From NCBI RefSeq assembly GCF_009707545.1, contig NZ_WLYK01000009.1, positions 62,001 through 126,000 of the forward strand: a stretch of 64,000 bases of DNA, read 5' to 3'. Source of the DNA: Nakamurella alba. Its GTDB lineage: Bacteria; Actinomycetota; Actinomycetes; Mycobacteriales; Nakamurellaceae. Made by a program: the position numbers and the translations under genes. The notes beneath the pieces are model-generated. The model ran no database searches. It had not been told where the DNA came from and saw only the letters and a program-made list of their open reading frames with translations. Shown here in pieces: positions 1-64,000 of this stretch. Positions within the stretch are counted from its first letter, which is position 1. Each line of letters starts with the position of its first letter.

Positions 1-189
1 GTCGAGGTAGTCCCCCGGATCCTGCAGCGCCCACTCCGGCGGCAGTGCCCCGCCGTCCGGCAGCGCGCGGTCCAGAACGCCGTGCGGGTAGGCCATCTCC
101 GCGACGGCAACCTCCCGCCCGTCCTCCAGGTCGAGCAGCAGGGCTCGCGCGGACTCGCTGCCGAAGTCCACGCCCAGGGTGTACGCCAC
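1..189 (-). CDS. araB: Ribulokinase (FGGY kinase), N-terminal part; rest lies beyond the window edge
   Basis: Phosphorylates ribulose or a related ketopentose/pentitol in the cytoplasm. The visible 63 codons start at GTG and read MAYTLGVDFGSESARALLLD, the N-terminal ATP-binding beta-hairpin of FGGY kinases; the following PHGVLD...LPPEWALQDPGDYLD pattern closely follows Bacillus-type AraB rather than xylulokinase or glycerol kinase. It starts 8 bp after the stop of the LLM oxidoreductase gene, so it is probably the last-seen gene of the sugar-uptake operon. The catalytic Asp and C-terminal half are outside the window, so the exact substrate is not testable here. Confidence 0.85.
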   Translation of the reverse strand, partial: MAYTLGVDFGSESARALLLDLEDGREVAVAEMAYPHGVLDRALPDGGALPPEWALQDPGDYLD

Positions 190-197
190 CGGTGCCG

Positions 198-1151
198 TCA
201 GCTCCCGGCCACGGCCGGCATCACGACATCCGCGACCAGCGAGATGATGTCGAGGTCGTCGCCGGGCGCGAGCATGAGCATCGTGTGCTGGACCCCGACG
301 GCGGCGTACTCCTGCAGTCTGACGACGAGATCCTCGGCGGTGCCGACGGTCCAGGACTCGCGGGTCTTCTCCCGCCAGGCACCGACGTCGTCCAGCCCGA
401 GGAACCGCCCGGCCTGCGCAAGCCGCTCGTCCACGTCGGACCTGTCGGCGGCGATCACCGCACCCACCAGGATGGAGCGCTCGATCTCCGCCGGGTCCCG
501 CCCGATGTCGGCGCAGGCATTGTCGACGTTGCGGTTGAGCCGTCCGGTCTCCTCCGGTGACAGCCAGTCGACGTTGTAGTCGTCGGCGTACCGGGCGGCG
601 ATCCTGGGCGTCCGGCGGGGTCCGTGCCCGCCGAGGATCAGCCGCGGGCGGGGCCGCTGCACGGAGGCGGGTGCCACGGTGAAGTCGTCGACCCGGTAGT
701 GCTGCCCCTCGACACCGCCGGTGCTGGTACCCCAGAGCTGGTGCAGCACGGCGAGGTACTCCTCGAGCTGGTCGAACCGGTCGCGGAGCTCCGGGAACGG
801 CAGGCCCAGCCGCAGGTGCTCCGGGGCGTACCAGCCGGTGCCGATCGACACGTCGACCCGACCGTCGCTCATCTCGTCGACGGTGTTGATGATCTTGGCG
901 TACAGCGAGGGGTGGCGGAACCCGACCGGGGTGACCAACGTGCCCAGCCGGAGCCGCGAGGTCTCCCTCGCCAGGCCGGCGAGGGTGCTCCACGCCTCGC
1001 TCGCCGCCCGCTCGAAATGGTCCGCCGTAGAGGTCAGGTGATCCGAGCGGTACATGCCGTGGAACCCGAGCCGCTCGGCGGCGAGCGTGGCCTCCCGGAG
1101 CGTCGCGTAGGATATGCCTTCCTGCGGGTCCAGGAACAGTGACAGTTTCAT
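198..1151 (-). CDS. LLM-class F420-dependent oxidoreductase
   Basis: A 317-residue TIM-barrel protein of the luciferase-like monooxygenase superfamily. Residues around 90-120 carry SDGRVDVSIGTGW and a following PE..GLPFPELRDRFDQLEEYL, typical of F420- or FMN-dependent members. It lies between the sugar-binding lipoprotein gene and the ribulokinase gene in a carbohydrate operon, so an F420-dependent oxidation of a sugar or polyol is a reasonable inference; the family is also used for many other substrates and the sequence does not decide it. F420 versus FMN use is not proven. Confidence 0.8.
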   Translation of the reverse strand: MKLSLFLDPQEGISYATLREATLAAERLGFHGMYRSDHLTSTADHFERAASEAWSTLAGLARETSRLRLGTLVTPVGFRHPSLYAKIINTVDEMSDGRVDVSIGTGWYAPEHLRLGLPFPELRDRFDQLEEYLAVLHQLWGTSTGGVEGQHYRVDDFTVAPASVQRPRPRLILGGHGPRRTPRIAARYADDYNVDWLSPEETGRLNRNVDNACADIGRDPAEIERSILVGAVIAADRSDVDERLAQAGRFLGLDDVGAWREKTRESWTVGTAEDLVVRLQEYAAVGVQHTMLMLAPGDDLDIISLVADVVMPAVAGS

Positions 1152-1229
1152 GGTGCTCTTCCTTCTCGTGCCGGGGCGGGCCGGCGATGTCCGGGTGAGG
1201 CTCAGTGGTTCTCAGAAGCTCAGGCGTTC

Positions 1230-2336
1230 TCAGAAGTCGTACTCGTCGATGTTGTCCGGGGTGAACACGATGGGCTTCTTGTAGACGACCTCGCCGTCCT
1301 TGCCCACCGTGTACGTCCCCGCCGTCCCCGCCTCGAAGGTGGCGCCCTCGGTGGCGGTGAGCTCACCGGTCAGCAGACGGTGGGCGGCGTAGACGGCGAT
1401 GTAGCCGAGTTCCTTCGGGCTCCACATCATCGAGGCCTTCATGCTGCCGTCCTTCATGAACTCCTTCACCGAGTTCGGCAGCGTCTGACCGGTGGCGTAC
1501 ACCTGGCCGGACCGGTCGCTGGCCACGATCGCCCGGGCCGCGGCGGGGACGCTGACCGAGGACGGGGACACGATGTACTTCAGGTCCGGGTGTGCCTGCA
1601 TCAGGTTGACCGCGACGTTGTAGCTGGTGGCGTCGTCGTCGTTCGCGTACTGCACGTCGTCGATCGCGGTCAGCTTCGAGTACTTCGGGTCGGACGCGAT
1701 GTGCTGCTTCATGTACTCGATGATGGCCTTGTGGTTGGGCGCCGTGGGGGATGCCGCGACGAACGCGACCTTCCCGCCGTCCGGGTCGTTCATCAGGGCG
1801 CAGTCGAGCTCGGTCGTCGCGATCAGCTCGTAGCCCACCGGGTTGCAGAAGATGTCGCGCGCGTCGGCCGCGGCGTCGCCCTCGAACGAGACCACCTTGA
1901 TGCCCTGCGAGCGGGCCTTCTTCAGCACCGAGGCGATGGCGTCGCCGTCGATCGCCGCCACCAGGATGGCGGACGGCTTCTGGGTCAGGAAGTTCTGCAG
2001 GGTCTGGGTCTGCAGGCTCGCGTCCGGGTGGTCGGCGCCGGCATAGGTGAACGAGTCCGCCAGCTCCTTCGCCGCGGCCTCGCCGCCGATGCGTGCCTGC
2101 TCGAAGTACGGGAACCCGGTCCACTTCGGGGTTTCCAGCAGCGTGAAGCCCCCCGCCGCGGCGCTGCCCGCGGCGGAACCGGAGGTCCCGGCGGCGGCGC
2201 TCACCGCGTCCTTGCTGGACACCCCGCACGCCGAGAGCCCGAGGCCGAGACCGGCGGTCAGCGCGAGCTTCCCCAGGGTGCGCCGGTCGATGGGGGTCGA
2301 GAGGCGGCTGACTGCCGCCGTGGTCAGGTCGGACAT
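1230..2336 (-). CDS. Sugar ABC transporter substrate-binding lipoprotein, RhaS/LsrB-like
   Basis: Solute receptor of the importer encoded upstream. The 368-residue product has a twin-arginine lipoprotein signal: RR at 18-19, hydrophobic stretch, and lipobox LSAC with Cys37. The mature part is a Periplasmic_binding_4 fold (QTLQNFLTQKPSAILVAAID, later YATGQTLPN and a C-terminal FTPDNIDEYDF) resembling RhaS (rhamnose) and LsrB (AI-2) receptors. The start was chosen because AAAGGA lies 6 nt before it; a longer frame running into the permease gene lacks support. The ligand is uncertain; the ribulokinase next door argues for a pentose, pentitol or deoxysugar. Confidence 0.85.
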   Translation of the reverse strand: MSDLTTAAVSRLSTPIDRRTLGKLALTAGLGLGLSACGVSSKDAVSAAAGTSGSAAGSAAAGGFTLLETPKWTGFPYFEQARIGGEAAAKELADSFTYAGADHPDASLQTQTLQNFLTQKPSAILVAAIDGDAIASVLKKARSQGIKVVSFEGDAAADARDIFCNPVGYELIATTELDCALMNDPDGGKVAFVAASPTAPNHKAIIEYMKQHIASDPKYSKLTAIDDVQYANDDDATSYNVAVNLMQAHPDLKYIVSPSSVSVPAAARAIVASDRSGQVYATGQTLPNSVKEFMKDGSMKASMMWSPKELGYIAVYAAHRLLTGELTATEGATFEAGTAGTYTVGKDGEVVYKKPIVFTPDNIDEYDF

Positions 2337-2377
2337 CCGTTGTCCTTTCATCGATGGGATTCCGGTCGGTGACGCGA

Positions 2378-3427
2378 TCAGGACGACCGCGTCACCGGGG
2401 TGCCGACGGTGTCGGCGTCGGGGCGTGTGTCGGAACGCGGCCGGTCGACCGCGTCGGACCTGGTCCGCCGTGACGGGAGGGCACGACCGACGAGCACGAC
2501 GACCCGCGGTACAGCAGTACTGAGGACGAGAAGACCGCCGAGAATCAGGGTCTGGGTGGGGCCGGCCACGTTGGCCAGTCCCAGGCCGTTGGACAGCGTG
2601 CCCAGCAGGAACAGCGCGAGGACCACACCGAGCACCGTGCCGCGCCCACCGTTGATCGCGACACCGCCGAGCACCACGGCGGTGACCACGAAGAGGATTC
2701 CGCCATCGGCGTTGTCGGCCCTGGCCGAGGCGTACTGACCGATCCACACCCAACCGGCGAGTCCGGCCAGCGCTCCGGCGAGCAGGTAGGCGGTGATCTT
2801 CGTCCGCTGCAGCGGGACCCCGCCGAACGCAGCCGCTCTCGCGCCGGCGCCGACTGCGTAGCTGTGCCGGCCGAAGACGGTCGTCCGCAGCAGGAGGGCG
2901 ACGGCCACGGCGACGACCACGAAGAGCACCAGCGAGGCCGGCACGATCCCCAGGTCGGTGCCGCCGAGCCAGGTGAAGCTGTCCGGGAAGTCCGAGACCC
3001 CCTCCTGCCCGCCGATGATGTAGGCGAGACCGCGGTAGGCACCCATGGTGCCGAGGGTGACCGCCAGCGACGGCAGCCCCCATCTCGCCACCAGCAGCCC
3101 GTTGACGGCGCCGAGGGCGCCGCCGATGACGACCACCGCCGCCAGGGTCGCCGGCGCGGGCCAACCGGCGTGCATGAGCACCGCCGCGGTCGTGGTCGCC
3201 ACCGCGAGCGTGGAGGCCAACGAGATGTCGATCTCGCCCTGGATGACGACGATCATCAGGCCCAGCGCCATCAGGCCGGGGATCACGAAGAACCTGGTGG
3301 AGCCGAGGATCTGGTCGAGATACAGGTAGTAGGGCGACAGCGACGCGGACCAGGCCATGGCCGCGACGACGAGGACCACCAGCAGGACCTCCCAGCGGAG
3401 CAGCATCCGCTTGGCCCGGGCGATCAT
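2378..3427 (-). CDS. Sugar ABC transporter permease (RbsC/BPD_transp_2 family)
   Basis: One of two inner-membrane permeases of the importer. The 349 residues form about ten hydrophobic segments; the motif GEIDISLASTLAVA followed by a G..NG.LVARWGLPSLAVTLGTM segment is the hallmark of carbohydrate-type BPD_transp_2 permeases. Its ATG overlaps the stop of the preceding permease gene (ATGA), so the two are translationally coupled. It probably pairs with that permease as a heterodimer on the single RbsA-type ATPase. Confidence 0.9.
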   Translation of the reverse strand: MIARAKRMLLRWEVLLVVLVVAAMAWSASLSPYYLYLDQILGSTRFFVIPGLMALGLMIVVIQGEIDISLASTLAVATTTAAVLMHAGWPAPATLAAVVVIGGALGAVNGLLVARWGLPSLAVTLGTMGAYRGLAYIIGGQEGVSDFPDSFTWLGGTDLGIVPASLVLFVVVAVAVALLLRTTVFGRHSYAVGAGARAAAFGGVPLQRTKITAYLLAGALAGLAGWVWIGQYASARADNADGGILFVVTAVVLGGVAINGGRGTVLGVVLALFLLGTLSNGLGLANVAGPTQTLILGGLLVLSTAVPRVVVLVGRALPSRRTRSDAVDRPRSDTRPDADTVGTPVTRSS

Positions 3428-4461
3428 GCCGTCACCGCGACCCGGCGCCGGGTACGGGAGAGCAGGGCCGCCCGCCGGGTGATCGCCGCATCGACCGCCA
3501 CCGCGAGCACGATCGCCGCACCCTGGATGAGCAGCTGCCAGTAGGCCTGCACCCCGAGCAGGATCAGTCCGTTCTGGATGGTGGCGAGCACCACCGCGCC
3601 GAGGGCGACGCCGACGATGCTGCCCGAACCGCCCCAGATGCTCACCCCGCCGATCACCGCCGCTGCCAGCACCTGCAGTTCCCAGCCACTGGCGAGGACC
3701 ACGGTGACGGTGCCGACCTGCGCCGCGTAGAGGAATCCGGCGAACCCGGCAATGGCACCCGCAACGATGTACGAACTCCACACCACCCGCACCGAGGGCA
3801 GGCCGAAGAACCTGGCCGCATCGGAGTTGGACCCGACGGCGTAGAGCATCCGCCCGGGCACCGTCCACCGCAGGGCCGCCGCGGCGCCGATCACCACCAG
3901 CAGCGCCAACAGGACCAGGTTGGGGATGCCCGCCACCGAACCGCCGGCCAGCGCACCGAACCAGGAGGGCACCTCGTTGGAGGTGATCTGCTGACCGTCC
4001 GCGTACACGTACGTCAGACCGCGGTAGACCGAGAGGGTGCCGAGAGTGGCGACGATGGACGGGATCTGCAGCAGCGCGACGAGTGCACCGTTCAGCAGGC
4101 CCAGCACGGCGCCGATCGCCACCGCCACCAGCACCAGCAGCGGCCCGCCGTCGACGTGGGTGGAGATGTCCGCCGTCACGTAGGCGGACAGGCCCATGAC
4201 GGACCCGACGGAGAGGTCGAGGTTCCCGGTGAGCACCACCATGGCCTCGCCGGCGGCCGCGATGGTCAGCACTGCGGCGGCGAACAGGATCGCGCGGGCG
4301 TTTCCGGCGGTCAGGAAGTTGTCGGCGCTGACGGCGAAGACCACCCACAGCAGCACCAGGAACACCGCGACGCCGAGGAACCTGACCCGCAGCAGCCCCT
4401 GTCCACGATTCGGGCCGGAGGCCTCGGGGACCGGTCGTGGTGAGCGCGCCGGGGCGGTCAT
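3424..4461 (-). CDS. Sugar ABC transporter permease (RbsC/BPD_transp_2 family)
   Basis: Second permease of the carbohydrate importer, 345 residues with a basic N-terminus and about ten membrane spans. GNLDLSVGSVMGLSAYV and LLQIPSIVATLGTLSVYRGL are the conserved family segments, homologous to those in the neighbouring permease. Both ends overlap neighbours by ATGA: its start sits in the stop of the ATPase gene and its stop in the start of the other permease gene. Gene order ATPase-permease-permease-receptor resembles rhamnose and AI-2 systems. Confidence 0.9.
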   Translation of the reverse strand: MTAPARSPRPVPEASGPNRGQGLLRVRFLGVAVFLVLLWVVFAVSADNFLTAGNARAILFAAAVLTIAAAGEAMVVLTGNLDLSVGSVMGLSAYVTADISTHVDGGPLLVLVAVAIGAVLGLLNGALVALLQIPSIVATLGTLSVYRGLTYVYADGQQITSNEVPSWFGALAGGSVAGIPNLVLLALLVVIGAAAALRWTVPGRMLYAVGSNSDAARFFGLPSVRVVWSSYIVAGAIAGFAGFLYAAQVGTVTVVLASGWELQVLAAAVIGGVSIWGGSGSIVGVALGAVVLATIQNGLILLGVQAYWQLLIQGAAIVLAVAVDAAITRRAALLSRTRRRVAVTA

Positions 4462-5990
4462 CGGTGTCCTCCGACGGTCGCCGATCCGGTGGCGGCAGCC
4501 ATCACTGTCTCCTCGGTCGCCTCGCCGCGGGCGAGGTCGGCGGTGAGCCGGCCGCCGGCGACGACCAGCACCCGGTCGGACAGGGCGAGCACCTCGGTCA
4601 GGTCGGAGGAGATCACCAGCACGGCCATGCCCTCCTCGCGGGCCAGCCGTTCGATGATCCGGTGCACCTGTGTCTTCGTGCCGATGTCGATGCCGTGGGT
4701 GGGTTCGTCGAGGATGAGGATGCGTGGGCGGGTGGCCAGCCACCTGGCCAGCGCGACCTTCTGCCGGTTGCCTCCGGACAGCGCGGACACCGGCGATCGC
4801 GGGCCTGCTGTCTTGATCTCCAGCGCGGTGATCTGCTCGGCCGCCAGGGCGGTCTCCGGCCCTTCGAACAGCACGCCGCCCCGGGCGAGCGAGGACGCGC
4901 TGGGCAGCGCGATGTTCCGCTGCACCGACATCGACGGGATGAGGCCTTCGACGTCGCGGTCCTCGGGGACGTAGGCGACACCGTGCGCGACGAGCTGTCC
5001 CGGCCCCCCGATGCGCACCGGACGCGAGTCGATCAGCACCTCGCCACCGTCGATCTGCCGGACACCACAGACAGCTTGGGCGATCTCGGTCCGACCGGCT
5101 CCGACAATCCCTGCCATTCCGACGATCTCGCCGGAGCGGACGGCGAAGGTGATGTCCTCGAACTCGCCGTCGGACCGGAGGTCGCGGACCTCCAGCGCGA
5201 CCGGCCCCGGGTCGGCGGGAGCGGGTGCGGCGAAGAGCCTGTCCATCCCCCGGCCGACCATGAGGCGAACGATCGTCTCGTCGTCCAGTTCCACGGTCGG
5301 AGCGGTGGCCACATGGCGGCCGTCACGGATGACGGTCACCGTGTCGGTGAGTGCTGCGATCTCCTCCATCCGGTGCGAGATCCAGACGACAGCTGTGCCG
5401 TCGTCCCGCAGTCTGCGCACCACGTCGAAGAGACGACCGGTCTCGACCGGCGTCAGGGACGCCGTGGGTTCGTCGAGGATCAGCAGTCGGGTGGGTGAGG
5501 TGAGAGCTCTTGCCAGTTCGACGAACTGGGCCTCTGCCAGGGAGAGCGACGACACCGGCGCCCGGGTGTCCAGGGCGACACCGAGCCGGGCGAGGAGTTC
5601 CTCGGCACGCAGGTGCATCCGACCGCGGGACAGGATGCCGCGCGGGCGCTGCGGGTAGACGCCGGCGAAGATGTTCTCCGCGACGTCGAGGTCACCGAAC
5701 AGCTTCGGATCCTGGTACACCGCCGCGACGCCCGCGGTCCGGGCCTGCCGGGGATTGCGGTACCCGACGGGCTCGCCGTCCAGCAGGACCTCGCCGGTGC
5801 TCGGGGACAGCAGGCCGGTCACCACACCGACCAGCGTCGACTTCCCCGCGCCGTTCTCCCCCACCCAGGCATGGATGCTGCCGGGTGCGACCGAGAAGCT
5901 GACGTCGGCCAGCGCGTGCACCGCCCCGAAGCTCTTCCCGATGTTCCGCAGCTCCAGTCTCGGTGCGGGAACGGTCATGTCGAGGGTCAT
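4458..5990 (-). CDS. Sugar ABC transporter ATP-binding protein, duplicated RbsA-type
   Basis: Energises the two permeases. In 510 residues there are two nucleotide-binding domains: the first has Walker A GENGAGKS at about 44-51, a divergent signature LSLAEAQ and Walker B LLILDEPTASL; the second has the degenerate GIVGAGRT site typical of RbsA/MglA/XylG and a canonical LSGGNRQK plus ILILDEPTHGID. The start was placed at the ATG preceded by GGAGGAGGT at 9 nt; an in-frame start 33 nt upstream has no ribosome binding site. It is probably the second gene of the operon after the SIS gene. Confidence 0.92.
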   Translation of the reverse strand: MTLDMTVPAPRLELRNIGKSFGAVHALADVSFSVAPGSIHAWVGENGAGKSTLVGVVTGLLSPSTGEVLLDGEPVGYRNPRQARTAGVAAVYQDPKLFGDLDVAENIFAGVYPQRPRGILSRGRMHLRAEELLARLGVALDTRAPVSSLSLAEAQFVELARALTSPTRLLILDEPTASLTPVETGRLFDVVRRLRDDGTAVVWISHRMEEIAALTDTVTVIRDGRHVATAPTVELDDETIVRLMVGRGMDRLFAAPAPADPGPVALEVRDLRSDGEFEDITFAVRSGEIVGMAGIVGAGRTEIAQAVCGVRQIDGGEVLIDSRPVRIGGPGQLVAHGVAYVPEDRDVEGLIPSMSVQRNIALPSASSLARGGVLFEGPETALAAEQITALEIKTAGPRSPVSALSGGNRQKVALARWLATRPRILILDEPTHGIDIGTKTQVHRIIERLAREEGMAVLVISSDLTEVLALSDRVLVVAGGRLTADLARGEATEETVMAAATGSATVGGHR

Positions 5991-6038
5991 GTTCGTACGA
6001 CCTCCTCCGAACGTCGTTGTCACGGTGGTCGATCCCGG

Positions 6039-6674
6039 CTACGCCGTGGCCCGGTCGGTCAGCAGCTTGCCGACCGCACCACCGGGGTGGCTGTGCGCGA
6101 ACAGCTCCCACGCCTGCTCCCGTACGCCCATGGTCACGGCGGCGAGTGCGTCGCCCAGCGCGCAGTTCGCCAGCGAGCTGCCCATGGCGATCATCCGGCC
6201 GTAGTCCGCCTCCGGGTCGGTCCGGGTGACGAGCACCCGGTCCGCCGCGGCGGCCAGCGCGGACCCGGCCTCCGAGGTCATCGCCACCGCAACGGCTCCA
6301 CGCTCCCGGGCGCGGCGGACGAACTCGTTGAGCTCGTCGCTCTCCCCGCCCTTGCTGATGGCGATGACGACGTCCGAGTCGGTGACCGCGCCCAGGCCGC
6401 CGTGCAGCCCGTCCGCGGCGCTGACGAACATCGCCGGCGTGCCACCCACCGACAGCAGGTGCGCGATCCGCCTGGCTGTCGCTCCCGAGGTCCCCATCCC
6501 GGCGACCAGCACCTTGCCCGCACATCGCACCAGAAGGTCGACGACATCGAGGAAGTCGTCGCCGAGTTGATCGGGCAGCGACGCCACGGCCGCGGCATCC
6601 GCGAGCAGCACCTGGCGCGCAGTGGCGAGAGCGATCTCGTCGGGGATGACGCGCATGGCACGGGGATCCGGCAT
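6039..6674 (-). CDS. SIS-domain sugar-phosphate isomerase (KpsF/GutQ/KdsD-like)
   Basis: A 211-residue single SIS domain likely to isomerise a phosphosugar between aldose and ketose forms. GKVLVAGMGTSGATARRIAHLL and AISKGGESDELNEF are the phosphosugar-binding loops, and the C-terminal HPGGAVGKLL is the KdsD/GutQ-type ending, without the CBS domains of full-length KdsD. It is the first gene of the minus-strand sugar operon. The ATG has AGGAGG 6 nt upstream; a GTG 6 nt earlier would overlap that site. Its substrate is presumably the product of the operon's sugar kinase. Confidence 0.85.
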   Translation of the reverse strand: MPDPRAMRVIPDEIALATARQVLLADAAAVASLPDQLGDDFLDVVDLLVRCAGKVLVAGMGTSGATARRIAHLLSVGGTPAMFVSAADGLHGGLGAVTDSDVVIAISKGGESDELNEFVRRARERGAVAVAMTSEAGSALAAAADRVLVTRTDPEADYGRMIAMGSSLANCALGDALAAVTMGVREQAWELFAHSHPGGAVGKLLTDRATA

Positions 6675-6689
6675 GACCACCTCCTATCC

Positions 6690-6701
6690 GCTCATTTGAG
6701 C
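6690..6701. promoter_or_regulatory. Operator-like palindrome, copy 1 (GCTCA-TT-TGAGC)
   Basis: A 12-bp inverted repeat with 5-bp arms, 15 bp upstream of the SIS gene start and thus at the promoter of the sugar operon. The same arms recur at 6832-6843, and weaker half-site matches lie near 6712-6721 and 6792-6799. Site pairs of this type between a SorC-type regulator and its divergent sugar operon are common; binding itself is inferred. Confidence 0.55.
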
Positions 6702-6831
6702 ATCACTAGTTCTCATCTGATCGTTGCAGACGATAGGACGGCTACACCAACATGGTCAAGACCTTCCCGCTGTCGGCCAGAATTCGCTGCGCTCACTGAT
6801 GTTTCGTCCTGCCATTGGTCCGAGCCGTGGC

Positions 6832-6843
6832 GCTCAGATGAGC
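6832..6843. promoter_or_regulatory. Operator-like palindrome, copy 2 (GCTCA-GA-TGAGC)
   Basis: Same 5-bp arms as the copy at 6690-6701 with a different 2-bp spacer; one extra C/G pair extends the symmetry here. It lies 88 bp before the SorC-family gene. The two centres are 142 bp apart, compatible with looping or separate control of the two divergent promoters. No other gene is visible in the 257-bp gap. Confidence 0.55.
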
Positions 6844-6931
6844 GGGGTGCCTTGCGAAGGGACCGACAGCGCTGGCATGCTTCCGACAGCGCGGCACGGC
6901 GCGCACCGCGCAGACGAGGGGACGGTCGAAG

Positions 6932-7864
6932 ATGGGGCCCGCCGAACTGACCCGAGCAGTCGCCATCGCCCGGATGTACTACCTGGAGGAGCTCTCGAAG
7001 AGCCAGATCGCCGAACGGACCGGGCTGTCCCGGTTCAAGGTCGCGCGGATCCTGGCCGACTGCCTCGCCCAGGGGATCGTCACCATCACCATCGCCAGCC
7101 CGTCGAACATCGATCCGGACCTGTCGGAGCAGCTCGGCGAGAGATTCGGACTACGGCACGCACTCGTTGTCCACCCCACCTCCGGCAACGATGCCGACCT
7201 GCGGGCGGACCTCGGCCGGGCCGCTGCCCAACTGCTCGGCGAGATCCTCGACGGCGACGATGTTCTCGGGGTCGGCTGGGGGCGGACGCTGACCGCCATC
7301 GCCGATCACCTGGACACCCTCCCCGCCTGCCCGGTCGTCCAGATGACAGGCGTGACGAGCAGCGACATGGACAACTCCATGGAACTCGTCCGCAGGATCA
7401 GCGAGGTGTCCGGGGGTCGCCCGTACCCGATCTTCGCGCCGCTCGTCCTCCCGGATGCCACCACGGCGGCGGGACTGTTGCGCCAGCCCGACCTCGCCGC
7501 CGCCACCAACCAGTTCGGCACCATCACCAAGGCCATCGTGGCGGTCGGTAGTTGGGATCCGCCCAACTCGCAGCTGCGCGGTGTGATGACTCCCCGCGAG
7601 CGCGACGACCTCGCCCGGCTCGGCGTCCAGGCCGAGGTGTGCGGAGCGTTGCTCGACCAGCAGGGGCAGGAGGTCGACACCGACATGAGGAACCGGATGA
7701 TCGCCGTCGGGATCGACCAACTCCGCGACATCCCCGAGTTGATCGCCGTCGCCGGCGGCGCCTCCAAGGAGAAGGCGATCCTCGCCGTCCTGCGCTCCGG
7801 CCTGGTCAACTCCCTGATCACCGACGACGCCGTCGCGCGGGGACTGTTGGCCGCGGCCGGTTGA
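6932..7864 (+). CDS. SorC/DeoR-type sugar-binding transcriptional regulator
   Basis: A 310-residue regulator: an N-terminal helix-turn-helix (about 10-45, YYLEELSKSQIAERTGLSRF) followed by a sugar-phosphate-sensing domain with VGVGWGRTLTAI and GGASKEKAILAVLRSGL, which are typical of the SorC effector domain. It is transcribed away from the sugar operon and very likely controls it; the effector would be a phosphorylated sugar made by that operon. Two identical-arm palindromes in the shared upstream region are candidate binding sites. Repressor versus activator is not readable from sequence. Confidence 0.88.
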   Translation: MGPAELTRAVAIARMYYLEELSKSQIAERTGLSRFKVARILADCLAQGIVTITIASPSNIDPDLSEQLGERFGLRHALVVHPTSGNDADLRADLGRAAAQLLGEILDGDDVLGVGWGRTLTAIADHLDTLPACPVVQMTGVTSSDMDNSMELVRRISEVSGGRPYPIFAPLVLPDATTAAGLLRQPDLAAATNQFGTITKAIVAVGSWDPPNSQLRGVMTPRERDDLARLGVQAEVCGALLDQQGQEVDTDMRNRMIAVGIDQLRDIPELIAVAGGASKEKAILAVLRSGLVNSLITDDAVARGLLAAAG

Positions 7865-7881
7865 CGGGCGGCCCGCCGCGA

Positions 7882-7919
7882 CCTAACCCTTGCATGCTTC
7901 GTTGCATGCAAGGGTTAGG
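7882..7919. promoter_or_regulatory. 16-bp perfect inverted repeat overlapping the GntR-gene promoter
   Basis: Left arm 7882-7897, six-base loop TTCGTT, right arm 7904-7919; each arm contains TGCATGC. It starts 17 bp after the SorC gene stop and ends 8 bp before the next ATG. A TAGGCT hexamer at 7916-7921, with the ATG 6 nt downstream and no ribosome binding site, looks like the -10 box of a leaderless transcript, so a protein on the repeat would cover the promoter. It could also end SorC transcription, but lacks a T-tract. Confidence 0.6.
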
Positions 7920-7927
7920 CTGGCGGC

Positions 7928-8581
7928 ATGGCAGGTCCTACCGAGCGCACCGCACCTCCGCCGTCGGCGGCGGTGCGGGCGTACGAGCACACGAAACGAC
8001 TGATCCTCACCGGCGAACTGGCCGGCGGCGCGGCGGTCAGCGAGCTGGCGATCGGCGAAGCGCTCGGCGTCAGCCGGACGCCGACGCACGAGGCGTTCCT
8101 GCGGCTGGCGACGGAGGGTCTGCTGGTCCTCGAGTCACGCAAAGGCGCTGTCGTGCGACCGATGTCACCGAGCGAGACGGCCGACGTGCTGGAGATGCGG
8201 GAGGCCGTGGAGTCCGCGGCCGCAGCGCGGGTCATCGAATCCGGCTACGACGCCGACCTGGTCGGTCATCTGACTGAACTGCTCGCAGCGCAGGAGCGGG
8301 CCCTGCGCGACGGCGACGTCGAGCGGTTCGTCGACATCGACGACGACCTGCACTCCTCGGTCGTGGCGGCCTCGCGGAACGCCATCGCCGCGCACTTCAT
8401 GGCCATGCTGCGCGACCGGCAGCAGCGCCTGCGGCACCAGCTGATGCGAGTACGCCCGGAGCAGTTGGAACCCGCGTATCTCGAGCACCGGCAGCTGGCG
8501 GCCGCCATCGGCGACCGGGACGCCGATGCGTACCGGACTCTGCTGCACCACCACATCTCGGTGCACAAGGTGGTCCTGTGA
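7928..8581 (+). CDS. GntR-family (FCD subfamily) transcriptional regulator
   Basis: A 217-residue regulator with an N-terminal winged helix (LAIGEALGVSRTPTHEAFLRLATEGLLVL at about 40-70) and an all-helical FCD ligand domain carrying the LEMREAVESAAA start, D.DLHSSVVAASRN and a C-terminal HHHIS metal/ligand motif. It overlaps the following MFS transporter gene by GTGA, so the pair form one unit, and it probably represses its own promoter through the inverted repeat that covers it. The ligand is likely a small carboxylate carried by the transporter (inference). Confidence 0.88.
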   Translation: MAGPTERTAPPPSAAVRAYEHTKRLILTGELAGGAAVSELAIGEALGVSRTPTHEAFLRLATEGLLVLESRKGAVVRPMSPSETADVLEMREAVESAAAARVIESGYDADLVGHLTELLAAQERALRDGDVERFVDIDDDLHSSVVAASRNAIAAHFMAMLRDRQQRLRHQLMRVRPEQLEPAYLEHRQLAAAIGDRDADAYRTLLHHHISVHKVVL

Positions 8582-9813
8582 GCGCCGTGGTGCAGCAGGC
8601 CGTCACGGGGGCCGGAGCTGCTGTGCGCCGGCGCATGTGGTGGCGGGTCTGGGGTGCTGTGGTCGTCTCGTCCTGGGGCGGCAACCAGTTCAGCCCGCTG
8701 CTGGTGATGTACGAGGACCGTGAGCACTACTCCACGGTCGCCACCACGCTCTTCCTCGGCCTGTACGTCATCGGGCTGGCTCCGGCCCTGTTGGTGGCCG
8801 GGTCGCTGTCGGACCGGCACGGCCGGCGTCCGCTGCTGATCGCCGGCGTCGCCGCCGGCGTGATCGGCAGCGCGCTGCTCGCGCTCGGCGAGCTTGGCCC
8901 GGAGTTCCTGGCCCTGGGCCGATTGTTCTCCGGGTTCACCGTCGGTGCGGCCGTGGCTGTGGGCACCTCGTGGATCAAGGAGCTGTCCGATCCGGAGTGG
9001 GACCCGTCCGCGCGGCCGGGCGCCGGTGCCCGCCGGGCCTCGCTGGCCTTCCTGCTCGGCTCGGCCGGCGGGGCCTGCGTGGCCGGCGTGCTGGCGCAGT
9101 TCGCGCCACTGCCCGAGGTGCTGCCGTACGTCGTGCACTGCCTGGTGGCCGCGCCGTTCCTGGTCGTGCTGCTGCGCACGCCCGAGACCCACCGCAGCGG
9201 CGGTGTTCCCGGCCCGTGGTGGCGGCAGTTGCGGGTGCCGAGCGCCGGCCACCGCCGGTTCCGGCGGGTCGTGCTGCTGGTCGGTCCGTGGATCTTCGTC
9301 GCCTATGCGCTCGGCTACGGCTACCTGCCGACCCAGCTCCGGGAGGCGACCGGGTCGGGGGCACTGCTCTTCGCCACCCTGGCCTCCGGTGTCGCGCTGG
9401 GTGCCTCCAGCGCGGTGCAGCCGATCGCGAAACGGCTGCACACCGAACGCAGCGCCCGGGCACTGACCGCCGGGCTGCTGGCGCTGACCGTCGGCATGGC
9501 ACTGGTGCCACCGGCGATCGCCCTGCAGTCGCTCGCCGTCGGGGTGGTGGCGAACGTGATCATCGGTGCGGGAGCGGGCATTTGCCTGGTCTCGGCGCTG
9601 CAGGAGGTGCAGCGCATCGCCACCACCGCGGACCTGGCCGGTCTCACCGGTCGCTTCTACGCCGTCGCCTACGCCGGATTCCTGGCACCGTCGGTCATCT
9701 CGGCGGTCGCCCTTCTGGTGCCGGTGCAGCTGGTGCTCTGGATCGTCGTCGGCGTGGCGGCAGCGAGTCTGGTCCTGCTGCAACTCACCTCGCGGCGGCA
9801 TCCGGTGGGCTGA
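8578..9813 (+). CDS. MFS transporter
   Basis: A 411-residue major-facilitator protein with about twelve hydrophobic segments. The loop 2-3 motif GSLSDRHGRRPLL, the defining MFS signature, is intact, and RLFSGFTVGAAVAVGTSW follows in helix 4-5. The GTG start overlaps the stop of the GntR regulator gene, so the regulator probably governs it. Export of a toxic compound and uptake of a carboxylate are both possible; nothing in the sequence fixes the substrate. It converges on the flavin monooxygenase gene with a 13-bp gap. Confidence 0.88.
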   Translation: MSAVVQQAVTGAGAAVRRRMWWRVWGAVVVSSWGGNQFSPLLVMYEDREHYSTVATTLFLGLYVIGLAPALLVAGSLSDRHGRRPLLIAGVAAGVIGSALLALGELGPEFLALGRLFSGFTVGAAVAVGTSWIKELSDPEWDPSARPGAGARRASLAFLLGSAGGACVAGVLAQFAPLPEVLPYVVHCLVAAPFLVVLLRTPETHRSGGVPGPWWRQLRVPSAGHRRFRRVVLLVGPWIFVAYALGYGYLPTQLREATGSGALLFATLASGVALGASSAVQPIAKRLHTERSARALTAGLLALTVGMALVPPAIALQSLAVGVVANVIIGAGAGICLVSALQEVQRIATTADLAGLTGRFYAVAYAGFLAPSVISAVALLVPVQLVLWIVVGVAAASLVLLQLTSRRHPVG

Positions 9814-9826
9814 CCCGGCACGCCCG

Positions 9827-11638
9827 TCAACCCTGGGCGGTCAGTCCCTCCTCGATGGCCAGGATCTGCAGCGCCAGGTGCTTGGAGTAGAAGCGACTGG
9901 CGAAGATCCCGGTGGACACCATGAACCACAGGCCCGGGACGCCACAGCCCCGCCAGACGGCGGTGTACTCGCGGTCCTCCCCCACCGTGCAGATCTCCGG
10001 CAGCTCATCGGTGAGATCGCCGAGCAGCGGGCGGCTGGACTCCTTCGCGGAGCGGAACCCGGTGGCGAAGACGACCAGGTCCGCCTCCAGTTCCGTGCCG
10101 TCCTCCAGGACGACGCCGGAGGCCGAGAAGCGGGTCACCGGCCCCTGGGCCACTCGGATGCTGCCGTCGATGATCAGGTCCGAGGCGCCGATGTTGTAGT
10201 AGTAGCCGGTCCGGTTCTCCCGGAACACGAGACCGTTGATGCCCTCACCGTTCGGCCCCCACCCCAGCCGGAAGCCGGCTGCTGCCAGCCCTTCCAGCGT
10301 CTCCCGGTCCTGCTCCCGGGCGGCGGCGACGAGAGTGGGACCGAATGCCGGGTACATGCCGAACGGCAGCGCCGCACCCATCAGGTCGGCGTCGGCGGTG
10401 CGCCGCACACCCTCGAGGTAGTTGGCGAAGAACTGCTGGTGGAAGGTCCCGGCATTGATCACGTAGGTGGGACCGCGCTGGACCATGACCACGTCCGCCA
10501 CCCCCTGCTCGGCGAGGTCCTGGGCGATGTCGTGCCCGCTCACCCCGGTCCCCACCACGACCACCCGACGCCCTGTCCAACCGGCGGCGCCGGCGAACTC
10601 GGAGGAGTGACACACCTGTCCCCGGAACACCTCCCGACCCGGGATGTCGGGCATCGCCGGCAGATTGTTGAAGCCGGTGGCCACCACCACGTGCCTCGGG
10701 TGCAGTGACCTCGTCCCGCCGTCGGCGTCGACCAGGTCGACCTGCCACCCTCCCTCGTCCGACGGGCGGGCACCGGTTACCTCGACCCCGGTGAGCACCG
10801 CGATGTCCAGCAGGTCGGCGTAGGAGCGGAGGTAGTCGCCGAACTTGCCGGCGGGGGTGAAGTTCGGCCAGGTACTCGGCAGCGGCAGGTAGGGCAGATG
10901 ATCGGCGCCGACCGGGTCGTGCAGCGCCAGCGCGGCGTAGCGGTTGCGCCAGTTGTCCCCGACGGCCGCGTTCCGCTCGAGGACCAGACACGGCACTCCC
11001 AGCCGGCCGAATCGCGCAGCGATCGCCAGACCGCTGTGACCACCACCGATCACGACGACCGCGGGGTCGGTCCACGCCTGGTCGGCAGCTCGCTCGTCCG
11101 GCCAGGTCGGCCGCCCGCGGACCGGGCCGTGGTGCTTGCCCGCGGGGCGGCTCGCCCCGATCCGCTCACCACGCCCGGACAACTCGACGAGCTCGGTCAC
11201 CAGGGCGGAAGCCAGCCACCGGCCGTCCTCGGCCTGTTCCAGTTGCAGATACCCGTCACCGCTGCCGACGTCGGTGGTGAAGGCGATGAACGCCGACACC
11301 GCCGACGGCCCTCTGGCATCGTCGTACCAGGCCTCGGGTTCGCCGAGATCGTCCATCCGTACCTGGAAGTCGGCCAGCGCCCGGGCGCGCGGCGCGGATG
11401 CGAACCGTTCGCCGATCGCCGCCGCCCCGGTCCGGTTCGTGAAGTCCCACTCGAGGACCAGCAGGTCGCGCACCGTCGCGCCGTCGGTGAAGCAGGCTGC
11501 GATGGCTCCCTCGTCCGCGGCGGCCACGGCCGGGGCGAAATCGGCGAGCCACTCCCGGACCGGCGTGGCAGGCGGTGTCAGTGGGGGTGTCACTGGGGGT
11601 GTCGTCGTGTCCGGCAATGCCGGATCGGTGATCGTCAT
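9827..11638 (-). CDS. Flavin-dependent monooxygenase with N-terminal SnoaL-like domain
   Basis: A 603-residue protein. Residues 30-150 look like an NTF2/SnoaL-type cone (AAADEGAIAACFTDGATVRD...EWDFTNRTG), after which comes an FAD site VVVIGGGHSGLA at about 195-205, an FMO-like VFRGQVCHSSEF, a NADPH site VVVVGTGVSGHDIA, and the C-terminal FATGF motif. It likely oxygenates a carbonyl, amine or sulfur compound. The ATG has GAGGA 6 nt upstream. It is downstream of a Baeyer-Villiger monooxygenase, separated only by a 22-codon ORF, so both probably belong to one ketone or terpenoid pathway. Confidence 0.85.
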   Translation of the reverse strand: MTITDPALPDTTTPPVTPPLTPPATPVREWLADFAPAVAAADEGAIAACFTDGATVRDLLVLEWDFTNRTGAAAIGERFASAPRARALADFQVRMDDLGEPEAWYDDARGPSAVSAFIAFTTDVGSGDGYLQLEQAEDGRWLASALVTELVELSGRGERIGASRPAGKHHGPVRGRPTWPDERAADQAWTDPAVVVIGGGHSGLAIAARFGRLGVPCLVLERNAAVGDNWRNRYAALALHDPVGADHLPYLPLPSTWPNFTPAGKFGDYLRSYADLLDIAVLTGVEVTGARPSDEGGWQVDLVDADGGTRSLHPRHVVVATGFNNLPAMPDIPGREVFRGQVCHSSEFAGAAGWTGRRVVVVGTGVSGHDIAQDLAEQGVADVVMVQRGPTYVINAGTFHQQFFANYLEGVRRTADADLMGAALPFGMYPAFGPTLVAAAREQDRETLEGLAAAGFRLGWGPNGEGINGLVFRENRTGYYYNIGASDLIIDGSIRVAQGPVTRFSASGVVLEDGTELEADLVVFATGFRSAKESSRPLLGDLTDELPEICTVGEDREYTAVWRGCGVPGLWFMVSTGIFASRFYSKHLALQILAIEEGLTAQG

Positions 11639-11703
11639 GTGATGTCCTCGTCGACGTGGTGCTCGGAATGGTCGGAAAACTGCTGCACTGACATCGTTCT
11701 CAT
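11635..11703 (-). CDS. 22-residue small ORF coupled to both flanking monooxygenases
   Basis: It fills the gap between the two flavin monooxygenase genes. Its ATG overlaps the BVMO stop (ATGA) and its TGA overlaps the next gene's ATG (ATGA). The product begins MRTMSVQQFSDHSEHHVDED, rich in His, Asp and Glu, with no membrane segment or known motif. There is no clear ribosome binding site for it, and the downstream gene's own GAGGA site lies inside it. It may be a real microprotein, a coupling device for translation, or chance; I do not recognise it. Confidence 0.35.
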   Translation of the reverse strand: MRTMSVQQFSDHSEHHVDEDIT

Positions 11704-13280
11704 TCGTCGGCGGTGGTCCACACACCACCGGTGTCGACGCGGGCGAGCACCGAGGTGCGGTGGGCCAGCCGGGTCAGGTCCTGCCACCGGCTGCGTCGCG
11801 GTGCCCCGCCGTACTTCCAGGTGGGGCGCCCGAGCAGCCGGGTGGCGAGCGCGTACAGGATCGCCCCGTCGCTCCACTGCGTCACGATCCGCCCGGAACC
11901 GGACTTGTAGTAGTTGTTCGCGGTGGCGAACGCCGTGCCGGCGAGGCGTCGCTGCAGTACCCGGTTGAAGATCTCGGTGGGCCGCCGCCGCACCTCGATC
12001 CGGTCGGCGCCGGCCCGCACCATCGATCGCACGGCGCGGGCGATGTAGGACGCCTGCGCCTCGAGGTGCGTGACGATCGCTCCCCCGTTGGTGTTCGGGC
12101 CGTACATCATGAAGAAGTTCGGCACGTCCGGCACCATCAGCCCGAGCATGGCGGACGGCTCGCCGTCCCAGACCTGGGCCAGCTTGCGGCCGTCCCGGCT
12201 GATCACGTCGAACTCGAAGCCGAAGTCCGTGCGGAACCCGGTGGCCATCACCAGCACGTCGACATCGTGCTCCTGCCCGTCGGTGTCGACCACCCCGGCC
12301 CGGGTGACGCGGTCGACGGCCCGCGGCACCACCGAGACATTGGGCCGCAGCAGTGCCGGGTAGAAGGCGTCGGACAGCACCGGGCGCTTGCCGCCGTAGC
12401 TGTAGGCCGGGGTCACGATCCCGGCCAGCTCGGGGCGATCGGCGAAGGTGGTCCCGATGTAGCTCCGGGCCGTCGCCTCGGCCGCGGCGTTCTGCGGTGT
12501 CCCCGGCCGCCACCCGGCATTGCGGTACTGGGACTTCTCCCGCCGCCACAGCATCGCGAACCGGTTCAGCCGTTGCGCCGTCGGTGAGCGCATGGCGTCC
12601 TTCTCCGCCTCCGAGTAGTCCCGGTCGAGTTTGGGCAGCACCCACCCCGGTTCCCGCTGGAACAGCATCAATGCGGCACAGTCCGGCGCGATGGTGGGTA
12701 CCACTTGCGCAGCCGTCGAACCGGTGCCCACCACGGCCACCCGCTTGCCGCGGACGTCCAGACCGCGGGGCCAGCGGCTGGTGTGCACCGCCAGTCCGGC
12801 GAACTCGTCGAGCCCCGGCCACTCCGGGTAACGCGGGATGTTGAGGAACCCCACAGCGCTGACCACCACCTGGAACGCGCCCAGGTCCCGCTCCCCCGAC
12901 GTCAGACGGTAGGCCTGCTCCTCCTCCACCCACTCGACCCGGTCCACCGCCGTCCCGGTGCGGACGTGTTCGCGGATCCGGAACCGGTCGGCGACATCGC
13001 CCAGGTAGCAGAGCAATTCGCGCTGCCGGACATGCGTCCGGCTCCACACCCGTGGCGCGTAGGAGAACGAGTAGAGCACCGACGGGGTGTCCACCTCGGC
13101 ACCCGGGTACGTGTTGTCCCACCAGGTCCCACCGATGTCGGCGGACCGCTCGAAGATCGTGAACGGCAGGCCCGCCCGGCGGAGGGCCACCCCGGCGGCG
13201 ATGCCGGAGAAGCCGCCGCCGATCACCGCCACCCGCGGCAGGGGGTGGTCGAACTCGTGTCGCTTCAGACGAATCACCAT
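11700..13280 (-). CDS. Baeyer-Villiger flavin monooxygenase
   Basis: Inserts oxygen next to a ketone carbonyl, giving an ester or lactone, with FAD and NADPH. The 526 residues contain the FAD Rossmann motif GGGFSG at about 21-26, GGTWWDNTYPGAEVD, the BVMO fingerprint FAGLAVHTSRWP at about 160-171 (F-x-G-x3-H-x3-W-P), the NADPH motif GTGSTA at 185-190 and the C-terminal ATGFRTD. I chose the ATG with GGAG 9 nt upstream; two in-frame ATGs 15-18 nt earlier overlap a palindrome and lack a site. The divergent IclR regulator and nearby esterase suggest a ketone-degradation unit. Confidence 0.88.
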   Translation of the reverse strand: MVIRLKRHEFDHPLPRVAVIGGGFSGIAAGVALRRAGLPFTIFERSADIGGTWWDNTYPGAEVDTPSVLYSFSYAPRVWSRTHVRQRELLCYLGDVADRFRIREHVRTGTAVDRVEWVEEEQAYRLTSGERDLGAFQVVVSAVGFLNIPRYPEWPGLDEFAGLAVHTSRWPRGLDVRGKRVAVVGTGSTAAQVVPTIAPDCAALMLFQREPGWVLPKLDRDYSEAEKDAMRSPTAQRLNRFAMLWRREKSQYRNAGWRPGTPQNAAAEATARSYIGTTFADRPELAGIVTPAYSYGGKRPVLSDAFYPALLRPNVSVVPRAVDRVTRAGVVDTDGQEHDVDVLVMATGFRTDFGFEFDVISRDGRKLAQVWDGEPSAMLGLMVPDVPNFFMMYGPNTNGGAIVTHLEAQASYIARAVRSMVRAGADRIEVRRRPTEIFNRVLQRRLAGTAFATANNYYKSGSGRIVTQWSDGAILYALATRLLGRPTWKYGGAPRRSRWQDLTRLAHRTSVLARVDTGGVWTTADE

Positions 13281-13295
13281 CGACTGCGTCTCCAT

Positions 13296-13315
13296 CATTT
13301 CGAAATATCGAAATG
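13296..13315. promoter_or_regulatory. Palindrome CATTTCGA-AATA-TCGAAATG, probable IclR operator
   Basis: Perfect 8-bp arms around AATA, sited between the divergent BVMO and IclR-type genes, 16 bp before the BVMO start used here and 103 bp before the regulator. A related half-site TTCGATAT follows at about 13320-13327. AT-rich symmetric sites of this kind fit IclR-family operators. Which regulator binds is inferred from position. Confidence 0.6.
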
Positions 13316-13417
13316 GGCTTCGATATATCCCAGTGTAGGGTCGGTCGTCGAAGGGGTCAACCGGCCCCGGACCACCGGAAGGGCGTTGGCCCGGGCCTGG
13401 ACAGAAAGCTCGCTCGT

Positions 13418-14317
13418 ATGAAGCCCGCACTCTCCGCGCAGCGATCGCTCTCGGTGCTGACGTACATGACAGTGCGTCCGGGGAGCGTCTTCTCGCTCAC
13501 CGAACTGTCCTCGGCCCTGGACGTCAGCCCGGCGTCGATGTCCGCGGTGCTGCTCGCCATGTGCGATGCCGGGTACCTCGAGCGGCACCCGCGGCACCGC
13601 ACCTACTCGCTCGGGCCGGCGGCCGTCGCGTTGGGCCACGCGGCATCGGATCGGCATCCGGTGATCGAGGCGTCGCGCGCGGAGCTGCGACGACTCGCGA
13701 CCCTCGGGTCGGAATGCCTGGGCAGCGCCGTCGTCGGCGACGACATCATGATCCTGGCCATGGAGGGCCGGCCGAACGGTCGGTCCCGGGGATCATGGGT
13801 GGGACAACGGATCCCGTTGGTTCCGCCCTTCGGGCAGGTCTTCCTCGCCTGGCACCCCGGTCCGCCGGTCGACGCATGGCTGGGGCGGCTCGGGAATCTC
13901 CGGTCGGAGCACGAGGTCGCACTGCGCTCGTCCCTGGACCTCACCCGGCGACGCGGCTTCTTCATCGGCCTGCGGAACGTCCCGGTGCAGACGGTCGTCG
14001 ACACCGTGCATGCCTCGTCCACCGTTCCCGATGCCGACGCCCACCGCCGGTTGGAACAACTGATCCCGGACCAGATCGACGGATACGGACTGGATGTCGT
14101 GGACCCGGACCGTCACTACGACGTGGCCAACCTGGCGGTCCCGGTGTTCGACGGGGATGCGGCGGCGGTGTACGCGCTCACCCTCTACGGCCTCGACGAC
14201 ATCCCGGGCAGGCAGCTGACGGAGGTCGCCGGCCGCATGCTGGACTCCGCCGCGGTCATCACCCGGGAGATCGGCGGCCGGCCGCCGCTGCCGACCGCGG
14301 GCGGGGACCGGGCATGA
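13418..14317 (+). CDS. IclR-family transcriptional regulator
   Basis: A 299-residue regulator with an N-terminal winged helix (QRSLSVLTYMTVRPGSVFSLTELSSALDVSPASMSAVLLAM) and an IclR-type effector domain with RIPLVPPFGQVFLAW and a C-terminal LTEVAGRMLDSAAVI helix. Its stop overlaps the ATG of the esterase gene (ATGA), and it diverges from the Baeyer-Villiger monooxygenase gene across a perfect palindrome. It probably senses an intermediate of that pathway. The upstream frame could extend to 13313, but that would place the palindrome inside the coding region, so the internal ATG was used. Confidence 0.85.
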   Translation: MKPALSAQRSLSVLTYMTVRPGSVFSLTELSSALDVSPASMSAVLLAMCDAGYLERHPRHRTYSLGPAAVALGHAASDRHPVIEASRAELRRLATLGSECLGSAVVGDDIMILAMEGRPNGRSRGSWVGQRIPLVPPFGQVFLAWHPGPPVDAWLGRLGNLRSEHEVALRSSLDLTRRRGFFIGLRNVPVQTVVDTVHASSTVPDADAHRRLEQLIPDQIDGYGLDVVDPDRHYDVANLAVPVFDGDAAAVYALTLYGLDDIPGRQLTEVAGRMLDSAAVITREIGGRPPLPTAGGDRA

Positions 14318-15135
14318 CGGCCCCGCCGGAACTGCTCGAGAAGCGACGGCTGCTGGAATCGATGATGGCCGGGCGTCCCGAGGTGCCGGGTGTCAGCGGG
14401 CGCCCGGTGCACATCGGCGGGGTGCCCGTCCTGGTCCAGACCCCGCTTCTCCCCCGCGCGAGGTTGCTGTACTTCCACGGCGGCGGCTACCGCCTCGGCT
14501 CGCCCGCCGCGATCGCACCGTTCACCGCCGCCCTGGCAGCGGCGCTCGAGGTGGAGATCTTCTCGGTCGACTACCGTCTCGCACCCGAGCATCCGTTCCC
14601 GGCCGGCATCGAGGACGGCATGGCGGTGGCCCGGACCCTAGCCGACGGTCCGCTGCTGATCGGTGGCGATTCGGCCGGCGGTGGGGTGGCGGCCTGCCTG
14701 CTGACGGCCGGCCCGGAGCAGGAGCTGCCGGTCTTCGCCGGCGGCCTGCTGCTGTGCCCGTGGGTGGATCTCAGGGTGGGCGCACCGAGCTTCCTGGACT
14801 GCGCCGACACCGACCGGATGTTCTCGCTCGCCATGGCGACCGAGGCGGCCGACATGTACCTGGCCGGGCACGACCCCGCCAACGCGCGGGTGTCGCCGGT
14901 CCTGGCCGACTGGACCGGCTGCCCACCGCTCGCGGTGCAGAACAGCACCACCGAGGTGCTGCGGGACGACGCCCGTGCACTGGTCGCGACGGCGCGGGCA
15001 TGCGGGGTCGACGTCCGGCACGACGAGTACCCCGACCAGCCGCACGTCTTCCACTACGCCCACCCGGACACCGCCGCGTCGGTCGCAGCGGTGGCCGCGT
15101 TGCGGGCGTTCGTCGACGGGGTGCTCCCCGGCTGA
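14314..15135 (+). CDS. Alpha/beta hydrolase, HSL family esterase
   Basis: Probably hydrolyses a short-chain ester or lactone. The 273 residues have the oxyanion-hole motif FHGGGYRLGSP at about 49-59, the nucleophile elbow GGDSAGGG, and a catalytic His in the C-terminal DQPHVFH segment; this set defines hormone-sensitive-lipase-like (AlipLip) esterases. It is coupled by ATGA to the IclR regulator. Next to a Baeyer-Villiger monooxygenase, cleavage of the ester made from a ketone is the natural role (inference). It converges on the next SDR gene with only 3 bp between stops. Confidence 0.85.
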   Translation: MTAPPELLEKRRLLESMMAGRPEVPGVSGRPVHIGGVPVLVQTPLLPRARLLYFHGGGYRLGSPAAIAPFTAALAAALEVEIFSVDYRLAPEHPFPAGIEDGMAVARTLADGPLLIGGDSAGGGVAACLLTAGPEQELPVFAGGLLLCPWVDLRVGAPSFLDCADTDRMFSLAMATEAADMYLAGHDPANARVSPVLADWTGCPPLAVQNSTTEVLRDDARALVATARACGVDVRHDEYPDQPHVFHYAHPDTAASVAAVAALRAFVDGVLPG

Positions 15136-15138
15136 CCG

Positions 15139-15936
15139 TCAGACCATCAGGGCCAGCGGGTACTTCACCGACGCGCCGCCGTCGACCGACAGCACCTGCC
15201 CGGTGACGTAGGACGCCAGCGGGGAGGCGAGGAACAGCGCAGCCCCGGCGATGTCGTCAGGCTCGCCGAGCCGGCCCATCGGCACCGCCCCGCTGAACTC
15301 CGGGGCCCGCTCGCTGGTCGCCATGAAGGTCGCCATCCGCGGGGTCGCCACGATGCCGGGGGCGATGGCGTTGAACCGCAGTCCGGAGGTGGCGTGCTCC
15401 AGGGCCGCCGACCGGATGAGATTCACCAGACCGGCTTTCGCCGCCCCGTAGGCGGCGTTGTACGGCGAGGAGACCACGCCGTTGATCGAGGCGATCGCGA
15501 CGTACGACCCCGGCCGCCGCATCGACACCAGGCACTGCTGGATCACCAGGTACTGCTGGCGGAGGTTGAGGGCGAACATCCGGTCCCAGGTGGCGTCGTC
15601 GCAGTCGGCGAGGTGCCCGGCGGCGGCGATCCCCACGACGTCCACCACCACCGTGGGTTCACCGACGTCCGCCACGACAGCGCGGAAGGCCTCGGCAACG
15701 GATCCCCGTGCAGTGACGTCGATCTCGACACCGACCGCGCCGTGACCGATCGCGGACGCGGTGTCCCGGGCGATGTCGGCGCGGACATCGGCACAGACCA
15801 CCGTCATCCCGGCACCGGCGAACAGGGCCGCCGTCGCCGCCCCGATGCCCGGGCCGGCGCCGAGCACCACCGCCACCTCCCCGCGCAGGCCGACGTCGGG
15901 ACGGGCGGGCAGGGCGGGAACGGGCGTGTCAGCCAT
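15139..15936 (-). CDS. SDR-family oxidoreductase with atypical NNAG segment
   Basis: A 265-residue short-chain dehydrogenase/reductase. The cofactor motif GAGPGIG is at about 26-32, the acidic residue after beta-2 (CADVRAD) suggests NAD, and the catalytic YGAAK pair and serine (ASINGV) are present. The usual NNAG motif is replaced by VVGIA, so the conserved Asn is missing there. The C-terminus ends with LSVDGGA. GAGGA lies before the ATG. It could supply or consume the ketone of the neighbouring oxygenase pathway; substrate unknown. Confidence 0.85.
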   Translation of the reverse strand: MADTPVPALPARPDVGLRGEVAVVLGAGPGIGAATAALFAGAGMTVVCADVRADIARDTASAIGHGAVGVEIDVTARGSVAEAFRAVVADVGEPTVVVDVVGIAAAGHLADCDDATWDRMFALNLRQQYLVIQQCLVSMRRPGSYVAIASINGVVSSPYNAAYGAAKAGLVNLIRSAALEHATSGLRFNAIAPGIVATPRMATFMATSERAPEFSGAVPMGRLGEPDDIAGAALFLASPLASYVTGQVLSVDGGASVKYPLALMV

Positions 15937-15984
15937 GTGGGTCCTCGAGGGGTGAGAACGACGACGGGCCGGTCGGCCGATCGC

Positions 15985-16785
15985 TCAGAGACGGCGGAAG
16001 CCGCGGACCGCTGCCGCGGACGAGGCGTCCACGATGCGGTCGCCGAAGCGCTCCAGGACGAGCTCCTGGGTGGCGTGCAGGTGCTTGACGGCCAGTGCAT
16101 CCAGGGCAGCACCGTCGCCGTCGGCGATCTGCCGGGTCATCGACTCGTGGGCCTTGAGGACGGCACGCTGCTGGCTCTCCGCCGGGTACTCGTCTGTCAG
16201 CTGGACGTTGTCCGCCCACGCCTCCTCCTGGATCGACCACACCGCGACCAGGCTGCGGACCATCAGCCGCAATGTCTGGTTGGCGGTGAAGTCGACCAGG
16301 ATGTGGTGGAAGGTGCGCGAGACATGGGTGAAGGCCGGGCCGTTCCCGATCACCAGGCGGGTCTGCTCGAGATTCTCCCGCAGCGCCGGGACCACGGTGG
16401 ACCGCCGGTCCCGCCGGGAGGCGCACGACAATGCGCACATCGGTTCCAACGTGATCAGTGCGCCGGCGAGGTCCCGCAGGGTGATGTCCTGTCCCTGCAT
16501 CGACAGCCCGAGGGCGTAGGCCGCGGAGGACCAGCTCGGCCGATGGACATGCGCCCCACCGAGTTTCCCGCGGCGGACGGTGATCAGGCCCTCCGCCTCC
16601 AGGATGCGCAGCGCCTCGCGCAGCGACGGGCCGCTGACGCCGTACTGCTCCATGAGGTCTTCCTGCTTCGGCAACGGCCCGTCCACCAGGCTGTTCCGCA
16701 GGATGCGCTGCCGCAGGTCCGCGGCCACGGACTCGGCGATCCGGGACGGACCCGCCGAACCCGCACGTGCTGCCGGTGCGTTCAC
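15985..16785 (-). CDS. FadR-type GntR-family (FCD) transcriptional regulator
   Basis: A 266-residue regulator. Winged helix at about 15-75 (KQEDLMEQYGVSGPSLREALRILEAEGLITVRRGK, with the GGAHV wing), followed by a helical FCD domain (LEPMCALSCA, THVSRTFHHILVDFTANQT, HLHATQELV). It lies at the border of the large catabolic island and is preceded by an AT-rich element at 16811-16826, unlike its GC-rich surroundings. It probably controls the catabolic and transport genes on the minus strand; ligands of this subfamily are often acyl-CoAs or carboxylates. Confidence 0.87.
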   Translation of the reverse strand: MNAPAARAGSAGPSRIAESVAADLRQRILRNSLVDGPLPKQEDLMEQYGVSGPSLREALRILEAEGLITVRRGKLGGAHVHRPSWSSAAYALGLSMQGQDITLRDLAGALITLEPMCALSCASRRDRRSTVVPALRENLEQTRLVIGNGPAFTHVSRTFHHILVDFTANQTLRLMVRSLVAVWSIQEEAWADNVQLTDEYPAESQQRAVLKAHESMTRQIADGDGAALDALAVKHLHATQELVLERFGDRIVDASSAAAVRGFRRL

Positions 16786-16810
16786 CGTCCCCCTCCTCGC
16801 CCGAGCGCCG

Positions 16811-16826
16811 AATATGTATGAATATT
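16811..16826. promoter_or_regulatory. AT-rich inverted repeat AATAT-N6-ATATT upstream of the GntR gene
   Basis: It sits 25 bp before the GntR gene start in otherwise GC-rich DNA and contains TGTATGAATA, similar to TGTATAGATA at 27764-27773 upstream of the importer operon. It may be the regulator's own operator and/or -10 region. No other gene is visible between the GntR gene and the next SDR gene, which both run on the minus strand. Confidence 0.45.
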
Positions 16827-16862
16827 ACCAGCCTTCGACCGCCTGACACGGTCGGTGCGCCG

Positions 16863-17633
16863 TCAGTGCGCCGTCCAACCGCCGTCGACATGCAGGACCT
16901 GGCCGGTGATGTACGCCCCGGCGTCACCGGCGAGCAGCAGCAGCACCCCGTCGAAGTCGTCGACGGCGCCGTGCCGTGGCAGCAGGGTGTTCGACAGGAT
17001 CCAGTCGTGGATCTTCGGCACCGCGATGACCGGCGAGGTCATCTCGGTCTCGATGAAACCCGGTGCGATGGCATTGATCCGGATGCCGAAGCGGCTCCAC
17101 TGCGCGGCCCACTCCCGGGTGATGGCGTTCAGGCCGCCCTTCGACGCCGCGTAGACGGCCTGCGGCAGCCGGCCGATGCCGACCCCGGCCACCATGGACG
17201 ACACGTTGATCACCGACCCGCTGCCGCGCTCCTTCATGTGCGGGAACACCCGCTGCACCATCAGTATCGGTGCGACGAGGTTCACCCCCAGGGTCGTCGT
17301 GATGTCGTCCAGGGACTCGTCCTCGGCGCGGATCCCGCCGGCGATGTAGGCCGCGTTGTTGACCAGGACGTCCACCGAGCCCAACCGCTCCATCGCGGTG
17401 TCCACCGCCGCCACCGCTGCTGCCGGGTCGGAGAGATCGGCCGGCACCGCGATCGCCCGCGGACCGAGTTCGTCGACCAGCTCGTCCAACAGCGCAGCGC
17501 GCCGGGCCACGAGCGCAACCGTCGCGCCGGCGCCGACGAGGACGTGGGCGAACCGGCGGCCGATGCCCGCGGTCGCGCCGGTGAGCACCACCGTCCGGCC
17601 CTCGAGGGAGAACTTCCCGATCGCCCCGGTCAT
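16863..17633 (-). CDS. SDR-family oxidoreductase
   Basis: A 256-residue classical short-chain dehydrogenase: GATAGIG at about 17-23, NNAA at 91-94, catalytic Ser in NVSSMV, and YAASKGG. The RRAA after beta-2 favours NADP. The C-terminus ends with the usual HVDGGW segment. Its ATG overlaps the stop of the amidohydrolase gene (ATGA), so it is the last gene of a tightly coupled minus-strand catabolic operon. A role as hydroxyacyl-CoA or alcohol dehydrogenase is likely, but the substrate is unknown. Confidence 0.88.
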   Translation of the reverse strand: MTGAIGKFSLEGRTVVLTGATAGIGRRFAHVLVGAGATVALVARRAALLDELVDELGPRAIAVPADLSDPAAAVAAVDTAMERLGSVDVLVNNAAYIAGGIRAEDESLDDITTTLGVNLVAPILMVQRVFPHMKERGSGSVINVSSMVAGVGIGRLPQAVYAASKGGLNAITREWAAQWSRFGIRINAIAPGFIETEMTSPVIAVPKIHDWILSNTLLPRHGAVDDFDGVLLLLAGDAGAYITGQVLHVDGGWTAH

Positions 17634-18496
17634 GCCGCTCCCGCCCCGGTGACGCCGAACCGCTGCAGGTCGAAAGCGCGGATCGCGTTGCCGTGCAGGA
17701 ACTTCGCCCGGACCTCCAACGTCAGCGCCAGATCGTCCACCTGCCGCAGCGGCAGGTCGAAGTCCAGCAGCGGCCAGTCGGTGGCGAACAGGCACTTGTC
17801 CTGCCCGTAGCTGGCCAGGAACTTCCGGAAGCCCGGTTCGAAGTGCTTGGGCAACCGGGCGGAGGTGTCGATGTAGACGTTCTCGTGCTTCCACGCCACG
17901 TGGATCATCTCCTCGACCCACGGCGATCCCACATGTCCGCAGACGATCCGCAGGTCGGGGAAATCCAGTGCCACGTCGTCGATGTGCAGCGGCTGGCCGG
18001 AGCGGGAGGGGAACAGCGGACCGGTCCCGCCGACCTGCGTCTGCAGGGTGATCCCCAGTTCCTCGCACTTGGCGTACAGCGGGTAGAAGATGCGGTCCGT
18101 CGGATCCCGCCAGAGGTAGAACGGCTCGAGCTTGAACCCGCACACCGGGTAGTCCCGGACGTAGGCCTCGAGTTCCCGCACCGCCTTCATGATCCCGTCC
18201 GTGGGATCGCACCAGACGACGCCGAGGAACTTGCCCGGGCGGGCCTCGAGCGCGGCGAACACCTCGCCGATCGGTGTGGCGGGGCCGCCTGACATCAGCG
18301 CGAGATCGACGTCGGAACGGTCGAACCGCTCGAGCATCTCGGCCATGGGGATGCCGCCCTCGAGCTCGCTGTTGCGGTAGCGGCGCAGCACGTTGAGCGT
18401 CCGCTCCGGAAGGGCTGCGGCCACGGTGGGCGTCCACGGCTGCGCCCATGCGTCGATCACCCGGACCGTGCCCGGTACGGCGGAGGTGGTGCTCAT
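17630..18496 (-). CDS. Amidohydrolase-2 family hydrolase/decarboxylase
   Basis: A 288-residue metal-dependent TIM barrel of the Amidohydro_2 family (ACMSD, LigY, gamma-resorcylate decarboxylase relatives). IDAWAQPW replaces the more usual N-terminal DxHxH, whereas the C-terminal VCGHVGSPWVEEM, YIDTSARLPKHF and CLFATDWPLLD segments are clear; the D in FATDWP is the family's catalytic Asp. The weak N-terminal metal site hints at a decarboxylase- or hydrolase-like variant. Both ends overlap neighbours by ATGA. It sits between SDR and acyl-CoA dehydrogenase genes, so ring-fission or decarboxylation in the pathway is possible. Confidence 0.8.
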   Translation of the reverse strand: MSTTSAVPGTVRVIDAWAQPWTPTVAAALPERTLNVLRRYRNSELEGGIPMAEMLERFDRSDVDLALMSGGPATPIGEVFAALEARPGKFLGVVWCDPTDGIMKAVRELEAYVRDYPVCGFKLEPFYLWRDPTDRIFYPLYAKCEELGITLQTQVGGTGPLFPSRSGQPLHIDDVALDFPDLRIVCGHVGSPWVEEMIHVAWKHENVYIDTSARLPKHFEPGFRKFLASYGQDKCLFATDWPLLDFDLPLRQVDDLALTLEVRAKFLHGNAIRAFDLQRFGVTGAGAA

Positions 18497-19497
18497 CGGT
18501 GTCCTCCCTGGGCGGCGGCAACCCTGCCGCCGTGGTCGAAGTCGGCGGACCGGATGATGCCACCCGCATCCTGCAGGCACGTCGCCACCCGGGCGGCGAG
18601 CAGCTCGGGATCACCGTGCAGTCCGTCGTGCAGCAGTGCGGAGCGGGCCAGGGCACCGAGGCCGAACTCCTCGGTGTAGGCCATGCCGCCGCAGACCTGC
18701 AGTGCGGCGGCGGTCGTGGTCCGGGCGGCGACGGCCGCCTGGTGGGCCGCGACGGCGACGGCGATCGGGGTGGTGCCGGACCAGGCCTGGGAGGCTGCGG
18801 CACCGGCCGAGGTGATCGCGACGTGCGCATCCACCAACCGGTGCTGCACCGCCTGGTAGCTGCCGATCGACCGGCCGAACTGGTACCGGTCCCGGACGTG
18901 CGCGAGCGCGAGGTCCAGCGCCGCGGCGGCGAGGCCGATGCGCTCGTGGGCCACGGCGAGGCGTACCAGCAGGCCCGCGCGTCCCACGTCGTCATCGGTT
19001 CCGGAACCCTCTGCACCGTCGGAGGTGTGGACCGGGCCGGTGATCCGGAACATGGCCGCCCGCGGGTCGATGCCGGTCGTCGGGGACACCTCCAGGTGGG
19101 CGGCACCGACCCCGACCAGTACCGCACCGGATCCTGCCGCCCGGTGGTCGACCACCAGCAGGTGGGTGGCAGGCCTTTCCGCGCCGCGCCGGACGGCGTC
19201 GACCACGGCCCCGGCGGGCCCGGGCGACACCCGGCCGGACAGCACGGTCACCGCGGCATCGGCTCCCAGGCGGCCGGCGAGGACATGGGTCGCCAGCAGC
19301 GAGGCGCCGGCCGTCACCGCCGCCGCGGCGCCGGCCGCCTCCTGCAGCGCGCCCACTGCGAGAGCCGTTTCCTCCTCGAGGATGTCGGGCCAACCCGCGG
19401 TGATCAACGTCTCCGCCGACAGGCCGGCCGCGGCACTGTCGGCGACCAGGGCGCGGCACAGTTCGCGCACCGATTCCCGGAGTTCGGTGTCCGTCAC
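18493..19497 (-). CDS. Acyl-CoA dehydrogenase-like protein, short subunit
   Basis: A 334-residue acyl-CoA dehydrogenase homologue, shorter than the usual 380. The C-terminal helical domain is clear (RYQFGRSIGSYQAVQHRLVDAHV, ALQVCGGMAYTEEFGLG), while the N-terminal half is degenerate and lacks the QGFSE..AGSD FAD/substrate segment seen in its upstream neighbour. In heteromeric dehydrogenases of steroid side-chain oxidation such a short partner pairs with a full-length one; the coupled upstream gene is the likely partner. GTG start, overlapping the previous stop (GTGA). Confidence 0.82.
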   Translation of the reverse strand: MTDTELRESVRELCRALVADSAAAGLSAETLITAGWPDILEEETALAVGALQEAAGAAAAVTAGASLLATHVLAGRLGADAAVTVLSGRVSPGPAGAVVDAVRRGAERPATHLLVVDHRAAGSGAVLVGVGAAHLEVSPTTGIDPRAAMFRITGPVHTSDGAEGSGTDDDVGRAGLLVRLAVAHERIGLAAAALDLALAHVRDRYQFGRSIGSYQAVQHRLVDAHVAITSAGAAASQAWSGTTPIAVAVAAHQAAVAARTTTAAALQVCGGMAYTEEFGLGALARSALLHDGLHGDPELLAARVATCLQDAGGIIRSADFDHGGRVAAAQGGHR

Positions 19498-20648
19498 GCC
19501 GACCTCCCCAGTCCCAGCACCCGTTCCGCCACGATGTTCCGTTGCACCTCGGCCGCGCCGCCGTAGACCGTCGCGGCCCGGCTGTAGAACCACTCGCCGC
19601 GCCGGTGTGCGTCCTCGGTGGTCCCGCCCAGCACGAAGTCCGGCCCGGCCAGCCGGCGCACCGCGTCCTGGACGAGATGTTCGGTGCGGCCCAGCATCAG
19701 CTTGTCGATCGACACCTCCGGACCGAGCACGGTGCCGGCGGCCAGCGCCTCGACGGTGGCGAGTGCCCGGGAGCGCAGCGCGGACAGCGCCGAGTAGGCC
19801 TCCCCCACCGCCGCGGCCGACACCGGTTCGAGCCCGTCACCGACGCCGGCGAGGGCACGGCCGAGCATCGCGTGCATGAGTGCCTGCCGCTGCCACGCCC
19901 ACATGCCGCGCTCGAACTGCAGCATGTGCATCGCGATCGCCCAGCCCTGCCCCGGCTCGCCGATCAGGTGGTCGGCCGGGACCTCGACCCCGTCGAAGAA
20001 GACCTCGGAGAACTCCGGCTCGCCGGTCACGCTGTCCAGCGGCCGCGCGGTGACGCCGGGGGTCGTCATCGGGACCCACACCAGCGCGAGGCCGCGGTGC
20101 CGCGGGGTCGTGTCGGAGGTACGGGCGAGCACGGCGCAGTGCGTCGCCCGGTGCCCCAGCGACGTCCAGATCTTGTGACCGGTGACCTTCCATCCGACCT
20201 CCGACCGCTCGGCCCGGGTCCGCAGCGAGGCCAGGTCGCTGCCCGCCTCCGTCTCCGAGAATCCCTGGCACCACAGCTCTTCCCCGGCCAGCAGGGCCGG
20301 CAGGTGGCGCCTGGCCAGCGCCGGTGCGTAGGAGGTGAGCGCCGCGCCGACCACCTCCAGCGCCGCGGCCGACTCCGGCAGCACCAGGCCGGCGGCGACC
20401 AGCCCGTCGTACAGGACCGCCCGGTGCACGGCAGTTCCGCCGCGACCGCCGGCATCCACCGGCCAACCGTCGAGTGCCACACCGAGCGCCGACAACCGGC
20501 CCCAGAGCTGCGACCCGCGGTCCACGCGCTCGTCCAGGGTGTCGGCCGGGTCCGCACGCCCGACGGCGAGATCCTCGCGGTGGTCGTCCAGCCACGCCCG
20601 CAGCGTCGCGGAGCCGGCCAGCGGCGAGCCCGGCGGCAGTTCACTCAT
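19494..20648 (-). CDS. Acyl-CoA dehydrogenase, full-length subunit
   Basis: Introduces an alpha-beta double bond into an acyl-CoA with FAD, passing electrons to ETF. The 384 residues have all domains: CQGFSETEAGSDLASL (FAD/substrate loop), GHKIWTSLGH, the beta-domain EPEFSEVFFDGVEVP and a C-terminal VYGGAAEVQRNIVAERVLGL. It is coupled to the short acyl-CoA dehydrogenase gene behind it, consistent with an alpha2beta2 enzyme. GAGGG lies upstream of the ATG. The substrate is probably a bulky or branched acyl-CoA (inference from the FadE-like pairing). Confidence 0.86.
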   Translation of the reverse strand: MSELPPGSPLAGSATLRAWLDDHREDLAVGRADPADTLDERVDRGSQLWGRLSALGVALDGWPVDAGGRGGTAVHRAVLYDGLVAAGLVLPESAAALEVVGAALTSYAPALARRHLPALLAGEELWCQGFSETEAGSDLASLRTRAERSEVGWKVTGHKIWTSLGHRATHCAVLARTSDTTPRHRGLALVWVPMTTPGVTARPLDSVTGEPEFSEVFFDGVEVPADHLIGEPGQGWAIAMHMLQFERGMWAWQRQALMHAMLGRALAGVGDGLEPVSAAAVGEAYSALSALRSRALATVEALAAGTVLGPEVSIDKLMLGRTEHLVQDAVRRLAGPDFVLGGTTEDAHRRGEWFYSRAATVYGGAAEVQRNIVAERVLGLGRSA

Positions 20649-20674
20649 CGGTGCACCCTCGTGTTCCCCTGCCG

Positions 20675-21640
20675 TCACGCCGCGTCGAAGTCCGAAAACG
20701 GACCGTCCAGCCCGATCGACGTCGCCAGCACGGTCAGCCTGCGCACCGTCTGCGACTGCCCCTCGGGCAGCCGCCGGACGGCCTGACTGGCCCGGGACAG
20801 CCACGAGACGTCGGTCTCGTCGCAGAATCCCATGGCGCCGTGCAACTGGTGTGCGCCACGCAGCACGACATCGGCGGCTTCCAGGGCCGCGACCCGCAGG
20901 GCCAGCGCATCGGCCAGCCGCACCGCCGGAGCGGACCCACTCCGGGACCGGGCCGGGGACCGGGATTGCGACCACAGCGTGTACTTCGCCAGCTCCTCGA
21001 GACCGTTGACCGCGACGGTCATGTCGGCGAGCCGGAACCCCACGGTCTGGAAGTGCTGCAGCAGGTGCCCGAACTGCTCCCGTTCACCGGTGTAGCGGCG
21101 GGTGTCCGACAGCGCCCGGTCCAGCAGACCGAGCAGCCACCACGACTGCAGCGTCACCAGGAGCGCGGCAGCGGCGGGATCGGGGTCGCCGTCCGCACCG
21201 ACACCGACGGCGTGCACGAAGGCGCCCAGCGGTCCGCCCAGCACCTCGGTCGTCGGGGTCACCGACGCCGTGGTGCCGTCCAGGCGGACCCCGGTCCAGC
21301 CCAGCGGCACGTCCACGTGGGCGGCGAAGGCGGCTCCGGTCCCGGGCAGCGGGGTGAGTGCCCGGGTGCCGTTGCCCGCGAGCCGCTCCGCGACCGGATA
21401 CGGCAGGGCCACCCAGCCGGCCGCCCGGCAGACGGCGGCAGCCGCCTCGGTCTCGGCCTCGTCGCTGCCGGGCCGCAGGTCCCACACCCCGAGGCCGGCC
21501 AGCGCCTCGTCGATCGGCCCGATCCGCCCGGCCGGTGCGCGGACCGCCGCCCGCAGCAGGTCCAGGCCGCCGAGCGCCTCGAGTGCCCCTGCCGTCACCT
21601 CGCCGAACTCCAGCGCCTCGGCGGACATGTTGCCGTTCAT
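20675..21640 (-). CDS. Acyl-CoA dehydrogenase-like protein, short subunit
   Basis: A 321-residue, second short acyl-CoA dehydrogenase homologue. The N-terminal half is eroded (no QGFSE..AGSD segment); the C-terminal helices remain (RRYTGEREQFGHLLQHFQTVGFRLADM, DVVLRGAHQLHGAMGFCDETDVSWLSR). It overlaps the full-length dehydrogenase gene upstream by ATGA, repeating the long-then-short arrangement of the other pair. It likely supplies structural and substrate-pocket parts of a heteromeric enzyme rather than being active alone. Confidence 0.82.
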   Translation of the reverse strand: MNGNMSAEALEFGEVTAGALEALGGLDLLRAAVRAPAGRIGPIDEALAGLGVWDLRPGSDEAETEAAAAVCRAAGWVALPYPVAERLAGNGTRALTPLPGTGAAFAAHVDVPLGWTGVRLDGTTASVTPTTEVLGGPLGAFVHAVGVGADGDPDPAAAALLVTLQSWWLLGLLDRALSDTRRYTGEREQFGHLLQHFQTVGFRLADMTVAVNGLEELAKYTLWSQSRSPARSRSGSAPAVRLADALALRVAALEAADVVLRGAHQLHGAMGFCDETDVSWLSRASQAVRRLPEGQSQTVRRLTVLATSIGLDGPFSDFDAA

Positions 21641-22803
21641 CGTCGGATCAGACTCCTTGCCAGGTGCTGCTTCTGCATCTCGAGGGTGCCCGAGGCGACG
21701 GTGGACGCCTGGGCGTAGCGCCAGTGGTCCTCGACCGCCCGATCGAACAGGGTGCGGCCGGACCCGCCTTCCGTCTCGGTGCCGGCCAGCCCGGAGGCGC
21801 CGCAGATGTCCATCAGCACCTCCGCCACCTCCTGGTCCAGGGTGGTCACGGCGATCCGGTACGCGGCCGCATCGGCCGGGTCGAGGCCGCCGCGGACCTG
21901 GTGGTCGACCACCTTGTAGGCCAGCAGGCGTGCGGCGCGGGTGTGCACCAGGGCGCGGGTCCACCGGTCCAGCAGCGCCGGGGGCAGGTCGTCCCAGCCG
22001 TCCCCGAGGGCGATGGGCGCCCAGGTGAGCAGCCGTTCGCACCGCGCGTACCGGGCGATGCCGACCCGTTCGAAGGCCAGTACGTCCGAGATGATGTCCC
22101 AGCCTCCCCCCACCGTGCCCAGCACGGCCGCGTCGGGGGCCCAGGCCTCGGTGAAGAACACCTCGTTGAGGTGGTGGTTGCCGAGCATGCTGGGCACCGC
22201 CCTGGCCTCGATCCCCGGCTGGTCCATCTCGACCAGGAACACGGTGATCCCGTCCTTGCGGCCGCCGGCCGGTCCGGTCCGGGCCAGCAGGAAGCACCAC
22301 TGTGCCATCCGGGCGTACGACGTCCAGATCTTCTGGCCGGTGATCCGCCAGCCACCGTCCACCTTGACCGCTGCGGTCCGCAGGGCCGGTAGGTCGGATC
22401 CGGCACCCGGTTCGCTGAAACCCTGGCACCAGATCACGTCACCGGCGGCGATCGGCGGGAGGAACTTCTCGTGCTGGGCCCGGGTGCCGTGCCGCATGAT
22501 CACCGGCCCCACCCAATTGATCCCCATGTACTGCGCGCCCCGGGGTTCGTGGACGGCCCACATCTCCTCGCGCAGCGCGGTCTGCTCCCAGCTGCTCGCG
22601 CCGGCACCGCCGAACTCCGGTGGCCAGGACATGGCGAGCAGCCGTTCGGTGCCGAGCACCTTGCAGAACCGTTCGGTGGTCGCCAGGTCTGCCGGGTCGT
22701 CGGTGAACGCACCGAGGAACTCCGGCGGGATCTCACGGGAGATGATGCGGCGCAACCGGTTCCGGAGGTCGGTGACCTCCGTGGATTCGGAAAAGTCGAG
22801 CAC
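21637..22803 (-). CDS. Acyl-CoA dehydrogenase, full-length subunit
   Basis: A 388-residue FAD-dependent dehydrogenase with CQGFSEPGAGSDLPALRT, GQKIWTSYAR, a beta-domain HHLNEVFFTEAWAP and a C-terminal ASTVASGTLEMQKQHLARSLI. The early LAMSWPPEFGGAGASSWEQ is typical of the FadE-type enzymes found in actinobacterial steroid and terpenoid clusters. GTG start with GGAG about 6 nt upstream. It is coupled by ATGA to the short dehydrogenase gene. It follows the importer genes by 71 bp, so transport and oxidation are probably co-transcribed. Confidence 0.86.
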   Translation of the reverse strand: MLDFSESTEVTDLRNRLRRIISREIPPEFLGAFTDDPADLATTERFCKVLGTERLLAMSWPPEFGGAGASSWEQTALREEMWAVHEPRGAQYMGINWVGPVIMRHGTRAQHEKFLPPIAAGDVIWCQGFSEPGAGSDLPALRTAAVKVDGGWRITGQKIWTSYARMAQWCFLLARTGPAGGRKDGITVFLVEMDQPGIEARAVPSMLGNHHLNEVFFTEAWAPDAAVLGTVGGGWDIISDVLAFERVGIARYARCERLLTWAPIALGDGWDDLPPALLDRWTRALVHTRAARLLAYKVVDHQVRGGLDPADAAAYRIAVTTLDQEVAEVLMDICGASGLAGTETEGGSGRTLFDRAVEDHWRYAQASTVASGTLEMQKQHLARSLIRR

Positions 22804-22874
22804 AGGTGTCTCCTGGTGTCGCGACGGCCGTCCCGGCCGTGCGGATGTGCGTGGCGTGCTGCTGGTACCGGCGG

Positions 22875-23642
22875 TCAGTCGTCCGCGGTCGTGGTGGGCT
22901 GCATGAGTTCCTCCAGGGCCGCGGCGTCCAGCGATCCGGGGTCGGCGGTCAGCGCGAGCCGGCCTTCCTCGACCACCAGGACCTGCTCGGCGATCCCCGA
23001 GAGCACGTCGTCCATCTGCTCCTCGACGAGCACGACCGCGAGGCCCTCGGCGGCGAGCGCGGCGAGGGCGGCGTGCACCTCGTCGACCATGATCGGCGCG
23101 AGACCGGACGAGGGTTCGTCGACGAGCAGCACCGACGGGCGGGCCGCGATGGCCTGGGCGATCGCCAGGATCTGCTGCTGGCCGCCGCTGAGCGACCCCG
23201 CCGGTTCCCGCAGCCGGTCCGCGAGAACAGGGAACCTGTCGAGGATCCCGGCGATGACAGCCGGTCGCTCGCCGCGCGGCAGCCTCGACCCCTGCACACC
23301 GAGCACCAGGTTCTCCTGGACGCTCAGACCGCGGAACACCTGCTTCCCGCGCACGAGGCCCAGTCCGTGGCGCACCCGCCGGTGGGCAGGCCAGGTCGTG
23401 ACATCCGTGCCGCCCAGCAGCACCGACCCGCCGGCGGCGGGCAGCAGGCCGGCCACACCGGCCAGCAACGTCGACTTCCCGGCCCCGTTGCGGCCGACGA
23501 CCGCGAGCACCCGGCCGGCCGTCGCGGTCAGCGAGATGTCCCAGACGGCGATCAGGTCGCCGTAGCCGACCTTCAGCGAGGTGACCGTGAGAGCTGTTGC
23601 CGTGTCCATGGTCCCGGTTCCCTCGTTCCTGGCGGTGCTCAT
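22875..23642 (-). CDS. Branched-chain-type ABC transporter ATP-binding protein, LivF-like
   Basis: The second ATPase of a Liv-type importer. The 255 residues contain Walker A GRNGAGKST, Q-loop, signature LSGGQQQILAIAQAI and Walker B VLLVDEPSSGLAP followed by the LivF-type VEEQMDDVLSGIAEQVLVVEEGR. The ATG overlapping the previous stop (ATGA) has CCGGAG before it and was used; an in-frame ATG at 23609 also has GAGGGA and is an alternative. Such importers carry branched-chain amino acids, amides, urea or aromatic and other acids; here the enzyme context favours a carboxylic acid. Confidence 0.88.
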   Translation of the reverse strand: MSTARNEGTGTMDTATALTVTSLKVGYGDLIAVWDISLTATAGRVLAVVGRNGAGKSTLLAGVAGLLPAAGGSVLLGGTDVTTWPAHRRVRHGLGLVRGKQVFRGLSVQENLVLGVQGSRLPRGERPAVIAGILDRFPVLADRLREPAGSLSGGQQQILAIAQAIAARPSVLLVDEPSSGLAPIMVDEVHAALAALAAEGLAVVLVEEQMDDVLSGIAEQVLVVEEGRLALTADPGSLDAAALEELMQPTTTADD

Positions 23643-25483
23643 GACTCCGGGACCGACCTCTCCAGCAGGGTCGACGCCCGCGCACCGAGGTAGGACGAGA
23701 TGACCTCGGGGTCGGAGGCGACCTCCTCGGGTGTGCCGGCCGCGATCATCCGGCCGAGCCGCATCACGCAGATCTTCTCGGCGAGGTCGAAGACGAACCG
23801 CACGTTGTGCTCGACGATGACCACCGTGGCGCCGGCATCCCGGGCGCGCAGCATCAATCGGGAGAGCTCCGCCAGCCCGTCCTCGTCGAGCCCGGCCGCG
23901 GGCTCGTCCAGCAGGATCACCCCGGGTGCCGCCGCGACGGCCCGGACCACCTCGAGCAGCCGCCGCACACCCAGCGGCAGTTTGCCCGCAGTGCGGTCGG
24001 CGATCCCGGTGAGACCGGCGAACTCCAGGGCCTGCTGGCCGGCGAGGTGGTCCTGCCGGCGGATCCGCCAGGCGGACGGCAGCCGCAGCATGGTGGCCAG
24101 GGTGCCGGGTCCGCGCACCCACAGCCGGCCGCTCTCGGCGATCTCCCGGACGGTCATGTCCTCCGGGATCACCGGGGTTTGGAACGTCCGGCTGACACCG
24201 GATCTCGCCACCTGGTACGGCGACAGGCCGGACACGGTGGTGTCCCCGACCTCGATCTCACCGGCCTCCGGACGGACGAACCCCGAGATCGCGTTCAGCA
24301 GCGTCGTCTTGCCCGCACCGTTCGGCCCGATCACCGCGGTGATGGTGCCGGGCTCGGCCACGAAGTCCACCTCGTCCAGTGCCCGGATGCCGCCGAAGGA
24401 ACGGCTGAGCCCACGGGTCCGGATCCGCTGTCCCGGGATCCGCAACCCACCCGACGCCCCGGATCCGACTGCCGCGACGGGGGTGTCGTGCTGCTCGTCC
24501 TGCCGGCTCCGGCCCAGTCGGCGCAACACCCAGGCCCAGAGGATCCGGAACAGCTCGGCCAGCCCGCCGCGGAACAGGACACCCACCACGATCAGGAAGA
24601 TGCCGTAGACGACTGTCGAGTACAGCTCGAAGCCGGAGGCCTGGAGCGGTCCGAGGACCAGCAGGGCGGCGCCGGCGAAGGCGCCGTAGATGCTGTTCGA
24701 CCCACCGACCACCGAGGCGGCGAGGATGGTGATGCCGAGGTTCAGGTTGAACGCGTCCGGCGAGATGAAGCCGTTCAGGTACGCGTAGATCGCGCCGGCG
24801 GCGCCGGCGGGCACACTGCCGAGCACGTAGACCCGCATGCGGAGCCGGTACGTCGGCAGCCCCAGGGACGATGCCAGGGCCGGGCTCTCCCGCATCACCC
24901 GGAAGGACACCCCGTGCCGCGACAGCACCAGGTTGCGCATCAGCACCAGCCAGATCAACGCCACCATCAGGGCTGTCACGTAGAAGCCGGTGAAGCCGAC
25001 GGGGATGCCGAGCAGCGTCGGCCCGGAGATCCCGGACAGGCCGAGCAGCCCCCCGGTGACCCCTTCGGTCATGGTGATGACCACCGGGATCAGCAGCACC
25101 AGGAAGAAGGAGACGATCGCCAGTGACCAGCGGCTCAGCCGCAGTCCCGCGGCGCCGGAGATCAGCCCGACCACCGCTGCCGCCACCATCCCGGCCAGCA
25201 CGGCGACGGTGAGCTCGGTGACGCCGTGCTGGGCGAGGATGCCGGTCACGTAGGCCCCGGCCGCGAACATGGCGACCTGGCCGAGGGCCAGCTCCCCGCC
25301 GTAGCCGAGGCTGAGGTTCAGGCCGGACACCACCAGCGTGTAGATACCGATGAGGATCAGCTGACGCTGGTCGTACTGACCGAGCGCGGCCAGCGGCACG
25401 ATCACCAGGACGGCGGCGACCAGCAGCGGGAAGGCCCACCCGTAGGGCAGCGGTCGGGGGACGGAGTTCTTCGAGAGGCTCAC
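23639..25483 (-). CDS. Fused ABC transporter permease/ATP-binding protein (LivM-LivG fusion)
   Basis: A 614-residue fusion. Residues 1-330 form a LivM-type permease with about ten membrane spans (SGLNLSLGYGGELALGQVAMFAAGAYVTG, GVSFRVMRESPALASSLGL); after a linker of about 35 polar residues comes a LivG-type ATPase with GPNGAGKTTLLNAISG and Walker B VILLDEPAAGLD. The ABC signature is divergent (KLPLGVRRLLEVVRA) as often seen in LivG. GTG start overlapping the LivH-like gene stop. Fusing the two halves fixes their stoichiometry; such fusions are known in actinobacteria. Confidence 0.88.
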   Translation of the reverse strand: MSLSKNSVPRPLPYGWAFPLLVAAVLVIVPLAALGQYDQRQLILIGIYTLVVSGLNLSLGYGGELALGQVAMFAAGAYVTGILAQHGVTELTVAVLAGMVAAAVVGLISGAAGLRLSRWSLAIVSFFLVLLIPVVITMTEGVTGGLLGLSGISGPTLLGIPVGFTGFYVTALMVALIWLVLMRNLVLSRHGVSFRVMRESPALASSLGLPTYRLRMRVYVLGSVPAGAAGAIYAYLNGFISPDAFNLNLGITILAASVVGGSNSIYGAFAGAALLVLGPLQASGFELYSTVVYGIFLIVVGVLFRGGLAELFRILWAWVLRRLGRSRQDEQHDTPVAAVGSGASGGLRIPGQRIRTRGLSRSFGGIRALDEVDFVAEPGTITAVIGPNGAGKTTLLNAISGFVRPEAGEIEVGDTTVSGLSPYQVARSGVSRTFQTPVIPEDMTVREIAESGRLWVRGPGTLATMLRLPSAWRIRRQDHLAGQQALEFAGLTGIADRTAGKLPLGVRRLLEVVRAVAAAPGVILLDEPAAGLDEDGLAELSRLMLRARDAGATVVIVEHNVRFVFDLAEKICVMRLGRMIAAGTPEEVASDPEVISSYLGARASTLLERSVPES

Positions 25484-26343
25484 AGCAGACGCAACTTCCG
25501 GTCGCCGAACAGGCCGGTCGGACGCGCGACCAGCACCACGATCAACAGCACGAACACGGCGAGCAGGCCGGCCTGGCCACCGATGTACTGCGCGGCCAGT
25601 GCCTGCACGATGCCGGTGAGCAGTCCGCCGATGAGGGCACCGACGAAGCTGCCCATCCCGCCGACCGCGGCGGCCACGAAACCGAGGATCACCAGGGAGT
25701 TCCCCAGCTCGACGTTGGCCGACACCAGGGACACCACCAGTGGTCCCAGGGCCATGGAGAACGCCCCGGCCACCACGAACCCGAGCGTGCGCACGCGCTC
25801 GACGTCGATCCCGCGGAGGCGGGCGTTCTCCTTGTCCGCCGACACGGCACGGATCGCCATGCCCCAGGTGGTCCGGCGCAGGCCCCATTGCAGCAGCACC
25901 GCCACCACAACCGCGAGGATCAGCAGGGTGAGCTCCACCGGGAGGATGCGGCCGCCGAGTATCTCGAGAGCCTCCCGGCCGCCCTCGAACGGGACGTTGC
26001 GCGGGGTGGTCCCCCAGATGATCAGCGCCGCACCGGACATCACGACGGACACGCCGACGGTGGTGACGAGTGCGCCGTGCGACGACCCCGATCCGAGCGG
26101 CCGGATCGCCGCCTGGTCCTCGAGCAGGCCGAGGAGCCCGCCGATCACCGCGGTGGCGACCAGCAGCACCCAGAGCGGCAGCCCGAGCACGACGCTGCCC
26201 TCGAAGGCGAGGAAGGCGCCGATCATCACGAACTGCGGCTGCGCGAAGTTGAAGATGCCAGAGGTGGTCAGCACCATGTTGTAGGCGATGCCGACGAGCG
26301 CGTTGATCGCGCCGAGGGCGAGCCCGGACCAGACGACGGTCAC
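25480..26343 (-). CDS. Branched-chain-type ABC transporter permease, LivH-like
   Basis: A 287-residue membrane permease with about eight hydrophobic segments. LGAINALVGIAYNMVLTTSGIFNFAQPQFVMIGAFL at the N-terminus and GFVAAAVGGMGSFVGALIGGLLTGIVQAL near the C-terminus are the LivH family hallmarks. GTG start; AAGGG lies about 10 nt upstream. It follows the binding-protein gene by 11 bp and overlaps the LivM-LivG fusion gene by GTGA, so the importer is expressed as one unit. Confidence 0.88.
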   Translation of the reverse strand: MTVVWSGLALGAINALVGIAYNMVLTTSGIFNFAQPQFVMIGAFLAFEGSVVLGLPLWVLLVATAVIGGLLGLLEDQAAIRPLGSGSSHGALVTTVGVSVVMSGAALIIWGTTPRNVPFEGGREALEILGGRILPVELTLLILAVVVAVLLQWGLRRTTWGMAIRAVSADKENARLRGIDVERVRTLGFVVAGAFSMALGPLVVSLVSANVELGNSLVILGFVAAAVGGMGSFVGALIGGLLTGIVQALAAQYIGGQAGLLAVFVLLIVVLVARPTGLFGDRKLRLL

Positions 26344-26354
26344 AGCGACAACCC

Positions 26355-27593
26355 TTACTTCCCGAAGCTTCCCGGCACCATGAGGCCGTTCACCCGCTCG
26401 CCGGCCTCGAAGATCGCGGAGTCCTCGGGGCTGTACACCGGTGCATGGTTGGTGGCGCTGAACTTGATGTCCTTGGAGACGAACCAGCCCTTGACGTCCG
26501 CGGCGGTCTGCAGTTGCTCCATGCCGGCCTTGAACGTGTCGGCGTCGGTGGAGCCGGCCTTCTCCGCACCCGCACGGCCGAGCAGCAGGCACGAGTAGTT
26601 GTCGCCGTAGACCTCGGCGGCGAAGGTCAGATCGGTGGTCTGCTTGGCGAGCGCGTCGGCGTAGGTCTTGAACTCCGCGCTCTTGGTGACCGCGGTGTCG
26701 GTCACGTTGAGCAGCTGGGTGTTGAGGTCGACGCCCTCGAAATCGCCCGGGTCGGCCAGCTGGCTGAAGTTGTTCACCCCGAAGGTGTCGTTGCCCATCA
26801 CCGGAACGTCCCAGCCGATCTTGGTGCGCGACTTGAGCATCACGCCGGCGATCGGGCCGAAACCGTCCAGCACCAGGGCATCCGGGTCGTCACCCTGCAG
26901 CTGGGTCATCTGCGGGCTCAGGTCCAGCGCGGCCGGATCGGCATCCACCGTGGTCATGGTGATGCCGAGCGCCCCCGACGCCTTGACCGCGGCATCCCGG
27001 TTCGAGTGCCCGAGCTCGGTGTCCGGGAACATTCCGGCGACGTTCTTGTACCCCTTCTCCTGCAACGCCGACGCCAGCGCCTCGGCGTTGCGGTCGGAGA
27101 TCGCCGAGGTGATGAAGTGGTACGGGAACTGCGCCGGGTCGTTCAGCGCGGTGGCGGAGGCCGAGGTGCAGGAGACCACCTTCGACTGGGTGAGGAACGG
27201 CAACGTCGGAACCGCCTCGGTGCTCGTCGCCCCGTTCAGCACGTAGTCGTACTTCTTGCCGGAGGTGAGTTCCTTCTGCAGCGCGGCCACGGCCTGCGAA
27301 GAGGTGCCGGTGGAGTCGATGTAGGTGGCCGCCACCTGCTTGCCGAGAATGCCGCCCTCGCTGTTGACCTGGTCCACGGAGGCGGCGACGGCCGCACGGT
27401 CGGCGGCCCCGATCGAGGACAGGTTGCCGCTGAGCGGCAGCAGCACCAGGTAGTTGAAGGTGTCGCTTCCGGTGCCCCCGCCGCCGTCACCGGAATCGGA
27501 GCTGCCGCAGCCCACGGCTCCGGCGGCGAGGGTGAGGGCGGCGAGCGCGCCGGCGAGGGTCCGACGGGTGGTGCTGGATGGCTTCTTTGCCAT
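26355..27593 (-). CDS. Liv-type ABC transporter substrate-binding lipoprotein
   Basis: The receptor of the importer. The 412 residues begin with a lipoprotein signal ending in AVGC (Cys29), then a Ser/Gly-rich spacer and a Peripla_BP_6 (LivJ-like) fold: FNYLVLLPLSGNLSSIGAADRAA, GGILGKQVAATYIDSTG, and a hinge segment DALVLDGFGPIAGVMLKS. The start with GGGAG 6 nt upstream was chosen over an ATG 12 nt earlier. As the first gene of the transport and oxidation operon it is preceded by a 207-bp gap with AT-rich promoter-like sequence. The ligand is unknown. Confidence 0.87.
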   Translation of the reverse strand: MAKKPSSTTRRTLAGALAALTLAAGAVGCGSSDSGDGGGGTGSDTFNYLVLLPLSGNLSSIGAADRAAVAASVDQVNSEGGILGKQVAATYIDSTGTSSQAVAALQKELTSGKKYDYVLNGATSTEAVPTLPFLTQSKVVSCTSASATALNDPAQFPYHFITSAISDRNAEALASALQEKGYKNVAGMFPDTELGHSNRDAAVKASGALGITMTTVDADPAALDLSPQMTQLQGDDPDALVLDGFGPIAGVMLKSRTKIGWDVPVMGNDTFGVNNFSQLADPGDFEGVDLNTQLLNVTDTAVTKSAEFKTYADALAKQTTDLTFAAEVYGDNYSCLLLGRAGAEKAGSTDADTFKAGMEQLQTAADVKGWFVSKDIKFSATNHAPVYSPEDSAIFEAGERVNGLMVPGSFGK

Positions 27594-27800
27594 GGTTGCT
27601 CCCATGAGTCGAGGGCGGTGGATGTCATGCGCGGTGGTTGTCGAGCGCGGTGGTGGTTGCTACCGGGATCCCGTGCGCGAACCGGGACGGACGAATGCGG
27701 TCAGCAGGAGGCGATGCCGTGGTCCCGGGCGCTGACACCTACCGTAGCGAATATCCTCATCCTTGTATAGATAAGAACTTCAGGTCTCGAGGATTTCTCC
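27594..27800 (-). promoter_or_regulatory. Upstream region of the importer/acyl-CoA dehydrogenase operon
   Basis: Gene-free 207 bp between the acyl-CoA ligase stop and the binding-protein start. An AT-rich island (about 27747-27780) contains TGTATAGATA at 27764-27773, resembling TGTATGAATA at 16815-16824 in front of the local GntR gene. It is the likely promoter and operator of the operon running leftwards; exact -35 and -10 boxes were not resolved. Confidence 0.45.
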
Positions 27801-29390
27801 TCAGACCTTCAGCATCGCCTTCACGACCTTGCCGCTGGCGTTCAGCGGCAGGGCATCCACCACGACGATGCGGCGCGGCACCTTGAAGTTGGCGAGACGC
27901 TCGCGGGACCAGGCGCGGATGCCCTCGGCGACACCGGGGTCGGATCCGGGCAGGTCGCCGAGAACCACGAAGGCGACGGGCACCTCACCCAACCGCTCGT
28001 CGGCCATCCCGATGACAGCCGCGGACGCCACGGCGGGGTGCTCGCAGAGTGCGGCCTCCACCTCGGCCGGGTAGACGTTGAACCCGCCCACGATGACCAG
28101 GTCCTTGATCCGCCCGGAGACCACGAGGTCGCCGTCCGGCGTCCACCGTCCGAGATCGCCGCTGCGCAGCCCGACCGCCGGGTCCACGGGCACCGGCCGG
28201 CCCGTCGCCGGGTCGAGGTAGCCGGCCATGACGTATTGGCCCCGCACGACGATCTCGCCCTCCTCACCCGGACCGACGGGGGTGCCGTCCTCCCGCTCCA
28301 GCGTCATGTCCAACCCCGGTACCGGACGTCCGGCCGTGCCGGCCACCACCGCCCGCGGGTCGCCCGCACGCGTCATCGTCCCCAGACCGGTGGCCTCGGT
28401 GAACCCGTACGGCACGTGCACCCGTTCGAAACCCAGTACGTCGTACATGTCCTCGATCAGTGCGCCGCGGATGCTGGTGGCACCGACCACCGAGGTGCGG
28501 AGCGAGGAGATGTCCCGTCCGGCGAGCGTCGGGCTCGCCATCAGCGACTGGAACACCGTGGGCGGGCCCGGGAAGTAGGTGATGCGCTCCGACTCGATCA
28601 GGTCGAGGACCACCTCGGCGTCGAAGACCGGCACCGGGTGGACCGTCGCACCCTGCACCAGTGCGGACAGCAGACCGACCTTGAGCCCGAACGCGTGGAA
28701 GAAGGGGTTGCTGACGAGGAACCTGTCGCCGGCGGTGAGGCCGGTGAGACCACTCCACCTCCAGTAGCCGTGCAGCAGCGCCCGGTGCCGGAGCATGGCG
28801 CCCTTCGGCCGGCCGGTGGTACCGGAGGTGAAGAGCATGGTGGCGATGTCGTCCGGGCCGACGGCCGCGGCTGCCCCGGCGACATCATCCGCGCTGCAAG
28901 CACTGTCGAGGAATGTCCGCATCGAGGTGTCATCGAGGCGGACGATGCGCGGCGCCGGTGCCGCCGGTGCCTCGGCACCGGCGTACAACGCGGTGAGCGA
29001 CTCCTGGTAGCGATGCCCGAGGAACTCCCCCACGGTGAAGACCAGCCGGCAGTCGGCATCCACGATCATCTGCGCGGCCTCCCGCGCGGTGAATCTGGTG
29101 TTCAGCGGCAGCAGCACGCATCCCGACAGGTGCACCCCCAGCGCGGTGACGGCCCAGTCGACGGAGTTCGGCGCCCAGACGGCCACCCTGTCGCCTTTGA
29201 CGAGCCCGGCGCCGAGGAGACCCCCCGCCACCCGACGGGCCCGGTCGACGTACTCGCGGAAGGTCAGGCGGATGTCACCGCCGACCAGGGCATCCAGGTC
29301 GCCGAACACCGCCCGGGAACGGGCGGCCGCCTGCGGAATCGTGTCGATCCCCGGCTCGACCGGGTCCGGGCCGTCGGTGCCGACCTGCAT
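27801..29390 (-). CDS. Acyl-CoA synthetase (AMP-forming ligase)
   Basis: Activates a carboxylic acid to its CoA thioester via an acyl-adenylate. The 529-residue protein has the P-loop FTSGTTGRPKGA at about 190-200, the YGFTEATG adenine motif, the SGDLGRW hinge region and the catalytic Lys in ASGKVVKAM at the extreme C-terminus. FadD3- and FadD17-like enzymes of actinobacterial steroid and terpenoid pathways have this layout. GAGGAGG stands 5 nt before the ATG. It heads the minus strand just before the divergent SDR operon, so it likely activates the imported acid. Confidence 0.88.
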   Translation of the reverse strand: MQVGTDGPDPVEPGIDTIPQAAARSRAVFGDLDALVGGDIRLTFREYVDRARRVAGGLLGAGLVKGDRVAVWAPNSVDWAVTALGVHLSGCVLLPLNTRFTAREAAQMIVDADCRLVFTVGEFLGHRYQESLTALYAGAEAPAAPAPRIVRLDDTSMRTFLDSACSADDVAGAAAAVGPDDIATMLFTSGTTGRPKGAMLRHRALLHGYWRWSGLTGLTAGDRFLVSNPFFHAFGLKVGLLSALVQGATVHPVPVFDAEVVLDLIESERITYFPGPPTVFQSLMASPTLAGRDISSLRTSVVGATSIRGALIEDMYDVLGFERVHVPYGFTEATGLGTMTRAGDPRAVVAGTAGRPVPGLDMTLEREDGTPVGPGEEGEIVVRGQYVMAGYLDPATGRPVPVDPAVGLRSGDLGRWTPDGDLVVSGRIKDLVIVGGFNVYPAEVEAALCEHPAVASAAVIGMADERLGEVPVAFVVLGDLPGSDPGVAEGIRAWSRERLANFKVPRRIVVVDALPLNASGKVVKAMLKV

Positions 29391-29540
29391 GATGCCTCCT
29401 CGTCGCGACGTTGCGACCGAAGTATGTCATGCTTATAAAGATTCGCTCGGCGGCCACACCGTGCATCCGGGATGTCGGGGAGCCGGACACCTGATCCCGC
29501 CCCGCCCGAGCCCCCACCGACGCGACCGAGAGGGAAGTCG
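29391..29540. promoter_or_regulatory. Divergent promoter region between acyl-CoA ligase and SDR operon
   Basis: A 150-bp gap between divergent catabolic genes. It contains an AT-rich element TATGTCATGCTTATA at 29423-29437, the only AT-rich patch nearby, which is a plausible operator or -10 region for the acyl-CoA ligase gene. A good ribosome binding site (GAGGGAAG) precedes the SDR ATG. Confidence 0.4.
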
Positions 29541-32896
<3,356 letters not shown>

Positions 32897-32900
<4 letters not shown>

Positions 32901-33613
32901 CTGCGTCGGTCGCCGTCGTCACCGGCGCCGCTTCCGGCATCGGTGCCTGCGTCGCCGACGTCCTTCGTGCCGACGGCTGGCGGCTGTCCCTTGCCGACCT
33001 CTCGCCGATGCCGGAAGGCACGGCGGATCCGACGGATCTGACGACCGCGACGGACATCTCGTCGGCGGCGGACGTGGAGTCACTGTTCGCGTCGACCCTG
33101 CGCCGGTTCGGCCGGATCGACGCCGTGGTGAACGTCGCCGGCATCACCCTGGCCGGCGATGTGCTGGTGGAGGACCTGGACGAGGAGACCTTCGACCGGG
33201 TGATCGGCGTGAATCTGCGGGGCACGTTCCTGATGTGCCGGGCCGCGGTCCGCACCCTGCGCGGGTCCGGCGGCGCCATTGTCAACATCGGGTCCACGGC
33301 ATCCGTGGTGGGGATCGGCGGCACCGCGTACGTCACCTCGAAGTCCGGCGTGGCCGGGCTCTCCCGGGCGATCGCCTACCAGTATGCGGACCGCGGGATC
33401 CGTTGCAACACCGTCGCTCCCGGCGCCACCGACACCCCGATGATCCGGACCTCGCTGGCGAAGGGTGCAGCGGCGGTCGACCGACCGGGCTGTCTGCCCG
33501 GCATGGCCCGGCCGCAGGACGTCGCCGAGCTGGTGCGGTTCCTGGTCTCCGACGCCGGGCGCTTCGTCACCGGCGCCGTCTACACCATGGACGGCGGTCT
33601 GACCCAGCACTGA
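32897..33613 (+). CDS. SDR-family oxidoreductase
   Basis: A 238-residue short-chain dehydrogenase with GAASGIG at about 9-15, an Asp at the end of beta-2 (SLADLS) favouring NAD, NVAG instead of NNAG, catalytic NIGSTAS and YVTSKSG, and a C-terminal YTMDGGL. GTG start overlapping the aldehyde dehydrogenase stop. It lies in the middle of the plus-strand catabolic operon, so it is likely a hydroxyacyl or alcohol dehydrogenase in the same sequence of reactions. Confidence 0.87.
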
Positions 33614-33649
33614 TCGGTCCACCTCCCCCGTCGAGCACAGGAGTCCCAG

Positions 33650-34747
33650 GTGCCGGACACCTACCGTCGCGCCGTCTTCACCGGTGCCGGGCATCCCATC
33701 GAGTGGCGCCGGCAGCCGCTGCCCCGGCCGGCCGAACATGAACTGGTGGTCGGTGTCGAACTCGCCGGGATCTGCGGGACCGACGTGCACCGGCTCGCCG
33801 GGGACGTCCCGACGGACGGTCCCGTCGCCTTCGGCCATGAAGCCGTCGGTCGGGTGCTCGAGATCGGGGACGGAGCCGGCACCGACCGGTCGGGTCGCCG
33901 GATCCGGGTCGGCGATCGTGTCCTCTGGAACCCGGTGCCGGCGTGCGGCAGGTGCCGCGCCTGCACGGTGGAGCGGACGCCGGTCCGCTGCACCCGCGCG
34001 CGCTGGCCGGCGCCTGCGGATCAGCACTCGGCGGCCGGGTTCCAGGAGGTCGCGCTGCTCGGTCCCGATCACGAGTTCCACGTGCTACCCGACGATGTCG
34101 AGGAAGCCGCGGCGGTCGCCCTGGGGTGCGCCCTGCCGACCGCCATCGGCGGGTTCGGGCGGTTGGGCGGCATCGCCGAACAGGACGTGGTCGTCGTGCA
34201 GGGCTCCGGACCGGTCGGGCTGGCGTCGACGGTGCTCGCCGCACAGAGCCCGGCCACCCGGATCGTGGTGATCGGCACCGGTGATGCCCGGCTGCGAGCG
34301 GCGCGTGATCTCGGGGCAACCGCGACGATCGATCTCGTCGGCACCGACGCCGGACAGCGGGCCCGGACGCTCCTGTCCCTGACCGGTGGGCGTGGTGCCG
34401 ACGTGCTGATCGAGGCGGCCGGACGTCCCGGGGCGTTCGTCGAAGGTCTGGATCTGCTGGCCGCGGGCGGCCGATACCTCCTGATGGGACTGTTCTCGGG
34501 GACCGCGCCGGCCACCGTCGACGCGGTCCGGTGGGTGAACCGCAGCCAGCACCTGATCGGCAGCCTGGGATCGCCGACCGGCAGCTTCGGTGCCGCAGTG
34601 TCGGTGGTGCAACGGCTGTCGCAGCGCTACGACCCGGGGCGGCTGGTGTCGAGCGTGTTCCCGCTCGCCGATCTCGAGACGGCGATCGCGCACGCGGCCG
34701 GCGGCACCGCGATCAAGACGGCGGTCTCCGCAGGGCCGTGGACCTGA
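33650..34747 (+). CDS. Zinc-dependent alcohol dehydrogenase (MDR superfamily)
   Basis: A 365-residue medium-chain dehydrogenase. GICGTDVHR supplies the catalytic-zinc Cys, FGHEAVG the His-Glu, the cluster CGRCRACTVERTPVRC resembles the structural zinc site with one extra residue in its last interval, and VVQGSGPVGLAS is the NAD-binding motif. GTG start with AGGAGT upstream. It is 36 bp after the preceding SDR gene, hence operonic. It probably oxidises a primary or secondary alcohol of the pathway. Confidence 0.87.
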   Translation: MPDTYRRAVFTGAGHPIEWRRQPLPRPAEHELVVGVELAGICGTDVHRLAGDVPTDGPVAFGHEAVGRVLEIGDGAGTDRSGRRIRVGDRVLWNPVPACGRCRACTVERTPVRCTRARWPAPADQHSAAGFQEVALLGPDHEFHVLPDDVEEAAAVALGCALPTAIGGFGRLGGIAEQDVVVVQGSGPVGLASTVLAAQSPATRIVVIGTGDARLRAARDLGATATIDLVGTDAGQRARTLLSLTGGRGADVLIEAAGRPGAFVEGLDLLAAGGRYLLMGLFSGTAPATVDAVRWVNRSQHLIGSLGSPTGSFGAAVSVVQRLSQRYDPGRLVSSVFPLADLETAIAHAAGGTAIKTAVSAGPWT

Positions 34748-34821
34748 CCGGCCAACTCGTTTCGTAGGGTGGCCACGGCGCCCCGGGTGGGGTCGAGTGC
34801 CACACGGACGAAGGAGCCCGC

Positions 34822-35574
34822 ATGCCGGCCGTCGAGCTGACGATCGAGAACCGAGTCGCGCACATCCGGTTGAACCGGCCGGAGGCGTCGAACGCCATCA
34901 GCATCGAGTTGGCGCACGACCTCGGGGCGGCGGTGGTGGAGGTGGCCGCGTCGGACGCCCGGGCGGTACTGCTGACCGCGGCGGGGGCACGGTTCTGCGC
35001 GGGTGGCGACCTGGGCGCGATGGTGGCCGCCGACGACCAGGCCGCGTTCGTCCACGAGCTGGCGGTGGCCGCGGACCGGTCGCTGCTGGCGCTGGAGGCG
35101 TTGCCGGTTCCGGTGATCGCGGCGGTGCACGGATCCGTCGCCGGGGCGGGTCTGGCCGTGATGCTCAGCTGCGACCTGATCCTGGCCGCCCGGTCCACCA
35201 AGTTCCTGTCCGCCTACTCCCAGGTCGGGCTGACCCCGGACTGCGGTCTGTCCTACCTGCTCCCCCGCTCCGTCGGGCAGACCCGGGCGCTCGAACTGCT
35301 GCTCACCGACCGGCGGCTCACCGCCGAGGAGGCACACGCCTGGGGCATGGTCACCACCGTCGTCGAGGACGACGACCTGACCGCCACCGCCATCGCCCTC
35401 GCCGCGAAGCTCACCGGCGGGGTGACCGGTGCGCTGGCCTCCGCCAAGGACCTCATCCGCGCCCGAGCAGACGTCCCCCGCGCCGACATGGGCCTGCTGG
35501 AGGCCACCACCATCTCCCGCGCGGTCACCGATGCCGAGGCGCAGCAGCGGATCTCGGCCTTCTTCTCCCGCTGA
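34822..35574 (+). CDS. Enoyl-CoA hydratase/isomerase family protein, PaaG-like
   Basis: A 250-residue crotonase-fold protein. Oxyanion-hole segments FCAGGDLGAM and GSVAGAGLAVMLSCD are present, but both Glu residues used by hydratases are absent (Ala and Tyr at the aligned places). Instead AYSQVGLTPDCGLSYLLPR carries the Asp found in PaaG, the isomerase for ring-epoxide CoA esters, and in delta-enoyl-CoA isomerases. An isomerase rather than a hydratase is therefore more likely. It follows the zinc dehydrogenase gene by 74 bp and could be the last gene of the operon. Confidence 0.85.
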   Translation: MPAVELTIENRVAHIRLNRPEASNAISIELAHDLGAAVVEVAASDARAVLLTAAGARFCAGGDLGAMVAADDQAAFVHELAVAADRSLLALEALPVPVIAAVHGSVAGAGLAVMLSCDLILAARSTKFLSAYSQVGLTPDCGLSYLLPRSVGQTRALELLLTDRRLTAEEAHAWGMVTTVVEDDDLTATAIALAAKLTGGVTGALASAKDLIRARADVPRADMGLLEATTISRAVTDAEAQQRISAFFSR

Positions 35575-35624
35575 ACCCGACCTCGTCCGCCGGCACTGTC
35601 GGTGACGACGGGTAGGACTGTCCC

Positions 35625-36743
35625 ATGCCCTTCGCCGACGAACTCCTCGGTGCGCCCGCCGCACGGTCGCTGCTGGCCGCTGTCCGGAAGGCCCGGCCGC
35701 GTCGCCGGCTGCAGGCACTCACGGCGGCGGTCACGGGTCTGGACGGATTGACCCTGCGCGCCCGGTGCGACCTGCTGACCGCGGCATTGCTGGACGACAT
35801 CCCCGGTGACGACGAGGATCTGGGTGAGGTGGTACGCCGACTGCTCGCCGATCCGGCGTTCACCGGGTGGGCCACCTGGCCGGTCGGCGAGGCCGTCACC
35901 GCCCGGGCACTGGAACAGTTGACCACCGACGCGATCGACCGGGCGCTCGACCTGCTGCCCGCACTGACCCCGCTGCTCTCCTCCGAGTTCGCGATCCGCC
36001 CGCTGATGATCGCCGACCTGCCGCGGGTGATCGCGGCCGCGGTGCGCTGGACCGCCGATCCCGACCCGGCCGTCCGCCGACTCGCGAGCGAGGGCACCCG
36101 TCCGTACCTGCCATGGGCCCGGCGGGTACCTGCCCTCGACCTCGATCCGGCGGTGACCGTGCCGATCCTCGATGCCCTGTACCGCGATCCGGACGAGGTG
36201 GTGCGCCGGTCCGTCGCCAACCATCTCAACGATCTGTCCCGGCAGCACCCGGAACTGGTGGTGGCCACGGCGGCGGGCTGGGCGGCGGCACCGGATGTAC
36301 ACACACCCCGGGTCGTCCGCCACGCGCTGCGCACCCTGGTCAAACGCGGGCATCCCGATGCACTGGCGCTGCTCGGCTTCGGCGCCGGCGGAACGGTGGT
36401 GGTGACGGGGCCGGTGCTCAGGGCCGGGCACGTGCAGGACGGCGGCGAGATCGCCTTCACCGGATCAATTCTCAATCCCGGCGCGGAGTCCGTGCGGGTC
36501 GCGGTCGACTACGTGCTGCACTTCCGCAAGGCCTCCGGCCGCACCGCGCCGAAGGTCTTCAAGATCACCACCGCGACACTGGCGCCCGGTGAGCAGCTGG
36601 ATCTGGCCCGCACCTTCTCCTTCCGCCCGATCACCACCCGCCGCTACCACCCCGGCGAGCACGCGCTCGAGCTCCAGGTCAACGGTGTCGCTTCCGGTCG
36701 GGTGGCGTTCGTCTACATCGGCCAGGGAACCGGCGCGGTCTGA
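35625..36743 (+). CDS. DNA alkylation repair glycosylase, AlkC-type with C-terminal Ig-like domain
   Basis: Removes cationic alkylpurines from DNA. The 372 residues start with HEAT-like helices (about 1-255; RRSVANHLNDLSRQHPELV and RHALRTLVKRGHPDALALLGF are AlkC/AlkD family signatures) and end with a beta-rich domain (about 256-368, VTGPVLRAGHVQDGGEIAFTG...HALELQVNG) like the Ig-like tail of one AlkC subgroup. The gene stands alone between a catabolic operon and a helicase gene. A TAGGAC hexamer 6 nt before the ATG and no ribosome binding site hint at a leaderless mRNA. Confidence 0.82.
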   Translation: MPFADELLGAPAARSLLAAVRKARPRRRLQALTAAVTGLDGLTLRARCDLLTAALLDDIPGDDEDLGEVVRRLLADPAFTGWATWPVGEAVTARALEQLTTDAIDRALDLLPALTPLLSSEFAIRPLMIADLPRVIAAAVRWTADPDPAVRRLASEGTRPYLPWARRVPALDLDPAVTVPILDALYRDPDEVVRRSVANHLNDLSRQHPELVVATAAGWAAAPDVHTPRVVRHALRTLVKRGHPDALALLGFGAGGTVVVTGPVLRAGHVQDGGEIAFTGSILNPGAESVRVAVDYVLHFRKASGRTAPKVFKITTATLAPGEQLDLARTFSFRPITTRRYHPGEHALELQVNGVASGRVAFVYIGQGTGAV

Positions 36744-36930
36744 TCAGCGGGTGACCGGGCCCACCCTTCCGGGCACGGCGACATCCCAGTATCTGGGCTA
36801 CACTGAATCGATTCCTGGAGTGCGTCGCGCTGCTCTCGTCATCGGATGTTTCGATCTTTCGGGGGATTGCGACTGTTCCGGCACCGACCTGGTGCCGGCG
36901 CCCGCTCCCACCGAACCACGAACGGTTGCA
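36744..36930 (+). promoter_or_regulatory. 187-bp leader of the DEAD-box helicase gene, with hairpin
   Basis: A TACACT hexamer at 36799-36804 is a fair -10 candidate, which would leave a leader of about 120 nt. It contains an 8-bp perfect hairpin, CCGGCACC-gacct-GGTGCCGG, at 36878-36898, about 30 nt before the ATG, and no ribosome binding site next to the start codon. Long structured leaders are common for cold-shock RNA helicases, which can control their own expression. Confidence 0.45.
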
Positions 36931-38763
<1,833 letters not shown>

Positions 38764-38813
38764 CCCGCGCGGCCGGCGACGGCCGCTCGAGAACTGAACA
38801 GCACCACCCCGGA

Positions 38814-38845
38814 GATCGTCCGGATCCACACGGATCCGGACGATC
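38814..38845 (+). terminator. Hairpin terminator after the helicase gene
   Basis: A perfect 14-bp inverted repeat (left arm 38814-38827, loop ACAC, right arm 38832-38845) starting 50 bp after the helicase stop. It is followed by TTCGCGATT, so there is no strong U-tract; many actinobacterial terminators look like this. The rest of the 177-bp gap holds only the ribosome binding site of the next gene. Confidence 0.6.
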
Positions 38846-38940
38846 TTCGCGATTCACCCACCTGGCGCGGGCCCGCTTTGCGATAGTGCTCCTCGATCGG
38901 CAATCGCCGGTCACCCCCGCGAAGTGCCGGAGGGACCGCC

Positions 38941-39564
38941 ATGCCGCAGTTCGTGGCCAACGGCAAGAGGATCGTCGACGTCCACCTGCAGGGCGACTCG
39001 TTCCGCGCCCGGGCCGGATCGATGGTCGCCTACCAGGGCACCGTCGCCTTCAAGCGTGCCCCCATCGGCGGCGGGGAAGGGATCCGCGGTGCGATGAAGC
39101 GCGGCCTGGCCGGTGAAGGGCTGGAGCTGATGGAATGCACCGGGCACGGCGTCGTCCACCTGGCCGTCGACGCCGCCTACGTCGAGATCGTGCAGCTGAC
39201 CGGGGACAAGCTCATGGTCGAGTCGTCCTCGCTACTGGCCTACGACACCCACCTGACCACCGGGATCGCCTTCCACGGCCTGCGCGGTCTGTCCGGCGGG
39301 CAGGGCGTGGCCACCACGACCATCAGCGGAGCGGGCACCATCGCCCTGCTGTCCTTCGGCGGACCGCTGGTGGCGCTGCAGGTCTCGCCGCAGCACCCGC
39401 TCACCGTCGATCCGGACGCCTACGTCGGACACCTCGGCAACCTGCAGCAGACCTTCGTCACGGACATCAGCTGGCGGATGATGATCGGCCAGGGCAGCGG
39501 CGAGGCCTTCTCGCTCCACTTCACCGGTACCGGAGTCGTGTGGATCCAGCCGGAGGAGCGCTGA
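38941..39564 (+). CDS. AIM24 family protein (first of three)
   Basis: A 207-residue beta-rich protein of the AIM24/TIGR00266 family, function unknown; the yeast founder is a mitochondrial inner-membrane protein. SFRARAGSMVAYQGTVAF at the N-terminus, LLAYDTHLTTG in the middle and HFTGTGVVWIQPEE at the end are family features. GGAGGGA stands before the ATG. Stop and next start overlap by one base (TGATG), so the three paralogues are translationally coupled. No signal peptide or membrane segment is seen. Confidence 0.85.
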   Translation: MPQFVANGKRIVDVHLQGDSFRARAGSMVAYQGTVAFKRAPIGGGEGIRGAMKRGLAGEGLELMECTGHGVVHLAVDAAYVEIVQLTGDKLMVESSSLLAYDTHLTTGIAFHGLRGLSGGQGVATTTISGAGTIALLSFGGPLVALQVSPQHPLTVDPDAYVGHLGNLQQTFVTDISWRMMIGQGSGEAFSLHFTGTGVVWIQPEER

Positions 39565-40211
39565 TGTTCGACCCGGTGAACTCCAAGGTGGTCCGCGGCG
39601 AGCTCGGGCCGGGCAAGGATGCCGTCGCCCGCCGCGGCGCGATGATCGCCTACCAGGGCGACGTGCTCTTCTCGCCGATCTTCCTGGGCGGCAACATGTC
39701 CGGCTTCGTCGGCCGACAGGTGAGCGGCGAGGACCAGGCGATGATGAAGGCCTCCGGCCGTGGGTCGATCTGGTACGGCTTCGGCGGCATGGACACCACG
39801 GTGCTGCGGCTCTCCGGCGAGTCGCTGACCACCGAATCGTCGCGGATCCTCTGCCACGAGCCGTCGCTGCACGCGTCGGTCGTCTCCGCCGCGCAGGCCG
39901 GCGGTGGCGGGGGCCTCCGCGGTGCCGCCCGGGGCGTGGTCTCCGGTCAGGGCTTCATGACCACCCAACTCACCGGGCACGGCATGGTGGTACTGCTGAG
40001 TCACGGCGGCACCATCGAGATCCCGGTCCAGGGCGGCGGTGTCACCGTCGACCCACAGGCCTACATCGCGCACCGCGGTCAGCTGCACCTGAAGCTGCAG
40101 GCGAAGGTCGGCTGGCGGGAGGCAGTCGGCCGCGGCAGCGGCGAGGCCATGCAGCTCGAGGTCACCGGTCACGGCAGCGTTCTCGTCCAGGCATCGGAGA
40201 AGAAGTTCTGA
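39564..40211 (+). CDS. AIM24 family protein (second of three)
   Basis: A 215-residue paralogue with AVARRGAMIAYQGDVLFSPIF, ESSRILCHEPSLHAS, GQGFMTTQLTGHGMVVLLS and the C-terminal EVTGHGSVLVQASE. A Gly-rich insertion around 110-125 distinguishes it from its neighbours. Start and stop overlap the flanking AIM24 genes by one base each. Probably part of a mixed complex with the other two products, since all are produced from one mRNA in sequence (inference). Confidence 0.85.
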   Translation: MFDPVNSKVVRGELGPGKDAVARRGAMIAYQGDVLFSPIFLGGNMSGFVGRQVSGEDQAMMKASGRGSIWYGFGGMDTTVLRLSGESLTTESSRILCHEPSLHASVVSAAQAGGGGGLRGAARGVVSGQGFMTTQLTGHGMVVLLSHGGTIEIPVQGGGVTVDPQAYIAHRGQLHLKLQAKVGWREAVGRGSGEAMQLEVTGHGSVLVQASEKKF

Positions 40212-40882
40212 TGGTCGCCACTCCCCTCGATCCGTCGACCCTCCCGTCGAACGACAACATCACGTCGTACTGCTACTGCATCGAGAACTCCGGCGAGTAC
40301 TTCCTGCAGAAGGGCGCGATGCTCGCCTACTACGGGCAGATGCGCTTCGAGAACCTGATGTCGTCCTCGGTCCCCAACATGGTGGCCAGGCAGTTCGGTT
40401 CGCCCACCGGGATGAACGAGTGGGTGCTCGCCCGCGGGCACGGGAAGCTCCTGCTGGGCCGCGGCGGGCTGGAGTTGAACTCGTACACCCTGGAGGACGG
40501 CAACCTGACGGTCCGGGCGAGGAACCTGCTCGGGTTCGACCCGACGTTGGAGCTGAAGCAGTCGATCATCCCGGGCTACCTGAACCTGATCGGGTCCGGC
40601 ACGTTCGTCGCCGGGTCGAACGGCCCGGTGATGTTCGCCGAGCCGCCGATCCGGGTCGACCCGCAGGCGCTGCTGGGCTGGTCGGACACCCCGACGCCGT
40701 GCGTGCACTTCGACACGAACTGGATGACCGGCCTGGTCAGCGGTGCGCAGGCGTTCTTCGGGCGGCGCAGCGGCGAGGAGGAGCAGTACGACTTCACCGG
40801 CTCCGGCACGGTGCTGATCCAGTCGTCGGAGATCGTCTCGTTCGCCGAGGAGATGGCCATCCAGCAGACCCTGCGGCGCTGA
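40211..40882 (+). CDS. AIM24 family protein (third of three)
   Basis: A 223-residue, more divergent paralogue: NSGEYFLQKGAMLAYYGQMRFENL, a central NLLGFDPTLELKQSI and a C-terminal FTGSGTVLIQSSEIVSFAEEM. It has two unusual Cys residues near the N-terminus (SYCYCIEN). One-base overlap with the preceding AIM24 gene. The unit ends here; the next gene starts 55 bp later from its own promoter-like sequence. Confidence 0.85.
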   Translation: MVATPLDPSTLPSNDNITSYCYCIENSGEYFLQKGAMLAYYGQMRFENLMSSSVPNMVARQFGSPTGMNEWVLARGHGKLLLGRGGLELNSYTLEDGNLTVRARNLLGFDPTLELKQSIIPGYLNLIGSGTFVAGSNGPVMFAEPPIRVDPQALLGWSDTPTPCVHFDTNWMTGLVSGAQAFFGRRSGEEEQYDFTGSGTVLIQSSEIVSFAEEMAIQQTLRR

Positions 40883-40937
40883 GGGATCTCCTCCGTTCCG
40901 GCCCGGGACCACCCGTCCGGCGGATACGGTCCGCTGC

Positions 40938-41657
40938 ATGGCACGGACTTCCGGTGGATGGACGCGAGGCGCTGCGGCGATCGGCGCGATGACGGTGATC
41001 GGGCTGCTGGCCGGCTGCACCTCGGGCGGCAGCAGCGCACGGTCGACGGTGACGACCACGGTGGAGCAGACCCGGACGACCGCGGTCACGGTCACCGTCA
41101 CCACCTCTTCGTCGATCCGCACCCCGCCGCCGCCGAGCACCACGCCGACAGTCGGACCGGGCACCGAACTGGGCGCCCAGGACGCCGACATGCAGTACGG
41201 TGCAGCGGTTCTCAACCCACTGCAGCCGTGCGAGGTACTCGACCCGGATGCCGGCGACCTGGTCGACCTGCCGCTGGAGCCGAGCGATTCCACCCCGAAC
41301 AGCTGCGTCGCCTTCGACGACGGCAAGGGTTTCGGCGTGAAGGTGGAGGTCGGCGACATGGCCGATGCGATCGACACGGTCAAGCGGTGCTTCTACGCCG
41401 ACGACGACCAGGACCAGTGCGACCTGCCGGACATCATCGACGACTACGACGCCCGCACCTTCGTCCGCGACGGCGTCACGGTGATCACCGAGGACGTGAT
41501 CAACGGTGACGACGGGTACCTCGGCGCGAACGTGGCCGCGGCGAAGAACGCCTGGGTGCAGATCACCGTGCACTTCGACGGCGGGCTGACCCCGGTGACC
41601 GACAAGATCCGGATGCAGCTGGTCGATCAGGTGATCGCACACTCGAAGGGCGCATGA
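40938..41657 (+). CDS. Secreted lipoprotein of unknown function
   Basis: A 239-residue lipoprotein: hydrophobic signal and lipobox LLAGC with Cys27, a 50-residue Thr/Ser/Pro linker, then an acidic domain (about 80-235) with LNPLQPCEVLDP, VDLPLEPSDSTPNSC and RCFYADDDQDQCDLP. This Cys-containing, acidic domain resembles unnamed actinobacterial DUF3558-like lipoproteins, but I cannot assign it firmly. TACGGT at 40925-40930, 7 nt before the ATG with no ribosome binding site, suggests a leaderless mRNA. Confidence 0.7.
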   Translation: MARTSGGWTRGAAAIGAMTVIGLLAGCTSGGSSARSTVTTTVEQTRTTAVTVTVTTSSSIRTPPPPSTTPTVGPGTELGAQDADMQYGAAVLNPLQPCEVLDPDAGDLVDLPLEPSDSTPNSCVAFDDGKGFGVKVEVGDMADAIDTVKRCFYADDDQDQCDLPDIIDDYDARTFVRDGVTVITEDVINGDDGYLGANVAAAKNAWVQITVHFDGGLTPVTDKIRMQLVDQVIAHSKGA

Positions 41658-41796
41658 GACCGGTGCACGGCCGGGGAGCTTGATGGGAGTCCTCGGGGAA
41701 ACCGGGGTACGGGAACCCGGCGCCGGGTACGGTCCGTTGGCAGAGCGGTGCCGGGTGTCCGGCACCTGAGGTGAGTACGCGTCGGGAAGGACCGTC

Positions 41797-42252
41797 ATGT
41801 CGTTCTGGAACCAGCTGAAGTCCAAGACCCAGGAGATGAACAGCTCCCTCAAGACGAAGGCGGGCCAGTTCAAGAACAAAGAGTTCGCCGCCGGCTCGAT
41901 GGCGATGTGCGCGCTGATCGCCGCCGCCGACGGCTCGATCGACCCGCAGGAGCGGCAGAAGACCGCCGCGCTGATCATGAGCAACGACGTGCTGTCGATC
42001 TTCCCGCCGGCCGAGCTGCAGCAGAAGTTCGACTTCTACTGCAGCAAGCTGGCCAGCGACTACGACTTCGGCAAGGTGGAGGCCATCGCCACCATCGGCA
42101 AGCTGAAGTCGAAGGCCGACCAGGCCCGCGCCGTGATCCAGATCGGCATCATCATCGGAGGCGCCGATGGCAACTTCGACGAGCACGAGCGTCGCGCTGT
42201 CAAGGAGGCCTGCTTCGCGGTGAACATCAACCCCGCGGAGTTCGATCTCTGA
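41797..42252 (+). CDS. TerB-family tellurite-resistance-like protein
   Basis: A 151-residue helical protein. GSMAMCALIAAADGSIDPQERQK and a second acidic helix IIIGGADGNFDEHERRAVKEACF are the two metal-binding-type repeats of TerB. GGAAGGA precedes the ATG. TerB proteins act with TerC and TerD in stress and membrane complexes; no TerC or TerD gene is nearby, but three AIM24 genes and a lipoprotein gene lie upstream on the same strand. A 139-bp gap before it holds no other gene. Confidence 0.85.
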   Translation: MSFWNQLKSKTQEMNSSLKTKAGQFKNKEFAAGSMAMCALIAAADGSIDPQERQKTAALIMSNDVLSIFPPAELQQKFDFYCSKLASDYDFGKVEAIATIGKLKSKADQARAVIQIGIIIGGADGNFDEHERRAVKEACFAVNINPAEFDL

Positions 42253-42268
42253 GGGTTCAGATGTCAGA

Positions 42269-42299
42269 GGGGTGCGGTGTCCTGTCGACACCGCACCCC
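42269..42299. terminator. Hairpin terminator between convergent TerB and radical SAM genes
   Basis: A perfect 13-bp stem (left arm 42269-42281, right arm 42287-42299) with a five-base loop CTGTC, 16 bp after the TerB gene stop and 30 bp before the stop of the convergent gene. Its symmetry lets it serve both strands; only a short TT follows on the plus strand. Confidence 0.7.
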
Positions 42300-42329
42300 T
42301 TCGTCGTTCCACCGAGCAGCATCGGACGG

Positions 42330-43421
42330 TCAGAACAGCGCCTGCTGCTCGGCCGGGGCCCGGTGATCCGGGGACCCGGAGGGTGTGGTGCCGGGCATCG
42401 CACCCTCCGGGAAGGACTCCCCCTCCGCGCCCGGCACGCCGCGTAGCGCGTCGTCGCCGGACCTGGTGATGCCCACCCGGCGGCGGGCGCGCCGGACCCG
42501 TTCGGCCAGCTCGGCCCGGTAGCCGGCGTCCGCGTTTGCACCGCGCCGGTAGAGCCCCTCGTAGGCCGGCACCAGCTCCGGGTGCTGCTCGGCGAGCCAG
42601 CGCAGGAACCACTCCCGCGCCCCGGGACGCAGGTGCAGCGCGAACCCGGTGACGCCGGTCGCGCCGGCCTCCTTGAGATCGGCCATCACCTCGGTGATCT
42701 GCTGCTCGGAATCCGTCAGGTACGGCAGCAGCGGCGCGACCAGCACCCCGCACGGCAGCCCGGCATCGGTGATCCGGCGGACCAACTGCAGCCGGGCCGT
42801 CGGCGACGGCGTCCCCGGCTCGAGCAGCTGCTGCAGCTCCTTGTCGACCAACGCCAGTGACACCCCGATCCCCACCGGCACTCTCGTGGCGGCTTCGGCC
42901 AGCAGCGGTAGGTCGCGGCTGAGCACGGTGCCCTTGGTGAGGATCGAGAACGGCGTCCGGTGGGCGACCAGCGTCTCGATGATCCCGGGCATGAGCGCAT
43001 AGCGTCCCTCCGCCCGCTGGTACGGATCGGTGTTGGTGCCCATCGCGACCTGCTCCCGCCGCCAGGACGGAGCCGCCAGCTGCTTGCCCAGCACCTGCGC
43101 GATGTTCGTCTTGACGACGATCTCGGTGTCGAAGTCGTGTCCGGCATCGAACTCCAGGTAGGTGTGCGTGTTCCGGGCGAAGCAGTAGACGCAGGCGTGG
43201 GTGCAGCCGCGGTACGGGTTCACCGTCCAGGAGAACGGCATCGGACCGCGGATCCGGTTCAGCACGCTGCGGGCCACCACCTCGTGGAAGGTGACGCCGG
43301 CGAACTCCGGCGTCCGCACCGAGCGGACCAACCCGCCGAGCCGGCCCAGGCCGGGCAACGCCGACGGATCCTCACCGAGCAGACTCTGCCGTTCCCACCG
43401 CACCCGGACATTCGAACACAT
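42330..43421 (-). CDS. Radical SAM protein, Rv2578c family
   Basis: A 363-residue radical SAM enzyme, the actinobacterial SplB-like Rv2578c family of unknown substrate. GCTHACVYCFAR has the CxxxCxxC motif for the 4Fe-4S cluster; EQVAMGTNTDPYQRAEGRYALM and SILTKGTVLSRDLPLL follow as in spore photoproduct lyase relatives. The last 70 residues are polar and probably disordered. Start uncertain: family members often begin at the MRW-like VRWERQ, which here would be GTG at 43403; the ATG at 43421 is also without a clear ribosome binding site. Confidence 0.85.
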   Translation of the reverse strand: MCSNVRVRWERQSLLGEDPSALPGLGRLGGLVRSVRTPEFAGVTFHEVVARSVLNRIRGPMPFSWTVNPYRGCTHACVYCFARNTHTYLEFDAGHDFDTEIVVKTNIAQVLGKQLAAPSWRREQVAMGTNTDPYQRAEGRYALMPGIIETLVAHRTPFSILTKGTVLSRDLPLLAEAATRVPVGIGVSLALVDKELQQLLEPGTPSPTARLQLVRRITDAGLPCGVLVAPLLPYLTDSEQQITEVMADLKEAGATGVTGFALHLRPGAREWFLRWLAEQHPELVPAYEGLYRRGANADAGYRAELAERVRRARRRVGITRSGDDALRGVPGAEGESFPEGAMPGTTPSGSPDHRAPAEQQALF

Positions 43422-43448
43422 GTCCAGGCGCGGTGTCGAGCGGTGCGG

Positions 43449-44240
43449 TCAGCAGGTGACCTGGACCTGGAAGTAGTAGTCGACCTGGTTGCCGTTGTAG
43501 TTGGTCATCTGGATGTAGATGTACTTGTCGTCGACGTAGGCGGACACGTTGTACGCGTAGTAGTACGAGCTGACGATCGGGGTGCAACCGTTGAGCGACC
43601 GGTTGGCCTGGACGACGTAGTAGCCGGTCGAGCCGTGCGAGTAGGGCGAGAGTGTGCCGTTGCCGTTGAACAGGTTGCCGGCCGTGGTGAAGGTCCCGTA
43701 GATCTGCGGGGCGTAGTAGCCGGTGACGTCGACCGTCACGTCGGTGGTGCCCGCATAGTTCTTGATCGCCAGGTTCTTCCCGGCGGCGGGGTTCACCGCG
43801 AGCGTGACGCCGCTGCCGTTCGACGTCCCGGAGTACTGGACCAGGCTCGCGCCCGGTTCGGACTGGCCGGTGGGCCAGGCCCGGAGCCAGCCGGTGCCGG
43901 CCGGGTCCACCGCGGTGATCACCGCGGCGATCGCAGTGGTGCCGACCGGGATCCCGCAGCCGCCCGACTTCCCGCCCTGCGGCGCGAAACCCGTAGTGCC
44001 GCTGGCGTAGTAGGTCCGGGAGACCTGCGATCCGAACGGGGTGCCACCCCCGATCCGGGTGTCGACGATCCGGCACGGGGCGATCGGGGTGAGCACCGCC
44101 CCCTGCTGCGTCGCGGTGGCCAGCGTGGCTGCCGGCGGTGGAGGCGGTGGCGCGTCGTCGGCGGAGGCGCCGGTCCCCGCCACCCACGCCCCGGCCAGCA
44201 GGGCCAGCGCGGCAACACCGATCACGGACAGACGGTTCAT
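43449..44240 (-). CDS. Secreted beta-rich protein of unknown function
   Basis: A 263-residue exported protein: signal peptide (MNRLSVIGVAALALLAGAWV, cleavage likely after GTGASA), a short poly-Pro stretch, then one domain with TPIAPCRIVDTR, CGIPVGTTAIAAVITAVDP and VTVDVTGYYAP, a pattern that recurs in actinobacterial and other secreted adhesin-like proteins. The C-terminal 80 residues are rich in Tyr, Asn, Ser and Thr, as in surface or carbohydrate-binding modules, and end in Cys. AGGAGT precedes the ATG. I do not know a function; cell-surface or matrix binding is a guess. Confidence 0.75.
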   Translation of the reverse strand: MNRLSVIGVAALALLAGAWVAGTGASADDAPPPPPPAATLATATQQGAVLTPIAPCRIVDTRIGGGTPFGSQVSRTYYASGTTGFAPQGGKSGGCGIPVGTTAIAAVITAVDPAGTGWLRAWPTGQSEPGASLVQYSGTSNGSGVTLAVNPAAGKNLAIKNYAGTTDVTVDVTGYYAPQIYGTFTTAGNLFNGNGTLSPYSHGSTGYYVVQANRSLNGCTPIVSSYYYAYNVSAYVDDKYIYIQMTNYNGNQVDYYFQVQVTC

Positions 44241-44355
44241 GGTGACTCCTGGTGGCAGGAGAGGGATCTCACGTCCCTCGGGGCACCTGGGAGCATGGCA
44301 CCGGCGACCAGCGCGGTCGAGCCGCCGAAAGAGGTCCGGCACACCCCGTTCGGGT

Positions 44356-45582
44356 TCAGCCGGCGTGCGCCCGGGCCAGCCGGGCCACCGCCTCGTCCAG
44401 CCGGTCCTCCGGCACCGAGGCGAAGCAGAAGCGGGCGCTGTCGCGGTTGCCGCCGGTGGTGGAGAAGGCCGGGCCGGGCACGAACGCCACTCCCTCGGCG
44501 AGCGCCCGCTGCAGCAGCGGCGTGGTGTCGGTGCCGTCGGTGAACCGGGCCCAGGCGAACATGCCGCCGGCCGGGGAGTTGACCTCGACCGCGTCACCGA
44601 AGGTCTGTTGCAGGGCCGTCACGAGGTGCCCGGCGCGGCCCGCGTACAGCCGGCGCACGCCGGCGACATGCACGGCCAGTCGGTCGGTCTCGGCAGCGGC
44701 CCGGTGCAGCATCAACTGCGCCAGCGTGGAGGTGTGCAGGTCGGTCGCCTGCTTGGCCTTCGCGGCCGCGGCCAGCACCTCGACCGGCCCGGTCATCCAA
44801 CCGACCCGCAGTCCGGGTGCCAGAATCTTGGAGAAGGTGCCGAGCCGGACCACCCGGTCGGTGTACGCCGCGATCGGCGCCGGCGCCGACCCGTCGAAGG
44901 AGAGCTCGCGGTAGGCGTCGTCCTCGACCACCAGGAACCCGAACTCGTCGGCCAGCGCCGCCACGTGCCGGCGTCGGTCGTCGGCGAGCGTGCTGCCGGC
45001 CGGGTTGTGGAAGGTCGGCGTCAGATAGACGAACTTGGGGCGCAGACCGGCACGCAGCGCCTGCTCGAGCAGATCGGTGCGCATGCCGGCGGCGTCCTGC
45101 GGGATCGCCGCCAGCCGGACGTCGGCCAGCGCGAAGGACTGCAGCGCGCCGACGTACGCGGGGTCCTCCACCACCACGTCGTCACCCGGGTCGAGCAGCA
45201 CCTTGCCGAGCAGGTCCAGTGCCTGCTGCGAACCGGTGTTGACGATCACCTCGTCCGGACCGACATATCGTCCCCGCCATGCGGTCTCCCACTGCGCGAT
45301 GACCGCTCGCAGACCCTGGTGACCCTCGGTGGTCGAGTACTGCAGGGCGCCGGGGGCGGTCATCACCTCGGCGGCGGTGTCCGCCAGCCAGCGGGCCGGC
45401 ATGGCCGACTCGTCGGGGAGACCACCTGCCAGCGAGAGGATCTCGGGGCGGGAGGTGACAGCGAGCAGGTCCCGGATGGCCGAGGACTGCAGGTCGGAGA
45501 TCCGGCGGCTGAGAAGGTCGCCCACTCCACGAGCGGGTAGCGCTGCCACGGTGAGCGCAGTAGCGCTATCCGTTGCTGTCAT
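44356..45582 (-). CDS. PLP-dependent aminotransferase, class I/II (2-aminoadipate/valine type)
   Basis: A 408-residue aminotransferase. SLAGGLPDESAMPARWLADTA at the start, NTGSQQALDLLGKVLLDPGD, TPTFHNPAGSTL, VVEDDAYRELSFDG (the D and Y that hold PLP) and the Schiff-base Lys in GTFSKILAPGLRVGW mark the LysN/MocR-like group that acts on 2-aminoadipate, valine or kynurenine. It is divergent from an acyltransferase gene. TATCGT at 45588-45593, 5 nt before the ATG with no ribosome binding site, suggests leaderless translation; the same GCTATCGTC precedes the MocR gene. Confidence 0.87.
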   Translation of the reverse strand: MTATDSATALTVAALPARGVGDLLSRRISDLQSSAIRDLLAVTSRPEILSLAGGLPDESAMPARWLADTAAEVMTAPGALQYSTTEGHQGLRAVIAQWETAWRGRYVGPDEVIVNTGSQQALDLLGKVLLDPGDDVVVEDPAYVGALQSFALADVRLAAIPQDAAGMRTDLLEQALRAGLRPKFVYLTPTFHNPAGSTLADDRRRHVAALADEFGFLVVEDDAYRELSFDGSAPAPIAAYTDRVVRLGTFSKILAPGLRVGWMTGPVEVLAAAAKAKQATDLHTSTLAQLMLHRAAAETDRLAVHVAGVRRLYAGRAGHLVTALQQTFGDAVEVNSPAGGMFAWARFTDGTDTTPLLQRALAEGVAFVPGPAFSTTGGNRDSARFCFASVPEDRLDEAVARLARAHAG

Positions 45583-45641
45583 GTTCGACGATAGCACTTC
45601 GGTCGGGTCCGACTCGACCGGATTTCGGTGTTGGATGAGGT

Positions 45642-46478
45642 GTGAGCCTGCGATCGACCGTGACCTCTGCCCGATCACGAGTGACCGGCGCGGCGGCCCG
45701 GGTGCTGACCCGGGACGACCGCCTCTACCGCGGCGTCGTGGCGTTCGTCCGGTTCCTCTTCCGGCTGCTGCGCCTCCGCTTCGACATGCGGGACGCGGAC
45801 CGCATCCCGGCCTCCGGCGGGGCGGTGCTGTGCTGCAACCACATCGGGTTCATGGACTTCACCTTCGTCGGCCTGGCCGCCACCCGGCACCGCCGACTGG
45901 TCCGGTTCATGTGCCGGCAGGGCGTGTTCACCAACAAGCTCACCGGCCCGCTGATGCGCGGCATGCGGCACATCCCGGTCGACCGCACGAACGGCACCGC
46001 AGCCGCGCGTACCGCACTGGACCTCCTGGCCCGGGGCGAACTGGTCGGCATCTTCCCGGAGGGGACCATCTCCCGGTCCTGGACGCTGAAGCCGTTCCGG
46101 CAGGGGGCCGCGGTGCTCGCCGTCGCCCGGCAGGTCCCGCTGGTCCCGATCATCATCTGGGGCGGCCACCGCATGATCACCGTCGACGGGCACCGCAGCC
46201 TGCGCCCGCGCCTGCCGGTGAGCATCCGGGTCGGCGAACCCATCGAGCCGACGGAGCAATGGGCACAGGTCCGCGGCCGGGCCCGCACCGCGCTGGTGGT
46301 CGAGGTGGAGGCGGAGCTCCGGGCCCGCATGCAGGAGCTGCTGGACCGCACCCAGCGGGAGTACCCGGAACGGCCCCGGAACGAGAAGGACCGGTGGTGG
46401 CAGCCGCGACACCTGGGCGGTTCGGCGCCGACACCGGAGGAGGCTGCGGTGATCGACGCGGAGCGCATGCTGGACTGA
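45642..46478 (+). CDS. 1-acyl-sn-glycerol-3-phosphate acyltransferase (PlsC family)
   Basis: Transfers an acyl chain to lysophosphatidate or a related lipid at the membrane. The 278 residues have NHIGFMDF with His67-x4-Asp72, the catalytic pair, then VFTNKLTGPLMRGMRHIPVDR and FPEGTIS at about 138-144, the substrate-binding block. The C-terminal 40 residues are basic and polar. GTG start with GAGG just upstream. It stands between the aminotransferase and MocR genes but is functionally unrelated in appearance. Confidence 0.87.
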   Translation: MSLRSTVTSARSRVTGAAARVLTRDDRLYRGVVAFVRFLFRLLRLRFDMRDADRIPASGGAVLCCNHIGFMDFTFVGLAATRHRRLVRFMCRQGVFTNKLTGPLMRGMRHIPVDRTNGTAAARTALDLLARGELVGIFPEGTISRSWTLKPFRQGAAVLAVARQVPLVPIIIWGGHRMITVDGHRSLRPRLPVSIRVGEPIEPTEQWAQVRGRARTALVVEVEAELRARMQELLDRTQREYPERPRNEKDRWWQPRHLGGSAPTPEEAAVIDAERMLD

Positions 46479-46506
46479 GTGCGATCGACCGCTATCGTCT
46501 GTGCAC

Positions 46507-47916
46507 ATGGTGACCAGTAGCGCTGCCCGGGTGCGGGCCGATCTGCTGCCACTGCTCGGATCGCTGGGGCCGGGCGGCCGGTTGCCCGCCTCGCGCGCGT
46601 TGGTGGCGAAGCTCGGGGTCAGCGCCACCACGGTGCAGCAGGCGCTGGCCGCCCTGGTCGCCGAGGGGCTGGTGGAGACCCGGCCGGGGGCGGGCACCTT
46701 CGTCGCCGCCCGCCCTGACGCTGCGGAGCACGAACGGCCCGACACCGGTTGGCAGGACGTGACCCTCAGCGCCAGCCTGGTGCAGACGGCCGGCCTGGAC
46801 GAGATGCTCCGCTCCCCCACCGGCGACGGGATCCTGCCGATGGCAGTGGGTTTCGTCGCCACCGAGCTGCAGGCCGATCTCCGGCTGCCGGCGGCGCTGG
46901 CCCGGGCCGCGCGACGCCCGGGCGGCTGGCTGCGGCCGCCGGTGGCCGGCATCCCGCAGTTGCGGTCCTGGTTCGCCGGACAGCTCGGCGCCGAGGCCGA
47001 GGACGTCATCATCACCCCGGGCGGTCAGGCGGCGCTGTCAACGGTGATCCGGGCGGTGGTGCCGGCCGGCGAGTCGATGCTCTTCGCGACGCCCAGCTAT
47101 CCCGGGGCGCTGGCCGTGGCCCGGAGCCACGGGCTGGTGCCGGTCCCGGTGCCGGAGGACGAGGACGGCGTCCGGCCCGATCTGCTGGAACGCGCCGCCG
47201 CCCGCACCCGGGCCCGACTGGTGTACCTGCAGCCGACGTTCGGCAACCCGACCGGCACCGGCCTGGCCCACCACCGGCGGGCGGAGATCCTCGACATCGC
47301 CCACCGGCACGGCATGTTCGTGGTGGAGGACGACTGGGCGCGTTGGCTCGGCCACGGCGCCCCGGTCCCGCCGCCGCTGTACGCGGACGACCGGCACGGT
47401 CATGTCATCACGGTGAACTCGCTGACCAAGGTCGTCGCGCCCAGCCTGCGGGTCGGGGCGATCACCGCGCGCGGTCAGGTGGCGGCGCGGATCGCGGCGC
47501 TGCGGATGGTCGACGACCTGTTCGTCTCCGGCCCGCTGCAGGAAGCGGCCGTGGAGGTGGTGACCGCTCCGGGTTGGGCGGTCTACTGCCGCCGGCTGTC
47601 CCGGCTGCTCGGTGCCCGGGCCGCGGCACTGTCCTCCGAGCTGCGTGCGCAGCTGCCGGAGTTGCCGTTCCGGCCACCGAAGGGCGGCACGTCGCTCTGG
47701 CTCGGGCTACCCACCGGTGTCGACGACGCCGCTGTGGCCCGGCGAGCCCTGGCACACGGGGTCACCGTGACCGCCGGGCGGCATCACCTGGCCGGGGACC
47801 AGCCCGAGACCTGGCTCCGGCTCTCGTATTCCGGGCTGCCGGAGGCCGACTACCCGGAGGCGGTACGACGACTGGCCCGCGCCGTCGCCGATGTCTCGGC
47901 GGGCGCGGGCCAGTGA
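46507..47916 (+). CDS. MocR-type regulator (GntR DNA-binding domain fused to aminotransferase-like domain)
   Basis: A 469-residue regulator. Residues 5-65 form a GntR winged helix (LPASRALVAKLGVSATTVQQALAALVAEGLV), followed by a fold-type I PLP domain with TPGGQAALSTVI, QPTFGNPTGTGL, VVEDDWARWLG and a PLP-binding Lys in NSLTKVVAPSLRVG. MocR proteins use PLP as effector and often control a nearby aminotransferase gene. It lies 0.9 kb from the aminotransferase gene, with the same GCTATCGTC in front of both. TATCGT at 46493-46498, 8 nt before the ATG, points to a leaderless mRNA. Confidence 0.86.
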   Translation: MVTSSAARVRADLLPLLGSLGPGGRLPASRALVAKLGVSATTVQQALAALVAEGLVETRPGAGTFVAARPDAAEHERPDTGWQDVTLSASLVQTAGLDEMLRSPTGDGILPMAVGFVATELQADLRLPAALARAARRPGGWLRPPVAGIPQLRSWFAGQLGAEAEDVIITPGGQAALSTVIRAVVPAGESMLFATPSYPGALAVARSHGLVPVPVPEDEDGVRPDLLERAAARTRARLVYLQPTFGNPTGTGLAHHRRAEILDIAHRHGMFVVEDDWARWLGHGAPVPPPLYADDRHGHVITVNSLTKVVAPSLRVGAITARGQVAARIAALRMVDDLFVSGPLQEAAVEVVTAPGWAVYCRRLSRLLGARAAALSSELRAQLPELPFRPPKGGTSLWLGLPTGVDDAAVARRALAHGVTVTAGRHHLAGDQPETWLRLSYSGLPEADYPEAVRRLARAVADVSAGAGQ

Positions 47917-47950
47917 GTCCTGCTGTGGTGCCGTACTGCTGACCGGAGTG

Positions 47951-48919
47951 TCAGCCCTTGCGGGCGGTGACCGCTTCGGTGAGCTGCGGGGCGACGGTGA
48001 ACAGGTCGCCCACGATGCCGTAGTCGGCGATCTCGAAGATCGGTGCGTCGGCGTCCTTGTTGACCGCGACGATCGTCTTGGAGGTCTGCATCCCGGCCCG
48101 GTGCTGGATCGCACCCGAGATCCCGAGCGCGATGTACAGCTGCGGGGAGACGGTGGTGCCGGTCTGCCCGACCTGGAACTGCGGCGGGTAGTAGCCCGAG
48201 TCCACGGCGGCCCGGGACGCGCCGACCGCGCCGCCGAGCGAGTCGGCGAGCTGCTCGACCACGGTGAACTTCTCCGCAGCACCGACGCCGCGGCCGCCGG
48301 ACACCACGACCTTGGCCCCGGCCAGCTCCGGACGATCCCCGGCCGGCTCCAGGTGCACCGACTTCACGGTGGTCACCGCGGCGCTGTCGGCAGCCTCCAG
48401 CGCGGTGACCTCCGGGGTCCCCGCCGCATCAGCGGTGTGCTGGATCGCGCCGCCGCGGATCGAGATCACCGGCACCCCACGGGTCACCGCGTACTTCACC
48501 GTGTAACCACCACCGAACACCGACTGGGTGGCCACCACCTTGTCGCCGTCCAGCGCCACGTCCACCGCATCGGCCAGCACACCGGAGTTCAACCGCACCG
48601 CCAACCGGCCGGCGATCTCCCGACCGTCGAACGTCGCCGCCACCAGCACCGCCGCCGGACCGTCGACCACCGCGACAGCAGCATTCAACGCCGCCACCTC
48701 CGGGGTCACCACCGACGACCCGGCCGACTCCGACTCCACCGCCAGCACCTTCGTGGCGCCTGCGGCACCGAGGGCCTCGGCCAGACCGGCCGCGGTCCCC
48801 GGCGCACCGACGACCACCGCCACCGGGGACCCGATCTGCGCGGCCGCGGCCAGCAGCTCGCCGGTCACCTTGCGCAGCGCACCGTCCTGGTGCTCCACCA
48901 GCACAACAACATCAGCCAT
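47951..48919 (-). CDS. etfA: Electron transfer flavoprotein, alpha subunit
   Basis: Accepts electrons from acyl-CoA dehydrogenases as the FAD-binding half of ETF. The 322 residues have the N-terminal [20 protein letters not shown] domain and the C-terminal FAD domain with [65 protein letters not shown] and [23 protein letters not shown] with GAGGA upstream; it lies 45 bp after etfB. Together they serve the acyl-CoA dehydrogenases encoded nearby and probably others in the cell. Confidence 0.94.
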
Positions 48920-48964
48920 GATCAACTCTTCCTCGAGGAATCTTCGCGTCGGAAAACTGGGTGG

Positions 48965-49747
48965 TCAGACGAGCCGCTGCGCGACCAGGAACTCGGAGAT
49001 CTTCTCGCCACCGGTGCCGTCATCGGTGACCTTCTCCCCCGCCGCCTTCGGCGGCCGCGGCGCACCCTCGACCACCTGCGTCGCCGCACCCGCGGTGCCC
49101 AGGATCGAGGCGTCCACACCGTCCAGCTCGCCGGCGGTCAGCGTGGTCACCGGCTTCTTCTTCGCGGCCATGATGCCCTTGAAGTTCGGGTACCGCGGCT
49201 CACCGATCTTCTCGTGCACCGAGATCACCACCGGCAACGGAGCGGACACCTCCGCAAAGCCACCCTCGATCACCCGCTCCGCGGTGACGGTGTCACCGTC
49301 CACCGACACCGTCCGCGCCGAGGTCACCGACGGCCAGCCCAGCCGCTCCGCGACCATCGCCGCGATCGACGCGGTCCGGCCGTCCGTGGCCTCGTTACCG
49401 GTGATCACCACCTGCGGGGAGATCGACGCCAGCGCTGCTGCAAGAACAGCGGAGGTGGCCACCGCATCCGAGCCCGCGAGCGCGGGATCCGAGACGTGCA
49501 CGGCCTTCTCGGCACCCATCGCCAGCGCCTTGCGCAGCGCGTCGGTCGCACCGTCCGGGCCCATCGTCACCACAGTGACGCTGCCGCCGTGCTTCTCGGC
49601 CAGCTGCAGACCCAACTCCACGCCCTTGGCGTCGATCTCGTCGATCACCGCGTCCGACGCGGCACGGTCCAGCAGCCACGTCGACTCGTCGAGCTTGCGC
49701 TCGCCGTAGGTGTCCGGGACCTGCTTGACCAGAACAGCGATGTCCAT
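48965..49747 (-). CDS. etfB: Electron transfer flavoprotein, beta subunit
   Basis: AMP-binding partner of EtfA, 260 residues. MDIAVLVKQVPDTYGERKLD at the N-terminus, GSVTVVTMGPDGATDALRKALAMGAEKAVHVSD and the recognition loop region VVISVHEKIGEPRYPNFKGIMAAKKKPV that docks on dehydrogenases are all present. It precedes etfA in the same orientation and follows the valine-type hydratase gene by 97 bp, so ETF and the dehydrogenase genes may share transcripts. Confidence 0.94.
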   Translation of the reverse strand: MDIAVLVKQVPDTYGERKLDESTWLLDRAASDAVIDEIDAKGVELGLQLAEKHGGSVTVVTMGPDGATDALRKALAMGAEKAVHVSDPALAGSDAVATSAVLAAALASISPQVVITGNEATDGRTASIAAMVAERLGWPSVTSARTVSVDGDTVTAERVIEGGFAEVSAPLPVVISVHEKIGEPRYPNFKGIMAAKKKPVTTLTAGELDGVDASILGTAGAATQVVEGAPRPPKAAGEKVTDDGTGGEKISEFLVAQRLV

Positions 49748-49844
49748 GTCGTCCTTCTCTCGTTCTTCGTTCTTCGACTACAGGGTGGTGCCGGGTCGTG
49801 CGCCCGGCCGGGTGCTCGATGGCGGCCGAAGGCCGGGGTGGAAC

Positions 49845-50630
49845 TCAGTGGTGACCGAAGGCCGGGGTGCGCTTCTCCACGAAGGCTCCCATACCTTCCT
49901 TCTGGTCCGCTGTGGCGAAGGTCGAGTGGAACAGCCGCCGCTCGAACCGGATGCCCTCGGCCAGTGTGCTCTCGTAGGAGCGGTTGACGGCCTCCTTGGC
50001 CATTGCGACGATCGGCGCGCTGAAGCCGGCGATGGTCGCGGCCACCTTCAGCGCCTCGTCGAGCAGCTCGGCGGCCGGGATGATCCGCGACACCAGACCG
50101 CTCCGCTCGGCCTCCTCGGCCTTCATGGTGCGGCCGGTGAGGCACATCTCCATCGCCTTGGCCTTGCCGACCGCGCGGGTGAGTCGCTGCGAACCGCCGA
50201 TGCCGGGGATGACGCCGAGCCGGATCTCCGGCTGCCCGAAACTCGCGGTGTCGGCGGCGAGCAGGATGTCGCACAGCATCGCGAGCTCGCAGCCGCCGCC
50301 GAGGGCGTGGCCGGCGACCGCGGCGATCAGCGGGGTGCGCAGGTCGGCGAGCCGGTCCCAGTCGCGGAACAGGTCGTCGACATAGACCTGCGGGAAGCCC
50401 TGCGGCTGCATCTCCTTGATGTCGGCGCCGGCCGCGAAGGCCCGCTCCGAGCCGGTGATGACGATCGCGCCGATCTCCGGGTCGCGGTCGAAAGCCGTTG
50501 CGGCCTCGACGACCTCGAGCATCAGCTGGCGGTTCAGCGCGTTCAGCGCCTTCGGCCGGTGCAGGGTGATCAGGCCGACGCGCGGGGCGCTCTCCGGCCG
50601 GTCCACCAGGATGGTCTCGTACTCGCTCAT
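49845..50630 (-). CDS. echA8: Enoyl-CoA hydratase (EchA8-type)
   Basis: Hydrates an enoyl-CoA, here probably methacrylyl-CoA of valine breakdown. The 261 residues retain both catalytic Glu: [15 protein letters not shown] and [31 protein letters not shown] forms the oxyanion hole, and the whole text follows mycobacterial EchA8. One-base TGATG overlap with the upstream hydroxyisobutyryl-CoA hydrolase gene. The order dehydrogenase, hydrolase, hydratase fits the isobutyryl-CoA to 3-hydroxyisobutyrate route. Confidence 0.92.
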
Positions 50631-51739
50631 CACTTCTCCAGCATGTCGGTCGGGACGGGCGGTGCATCGGGGAACGGGAGCTCGGTGGCCGGCGGGGCGA
50701 ACCACGCGTCCACGTTCCCGACCTCCGCCAGCGTCGCCGGGGTCCACTGCGGATTGCGGTCCTTGTCGACGACCTGCGCCCGGATGCCCTCGGCCAGGTC
50801 GGGGGTGTCGAGAGCGTGGGAGCAGAGCCCGAACTCGAGGTTCAGTGCCTGCTCCAGGGTGCCGCCGGCGGCCCGCATGGCGCGGATCGCCCGGAGGGTG
50901 ACGGTGACCGAGGTCGGGCTGACCCGGGAGATCGCGGTGGCCGCCTTCGCGGCCGCCGGTTCGGGTGCGTCCTGCAGGGCGGCGACGATGTCCACGGCGG
51001 TGGGCGCCGAGTAGCAGCGGTCGATCCACTCCCGCTCGGCCAGCAGCTCCGACTCCGGGGCCGGCTCGACGAACTCGGCCAGCGCCGCGGGAATGCCGTG
51101 GGTGGTGGCCTTCTCGATCAGGTCGGGCAGCTTGTCCGACGGCACGAAGTGATCGGCGAAGCCGAGCGCGATGGCGTCGCCGGCGGTCATGCGGCCGCCG
51201 GTGAGCCCGACGTGCAGGCCGAGCTGGCCCGGGGTCCGGCCCAGCAGGTAGGTGCCGCCGACGTCCGGGATCAGGCCGATGCCGGTCTCCGGCATACCGA
51301 CCATCGACCGCTCGGTGACCACCCGGTGCGAGGCGTGGCCGGCCAGGCCGACACCGCCGCCCATCACGATGCCGTCCATCAGGGTCAGCACCGGCTTGGG
51401 GAACCGGGCCACCGCCGCGTCGACGTGGTACTCGTCACGCCAGTAGTCGATGGCGCCACGGCCGCCGCTCTTCGCGTCGGAGTAGATAGCCTTGACGTCG
51501 CCACCTGCGCAGAAGCCGCGCTCGCCGGCACCGTCGATGATCAGGAACCGGACCTCGGGATCCTCGGCCCACTCGGCCAGCACCGGCTCCACCAGCTTGA
51601 CCATGCGGTGGTCGAAGGCGTTGATCTGCCGCGGGCGGTTCAGCGTGATCCGACCGACGCCGCGGTCCACCCGGAACAGCACCGGGTCTTCCTCGACGAT
51701 GGTGCTGACCTGGGCGGACTCCGTGCCCGGGGCGCTCAT
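50630..51739 (-). CDS. 3-hydroxyisobutyryl-CoA hydrolase
   Basis: Releases free 3-hydroxyisobutyrate from its CoA ester in valine catabolism. The 369-residue crotonase-fold protein has [12 protein letters not shown], a [22 protein letters not shown] oxyanion segment and [24 protein letters not shown], the HIBCH signature with its catalytic Glu; the C-terminal extension of about 110 residues is also typical. It overlaps both the acyl-CoA dehydrogenase gene (ATGA) and the hydratase gene (TGATG). Confidence 0.92.
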
Positions 51740-52875
51740 CGGGCACCGACCAGGGATCGGGAGATCACCAGCTGCATGATTTCGTTGGTCCCTTCCAGGA
51801 TCTGGTGCACGCGCAGGTCACGCATGATCTTCTCGATGCCGTACTCCGCAAGATAGCCGTAACCTCCGTGCAACTGGAGTGCGGCGTTCGCCACTTCGAA
51901 GCCCGAGTCGGTGGCGAACTTCTTGGCCATCGCGCAGAGCTCGATGGTGTTCGGGGCGGCGTCGTCGATGGCCGAGGCGGCCTGCCAGAGCAGCAGCCGC
52001 GCCGCAGCGAGCTTGGTGGCCATGTCGGCGAGGTCGAACTGCAGCGCCTGGAACTGGTCCAGCCGCTTGCCGAACGCGGTGCGCTCGGACATGTAGGTCA
52101 GGGTGCGCTCGAGGGCGGACTGGGCGCCGCCGAGCGAGCTCGCGCCGATGTTCACCCGGCCGCCGTTCAGCCCGCTCATCGCGATCCGGAAGCCCTGGCC
52201 GACCTCGCCGAGCACGTTGCCCACCGGGACGCGGGCACCCTCGAAGATGACCTGGCGGGTGGGCTGGGCGTTCCAGCCCATCTTGATCTCGTTGGGGCCG
52301 AAGGACAGTCCAGGGGTGTCCTTCTCCACCACGAACGCGGTGATGCCCTTCGCGCCGTCGTTGCTGGTCCGGGCCATGACGACATAGACGCCGCTGGCGC
52401 CGGCACCGCTGATGAACTGCTTCACACCGTCGAGGACGTAGTGGTCGCCGTCCAGGGTGGCCTTCGTGCTCAGCGCAGCGGCGTCGGACCCGGCGCCGGG
52501 CTCGGTGAGGCAGTAGGAGCCGAGCACCTCCATCGAGGTCAGACCCGGCAGGTGCTTGGTGCGCAGGTCCTCGGAGCCGTACTTGTCGATCATCCACGCG
52601 GCCATGTTGTGGATCGAGATGTAGCTCGCCAGGCTGGGACAGCCGGTGGCCAGCGCCTCGATGATCAGCGCGGCGTCCAGCCGGGTGAGTCCCGATCCGC
52701 CGACGTCCTCGCGGACGTACATGCCGCCCATGCCCAGCTCGCCGGCCTTGCGCAGCACGTCGATCGGGAAGTGCTTGGTGCGGTCCCACTCGACCGCGTT
52801 CGGGGCGAGGAACTCGTCGGAGAACTGGCGGGCCAGTTCCGAGAGCGCCCGTTGGTCGTCGGACAGCTCGAACAT
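51736..52875 (-). CDS. Acyl-CoA dehydrogenase, isobutyryl-CoA type (ACAD8-like)
   Basis: Oxidises isobutyryl-CoA to methacrylyl-CoA with FAD, first step of this branch. The 379 residues include SYCLTEPGAGSDAAAL, the KQFISGAGASGVYVVMART domain, QALQFDLADMATKLAAARLL, HGGYGYLAEYGIEKIMRDLRVHQILEGTNEIM with the EGTNEI glutamate. GGAGGTGG is 5 nt before the ATG. First gene of the operon, with a 637-bp gene-poor region upstream that carries the tandem repeat. Confidence 0.9.
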   Translation of the reverse strand: MFELSDDQRALSELARQFSDEFLAPNAVEWDRTKHFPIDVLRKAGELGMGGMYVREDVGGSGLTRLDAALIIEALATGCPSLASYISIHNMAAWMIDKYGSEDLRTKHLPGLTSMEVLGSYCLTEPGAGSDAAALSTKATLDGDHYVLDGVKQFISGAGASGVYVVMARTSNDGAKGITAFVVEKDTPGLSFGPNEIKMGWNAQPTRQVIFEGARVPVGNVLGEVGQGFRIAMSGLNGGRVNIGASSLGGAQSALERTLTYMSERTAFGKRLDQFQALQFDLADMATKLAAARLLLWQAASAIDDAAPNTIELCAMAKKFATDSGFEVANAALQLHGGYGYLAEYGIEKIMRDLRVHQILEGTNEIMQLVISRSLVGAR

Positions 52876-53080
52876 TGCCCACCTCCGTTGGTGTACGGAC
52901 CGGGATCACCGGCCGCGATTACTCGGTCATCCTACTATCGGATCTCCCAGCGGGGCGGGGCAAGCCTTCTGCGACTGTCATCACAAGCTCGGATTCCGGG
53001 AACTCCTGTGACGGCGTCACGGATCTCGGTCTGCCGGGCCGTTGCGGCGTGCGCGGGTGCGGGCGCGGCCCCGATGCCCC
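52876..53080 (-). promoter_or_regulatory. Upstream region of the valine-type operon
   Basis: The first 205 bp of the 637-bp gene-free stretch before the acyl-CoA dehydrogenase gene. On the minus strand a TAGGAT hexamer at 52929-52934 is a possible -10 box, 54 nt before the start codon; no good -35 was found. Otherwise I see nothing recognisable here; the tandem repeat begins at 53081. Confidence 0.4.
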
Positions 53081-53384
53081 GCACGTCAGGACACGGTGTC
53101 GTTGTTCCGGGTGGGGCAGGAGTCGACGAGTTCGTAGGCGCAGTCGAAGTTGATCATCGCGACAGGCGGGGCGGCCACCGCGCACGTCGGGAAACGGTGT
53201 CGTTGTTCCGGGTGGGGCAGGAGTCGACGAGTTCGTACGCGCAGGCGAAGTTGATCATCGCGTCAGGGCGGGGCGGCCATGCGGGGGGTCCTGCACGTCG
53301 GAAACAGCGACTTTGTTCCGCGTGGGACAGGAGTCGCCGAGTTCGTACGCGCAGGCGAAGTTGATCATCGCGACAGGCGGGGCG
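53081..53384. repeat. Threefold direct repeat of about 100 bp
   Basis: Three copies (53081-53179, 53182-53279, 53293-53384) share TTGTTCCG.GTGGG.CAGGAGTCG.CGAGTTCGTA.GCGCAG.CGAAGTTGATCATCGCG. Copies 1 and 2 are nearly identical; copy 3 is more diverged. Read on the minus strand, each copy can encode a peptide starting MINF(A/D)CAYEL and containing DSCPTRN; copies 3 and 2 end in TGA overlapping the next ATG. The region has no protein gene otherwise, so this may be a mobile repeat, a structural or regulatory array, or a microprotein array. I do not recognise the family. Confidence 0.6.
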
Positions 53385-53414
53385 GGCGGGCGGCAGGGGG
53401 CGGGGGCGGGAAGA

Positions 53415-53454
53415 GCAACAGGCACGCGGGCCGGGTGGCCCGCGTGCCTGTTGC
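53415..53454 (-). terminator. Strong hairpin terminator of the aldehyde dehydrogenase operon
   Basis: A perfect 18-bp stem with loop GGGT (arms 53415-53432 and 53437-53454), 59 bp beyond the stop of the minus-strand aldehyde dehydrogenase gene. On the minus strand it is followed by TCTTCCC. It isolates the mmsB operon from the repeat region. Confidence 0.7.
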
Positions 53455-53512
53455 GATCATGGTCCCGCGCGACCGGGTCAGGGTCGGCGGGAAAGGGGTT
53501 CAGCCCAGTGGG

Positions 53513-54997
53513 TCAGCCCAGCTTGACGTTGATCTGCTTGGTCTGGGTGAAGCCCTCGATGGCGCCCTCGATGGAGAACTCGCGGCCGATGCCGCTCTCC
53601 TTGTAGCCGCCGTAGGCCTGGCCGATGACCTGGCCGCCGCCCTGGTTGACCTGCACCCAGCCGGACTCGATGCGCTGCGCGGTATCGAGCGCGGCGGTCA
53701 GGTTCTGCGACCAGACATAGGCGGCGAGACCGTAGTGCGAGTCGTTGGCCATCGCGATGACCTCCTCGCGATCGCTCCACGGGATGGCGACGAGCACCGG
53801 CCCGAAGATCTCCTCGCGGGCGATCCGCCAGTCGTTCTCGACCCCGGCGAAGATGGTCGGGCCCTGGTAAAAGCCGTCGAGGCCGGCCGGGATGTCGGCG
53901 GACTTGTCCAGCGCCAGCTTCACGCCGGCCTGGCTGCGGCCGTCGTTGATGTACTCCATCACCGAGTTGTACTGCTTCTCGTTGATGATGGCACCCATGT
54001 CGGAGGCCTCGTCCAGCGGATCGCCGACGACCAGCTGGTCGACGCGGCGGGACACCTTCTCGATCACCTCGTCGTAGACGTCGCGGTGCAGGAACAGCCG
54101 GGAGCCGGCGGTGCAGGACTGGCCCTGGCGGGTGAACCGCATGCCGAGCAGGATGCCCTCGACGGTGGCGTCGATCCGGTCCGGGGTGACGGCGTCCGGG
54201 AACACGATCGTCGGGGACTTGCCGCCCAGCTCCAGCGACATGTGCGCCAGCCGGGACCCGGTGGACTCGGCGACGTGCCGGCCGACCGAGGTCGAGCCGG
54301 TGAAGGAGACCTTGTCCACGTCCGGGTGCTGGATCAGTGCCTCGCCGACCACGGATCCCTTGCCCGTCACCACGTTCAGCACGCCGGCCGGTAGGAACTG
54401 GTTGGCGATCTCGACCATGCGCAGGATGGTCAGCGGCGCGTCCTCGGCCGGCTTGAGCACGACGGTGTTGCCGGCGGCGAGCGCCGCGGGCACCTTCATG
54501 CCGGCGATCATCAGCGGCGAGTTCCACGGCAGGATGCCGGCCACCACACCCAGCGGCTCGCGCCGGGTGTACTGCAGCTGGTCGTTGCCGGCGGGCAGCA
54601 CGACACCCTTGAACTCACCGGCCACGCCACCGAAGTAGCGGAACAGGTTGACCAGGGTCTGCGACTCCGGGCGGGCCTGGGTGCGCAGCGCGTTGCCGGT
54701 GTCCATGGCGGTGAGCTGGGCCAGCTCCTCCGCGGCGTCGGCGAGCGCGTCGGCGATCTTCAGCAGCGCCACCTGGCGGTCCTTGAAGTGCAGGTCGCGC
54801 CAGCCCGGGAAGGCCTTGCGGGCCGAGGCGACGGCGCGGTCCACGTCCTCCTTGGTGCCCGAGGGCACCCGGCCGAGCGGCTTGCTGCGGCGGCCCGGGT
54901 TCTGCACCTCGGTCCAGGCACCGCCCAGGGCGGCCACCGGTTCGCCGTCGATCACCATCGGGTGGTCGGCGGTCAGTGCATCGAGCATCGCGGTCAT
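53513..54997 (-). CDS. Aldehyde dehydrogenase family protein
   Basis: A 494-residue NAD-dependent aldehyde dehydrogenase. LPWNSPLMIAGMKVPAALAAGN, VSFTGSTSVGRHVAEST, the base in LELGGKSPTIVF and the nucleophile Cys in GQSCTAGSRLF are present. It is not MmsA-like in wording, so it need not be the methylmalonate-semialdehyde dehydrogenase although it follows mmsB by 58 bp. Start chosen at the ATG with GGAGGA upstream; a TTG 12 nt earlier gives a longer frame. It probably oxidises a semialdehyde linked to the pathway. Confidence 0.86.
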   Translation of the reverse strand: MTAMLDALTADHPMVIDGEPVAALGGAWTEVQNPGRRSKPLGRVPSGTKEDVDRAVASARKAFPGWRDLHFKDRQVALLKIADALADAAEELAQLTAMDTGNALRTQARPESQTLVNLFRYFGGVAGEFKGVVLPAGNDQLQYTRREPLGVVAGILPWNSPLMIAGMKVPAALAAGNTVVLKPAEDAPLTILRMVEIANQFLPAGVLNVVTGKGSVVGEALIQHPDVDKVSFTGSTSVGRHVAESTGSRLAHMSLELGGKSPTIVFPDAVTPDRIDATVEGILLGMRFTRQGQSCTAGSRLFLHRDVYDEVIEKVSRRVDQLVVGDPLDEASDMGAIINEKQYNSVMEYINDGRSQAGVKLALDKSADIPAGLDGFYQGPTIFAGVENDWRIAREEIFGPVLVAIPWSDREEVIAMANDSHYGLAAYVWSQNLTAALDTAQRIESGWVQVNQGGGQVIGQAYGGYKESGIGREFSIEGAIEGFTQTKQINVKLG

Positions 54998-55055
54998 GCT
55001 GTCCTCCAAGGTCTTTCGGTGTCTCAGGTGTTCGGGAGTCAGGCGTTCGAGCGCG

Positions 55056-55958
55056 TCAGGCCTCGGGGCGGGTGATCGTCCCGTCCACCAGTCTGACGAG
55101 CGAGGCGGTGTCCTTCCCGCCCCAGCCCAGTTCGATCATCTGGTCGAGGAAGGTACTCACCATCGTCGCGACCGGGAGATCGGTGTCGGTGGACTCGCCG
55201 GCCTCCAGCGCCAGGCCGAGGTCCTTGCGCATCAGGTTGACGGCGAAGCCACCCTCGAAATCCCGGTTCACGGCGGCGGTCTCGACCACGCCGGCGACCG
55301 GGTACCAGGTGCGCAGGGCCCAGCTCTCGCCGGAGGAGACCGAGGCGAGGTCGTAGAAGACCTTCGGGTCCAGACCGAGCCGCTCGGCCAGCACCGCACC
55401 CTCGGCGAGCCCGGCCATGTTGACCGCCAGCATCATGTTGTTCGCGCACTTGGCGGCCTGGCCGCTGCCCGGGCCACCGGTGTGGAAGATGCGGCCGGCC
55501 ATCGCCTCGATGAGCGGGCGGACCTTCTCCAGGTTCTCCTCCGGGCCGCCGACCATGAAGGTCAGGGTGCCGGCCTGTGCGCCGGAGACACCGCCGGAGA
55601 CCGGGGCGTCCAGGAACGGGAAGCCGCGGCCGGTGACGATCTCGTGCAGCTCGCGGGCGGTGGTGATGTCGATGGTGGAGCTGTCCACGACCAGCGCTCC
55701 CGCAGGCAGGTGGTCGAGGATGCCACCGGCGTCGGCCAGCGCCGACTTCACGTGCTTGCCCGCGGGCAGCATGGTGAAGACGACGTCGACGTCCTTCACG
55801 GCTTCCGCGGCGGAGGTCGCCACGCCGACGTTCTGCTCGGCCGCGTGGTCACGGGCCGCCTCGCTGAGGTCGAAGCCGGTCACCTGGTGTCCCGCCGCGA
55901 CCAGGTTCGCCGCCATCGGGGTGCCCATGTTGCCCAGGCCGATCCAGGCCACCTTCAT
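55056..55958 (-). CDS. mmsB: 3-hydroxyisobutyrate dehydrogenase
   Basis: Oxidises 3-hydroxyisobutyrate to methylmalonate semialdehyde with NAD. The 300 residues contain WIGLGNMGTPMAANL at the N-terminus, FLDAPVSGGVSGAQAGTLTFMVGG, the catalytic Lys in GSGQAAKCANNMMLAV and DLGLALEAGES. AAGGAG stands 6 nt before the ATG. It begins an operon with the aldehyde dehydrogenase gene and is divergent from a LysR regulator, with a 14-bp inverted repeat between them. Confidence 0.92.
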   Translation of the reverse strand: MKVAWIGLGNMGTPMAANLVAAGHQVTGFDLSEAARDHAAEQNVGVATSAAEAVKDVDVVFTMLPAGKHVKSALADAGGILDHLPAGALVVDSSTIDITTARELHEIVTGRGFPFLDAPVSGGVSGAQAGTLTFMVGGPEENLEKVRPLIEAMAGRIFHTGGPGSGQAAKCANNMMLAVNMAGLAEGAVLAERLGLDPKVFYDLASVSSGESWALRTWYPVAGVVETAAVNRDFEGGFAVNLMRKDLGLALEAGESTDTDLPVATMVSTFLDQMIELGWGGKDTASLVRLVDGTITRPEA

Positions 55959-56063
55959 CTGGAACTCCTTCGTTCGCGTGTGGTGTCGTCGTGCGTCACC
56001 GGACATGGTCCGGGAGATGTCCATCCTTCTCCCCCAGCCTGCCACCCGGAAGCCGCAGACGCG

Positions 56064-56097
56064 CACCCAGGCTGTGCGAGAATGCACAGCCTGGGTG
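56064..56097. promoter_or_regulatory. 14-bp inverted repeat, probable LysR operator
   Basis: Perfect arms 56064-56077 and 56084-56097 around GAGAAT, 34 bp before the LysR ATG and about 105 bp before the divergent mmsB start. The core TGTGC-N6-GCACA matches the symmetric T-N11-A type site of LysR regulators. The long arms could also fold as RNA at the start of the LysR transcript. Confidence 0.6.
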
Positions 56098-56131
56098 GCG
56101 GTCCGCCGCCGGGGCACGGAAGGCGGTCCGG

Positions 56132-57046
56132 ATGGCGGCCAGACCCGACGACCTGCTGCTGCTGCTCGAGGTCGCCCGGTTCGGTTCCTTCGCCGCGGCG
56201 GGTGCTGCACTGGCCATGGACCACAGCACCATCTCCCGCCGGATCACCTCGCTGGAAAGGGATCTCGGCGGTCCGGTGGTGATCCGGGCGGCCGGCGGGG
56301 CCACGCTGACCGAGCTCGGGCGGAACCTGTTGGACAGCGCGGAACGCATCGAGCGCACGATGGCGGCGGTGTCCGAACTGGCCCGGGCGCCCGGTTTCGA
56401 GCCCACCGCACTGACCGGCATGGTGCGCATCGCCGCGCCGGACGCCTTCGGCGCCTGTTTCGTCGCGCCGGTGATCGCCCGGCTGCACCGGGCCCATCCC
56501 GCGGTCCGGCTCGAGCTGGTGACGGCGACCCGGCCGTTGGTGCAGGGCATCGGTTCGGACATCGAGATCGGCGTCGGGCAGCCGACCTCGCCGCGGCTGG
56601 AGACGCTGCTGCTGACCCGCTACTCGCTCGGCCTCTGGGCCGCGCCGGAGTACCTGGCCGCGAAAGGGACCCCGGAATCCGTGGCCGGGCTGGCCGACCA
56701 CTCGCTCGTCTACTACGTCGACTCCCTGCTCCGGGTCGACGATCTCGCGCTGCTGCGCGAGCTGTTCCCGGCCGGCAGCGCCGAGGTCGGCTCGACCAAC
56801 GTGCACGCACAGGTGCAGGCCGCCCTGGCCGGGGGCGGGATCGGGCTGCTGCCGAACTTCCTGGCCGGCCGGGAGGCCGGGCTGCGGCGGGTGCTGGCCG
56901 GCCAGGTGGACATCGTGCTGCAGTTCCGCGTGGCGCTGGCGCCGCGGGTGCTCCGCCGGCCGGCGTCCACCGCGGTGCTGCGGGCCCTGCAGGCGGAGGT
57001 GGCGGCACGCCAGGCGGAGCTGCTGCCCGGCCACCGGCCGGACTGA
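56132..57046 (+). CDS. LysR-family transcriptional regulator
   Basis: A 304-residue LysR regulator: N-terminal winged helix (DLLLLLEVARFGSFAAAGAALAMDHSTISRRITSLERDLGG at about 6-45) and a periplasmic-binding-like effector domain with GMVRIAAPDAFGACFVAPVIARL and SLGLWAAPEYLAAKGTPE. The divergent mmsB and aldehyde dehydrogenase genes are its likely targets, via the inverted repeat between them. GGAAGG lies upstream of the ATG. The effector is unknown; 3-hydroxyisobutyrate or a related acid is a guess. Confidence 0.87.
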   Translation: MAARPDDLLLLLEVARFGSFAAAGAALAMDHSTISRRITSLERDLGGPVVIRAAGGATLTELGRNLLDSAERIERTMAAVSELARAPGFEPTALTGMVRIAAPDAFGACFVAPVIARLHRAHPAVRLELVTATRPLVQGIGSDIEIGVGQPTSPRLETLLLTRYSLGLWAAPEYLAAKGTPESVAGLADHSLVYYVDSLLRVDDLALLRELFPAGSAEVGSTNVHAQVQAALAGGGIGLLPNFLAGREAGLRRVLAGQVDIVLQFRVALAPRVLRRPASTAVLRALQAEVAARQAELLPGHRPD

Positions 57047-57110
57047 ACCGCCGGCAGCGGGAAGGACAGGGCGGTGCGGGCGAGTTCCGGGGCGGTGCGA
57101 CGATGGCCGG

Positions 57111-58214
57111 ATGGCCGATGGGACGTCCACCGGCGGGAGGGTGGGTGCCGGAGTGTGCGGGATCGAGATCATCGGGGTCGACCAGCGGGATGCCTGGAAG
57201 GCCGGTGAGGTCCCCGGGGTGACGCAGGTGCGGCCGGGGATCTTCTCGCTGCCGGTGGTGTTCCCGGACAACCCGCTGCGCTACACGCTCTGCTACCTGT
57301 TCATGGACGCCGGCGGCCCGGTGCTGGTGGATCCAGGGTTCCACTCGCCGATCAGTCGCGCCTCGCTGGACGCGGTGCTGGCCCAGGTCGGCCTGCGCGC
57401 CGAGCAGGTCGCCGGGGTGGTCGTCACCCACGTCCACCCGGACCACCACGGGCTCTCGGCCGAGGTGACCGCGGTGTCGGGGTGCTGGGTGGGGATGCAC
57501 CGGGACGAGGCCGCCTCGCTGGCCACCCTCGACGTCCCCGAGGAGGAGCGGCAGCGGCTGGACCGGACCTGGCTGGACCGGCTGGGCGTGCCGCCGGAGA
57601 TCCGGCCGGAGATCGCCACCCGGATGGGCGAGGTCGCGGACCAACTGGCCCGGCCGACCGTGCTCTTCGACGACGGCGACCTGCTGCCGCTCACCGACCA
57701 CCGGGTCCGCTGCGTGCACACCCCCGGGCACACGCCAGGCCACCTGTGCCTGTCGGTGGAGATGCCCGACGGCGGGAGGCTGTTCCTGTCCGGCGACCAC
57801 GTGCTCCCCCGGATCAGCCCGCACATCGGCATGCAGCCGATCTCGGCCCCGCCGCCGCTGGTCCGGTACCTGGCATCGCTGCGCAAGGTGGCCGCGTTCG
57901 ACGACGCCGAGGTGCTGCCCGGCCACGAGTGGCGGTTCCGCGGGCTGGCCCGCCGGGTCGACGAGCTGCTGGAGCACCACGAGCGGCGCTGCGCCGAGAT
58001 CCTGGACACACTGGACCCGGATCCGGGCACCACCGCATGGGACCTGACGACCCGGCTGACCTGGTCACGAGGGTGGCCTGCGGTGCAGGGATACATGCGC
58101 CGGTCGGCATTGGCGGAGACGCTCGCGCACCTGCAACATCTGCAGGGGACGGGTCAGGTCCTGGAGCTGACCCCGGCCGGGACCGGCGCGAGCCGGTTCG
58201 TCCGGGCCGGCTGA
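57111..58214 (+). CDS. Metallo-beta-lactamase fold hydrolase
   Basis: A 367-residue MBL-fold protein with the full zinc set: VVVTHVHPDHHG (HxHxDH), HTPGHTPGHLCLSV, LFLSGDHVLP and LPGHEWRF. A helical C-terminal tail of about 90 residues (about 280-367, RRVDELLEHHERRCAEILD onward) follows the metallo-hydrolase core. Such proteins often hydrolyse thioesters or lactones; with acyl-CoA enzymes around, thioesterase activity is plausible. It is followed after 33 bp by a carboxyltransferase gene on the same strand. Confidence 0.85.
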   Translation: MADGTSTGGRVGAGVCGIEIIGVDQRDAWKAGEVPGVTQVRPGIFSLPVVFPDNPLRYTLCYLFMDAGGPVLVDPGFHSPISRASLDAVLAQVGLRAEQVAGVVVTHVHPDHHGLSAEVTAVSGCWVGMHRDEAASLATLDVPEEERQRLDRTWLDRLGVPPEIRPEIATRMGEVADQLARPTVLFDDGDLLPLTDHRVRCVHTPGHTPGHLCLSVEMPDGGRLFLSGDHVLPRISPHIGMQPISAPPPLVRYLASLRKVAAFDDAEVLPGHEWRFRGLARRVDELLEHHERRCAEILDTLDPDPGTTAWDLTTRLTWSRGWPAVQGYMRRSALAETLAHLQHLQGTGQVLELTPAGTGASRFVRAG

Positions 58215-58247
58215 CGACACCGCACCACACGCGCGAGGAGCGACCAG

Positions 58248-59768
58248 ATGAGCGTCCCCACCGTCCCCCCGGCTGCGGCCCGCAGGAACCGCCCGGGTGC
58301 CCGGGACCTGCTCGACATCGTGCTGGACGCCGATTCCTTCACCTCCTGGGACCAGCCGGTCGTCCGCCCGCCGGACCTGGACCCGGCCTACGTGGCCGAC
58401 CTGGCCGCGGCCGCGCAGAAGTCCGGGGCCGACGAGGCGGTGCTGACCGGCGCCGGCAGCATCCGCGGCCGGCGGGTCGCCGTACTGGTCAGCGAGTTCC
58501 GCTTCCTGGCCGGATCCATCGGCATCGCCGCCGCGGACCGGATCGTCTCGGCGATCCGCCGGGCCACCGCCGAGGGCCTGCCGCTGCTCGCCGCGCCCGC
58601 CTCCGGCGGCACCCGGATGCAGGAGGGGACACCGGCTTTCGTGCAGATGGTGCGGATCACCGAGGCCATCGGCGCGCACCGGTCGGCCGGGTTGCCGTAC
58701 CTGGTCTACCTGCGGCACCCGACGACCGGCGGGGTGTTCGCGTCCTGGGGCTCCCTCGGGCACGTGACGGTCGGCGAGCCGGGCGCGCTGGTCGGGTTCC
58801 TCGGGCCGAAGGTCTACGAGGCGCTCTACTCGGAACCCTTCCCCACCGGCGTGCAGACCTCGGAGAACCTGGCCGAGCACGGGCTCATCGACGCGGTGCT
58901 GCCGCCGGAACGGTTGCCGGACATCGCCTCCCGCGCGTTGAACGTGCTGGGTGGGCGGCGCCGCGGCTTCCCGCACGTGGACGCCCCGGGCGAGGAGCAG
59001 CAACCGGAGACCGACGCCTGGACCTCGATCGAGTACACCCGGCTGCCGCAGCGGCCCGGTGTCCGGGAGCTGCTGCGCTTCGCCGCCACCGACGTGGTCC
59101 CGCTCACCGGCACCGGGCAGGGCGAGTCGGACGCCGGGCTGCAGCTGGTGCTGGCCCGCTTCTCCGGAGTGCCCTGCGTGCTGCTCGGACAGGACCGGGC
59201 AACCCAGATCGGCAGCACCCCATTGGGTCCCGCGGCGCTGCGGGTGGCCCGGCGCGGCATGAAGCTCGCCGCCGAGCTGGAGCTGCCCCTGGTGTCGGTC
59301 ATCGACACCCCGGGGGCCGCCCTGTCCAAGGATGCCGAGGAGGGCGGCCTGGCCGGCGAGATCGCCCGCTGCCTGGCCGATCTCGTCGCTCTGCAGGCAC
59401 CGGCGGTGTGTGTGCTGCTCGGCCAGGGCTCGGGTGGCGGGGCGATGGCCCTGCTGCCGGCGGACCGGGTGATCGCCGCCCGGCACGCCTGGCTCTCCCC
59501 GCTGCCACCGGAGGGCGCATCGGCGATCGTCCATGCCGGTGACGTCTCGCACGCCGCGGAGATGGCTGCGGCACAAGGGGTCCGGGCGATCGACCTGCGC
59601 CGCCGCGGCATCGTCGACCGTATCGTGCCGGAGTACGAGCACGCCGCCCAGGAGTCGGCGGCCTTCAGCCGGCGGATGGGTGCGGTGCTGGCCCAGGAGA
59701 TGAGCGTACTGATCTCCCGGCCGGCCGGGGAACGAATGGCCCGGCGCGGCAGCCGGTACGCCTTCTGA
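58248..59768 (+). CDS. Fused acetyl-CoA carboxylase-type carboxyltransferase (beta/alpha)
   Basis: A 506-residue fusion of two crotonase-like halves: N-terminal AccD-like (LVSEFRFLAGSIGIAAADRIV, LPLLAAPASGGTRMQEG, HPTTGGVFASWGSLGHV) and C-terminal AccA-like (GMKLAAELELPLVSVIDTPGAA, GLAGEIARCLADL, LLGQGSGGGAMALLPADRVIA). The zinc-finger of E. coli AccD is absent. Carboxylates an acyl-CoA using carboxybiotin from a partner not encoded here; acetyl- or propionyl-CoA is likely. GAGGAG precedes the ATG. Confidence 0.86.
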   Translation: MSVPTVPPAAARRNRPGARDLLDIVLDADSFTSWDQPVVRPPDLDPAYVADLAAAAQKSGADEAVLTGAGSIRGRRVAVLVSEFRFLAGSIGIAAADRIVSAIRRATAEGLPLLAAPASGGTRMQEGTPAFVQMVRITEAIGAHRSAGLPYLVYLRHPTTGGVFASWGSLGHVTVGEPGALVGFLGPKVYEALYSEPFPTGVQTSENLAEHGLIDAVLPPERLPDIASRALNVLGGRRRGFPHVDAPGEEQQPETDAWTSIEYTRLPQRPGVRELLRFAATDVVPLTGTGQGESDAGLQLVLARFSGVPCVLLGQDRATQIGSTPLGPAALRVARRGMKLAAELELPLVSVIDTPGAALSKDAEEGGLAGEIARCLADLVALQAPAVCVLLGQGSGGGAMALLPADRVIAARHAWLSPLPPEGASAIVHAGDVSHAAEMAAAQGVRAIDLRRRGIVDRIVPEYEHAAQESAAFSRRMGAVLAQEMSVLISRPAGERMARRGSRYAF

Positions 59769-59783
59769 CAGCCGGCCGGGGTC

Positions 59784-61226
59784 TCAGATCCCGGCCTGCG
59801 CCCGCAGCTCGGCGAGCGCCTGTGCGGACTCGTCCAGCAGCGCCGGCACGTCGATGCCGACCAGTCGGCCGTCCCGCTTGTGGATCACCCCGTCGACCAT
59901 GACCAGGTCGACGTCGGCCGGGTGCGCGGCGCGGACCAGCAGCGTGGTGGCGTCCTTCACCGGTGCGGTGCCGATCCGGTCGGTCCGGACCAGGACGACA
60001 TCCGCCGGGCGGCCGACCGCCAAGGTCCCGGCGACGTCGCCCAGACCGAGAGTGGCGGCTCCCCCGGCGGTGGCCCACTCCAGCACCGTCGCGTCGGTGA
60101 CGACCGACTGGGTCCGCCGTGATCCGGCGGCCAGGTCGGCGGTCAGCTTCATCACCGAGAACATGTCGATCGAGCCGGCCAGCACGACGTTGTCCACCGA
60201 CAGGCCCAGCGCCACACCCGCGTCCTGCAGCTCGGCGACCGGCGGGATGCCGTACCCCACTTCGAGTTCCGTCCACGGGCTGATCGACACCGGCGATCCG
60301 GACCGGGCGGCGAGGTCCATCTGCGCGGTGGTCGCCCCGGTGAGATGCACCAGCTGCACGTCCGCCCCGAGCCCGTCCGCCGCGGCCAGCGCGGCGATGC
60401 CGCCGAGGGCCGCCGCATCGGGATCCGAGGCCGCATGGGTGGTGATCGGCAGGCCGAGCTCGCGGGCCGCGGCCCACTCCGCCTGCCAGGTCGCGGTGTC
60501 CGACCGGTCCGGGCCACGGGCGCAGATCCCCAGTGACACCAGGCCTTCCGGCATCCGTCCGGCCAGCTGCGCCAAGTGGTCCAGGTCCATGGTCCGGTCG
60601 GCCGCGATGTCCTGCGGGTAGCCGTAGGCGAGGCGTCCGCGGATGCCGGAGGCGGTCATCGCCGACAGTTCCGCCTCGGCATGCTCGGCGCTGCGGGTGT
60701 TGTGCGCCCAGTTGTGCACCGTGGTGATGCCGGCCGCCAGCCCTTCGGCGATCGCCAGCCGGACGCCGAGCGCGTGGTGCTCCGGGGTGAACAGCGGGGA
60801 CAGCGCGGCCATGCTCGGCGCGAATCCACCCTTGGCGGTGGCTGCCATCCCGCGGGCCACCGAGTTCCACATGTGCCAGTGCGTGTCGACCAATCCGGGC
60901 AGCGCGACACAGTCTGCTGCATCGATGATCTCGGTGCCCTCCGGCACATCGGGCACGCTCCCGATCGCAGTGATCGTGCCGTCCTCGACCAGGATGTCCG
61001 CGCCGGACAGCTCGCCCTGCGCCGTCATGGTGAGGACGGAGGACGCGCCGCGGATCAACACCCGGGCCGGCGTCGACGGTCCGGCGGTCGTCGCCGAGGT
61101 CGTCGCCGAGGTCATGGCGGGGGTTGTCGCTGCGGCATCCGGTTCGCCGGTGCAGGCACCGAGCAGCGGTGCCAACGGCGCGGCGGCGGCCAGCCGGAAC
61201 AGGTCTCGTCGGGTCGGTCGGGCCAT
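59784..61226 (-). CDS. Lipid-anchored amidohydrolase (TrzN/AtzB/MtaD-like), Tat-exported
   Basis: A 480-residue protein with a Tat lipoprotein signal (RR at 6-7, lipobox LGAC with Cys25), a Thr/Ala/Ser linker, then a metal-dependent amidohydrolase: DTHWHMWN (HxH), THAASDPDA, QLVHLTGA and GLSVDNV supply the metal ligands in order. Members hydrolyse halogen, amino or amide groups from heterocycles, or deaminate nucleosides. An extracytoplasmic, membrane-anchored form is unusual for this mostly cytoplasmic group. GAGGGG precedes the ATG. It converges on the carboxyltransferase gene with 15 bp between stops. Confidence 0.83.
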   Translation of the reverse strand: MARPTRRDLFRLAAAAPLAPLLGACTGEPDAAATTPAMTSATTSATTAGPSTPARVLIRGASSVLTMTAQGELSGADILVEDGTITAIGSVPDVPEGTEIIDAADCVALPGLVDTHWHMWNSVARGMAATAKGGFAPSMAALSPLFTPEHHALGVRLAIAEGLAAGITTVHNWAHNTRSAEHAEAELSAMTASGIRGRLAYGYPQDIAADRTMDLDHLAQLAGRMPEGLVSLGICARGPDRSDTATWQAEWAAARELGLPITTHAASDPDAAALGGIAALAAADGLGADVQLVHLTGATTAQMDLAARSGSPVSISPWTELEVGYGIPPVAELQDAGVALGLSVDNVVLAGSIDMFSVMKLTADLAAGSRRTQSVVTDATVLEWATAGGAATLGLGDVAGTLAVGRPADVVLVRTDRIGTAPVKDATTLLVRAAHPADVDLVMVDGVIHKRDGRLVGIDVPALLDESAQALAELRAQAGI

Positions 61227-61304
61227 GGGAATTCCCCTCGGTCGTGTCGGACACCCGGGCCGCACGCAGGGCGGCACCGGCGATCACTGCCGAAGTACCC
61301 GCAG

Positions 61305-61318
61305 TTTGTCAGGACAAA
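61305..61318. promoter_or_regulatory. Palindrome TTTGTC-AG-GACAAA upstream of the amidohydrolase gene
   Basis: Perfect 6-bp arms in the 199-bp gap between the divergent amidohydrolase and truncated haemoglobin genes, 79 bp before the amidohydrolase start. It looks like an operator half-site pair, but no regulator gene is adjacent. The other half of the gap carries the putative globin promoter (TACGAT at 61412-61417). Confidence 0.4.
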
Positions 61319-61425
61319 GTGTGCGGGTGTTCACAGCCCGGGCCGCCGACCCGGACCGTCAGCTGTCGGCGAAACCTCTACATCCATGGCCCTGACCTGC
61401 ACGGATGCGTCTACGATGATCGCCC

Positions 61426-61911
61426 ATGGGGACGCTCTACGAGCATGCGGGCCGGGAACCGGGGCTGCACCGTCTGGAGGCACACTTCTACGCGAGCGTG
61501 CTCGCGGACCCGTTGCTGCAGCCGTTGTTCGGGGACGGCAAGCCGGAGCACGTCGATCACCTGACGGCGTTCACCGCGGAATCGTTCGGTGGACCCGACC
61601 GGTTCAGCCGGGAACTGGGCTTCCGGCACCTGATCGAGGTGCACCGCGGCCTGAACATCACCGAGGAGCAGCGGCGCCGGTTCGTCGAGCTCTACCTGCA
61701 GGCGCTGGACGCCACCGAGATGCCCGAGGACGAGGAGTTCCGGACGGCGGTCCGTGAGCACGTCGAGTTCGGCACCCAGGTGGCGATGCAGAACTCGCAC
61801 GCCCACGACGAGTCCGAGCTGCATCCCCTCCGCGAGGTGCCGCGCTGGACCTGGGCGGGCGACGATCCCGGTTCCGCTCCCGGTTCGGCGGAGGACCGGA
61901 CCGGGACCTAG
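61426..61911 (+). CDS. glbO: Truncated haemoglobin, group II (trHbO type)
   Basis: A 161-residue globin for oxygen, NO or peroxide chemistry. LYEHAGREPGLHRLEAHFYASVLADPLLQPLFG at the N-terminus, HVDHLTAFTAESFGG, ELGFRHLIEVHRGLNI with the proximal His in the F-helix, and the C-terminal VPRWTW are trHbO features. A short polar tail follows. TACGAT, 8 nt before the ATG with no ribosome binding site, suggests a leaderless mRNA. Confidence 0.88.
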   Translation: MGTLYEHAGREPGLHRLEAHFYASVLADPLLQPLFGDGKPEHVDHLTAFTAESFGGPDRFSRELGFRHLIEVHRGLNITEEQRRRFVELYLQALDATEMPEDEEFRTAVREHVEFGTQVAMQNSHAHDESELHPLREVPRWTWAGDDPGSAPGSAEDRTGT

Positions 61912-62065
61912 GGCATATCTCCCGACCCTGGATCGTCGCGAGCGCCGTCCTGGTGGGCCGTCGGCAAGGCGGTCGAGGAGCTGGGAATCCTGTTGGCTTT
62001 CCGACGAGACCAACGATGCCGACGGTCTGACAGGGCGGTGCGCAGCAGATTCGGGGTCGGGAGAC

Positions 62066-62449
62066 ATGCCCTACGCTTTCCCGGTGCTCGTTCTCGGACA
62101 GATCCTGGTCGGCCTGGTCGCGCTGATCCACGTCTACATCGTGGTGCTGGAGATGTTCCTCTGGCAGGCCCCGCGCACCCGCGCCACCTTCGGCACCACC
62201 GCGGAGTTCGCGAAGGCGTCGGCCGCGCTGGCGGCGAACCAGGGCCTGTACAACGGATTCCTGGTCGCGGGACTGGTCTGGGGCCTGCTCGCCCGGGACC
62301 CGCTGCGCTGGCAGGTGGAGATCTTCTTCCTGGCCTGCGTCGCGATCGCCGGCATCTACGGCGCAGCCTCCGTCAGCCGCCGGATCCTGTTCGTGCAGAC
62401 CGTTCCCGCGGTGCTCGCCGGGCTCTTCGTGCTGCTCGGCCGGAGCTGA
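62066..62449 (+). CDS. DUF1304 family membrane protein
   Basis: A 127-residue protein with four hydrophobic segments, of the uncharacterised DUF1304 family: LGQILVGLVALIHVYIVVLEMFLW, the polar loop RTRATFGTTAEFAK, ANQGLYNGFLVAGLVWGL and two further helices. Family members usually start right before the first helix, so the GTG at 62084 (121 residues) is a good alternative start; TACGCT lies 6 nt before it. The ATG used here has GGGAG only 2 nt away, which is too close. The gap before it (61912-62065) holds nothing recognisable. Confidence 0.75.
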   Translation: MPYAFPVLVLGQILVGLVALIHVYIVVLEMFLWQAPRTRATFGTTAEFAKASAALAANQGLYNGFLVAGLVWGLLARDPLRWQVEIFFLACVAIAGIYGAASVSRRILFVQTVPAVLAGLFVLLGRS

Positions 62450-62515
62450 CCCCTCGCGGATTCTGAACATCCGGTGGCCCTGTGGGGCATCGGATGTTCA
62501 GAATCCGCGAGGGGT
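62449..62515. terminator. 24-bp perfect inverted repeat between convergent genes
   Basis: Arms 62449-62472 and 62492-62515 are perfect complements; the 19-nt loop holds a further GCCC-TGTG-GGGC stem. It begins on the last base of the DUF1304 gene stop and ends 4 bp before the hisS stop. Such symmetry would end transcription from both sides; no T-tract is present on either flank. Confidence 0.75.
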
Positions 62516-62519
62516 GCCT

Positions 62520-63779
62520 TCAGGCCAGGAGCTCCCGCACCGCGTCCACCGATTCCGCGAGCGGCACCGACCGCTGCTCGCCGGAGACGAGATCCCGCAC
62601 CACCACGGCACCCTCGGCCAGATCGCGATCACCGAGGATCAGCGCCACCCGGGCGCCGGAGCTGTCCGCGGACTTCATCGCGGCCTTCAGACCCCGCCCG
62701 CCGTAGGACCTGTCGACCCGGACACCGGCCGCGCGCAGCTTCCCGGCGAGCACCGCCAGCTCCAGCGAGGCGGCCTCCCCCATCGGCACCCCGTAGACCT
62801 CGCAGCGCGCCGTGGTGCCGACCTCGAGACCCTCGGCGTCGGCAGCCAGCAGCGCCCGGTCCACCCCGAGCCCGTACCCGATGCCGGACAGCGCCTGCCC
62901 GCCGAGCTCGGCCATCAGACCGTCGTAGCGGCCGCCGCCGCCCATCCCGGACTGCGCCCCCAGGCCCGGGTGCACGTACTCGAAGGTGGTGCGGGTGTAG
63001 TAGTCCAGCCCGCGCACCATCCGCGGGTTCAGCACGTACGGCACGCCCAGCGCGTCCAGCACCGTGCGCACCTGCGCGAAGTGGGCGGCGCAGTCGGCAC
63101 AGAGATGGTCGATCATCAGCGGTGCATCGGTCAGCAGTTCCTGCACCTGCGGCCGCTTGTCGTCCAGCACCCGCAACGGGTTGAGCCGCGCGCGTTCCCT
63201 GGTCGGCTCGTCCAGCGGCAGCCCGTCCAGGAAGGACTGCAGCAGTTCCCGGTAGGCCGGCCGGCAGGCCGCGTCACCCAGCGAGGTCAGCTCGATCCGG
63301 TAGCCGGTCAGCCCGATGGCGGAGAACCCCTCGTGGCCGACGGCGATCACCTCGGCGTCCAGCGCCGGGTCGTCGCTGCCGATGGCCTCGATGCCGACCT
63401 GGTGGAACTGCCGGTACCGGCCGGCCTGCGGCCGCTCTGCCCGGAAGAACTCGCCCGAGTAGACGAGCTTCACCGGCAGCGCGCCACGGTCCATGCCGTG
63501 CTCGATGACCGCTCGCATCACCCCGGCGGTGCCCTCCGGCCGCAGCGTGATCGACCGATCGCCCCGGTCGGTGAAGGTGTACATCTCCTTCGACACCACG
63601 TCCGTCGACTCACCGACGCCCCGGGTGAACAGCTCCGTCGACTCGAACATCGGCAGCTCGATCAGCCCGTAGCCGGCCCGGTCCGCCGCGCCCACCAGAT
63701 GCCCGCGGACGGCGTCGAACCGCCGGGACACCGGCGGGTAGTAGTCGGGAACGCCCTTGGGTCCTTCGATGTGCGCCAT
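62520..63779 (-). CDS. hisS: Histidyl-tRNA synthetase
   Basis: Charges tRNA-His with histidine. The 419-residue class II synthetase has motif 2 ([29 protein letters not shown]), the histidine A motif [11 protein letters not shown] preceded by RMVRG, motif 3 region [13 protein letters not shown] and a C-terminal anticodon-binding domain ([23 protein letters not shown]). GGAAAG precedes the ATG. Upstream is a glyoxalase-II-like gene, the same order as in mycobacteria. Housekeeping. Confidence 0.96.
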
Positions 63780-63844
63780 GTCGTCTTTCCGTGCAGGTGC
63801 TGTGTGCTGTGAGTCGGGTGTTGCTCTGTGTCGGTGTGGCCGGG

Positions 63845-64000
63845 TCAGGCCAGGAAGGGGTTGCCGCGGCGCTCGGCGCCGATGGTGCTGGTCGGTCCGT
63901 GGCCGGGCAGCACGAGGGCGTCGTCCGGGCGGACCAGCAGATGCTGCGCGATCGACTCCAGCAGTTGCGCACCGTCGCCGCCGGGCAGGTCGCTGCGGCC
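63845..64000 (-). CDS. MBL-fold hydrolase, glyoxalase-II-like, C-terminal part cut by window edge
   Basis: The last 51 codons of a gene beyond the edge. [22 protein letters not shown] is the C-terminal zinc-ligand and tail of the short bacterial glyoxalase-II-like hydrolases (Rv2581c in M. tuberculosis, adjacent to hisS). It ends 65 bp before hisS on the same strand, likely an operon. Catalytic HxHxDH lies outside the window. Confidence 0.8.

Follow-up and report, generated by a model that had tools for sequence, protein, structure and literature searches.

The AIM24 monomer consists of three TRAP-like beta-sandwich repeats, for which a homotrimer has been put forward as a model (PMC6677890), and the solved members of the Pfam family (PF01987), SPyM3_0169 (1PG6) and PA3696 (1YOX), are encoded by single genes. 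In yeast, Aim24 occurs in a complex of ~400 kDa and is required for the integrity of MICOS (PMC3975624), and the fungal protein EOP-1 interacts with itself (PMC13075794). Yeast mitochondrial Aim24 and plant PAWH1/2 are membrane-associated scaffolds for which oligomerisation has been proposed (PMC3975624, PMC6677890). Among the bacterial AIM24 proteins, there is none whose physiological function is known, according to PMC6677890. The placement of AIM24 genes beside terD was already described by Anantharaman, Iyer and Aravind in 2012, as that work is reported in PMC5822837.

The locus described here lies in a window of 64,000 nucleotides from Nakamurella alba (contig NZ_WLYK01000009.1, positions 62,001 to 126,000) and differs from the solved AIM24 proteins in that it encodes three diverged paralogues, aim1, aim2 and aim3 (the trio), that are always encoded together. 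The trio proteins have the AIM24 domain in common with yeast Aim24 and PAWH1/2, whereas the latter are eukaryotic, membrane-anchored and engaged with other partners (MICOS and Hrd1). Genes typical of the Ter islands that have AIM24 neighbours (StiP, PRTase_2, C-C lyase, HAD, TerD, TerC/DUF475 and TelA) are found near some trio loci, whereas the trio of the present genome sits outside any such island. No description of an obligate three-paralogue AIM24 set nested in TerD genomes was found in the searchable literature. The trio proteins are ordinary members of AIM24; what appears to be new, as far as that literature goes, is a three-subunit set that is strictly kept and restricted to genomes with TerD.

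Organization of the AIM24 locus

The initial annotation described three AIM24 genes joined by TGATG overlaps and followed by a lipoprotein gene and a TerB gene. Both junctions and all open-reading frame coordinates were found to be exact, and the described arrangement is confirmed (Table 1). The sequence GGAGGG is present upstream of aim1 (38929-38934), and Shine-Dalgarno-like sequences are found shortly 5′ of the aim2 start (GGAGGAG, 39552-39558) and of the aim3 start (GGAGAAGAAG, 40196-40205). The lipoprotein gene starts 55 nt past aim3 and the TerB gene 139 nt past the lipoprotein gene, so that coupling is limited to the three AIM24 genes and the two genes that follow share only their strand.

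Table 1 Features of the N. alba AIM24 locus, in window positions
Feature	Coordinates	Strand	Description
Hairpin	38810..38849	+	18-nt arms, 94% complementary, 4-nt loop; gap between DEAD-box helicase gene and aim1
aim1	38941..39564	+	AIM24 paralogue 1, 207 aa; Pfam AIM24 121.5 bits
TGATG	39562..39566	+	aim1 stop/aim2 start; one-base overlap (A of TGA is A of ATG)
aim2	39564..40211	+	AIM24 paralogue 2, 215 aa; Pfam AIM24 106.1 bits
TGATG	40209..40213	+	aim2 stop/aim3 start; one-base overlap (A of TGA is A of ATG)
aim3	40211..40882	+	AIM24 paralogue 3, 223 aa; Pfam AIM24 46.3 bits
Lipoprotein gene	40938..41657	+	MARTSGGWTRGAAAIGAMTVIGLLAG/C..., lipobox LLAG/C; outside the trio unit
TerB-family gene	41797..42252	+	151 aa; PF05099 77.7 bits; outside the trio unit

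The hairpin upstream of aim1 has no T-tract and probably marks the end of the DEAD-box helicase transcript; its position between the helicase gene and aim1 suggests that the trio is a transcription unit of its own. A scan for sigma-70 promoters and T-tract terminators gave no matches. Downstream, a perfect 14-nt inverted repeat at 42268-42300, also without a T-tract, separates the convergent TerB and radical-SAM genes and is probably a two-way terminator. In the 38 trio loci of a single genus, g45 (for example, L099 and L109), a conserved TAxxxT-like element lies ~7 nt 5′ of the GTG start of aim1, which hints at leaderless transcripts in that genus.

Family membership and predicted fold

All three proteins score above the gathering cut-off of Pfam AIM24 (25.7 bits), with aim3, by this score, the most divergent member of the trio. 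Against TIGR00266 the three chains are weak matches, all far under the family cut-off of 96.6 bits (aim1, 48.3; aim2, 32.4; aim3, 14). Structure models of aim1 and aim3, built from alignments of only six sequences each, matched 1pg6 and 1yox with scores far exceeding those of every other chain (Z of 18.5/18.4 for aim1 at a mean pLDDT of 77, and of 15.6/17.3 for aim3 at a mean pLDDT of 75), and on these models aim1 and aim3 are assigned the AIM24 fold. TRAP itself (1WAP) was not among the structure matches of the models, and inspection of the AIM24 chains by eye revealed no membrane anchor. Among its own orthologues, aim3 is the best conserved of the three, with 78 positions at least 98% conserved; these include W157, D159, T160, P161, P163, H166 and D168, within an invariant stretch of the form GWxDTPxPxxHxD.

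The present genome also has a fourth AIM24 gene apart from the trio (G000:C8:145514-146134, L001; 195.9 bits), which is nearer to the Pfam consensus than the trio genes are. At least three similar tandem copies of a secreted-looking protein encoded at 43449-44597 (-) of the window are found on another contig (L059:14437-17986), where they sit near this fourth gene.

The trio is kept as one unit

Orthologues were sought in an even set of 395 genomes of the class. Those of aim3 were present in 56 genomes, always as a single copy, and the same 56 genomes contained aim1 (E ≤ 6.4e-53, the next matches, at 6.8e-42, being aim2 genes) and aim2 (E ≤ 1.7e-38, next matches at 1.1e-32); none of the 395 had a partial set of one or two. 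A contig search for related loci returned Embleya hyalina (L005) as the sole relative, and its addition gave 57 loci, in all of which gene order and strand are identical. With distances taken from the start codon closest to the stop, the junctions were 30 nt or less in 57/57 loci for aim1/aim2 and in 55/57 for aim2/aim3, and they overlapped in 25 and 40 loci, respectively. This invariant order, together with tight or overlapping junctions over 57 orthologous loci, indicates that the coupling is not a matter of chance. Pairwise divergences of the three proteins correlate at r = 0.966-0.973, a figure that includes their shared species history. In a tree, aim2 forms a single well-supported group, aim3 forms one group save for two copies from a genome of a different class (G549) that fall inside it, and aim1 makes up the remainder of the trio part. 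We regard it as nearly certain that the three genes evolve as a single unit, and their all-or-none co-occurrence, order, coupling and co-divergence lend strong support to the initial expectation that the three AIM24 proteins are always produced together.

Carriers of the trio are spread over eight families of the class, 38 of the 56 belonging to g45, and the trio is absent from all 16 other genomes of the genus of N. alba. This patchy distribution, with every sister genome lacking the trio, suggests either acquisition by horizontal transfer or loss on several occasions. The GC content (67-70%) and GC3 (0.92-0.98) of the trio resemble those of the flanking genes; foreign base composition was therefore rejected as a sign of recent transfer, and composition is of no help in deciding between gain and loss.

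A set held together in this way need not be a complex, since tandem order and coupling can occur without physical contact between the chains. The genes could be duplicated AIM24 copies kept together by co-regulation alone, each forming its own homo-oligomer with its own role, as would fit the self-association possible for AIM24 proteins (PMC13075794), the commonness of single-gene AIM24 and the tandem array of G549, in which four AIM24 genes, one aim1-like, one aim2-like and two aim3-like, are found (L152:7407-9919). We consider three separate homo-oligomers unlikely, because the 56/56/56 co-occurrence, the invariant order and the coupling fit an obligate assembly better, and assembly of the three chains with one another is the reading that we hold to be probable. 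The duplicated aim3 of G549 does indicate that a strict 1:1:1 ring would not be universal.

The lipoprotein and TerB genes are not conserved neighbours

The TerB protein scores well above the gathering cut-off of Pfam TerB (PF05099, 24.4 bits), whereas the lipoprotein has no Pfam family; NCBIfam gave no convincing match to either protein. The lipoprotein likewise has no relatives in same-genus genomes or at the other trio loci, so the conserved neighbourhood whose lack the initial annotation had named as a refutation was not found for this gene, nor was it found for TerB. For TerB the picture is that of an older gene of the genus: it is present in 11 of the 16 other same-genus genomes, at 58-87% identity, and it adjoins the trio in 1/56 trio genomes, the present one. 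In two sisters (L045 and L046), the order is helicase, dehydrogenase, TerB and radical-SAM, with both AIM24 and the lipoprotein gene missing; compared with these, the trio and lipoprotein gene stand in the place of the dehydrogenase. The placement of TerB beside the trio is, thus, particular to the present genome. Antisense TerB and TerD matches arose artificially when the profile was iterated over open-reading frames from all six frames, and they were disregarded.

Two other sisters have TerB in different surroundings. In L051:4987-17489 and L047:4049-14377, unlike in the present genome, it lies within a Ter island that holds TerD copies, TerC/DUF475 and either TelA or a StiP/PRTase_2/C-C lyase module. 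Its placement among TerD and TerC/DUF475 genes there indicates that TerB is a true Ter-network gene.

These observations bear on the partnership proposed in the initial annotation, in which the trio, the lipoprotein and TerB would form one membrane-linked complex from a five-gene operon. The shared strand and the small intergenic distances (55 and 139 nt) are consistent with such an operon, as are the occurrence of both TerB and AIM24 in Ter-type gene networks and the presence of some TerB in 45/56 trio genomes. Against it, 11 of the 56 have no TerB match, the same-genus genomes with this TerB are all without the trio, the two sisters that keep the surrounding gene order do so without AIM24 or the lipoprotein, and the lipoprotein is without a same-genus relative. 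The five-gene operon is consequently very improbable and largely refuted already. Neither TerB nor the lipoprotein is kept beside the trio across the 56 trio genomes, and both were rejected as conserved partners; they are bystanders, chance neighbours of the trio.

The trio is confined to genomes with TerD

TerD (E ≤ 1e-20) was detected in 103/395 genomes, including 56/56 trio genomes compared with 47/339 others, a difference with a Fisher value of 9e-40 that overstates independence because 38 of the 56 trio genomes come from g45. The nesting persists at the genus level, where all 13 trio genera fall within the 22 TerD genera among 138 (p = 8e-13). TerD is found in 38/105 AIM24 genomes that have no trio. 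The association is one-way, since 47 genomes have TerD without the trio, as do sister genomes of the same genus, indicating that TerD does not require it. The present genome has 12 TerD matches, with none located within 26001-56000 of the window, and genes for TerC and the Ter biosynthetic module are absent within 36001-46000.

Ter genes lie within ~10 kb of the trio in 9/57 loci from four families (f7, f43, f41 and f48), in the form of TerD, TerC/DUF475, TelA or the StiP/PRTase_2/C-C lyase module, and five loci have the whole module (C-C bond lyase, PRTase_2/TRSP, StiP/PELOTA and HAD). Control stretches had Ter genes in 0/20 cases, a difference from the trio loci that is not significant alone (p = 0.10). 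At one locus (L108), terD is downstream of aim3 on the same strand, while at three others (L055, L106 and L107), it is divergent to the trio.

Nesting of this kind could reflect the shared lifestyle of large-genome soil actinomycetes, with the three chains forming a hetero-assembly that has no role in the Ter system. The 38 g45 trio loci, none of which has Ter genes within ~10 kb, are consistent with this, as is the phylogenetic clustering that inflates the Fisher value. Genome size alone is not the cause, however, since the small trio genomes G227 (3.0 Mb) and G342 (3.2 Mb) have 7 TerD matches, whereas g131 genomes of 8.8-9.3 Mb have neither trio nor TerD. The Ter islands that adjoin the trio in four families also argue against a Ter-unrelated role, as does a separate AIM24 triplet, non-orthologous to aim1-aim3, that likewise lies beside TerD and TerC/DUF475 (G019, L056:8177-10245). 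We therefore judge the Ter-unrelated role improbable and lean slightly toward an assembly of the trio that serves the TerD stress system. The AIM24-Ter stress complex suggested in the initial annotation, thus, receives support through TerD and the Ter gene islands and none through the local TerB.

A proposed mixed AIM24 ring

Taken as a whole, the observations seem best explained by a three-subunit, TRAP-like ring acting at the membrane together with the TerD stress system, a reading to which we assign a probability of roughly one in two. Each trio gene would encode a specialised subunit of three TRAP-like beta-sandwich repeats, and translational coupling would supply the subunits in matched amounts. 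Most likely, aim1, aim2 and aim3 would close into a mixed ring of nine repeats at a ratio of 1:1:1, taking the place of the homotrimer suggested for AIM24 proteins that are encoded by single genes. That the trio is a unit is shown by the sequences. We infer one mixed ring because the three paralogues never occur apart and trimers have been proposed for proteins of this family; the stoichiometry, the membrane site and the stress role of this hetero-ring are likewise what we infer. The ring would most likely be a cytosolic scaffold at the membrane with the TerD/TerC stress system as its partner, and it may steady membrane protein or lipid assemblies in a way comparable to yeast Aim24 and MICOS, although the action as a membrane scaffold is the part of the proposal that we offer only tentatively.

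A more detailed version, about which we are equally cautious, would have the mixed AIM24 ring as an obligate assembly encoded by a three-gene cassette that moved between actinobacterial families and needs a resident TerD, with the GWxDTPxPxxHxD stretch of aim3 possibly forming a partner- or metal-binding face that is missing from aim1 and aim2.

The restriction of an unsplit trio to TerD genomes makes the function of bacterial AIM24 proteins concretely testable. If the proposal is true, the trio would show, in bacteria, how a family of homo-rings gave rise to a hetero-ring with specialised subunits, and it would offer a simple model of how Aim24 steadies mitochondrial membrane complexes.
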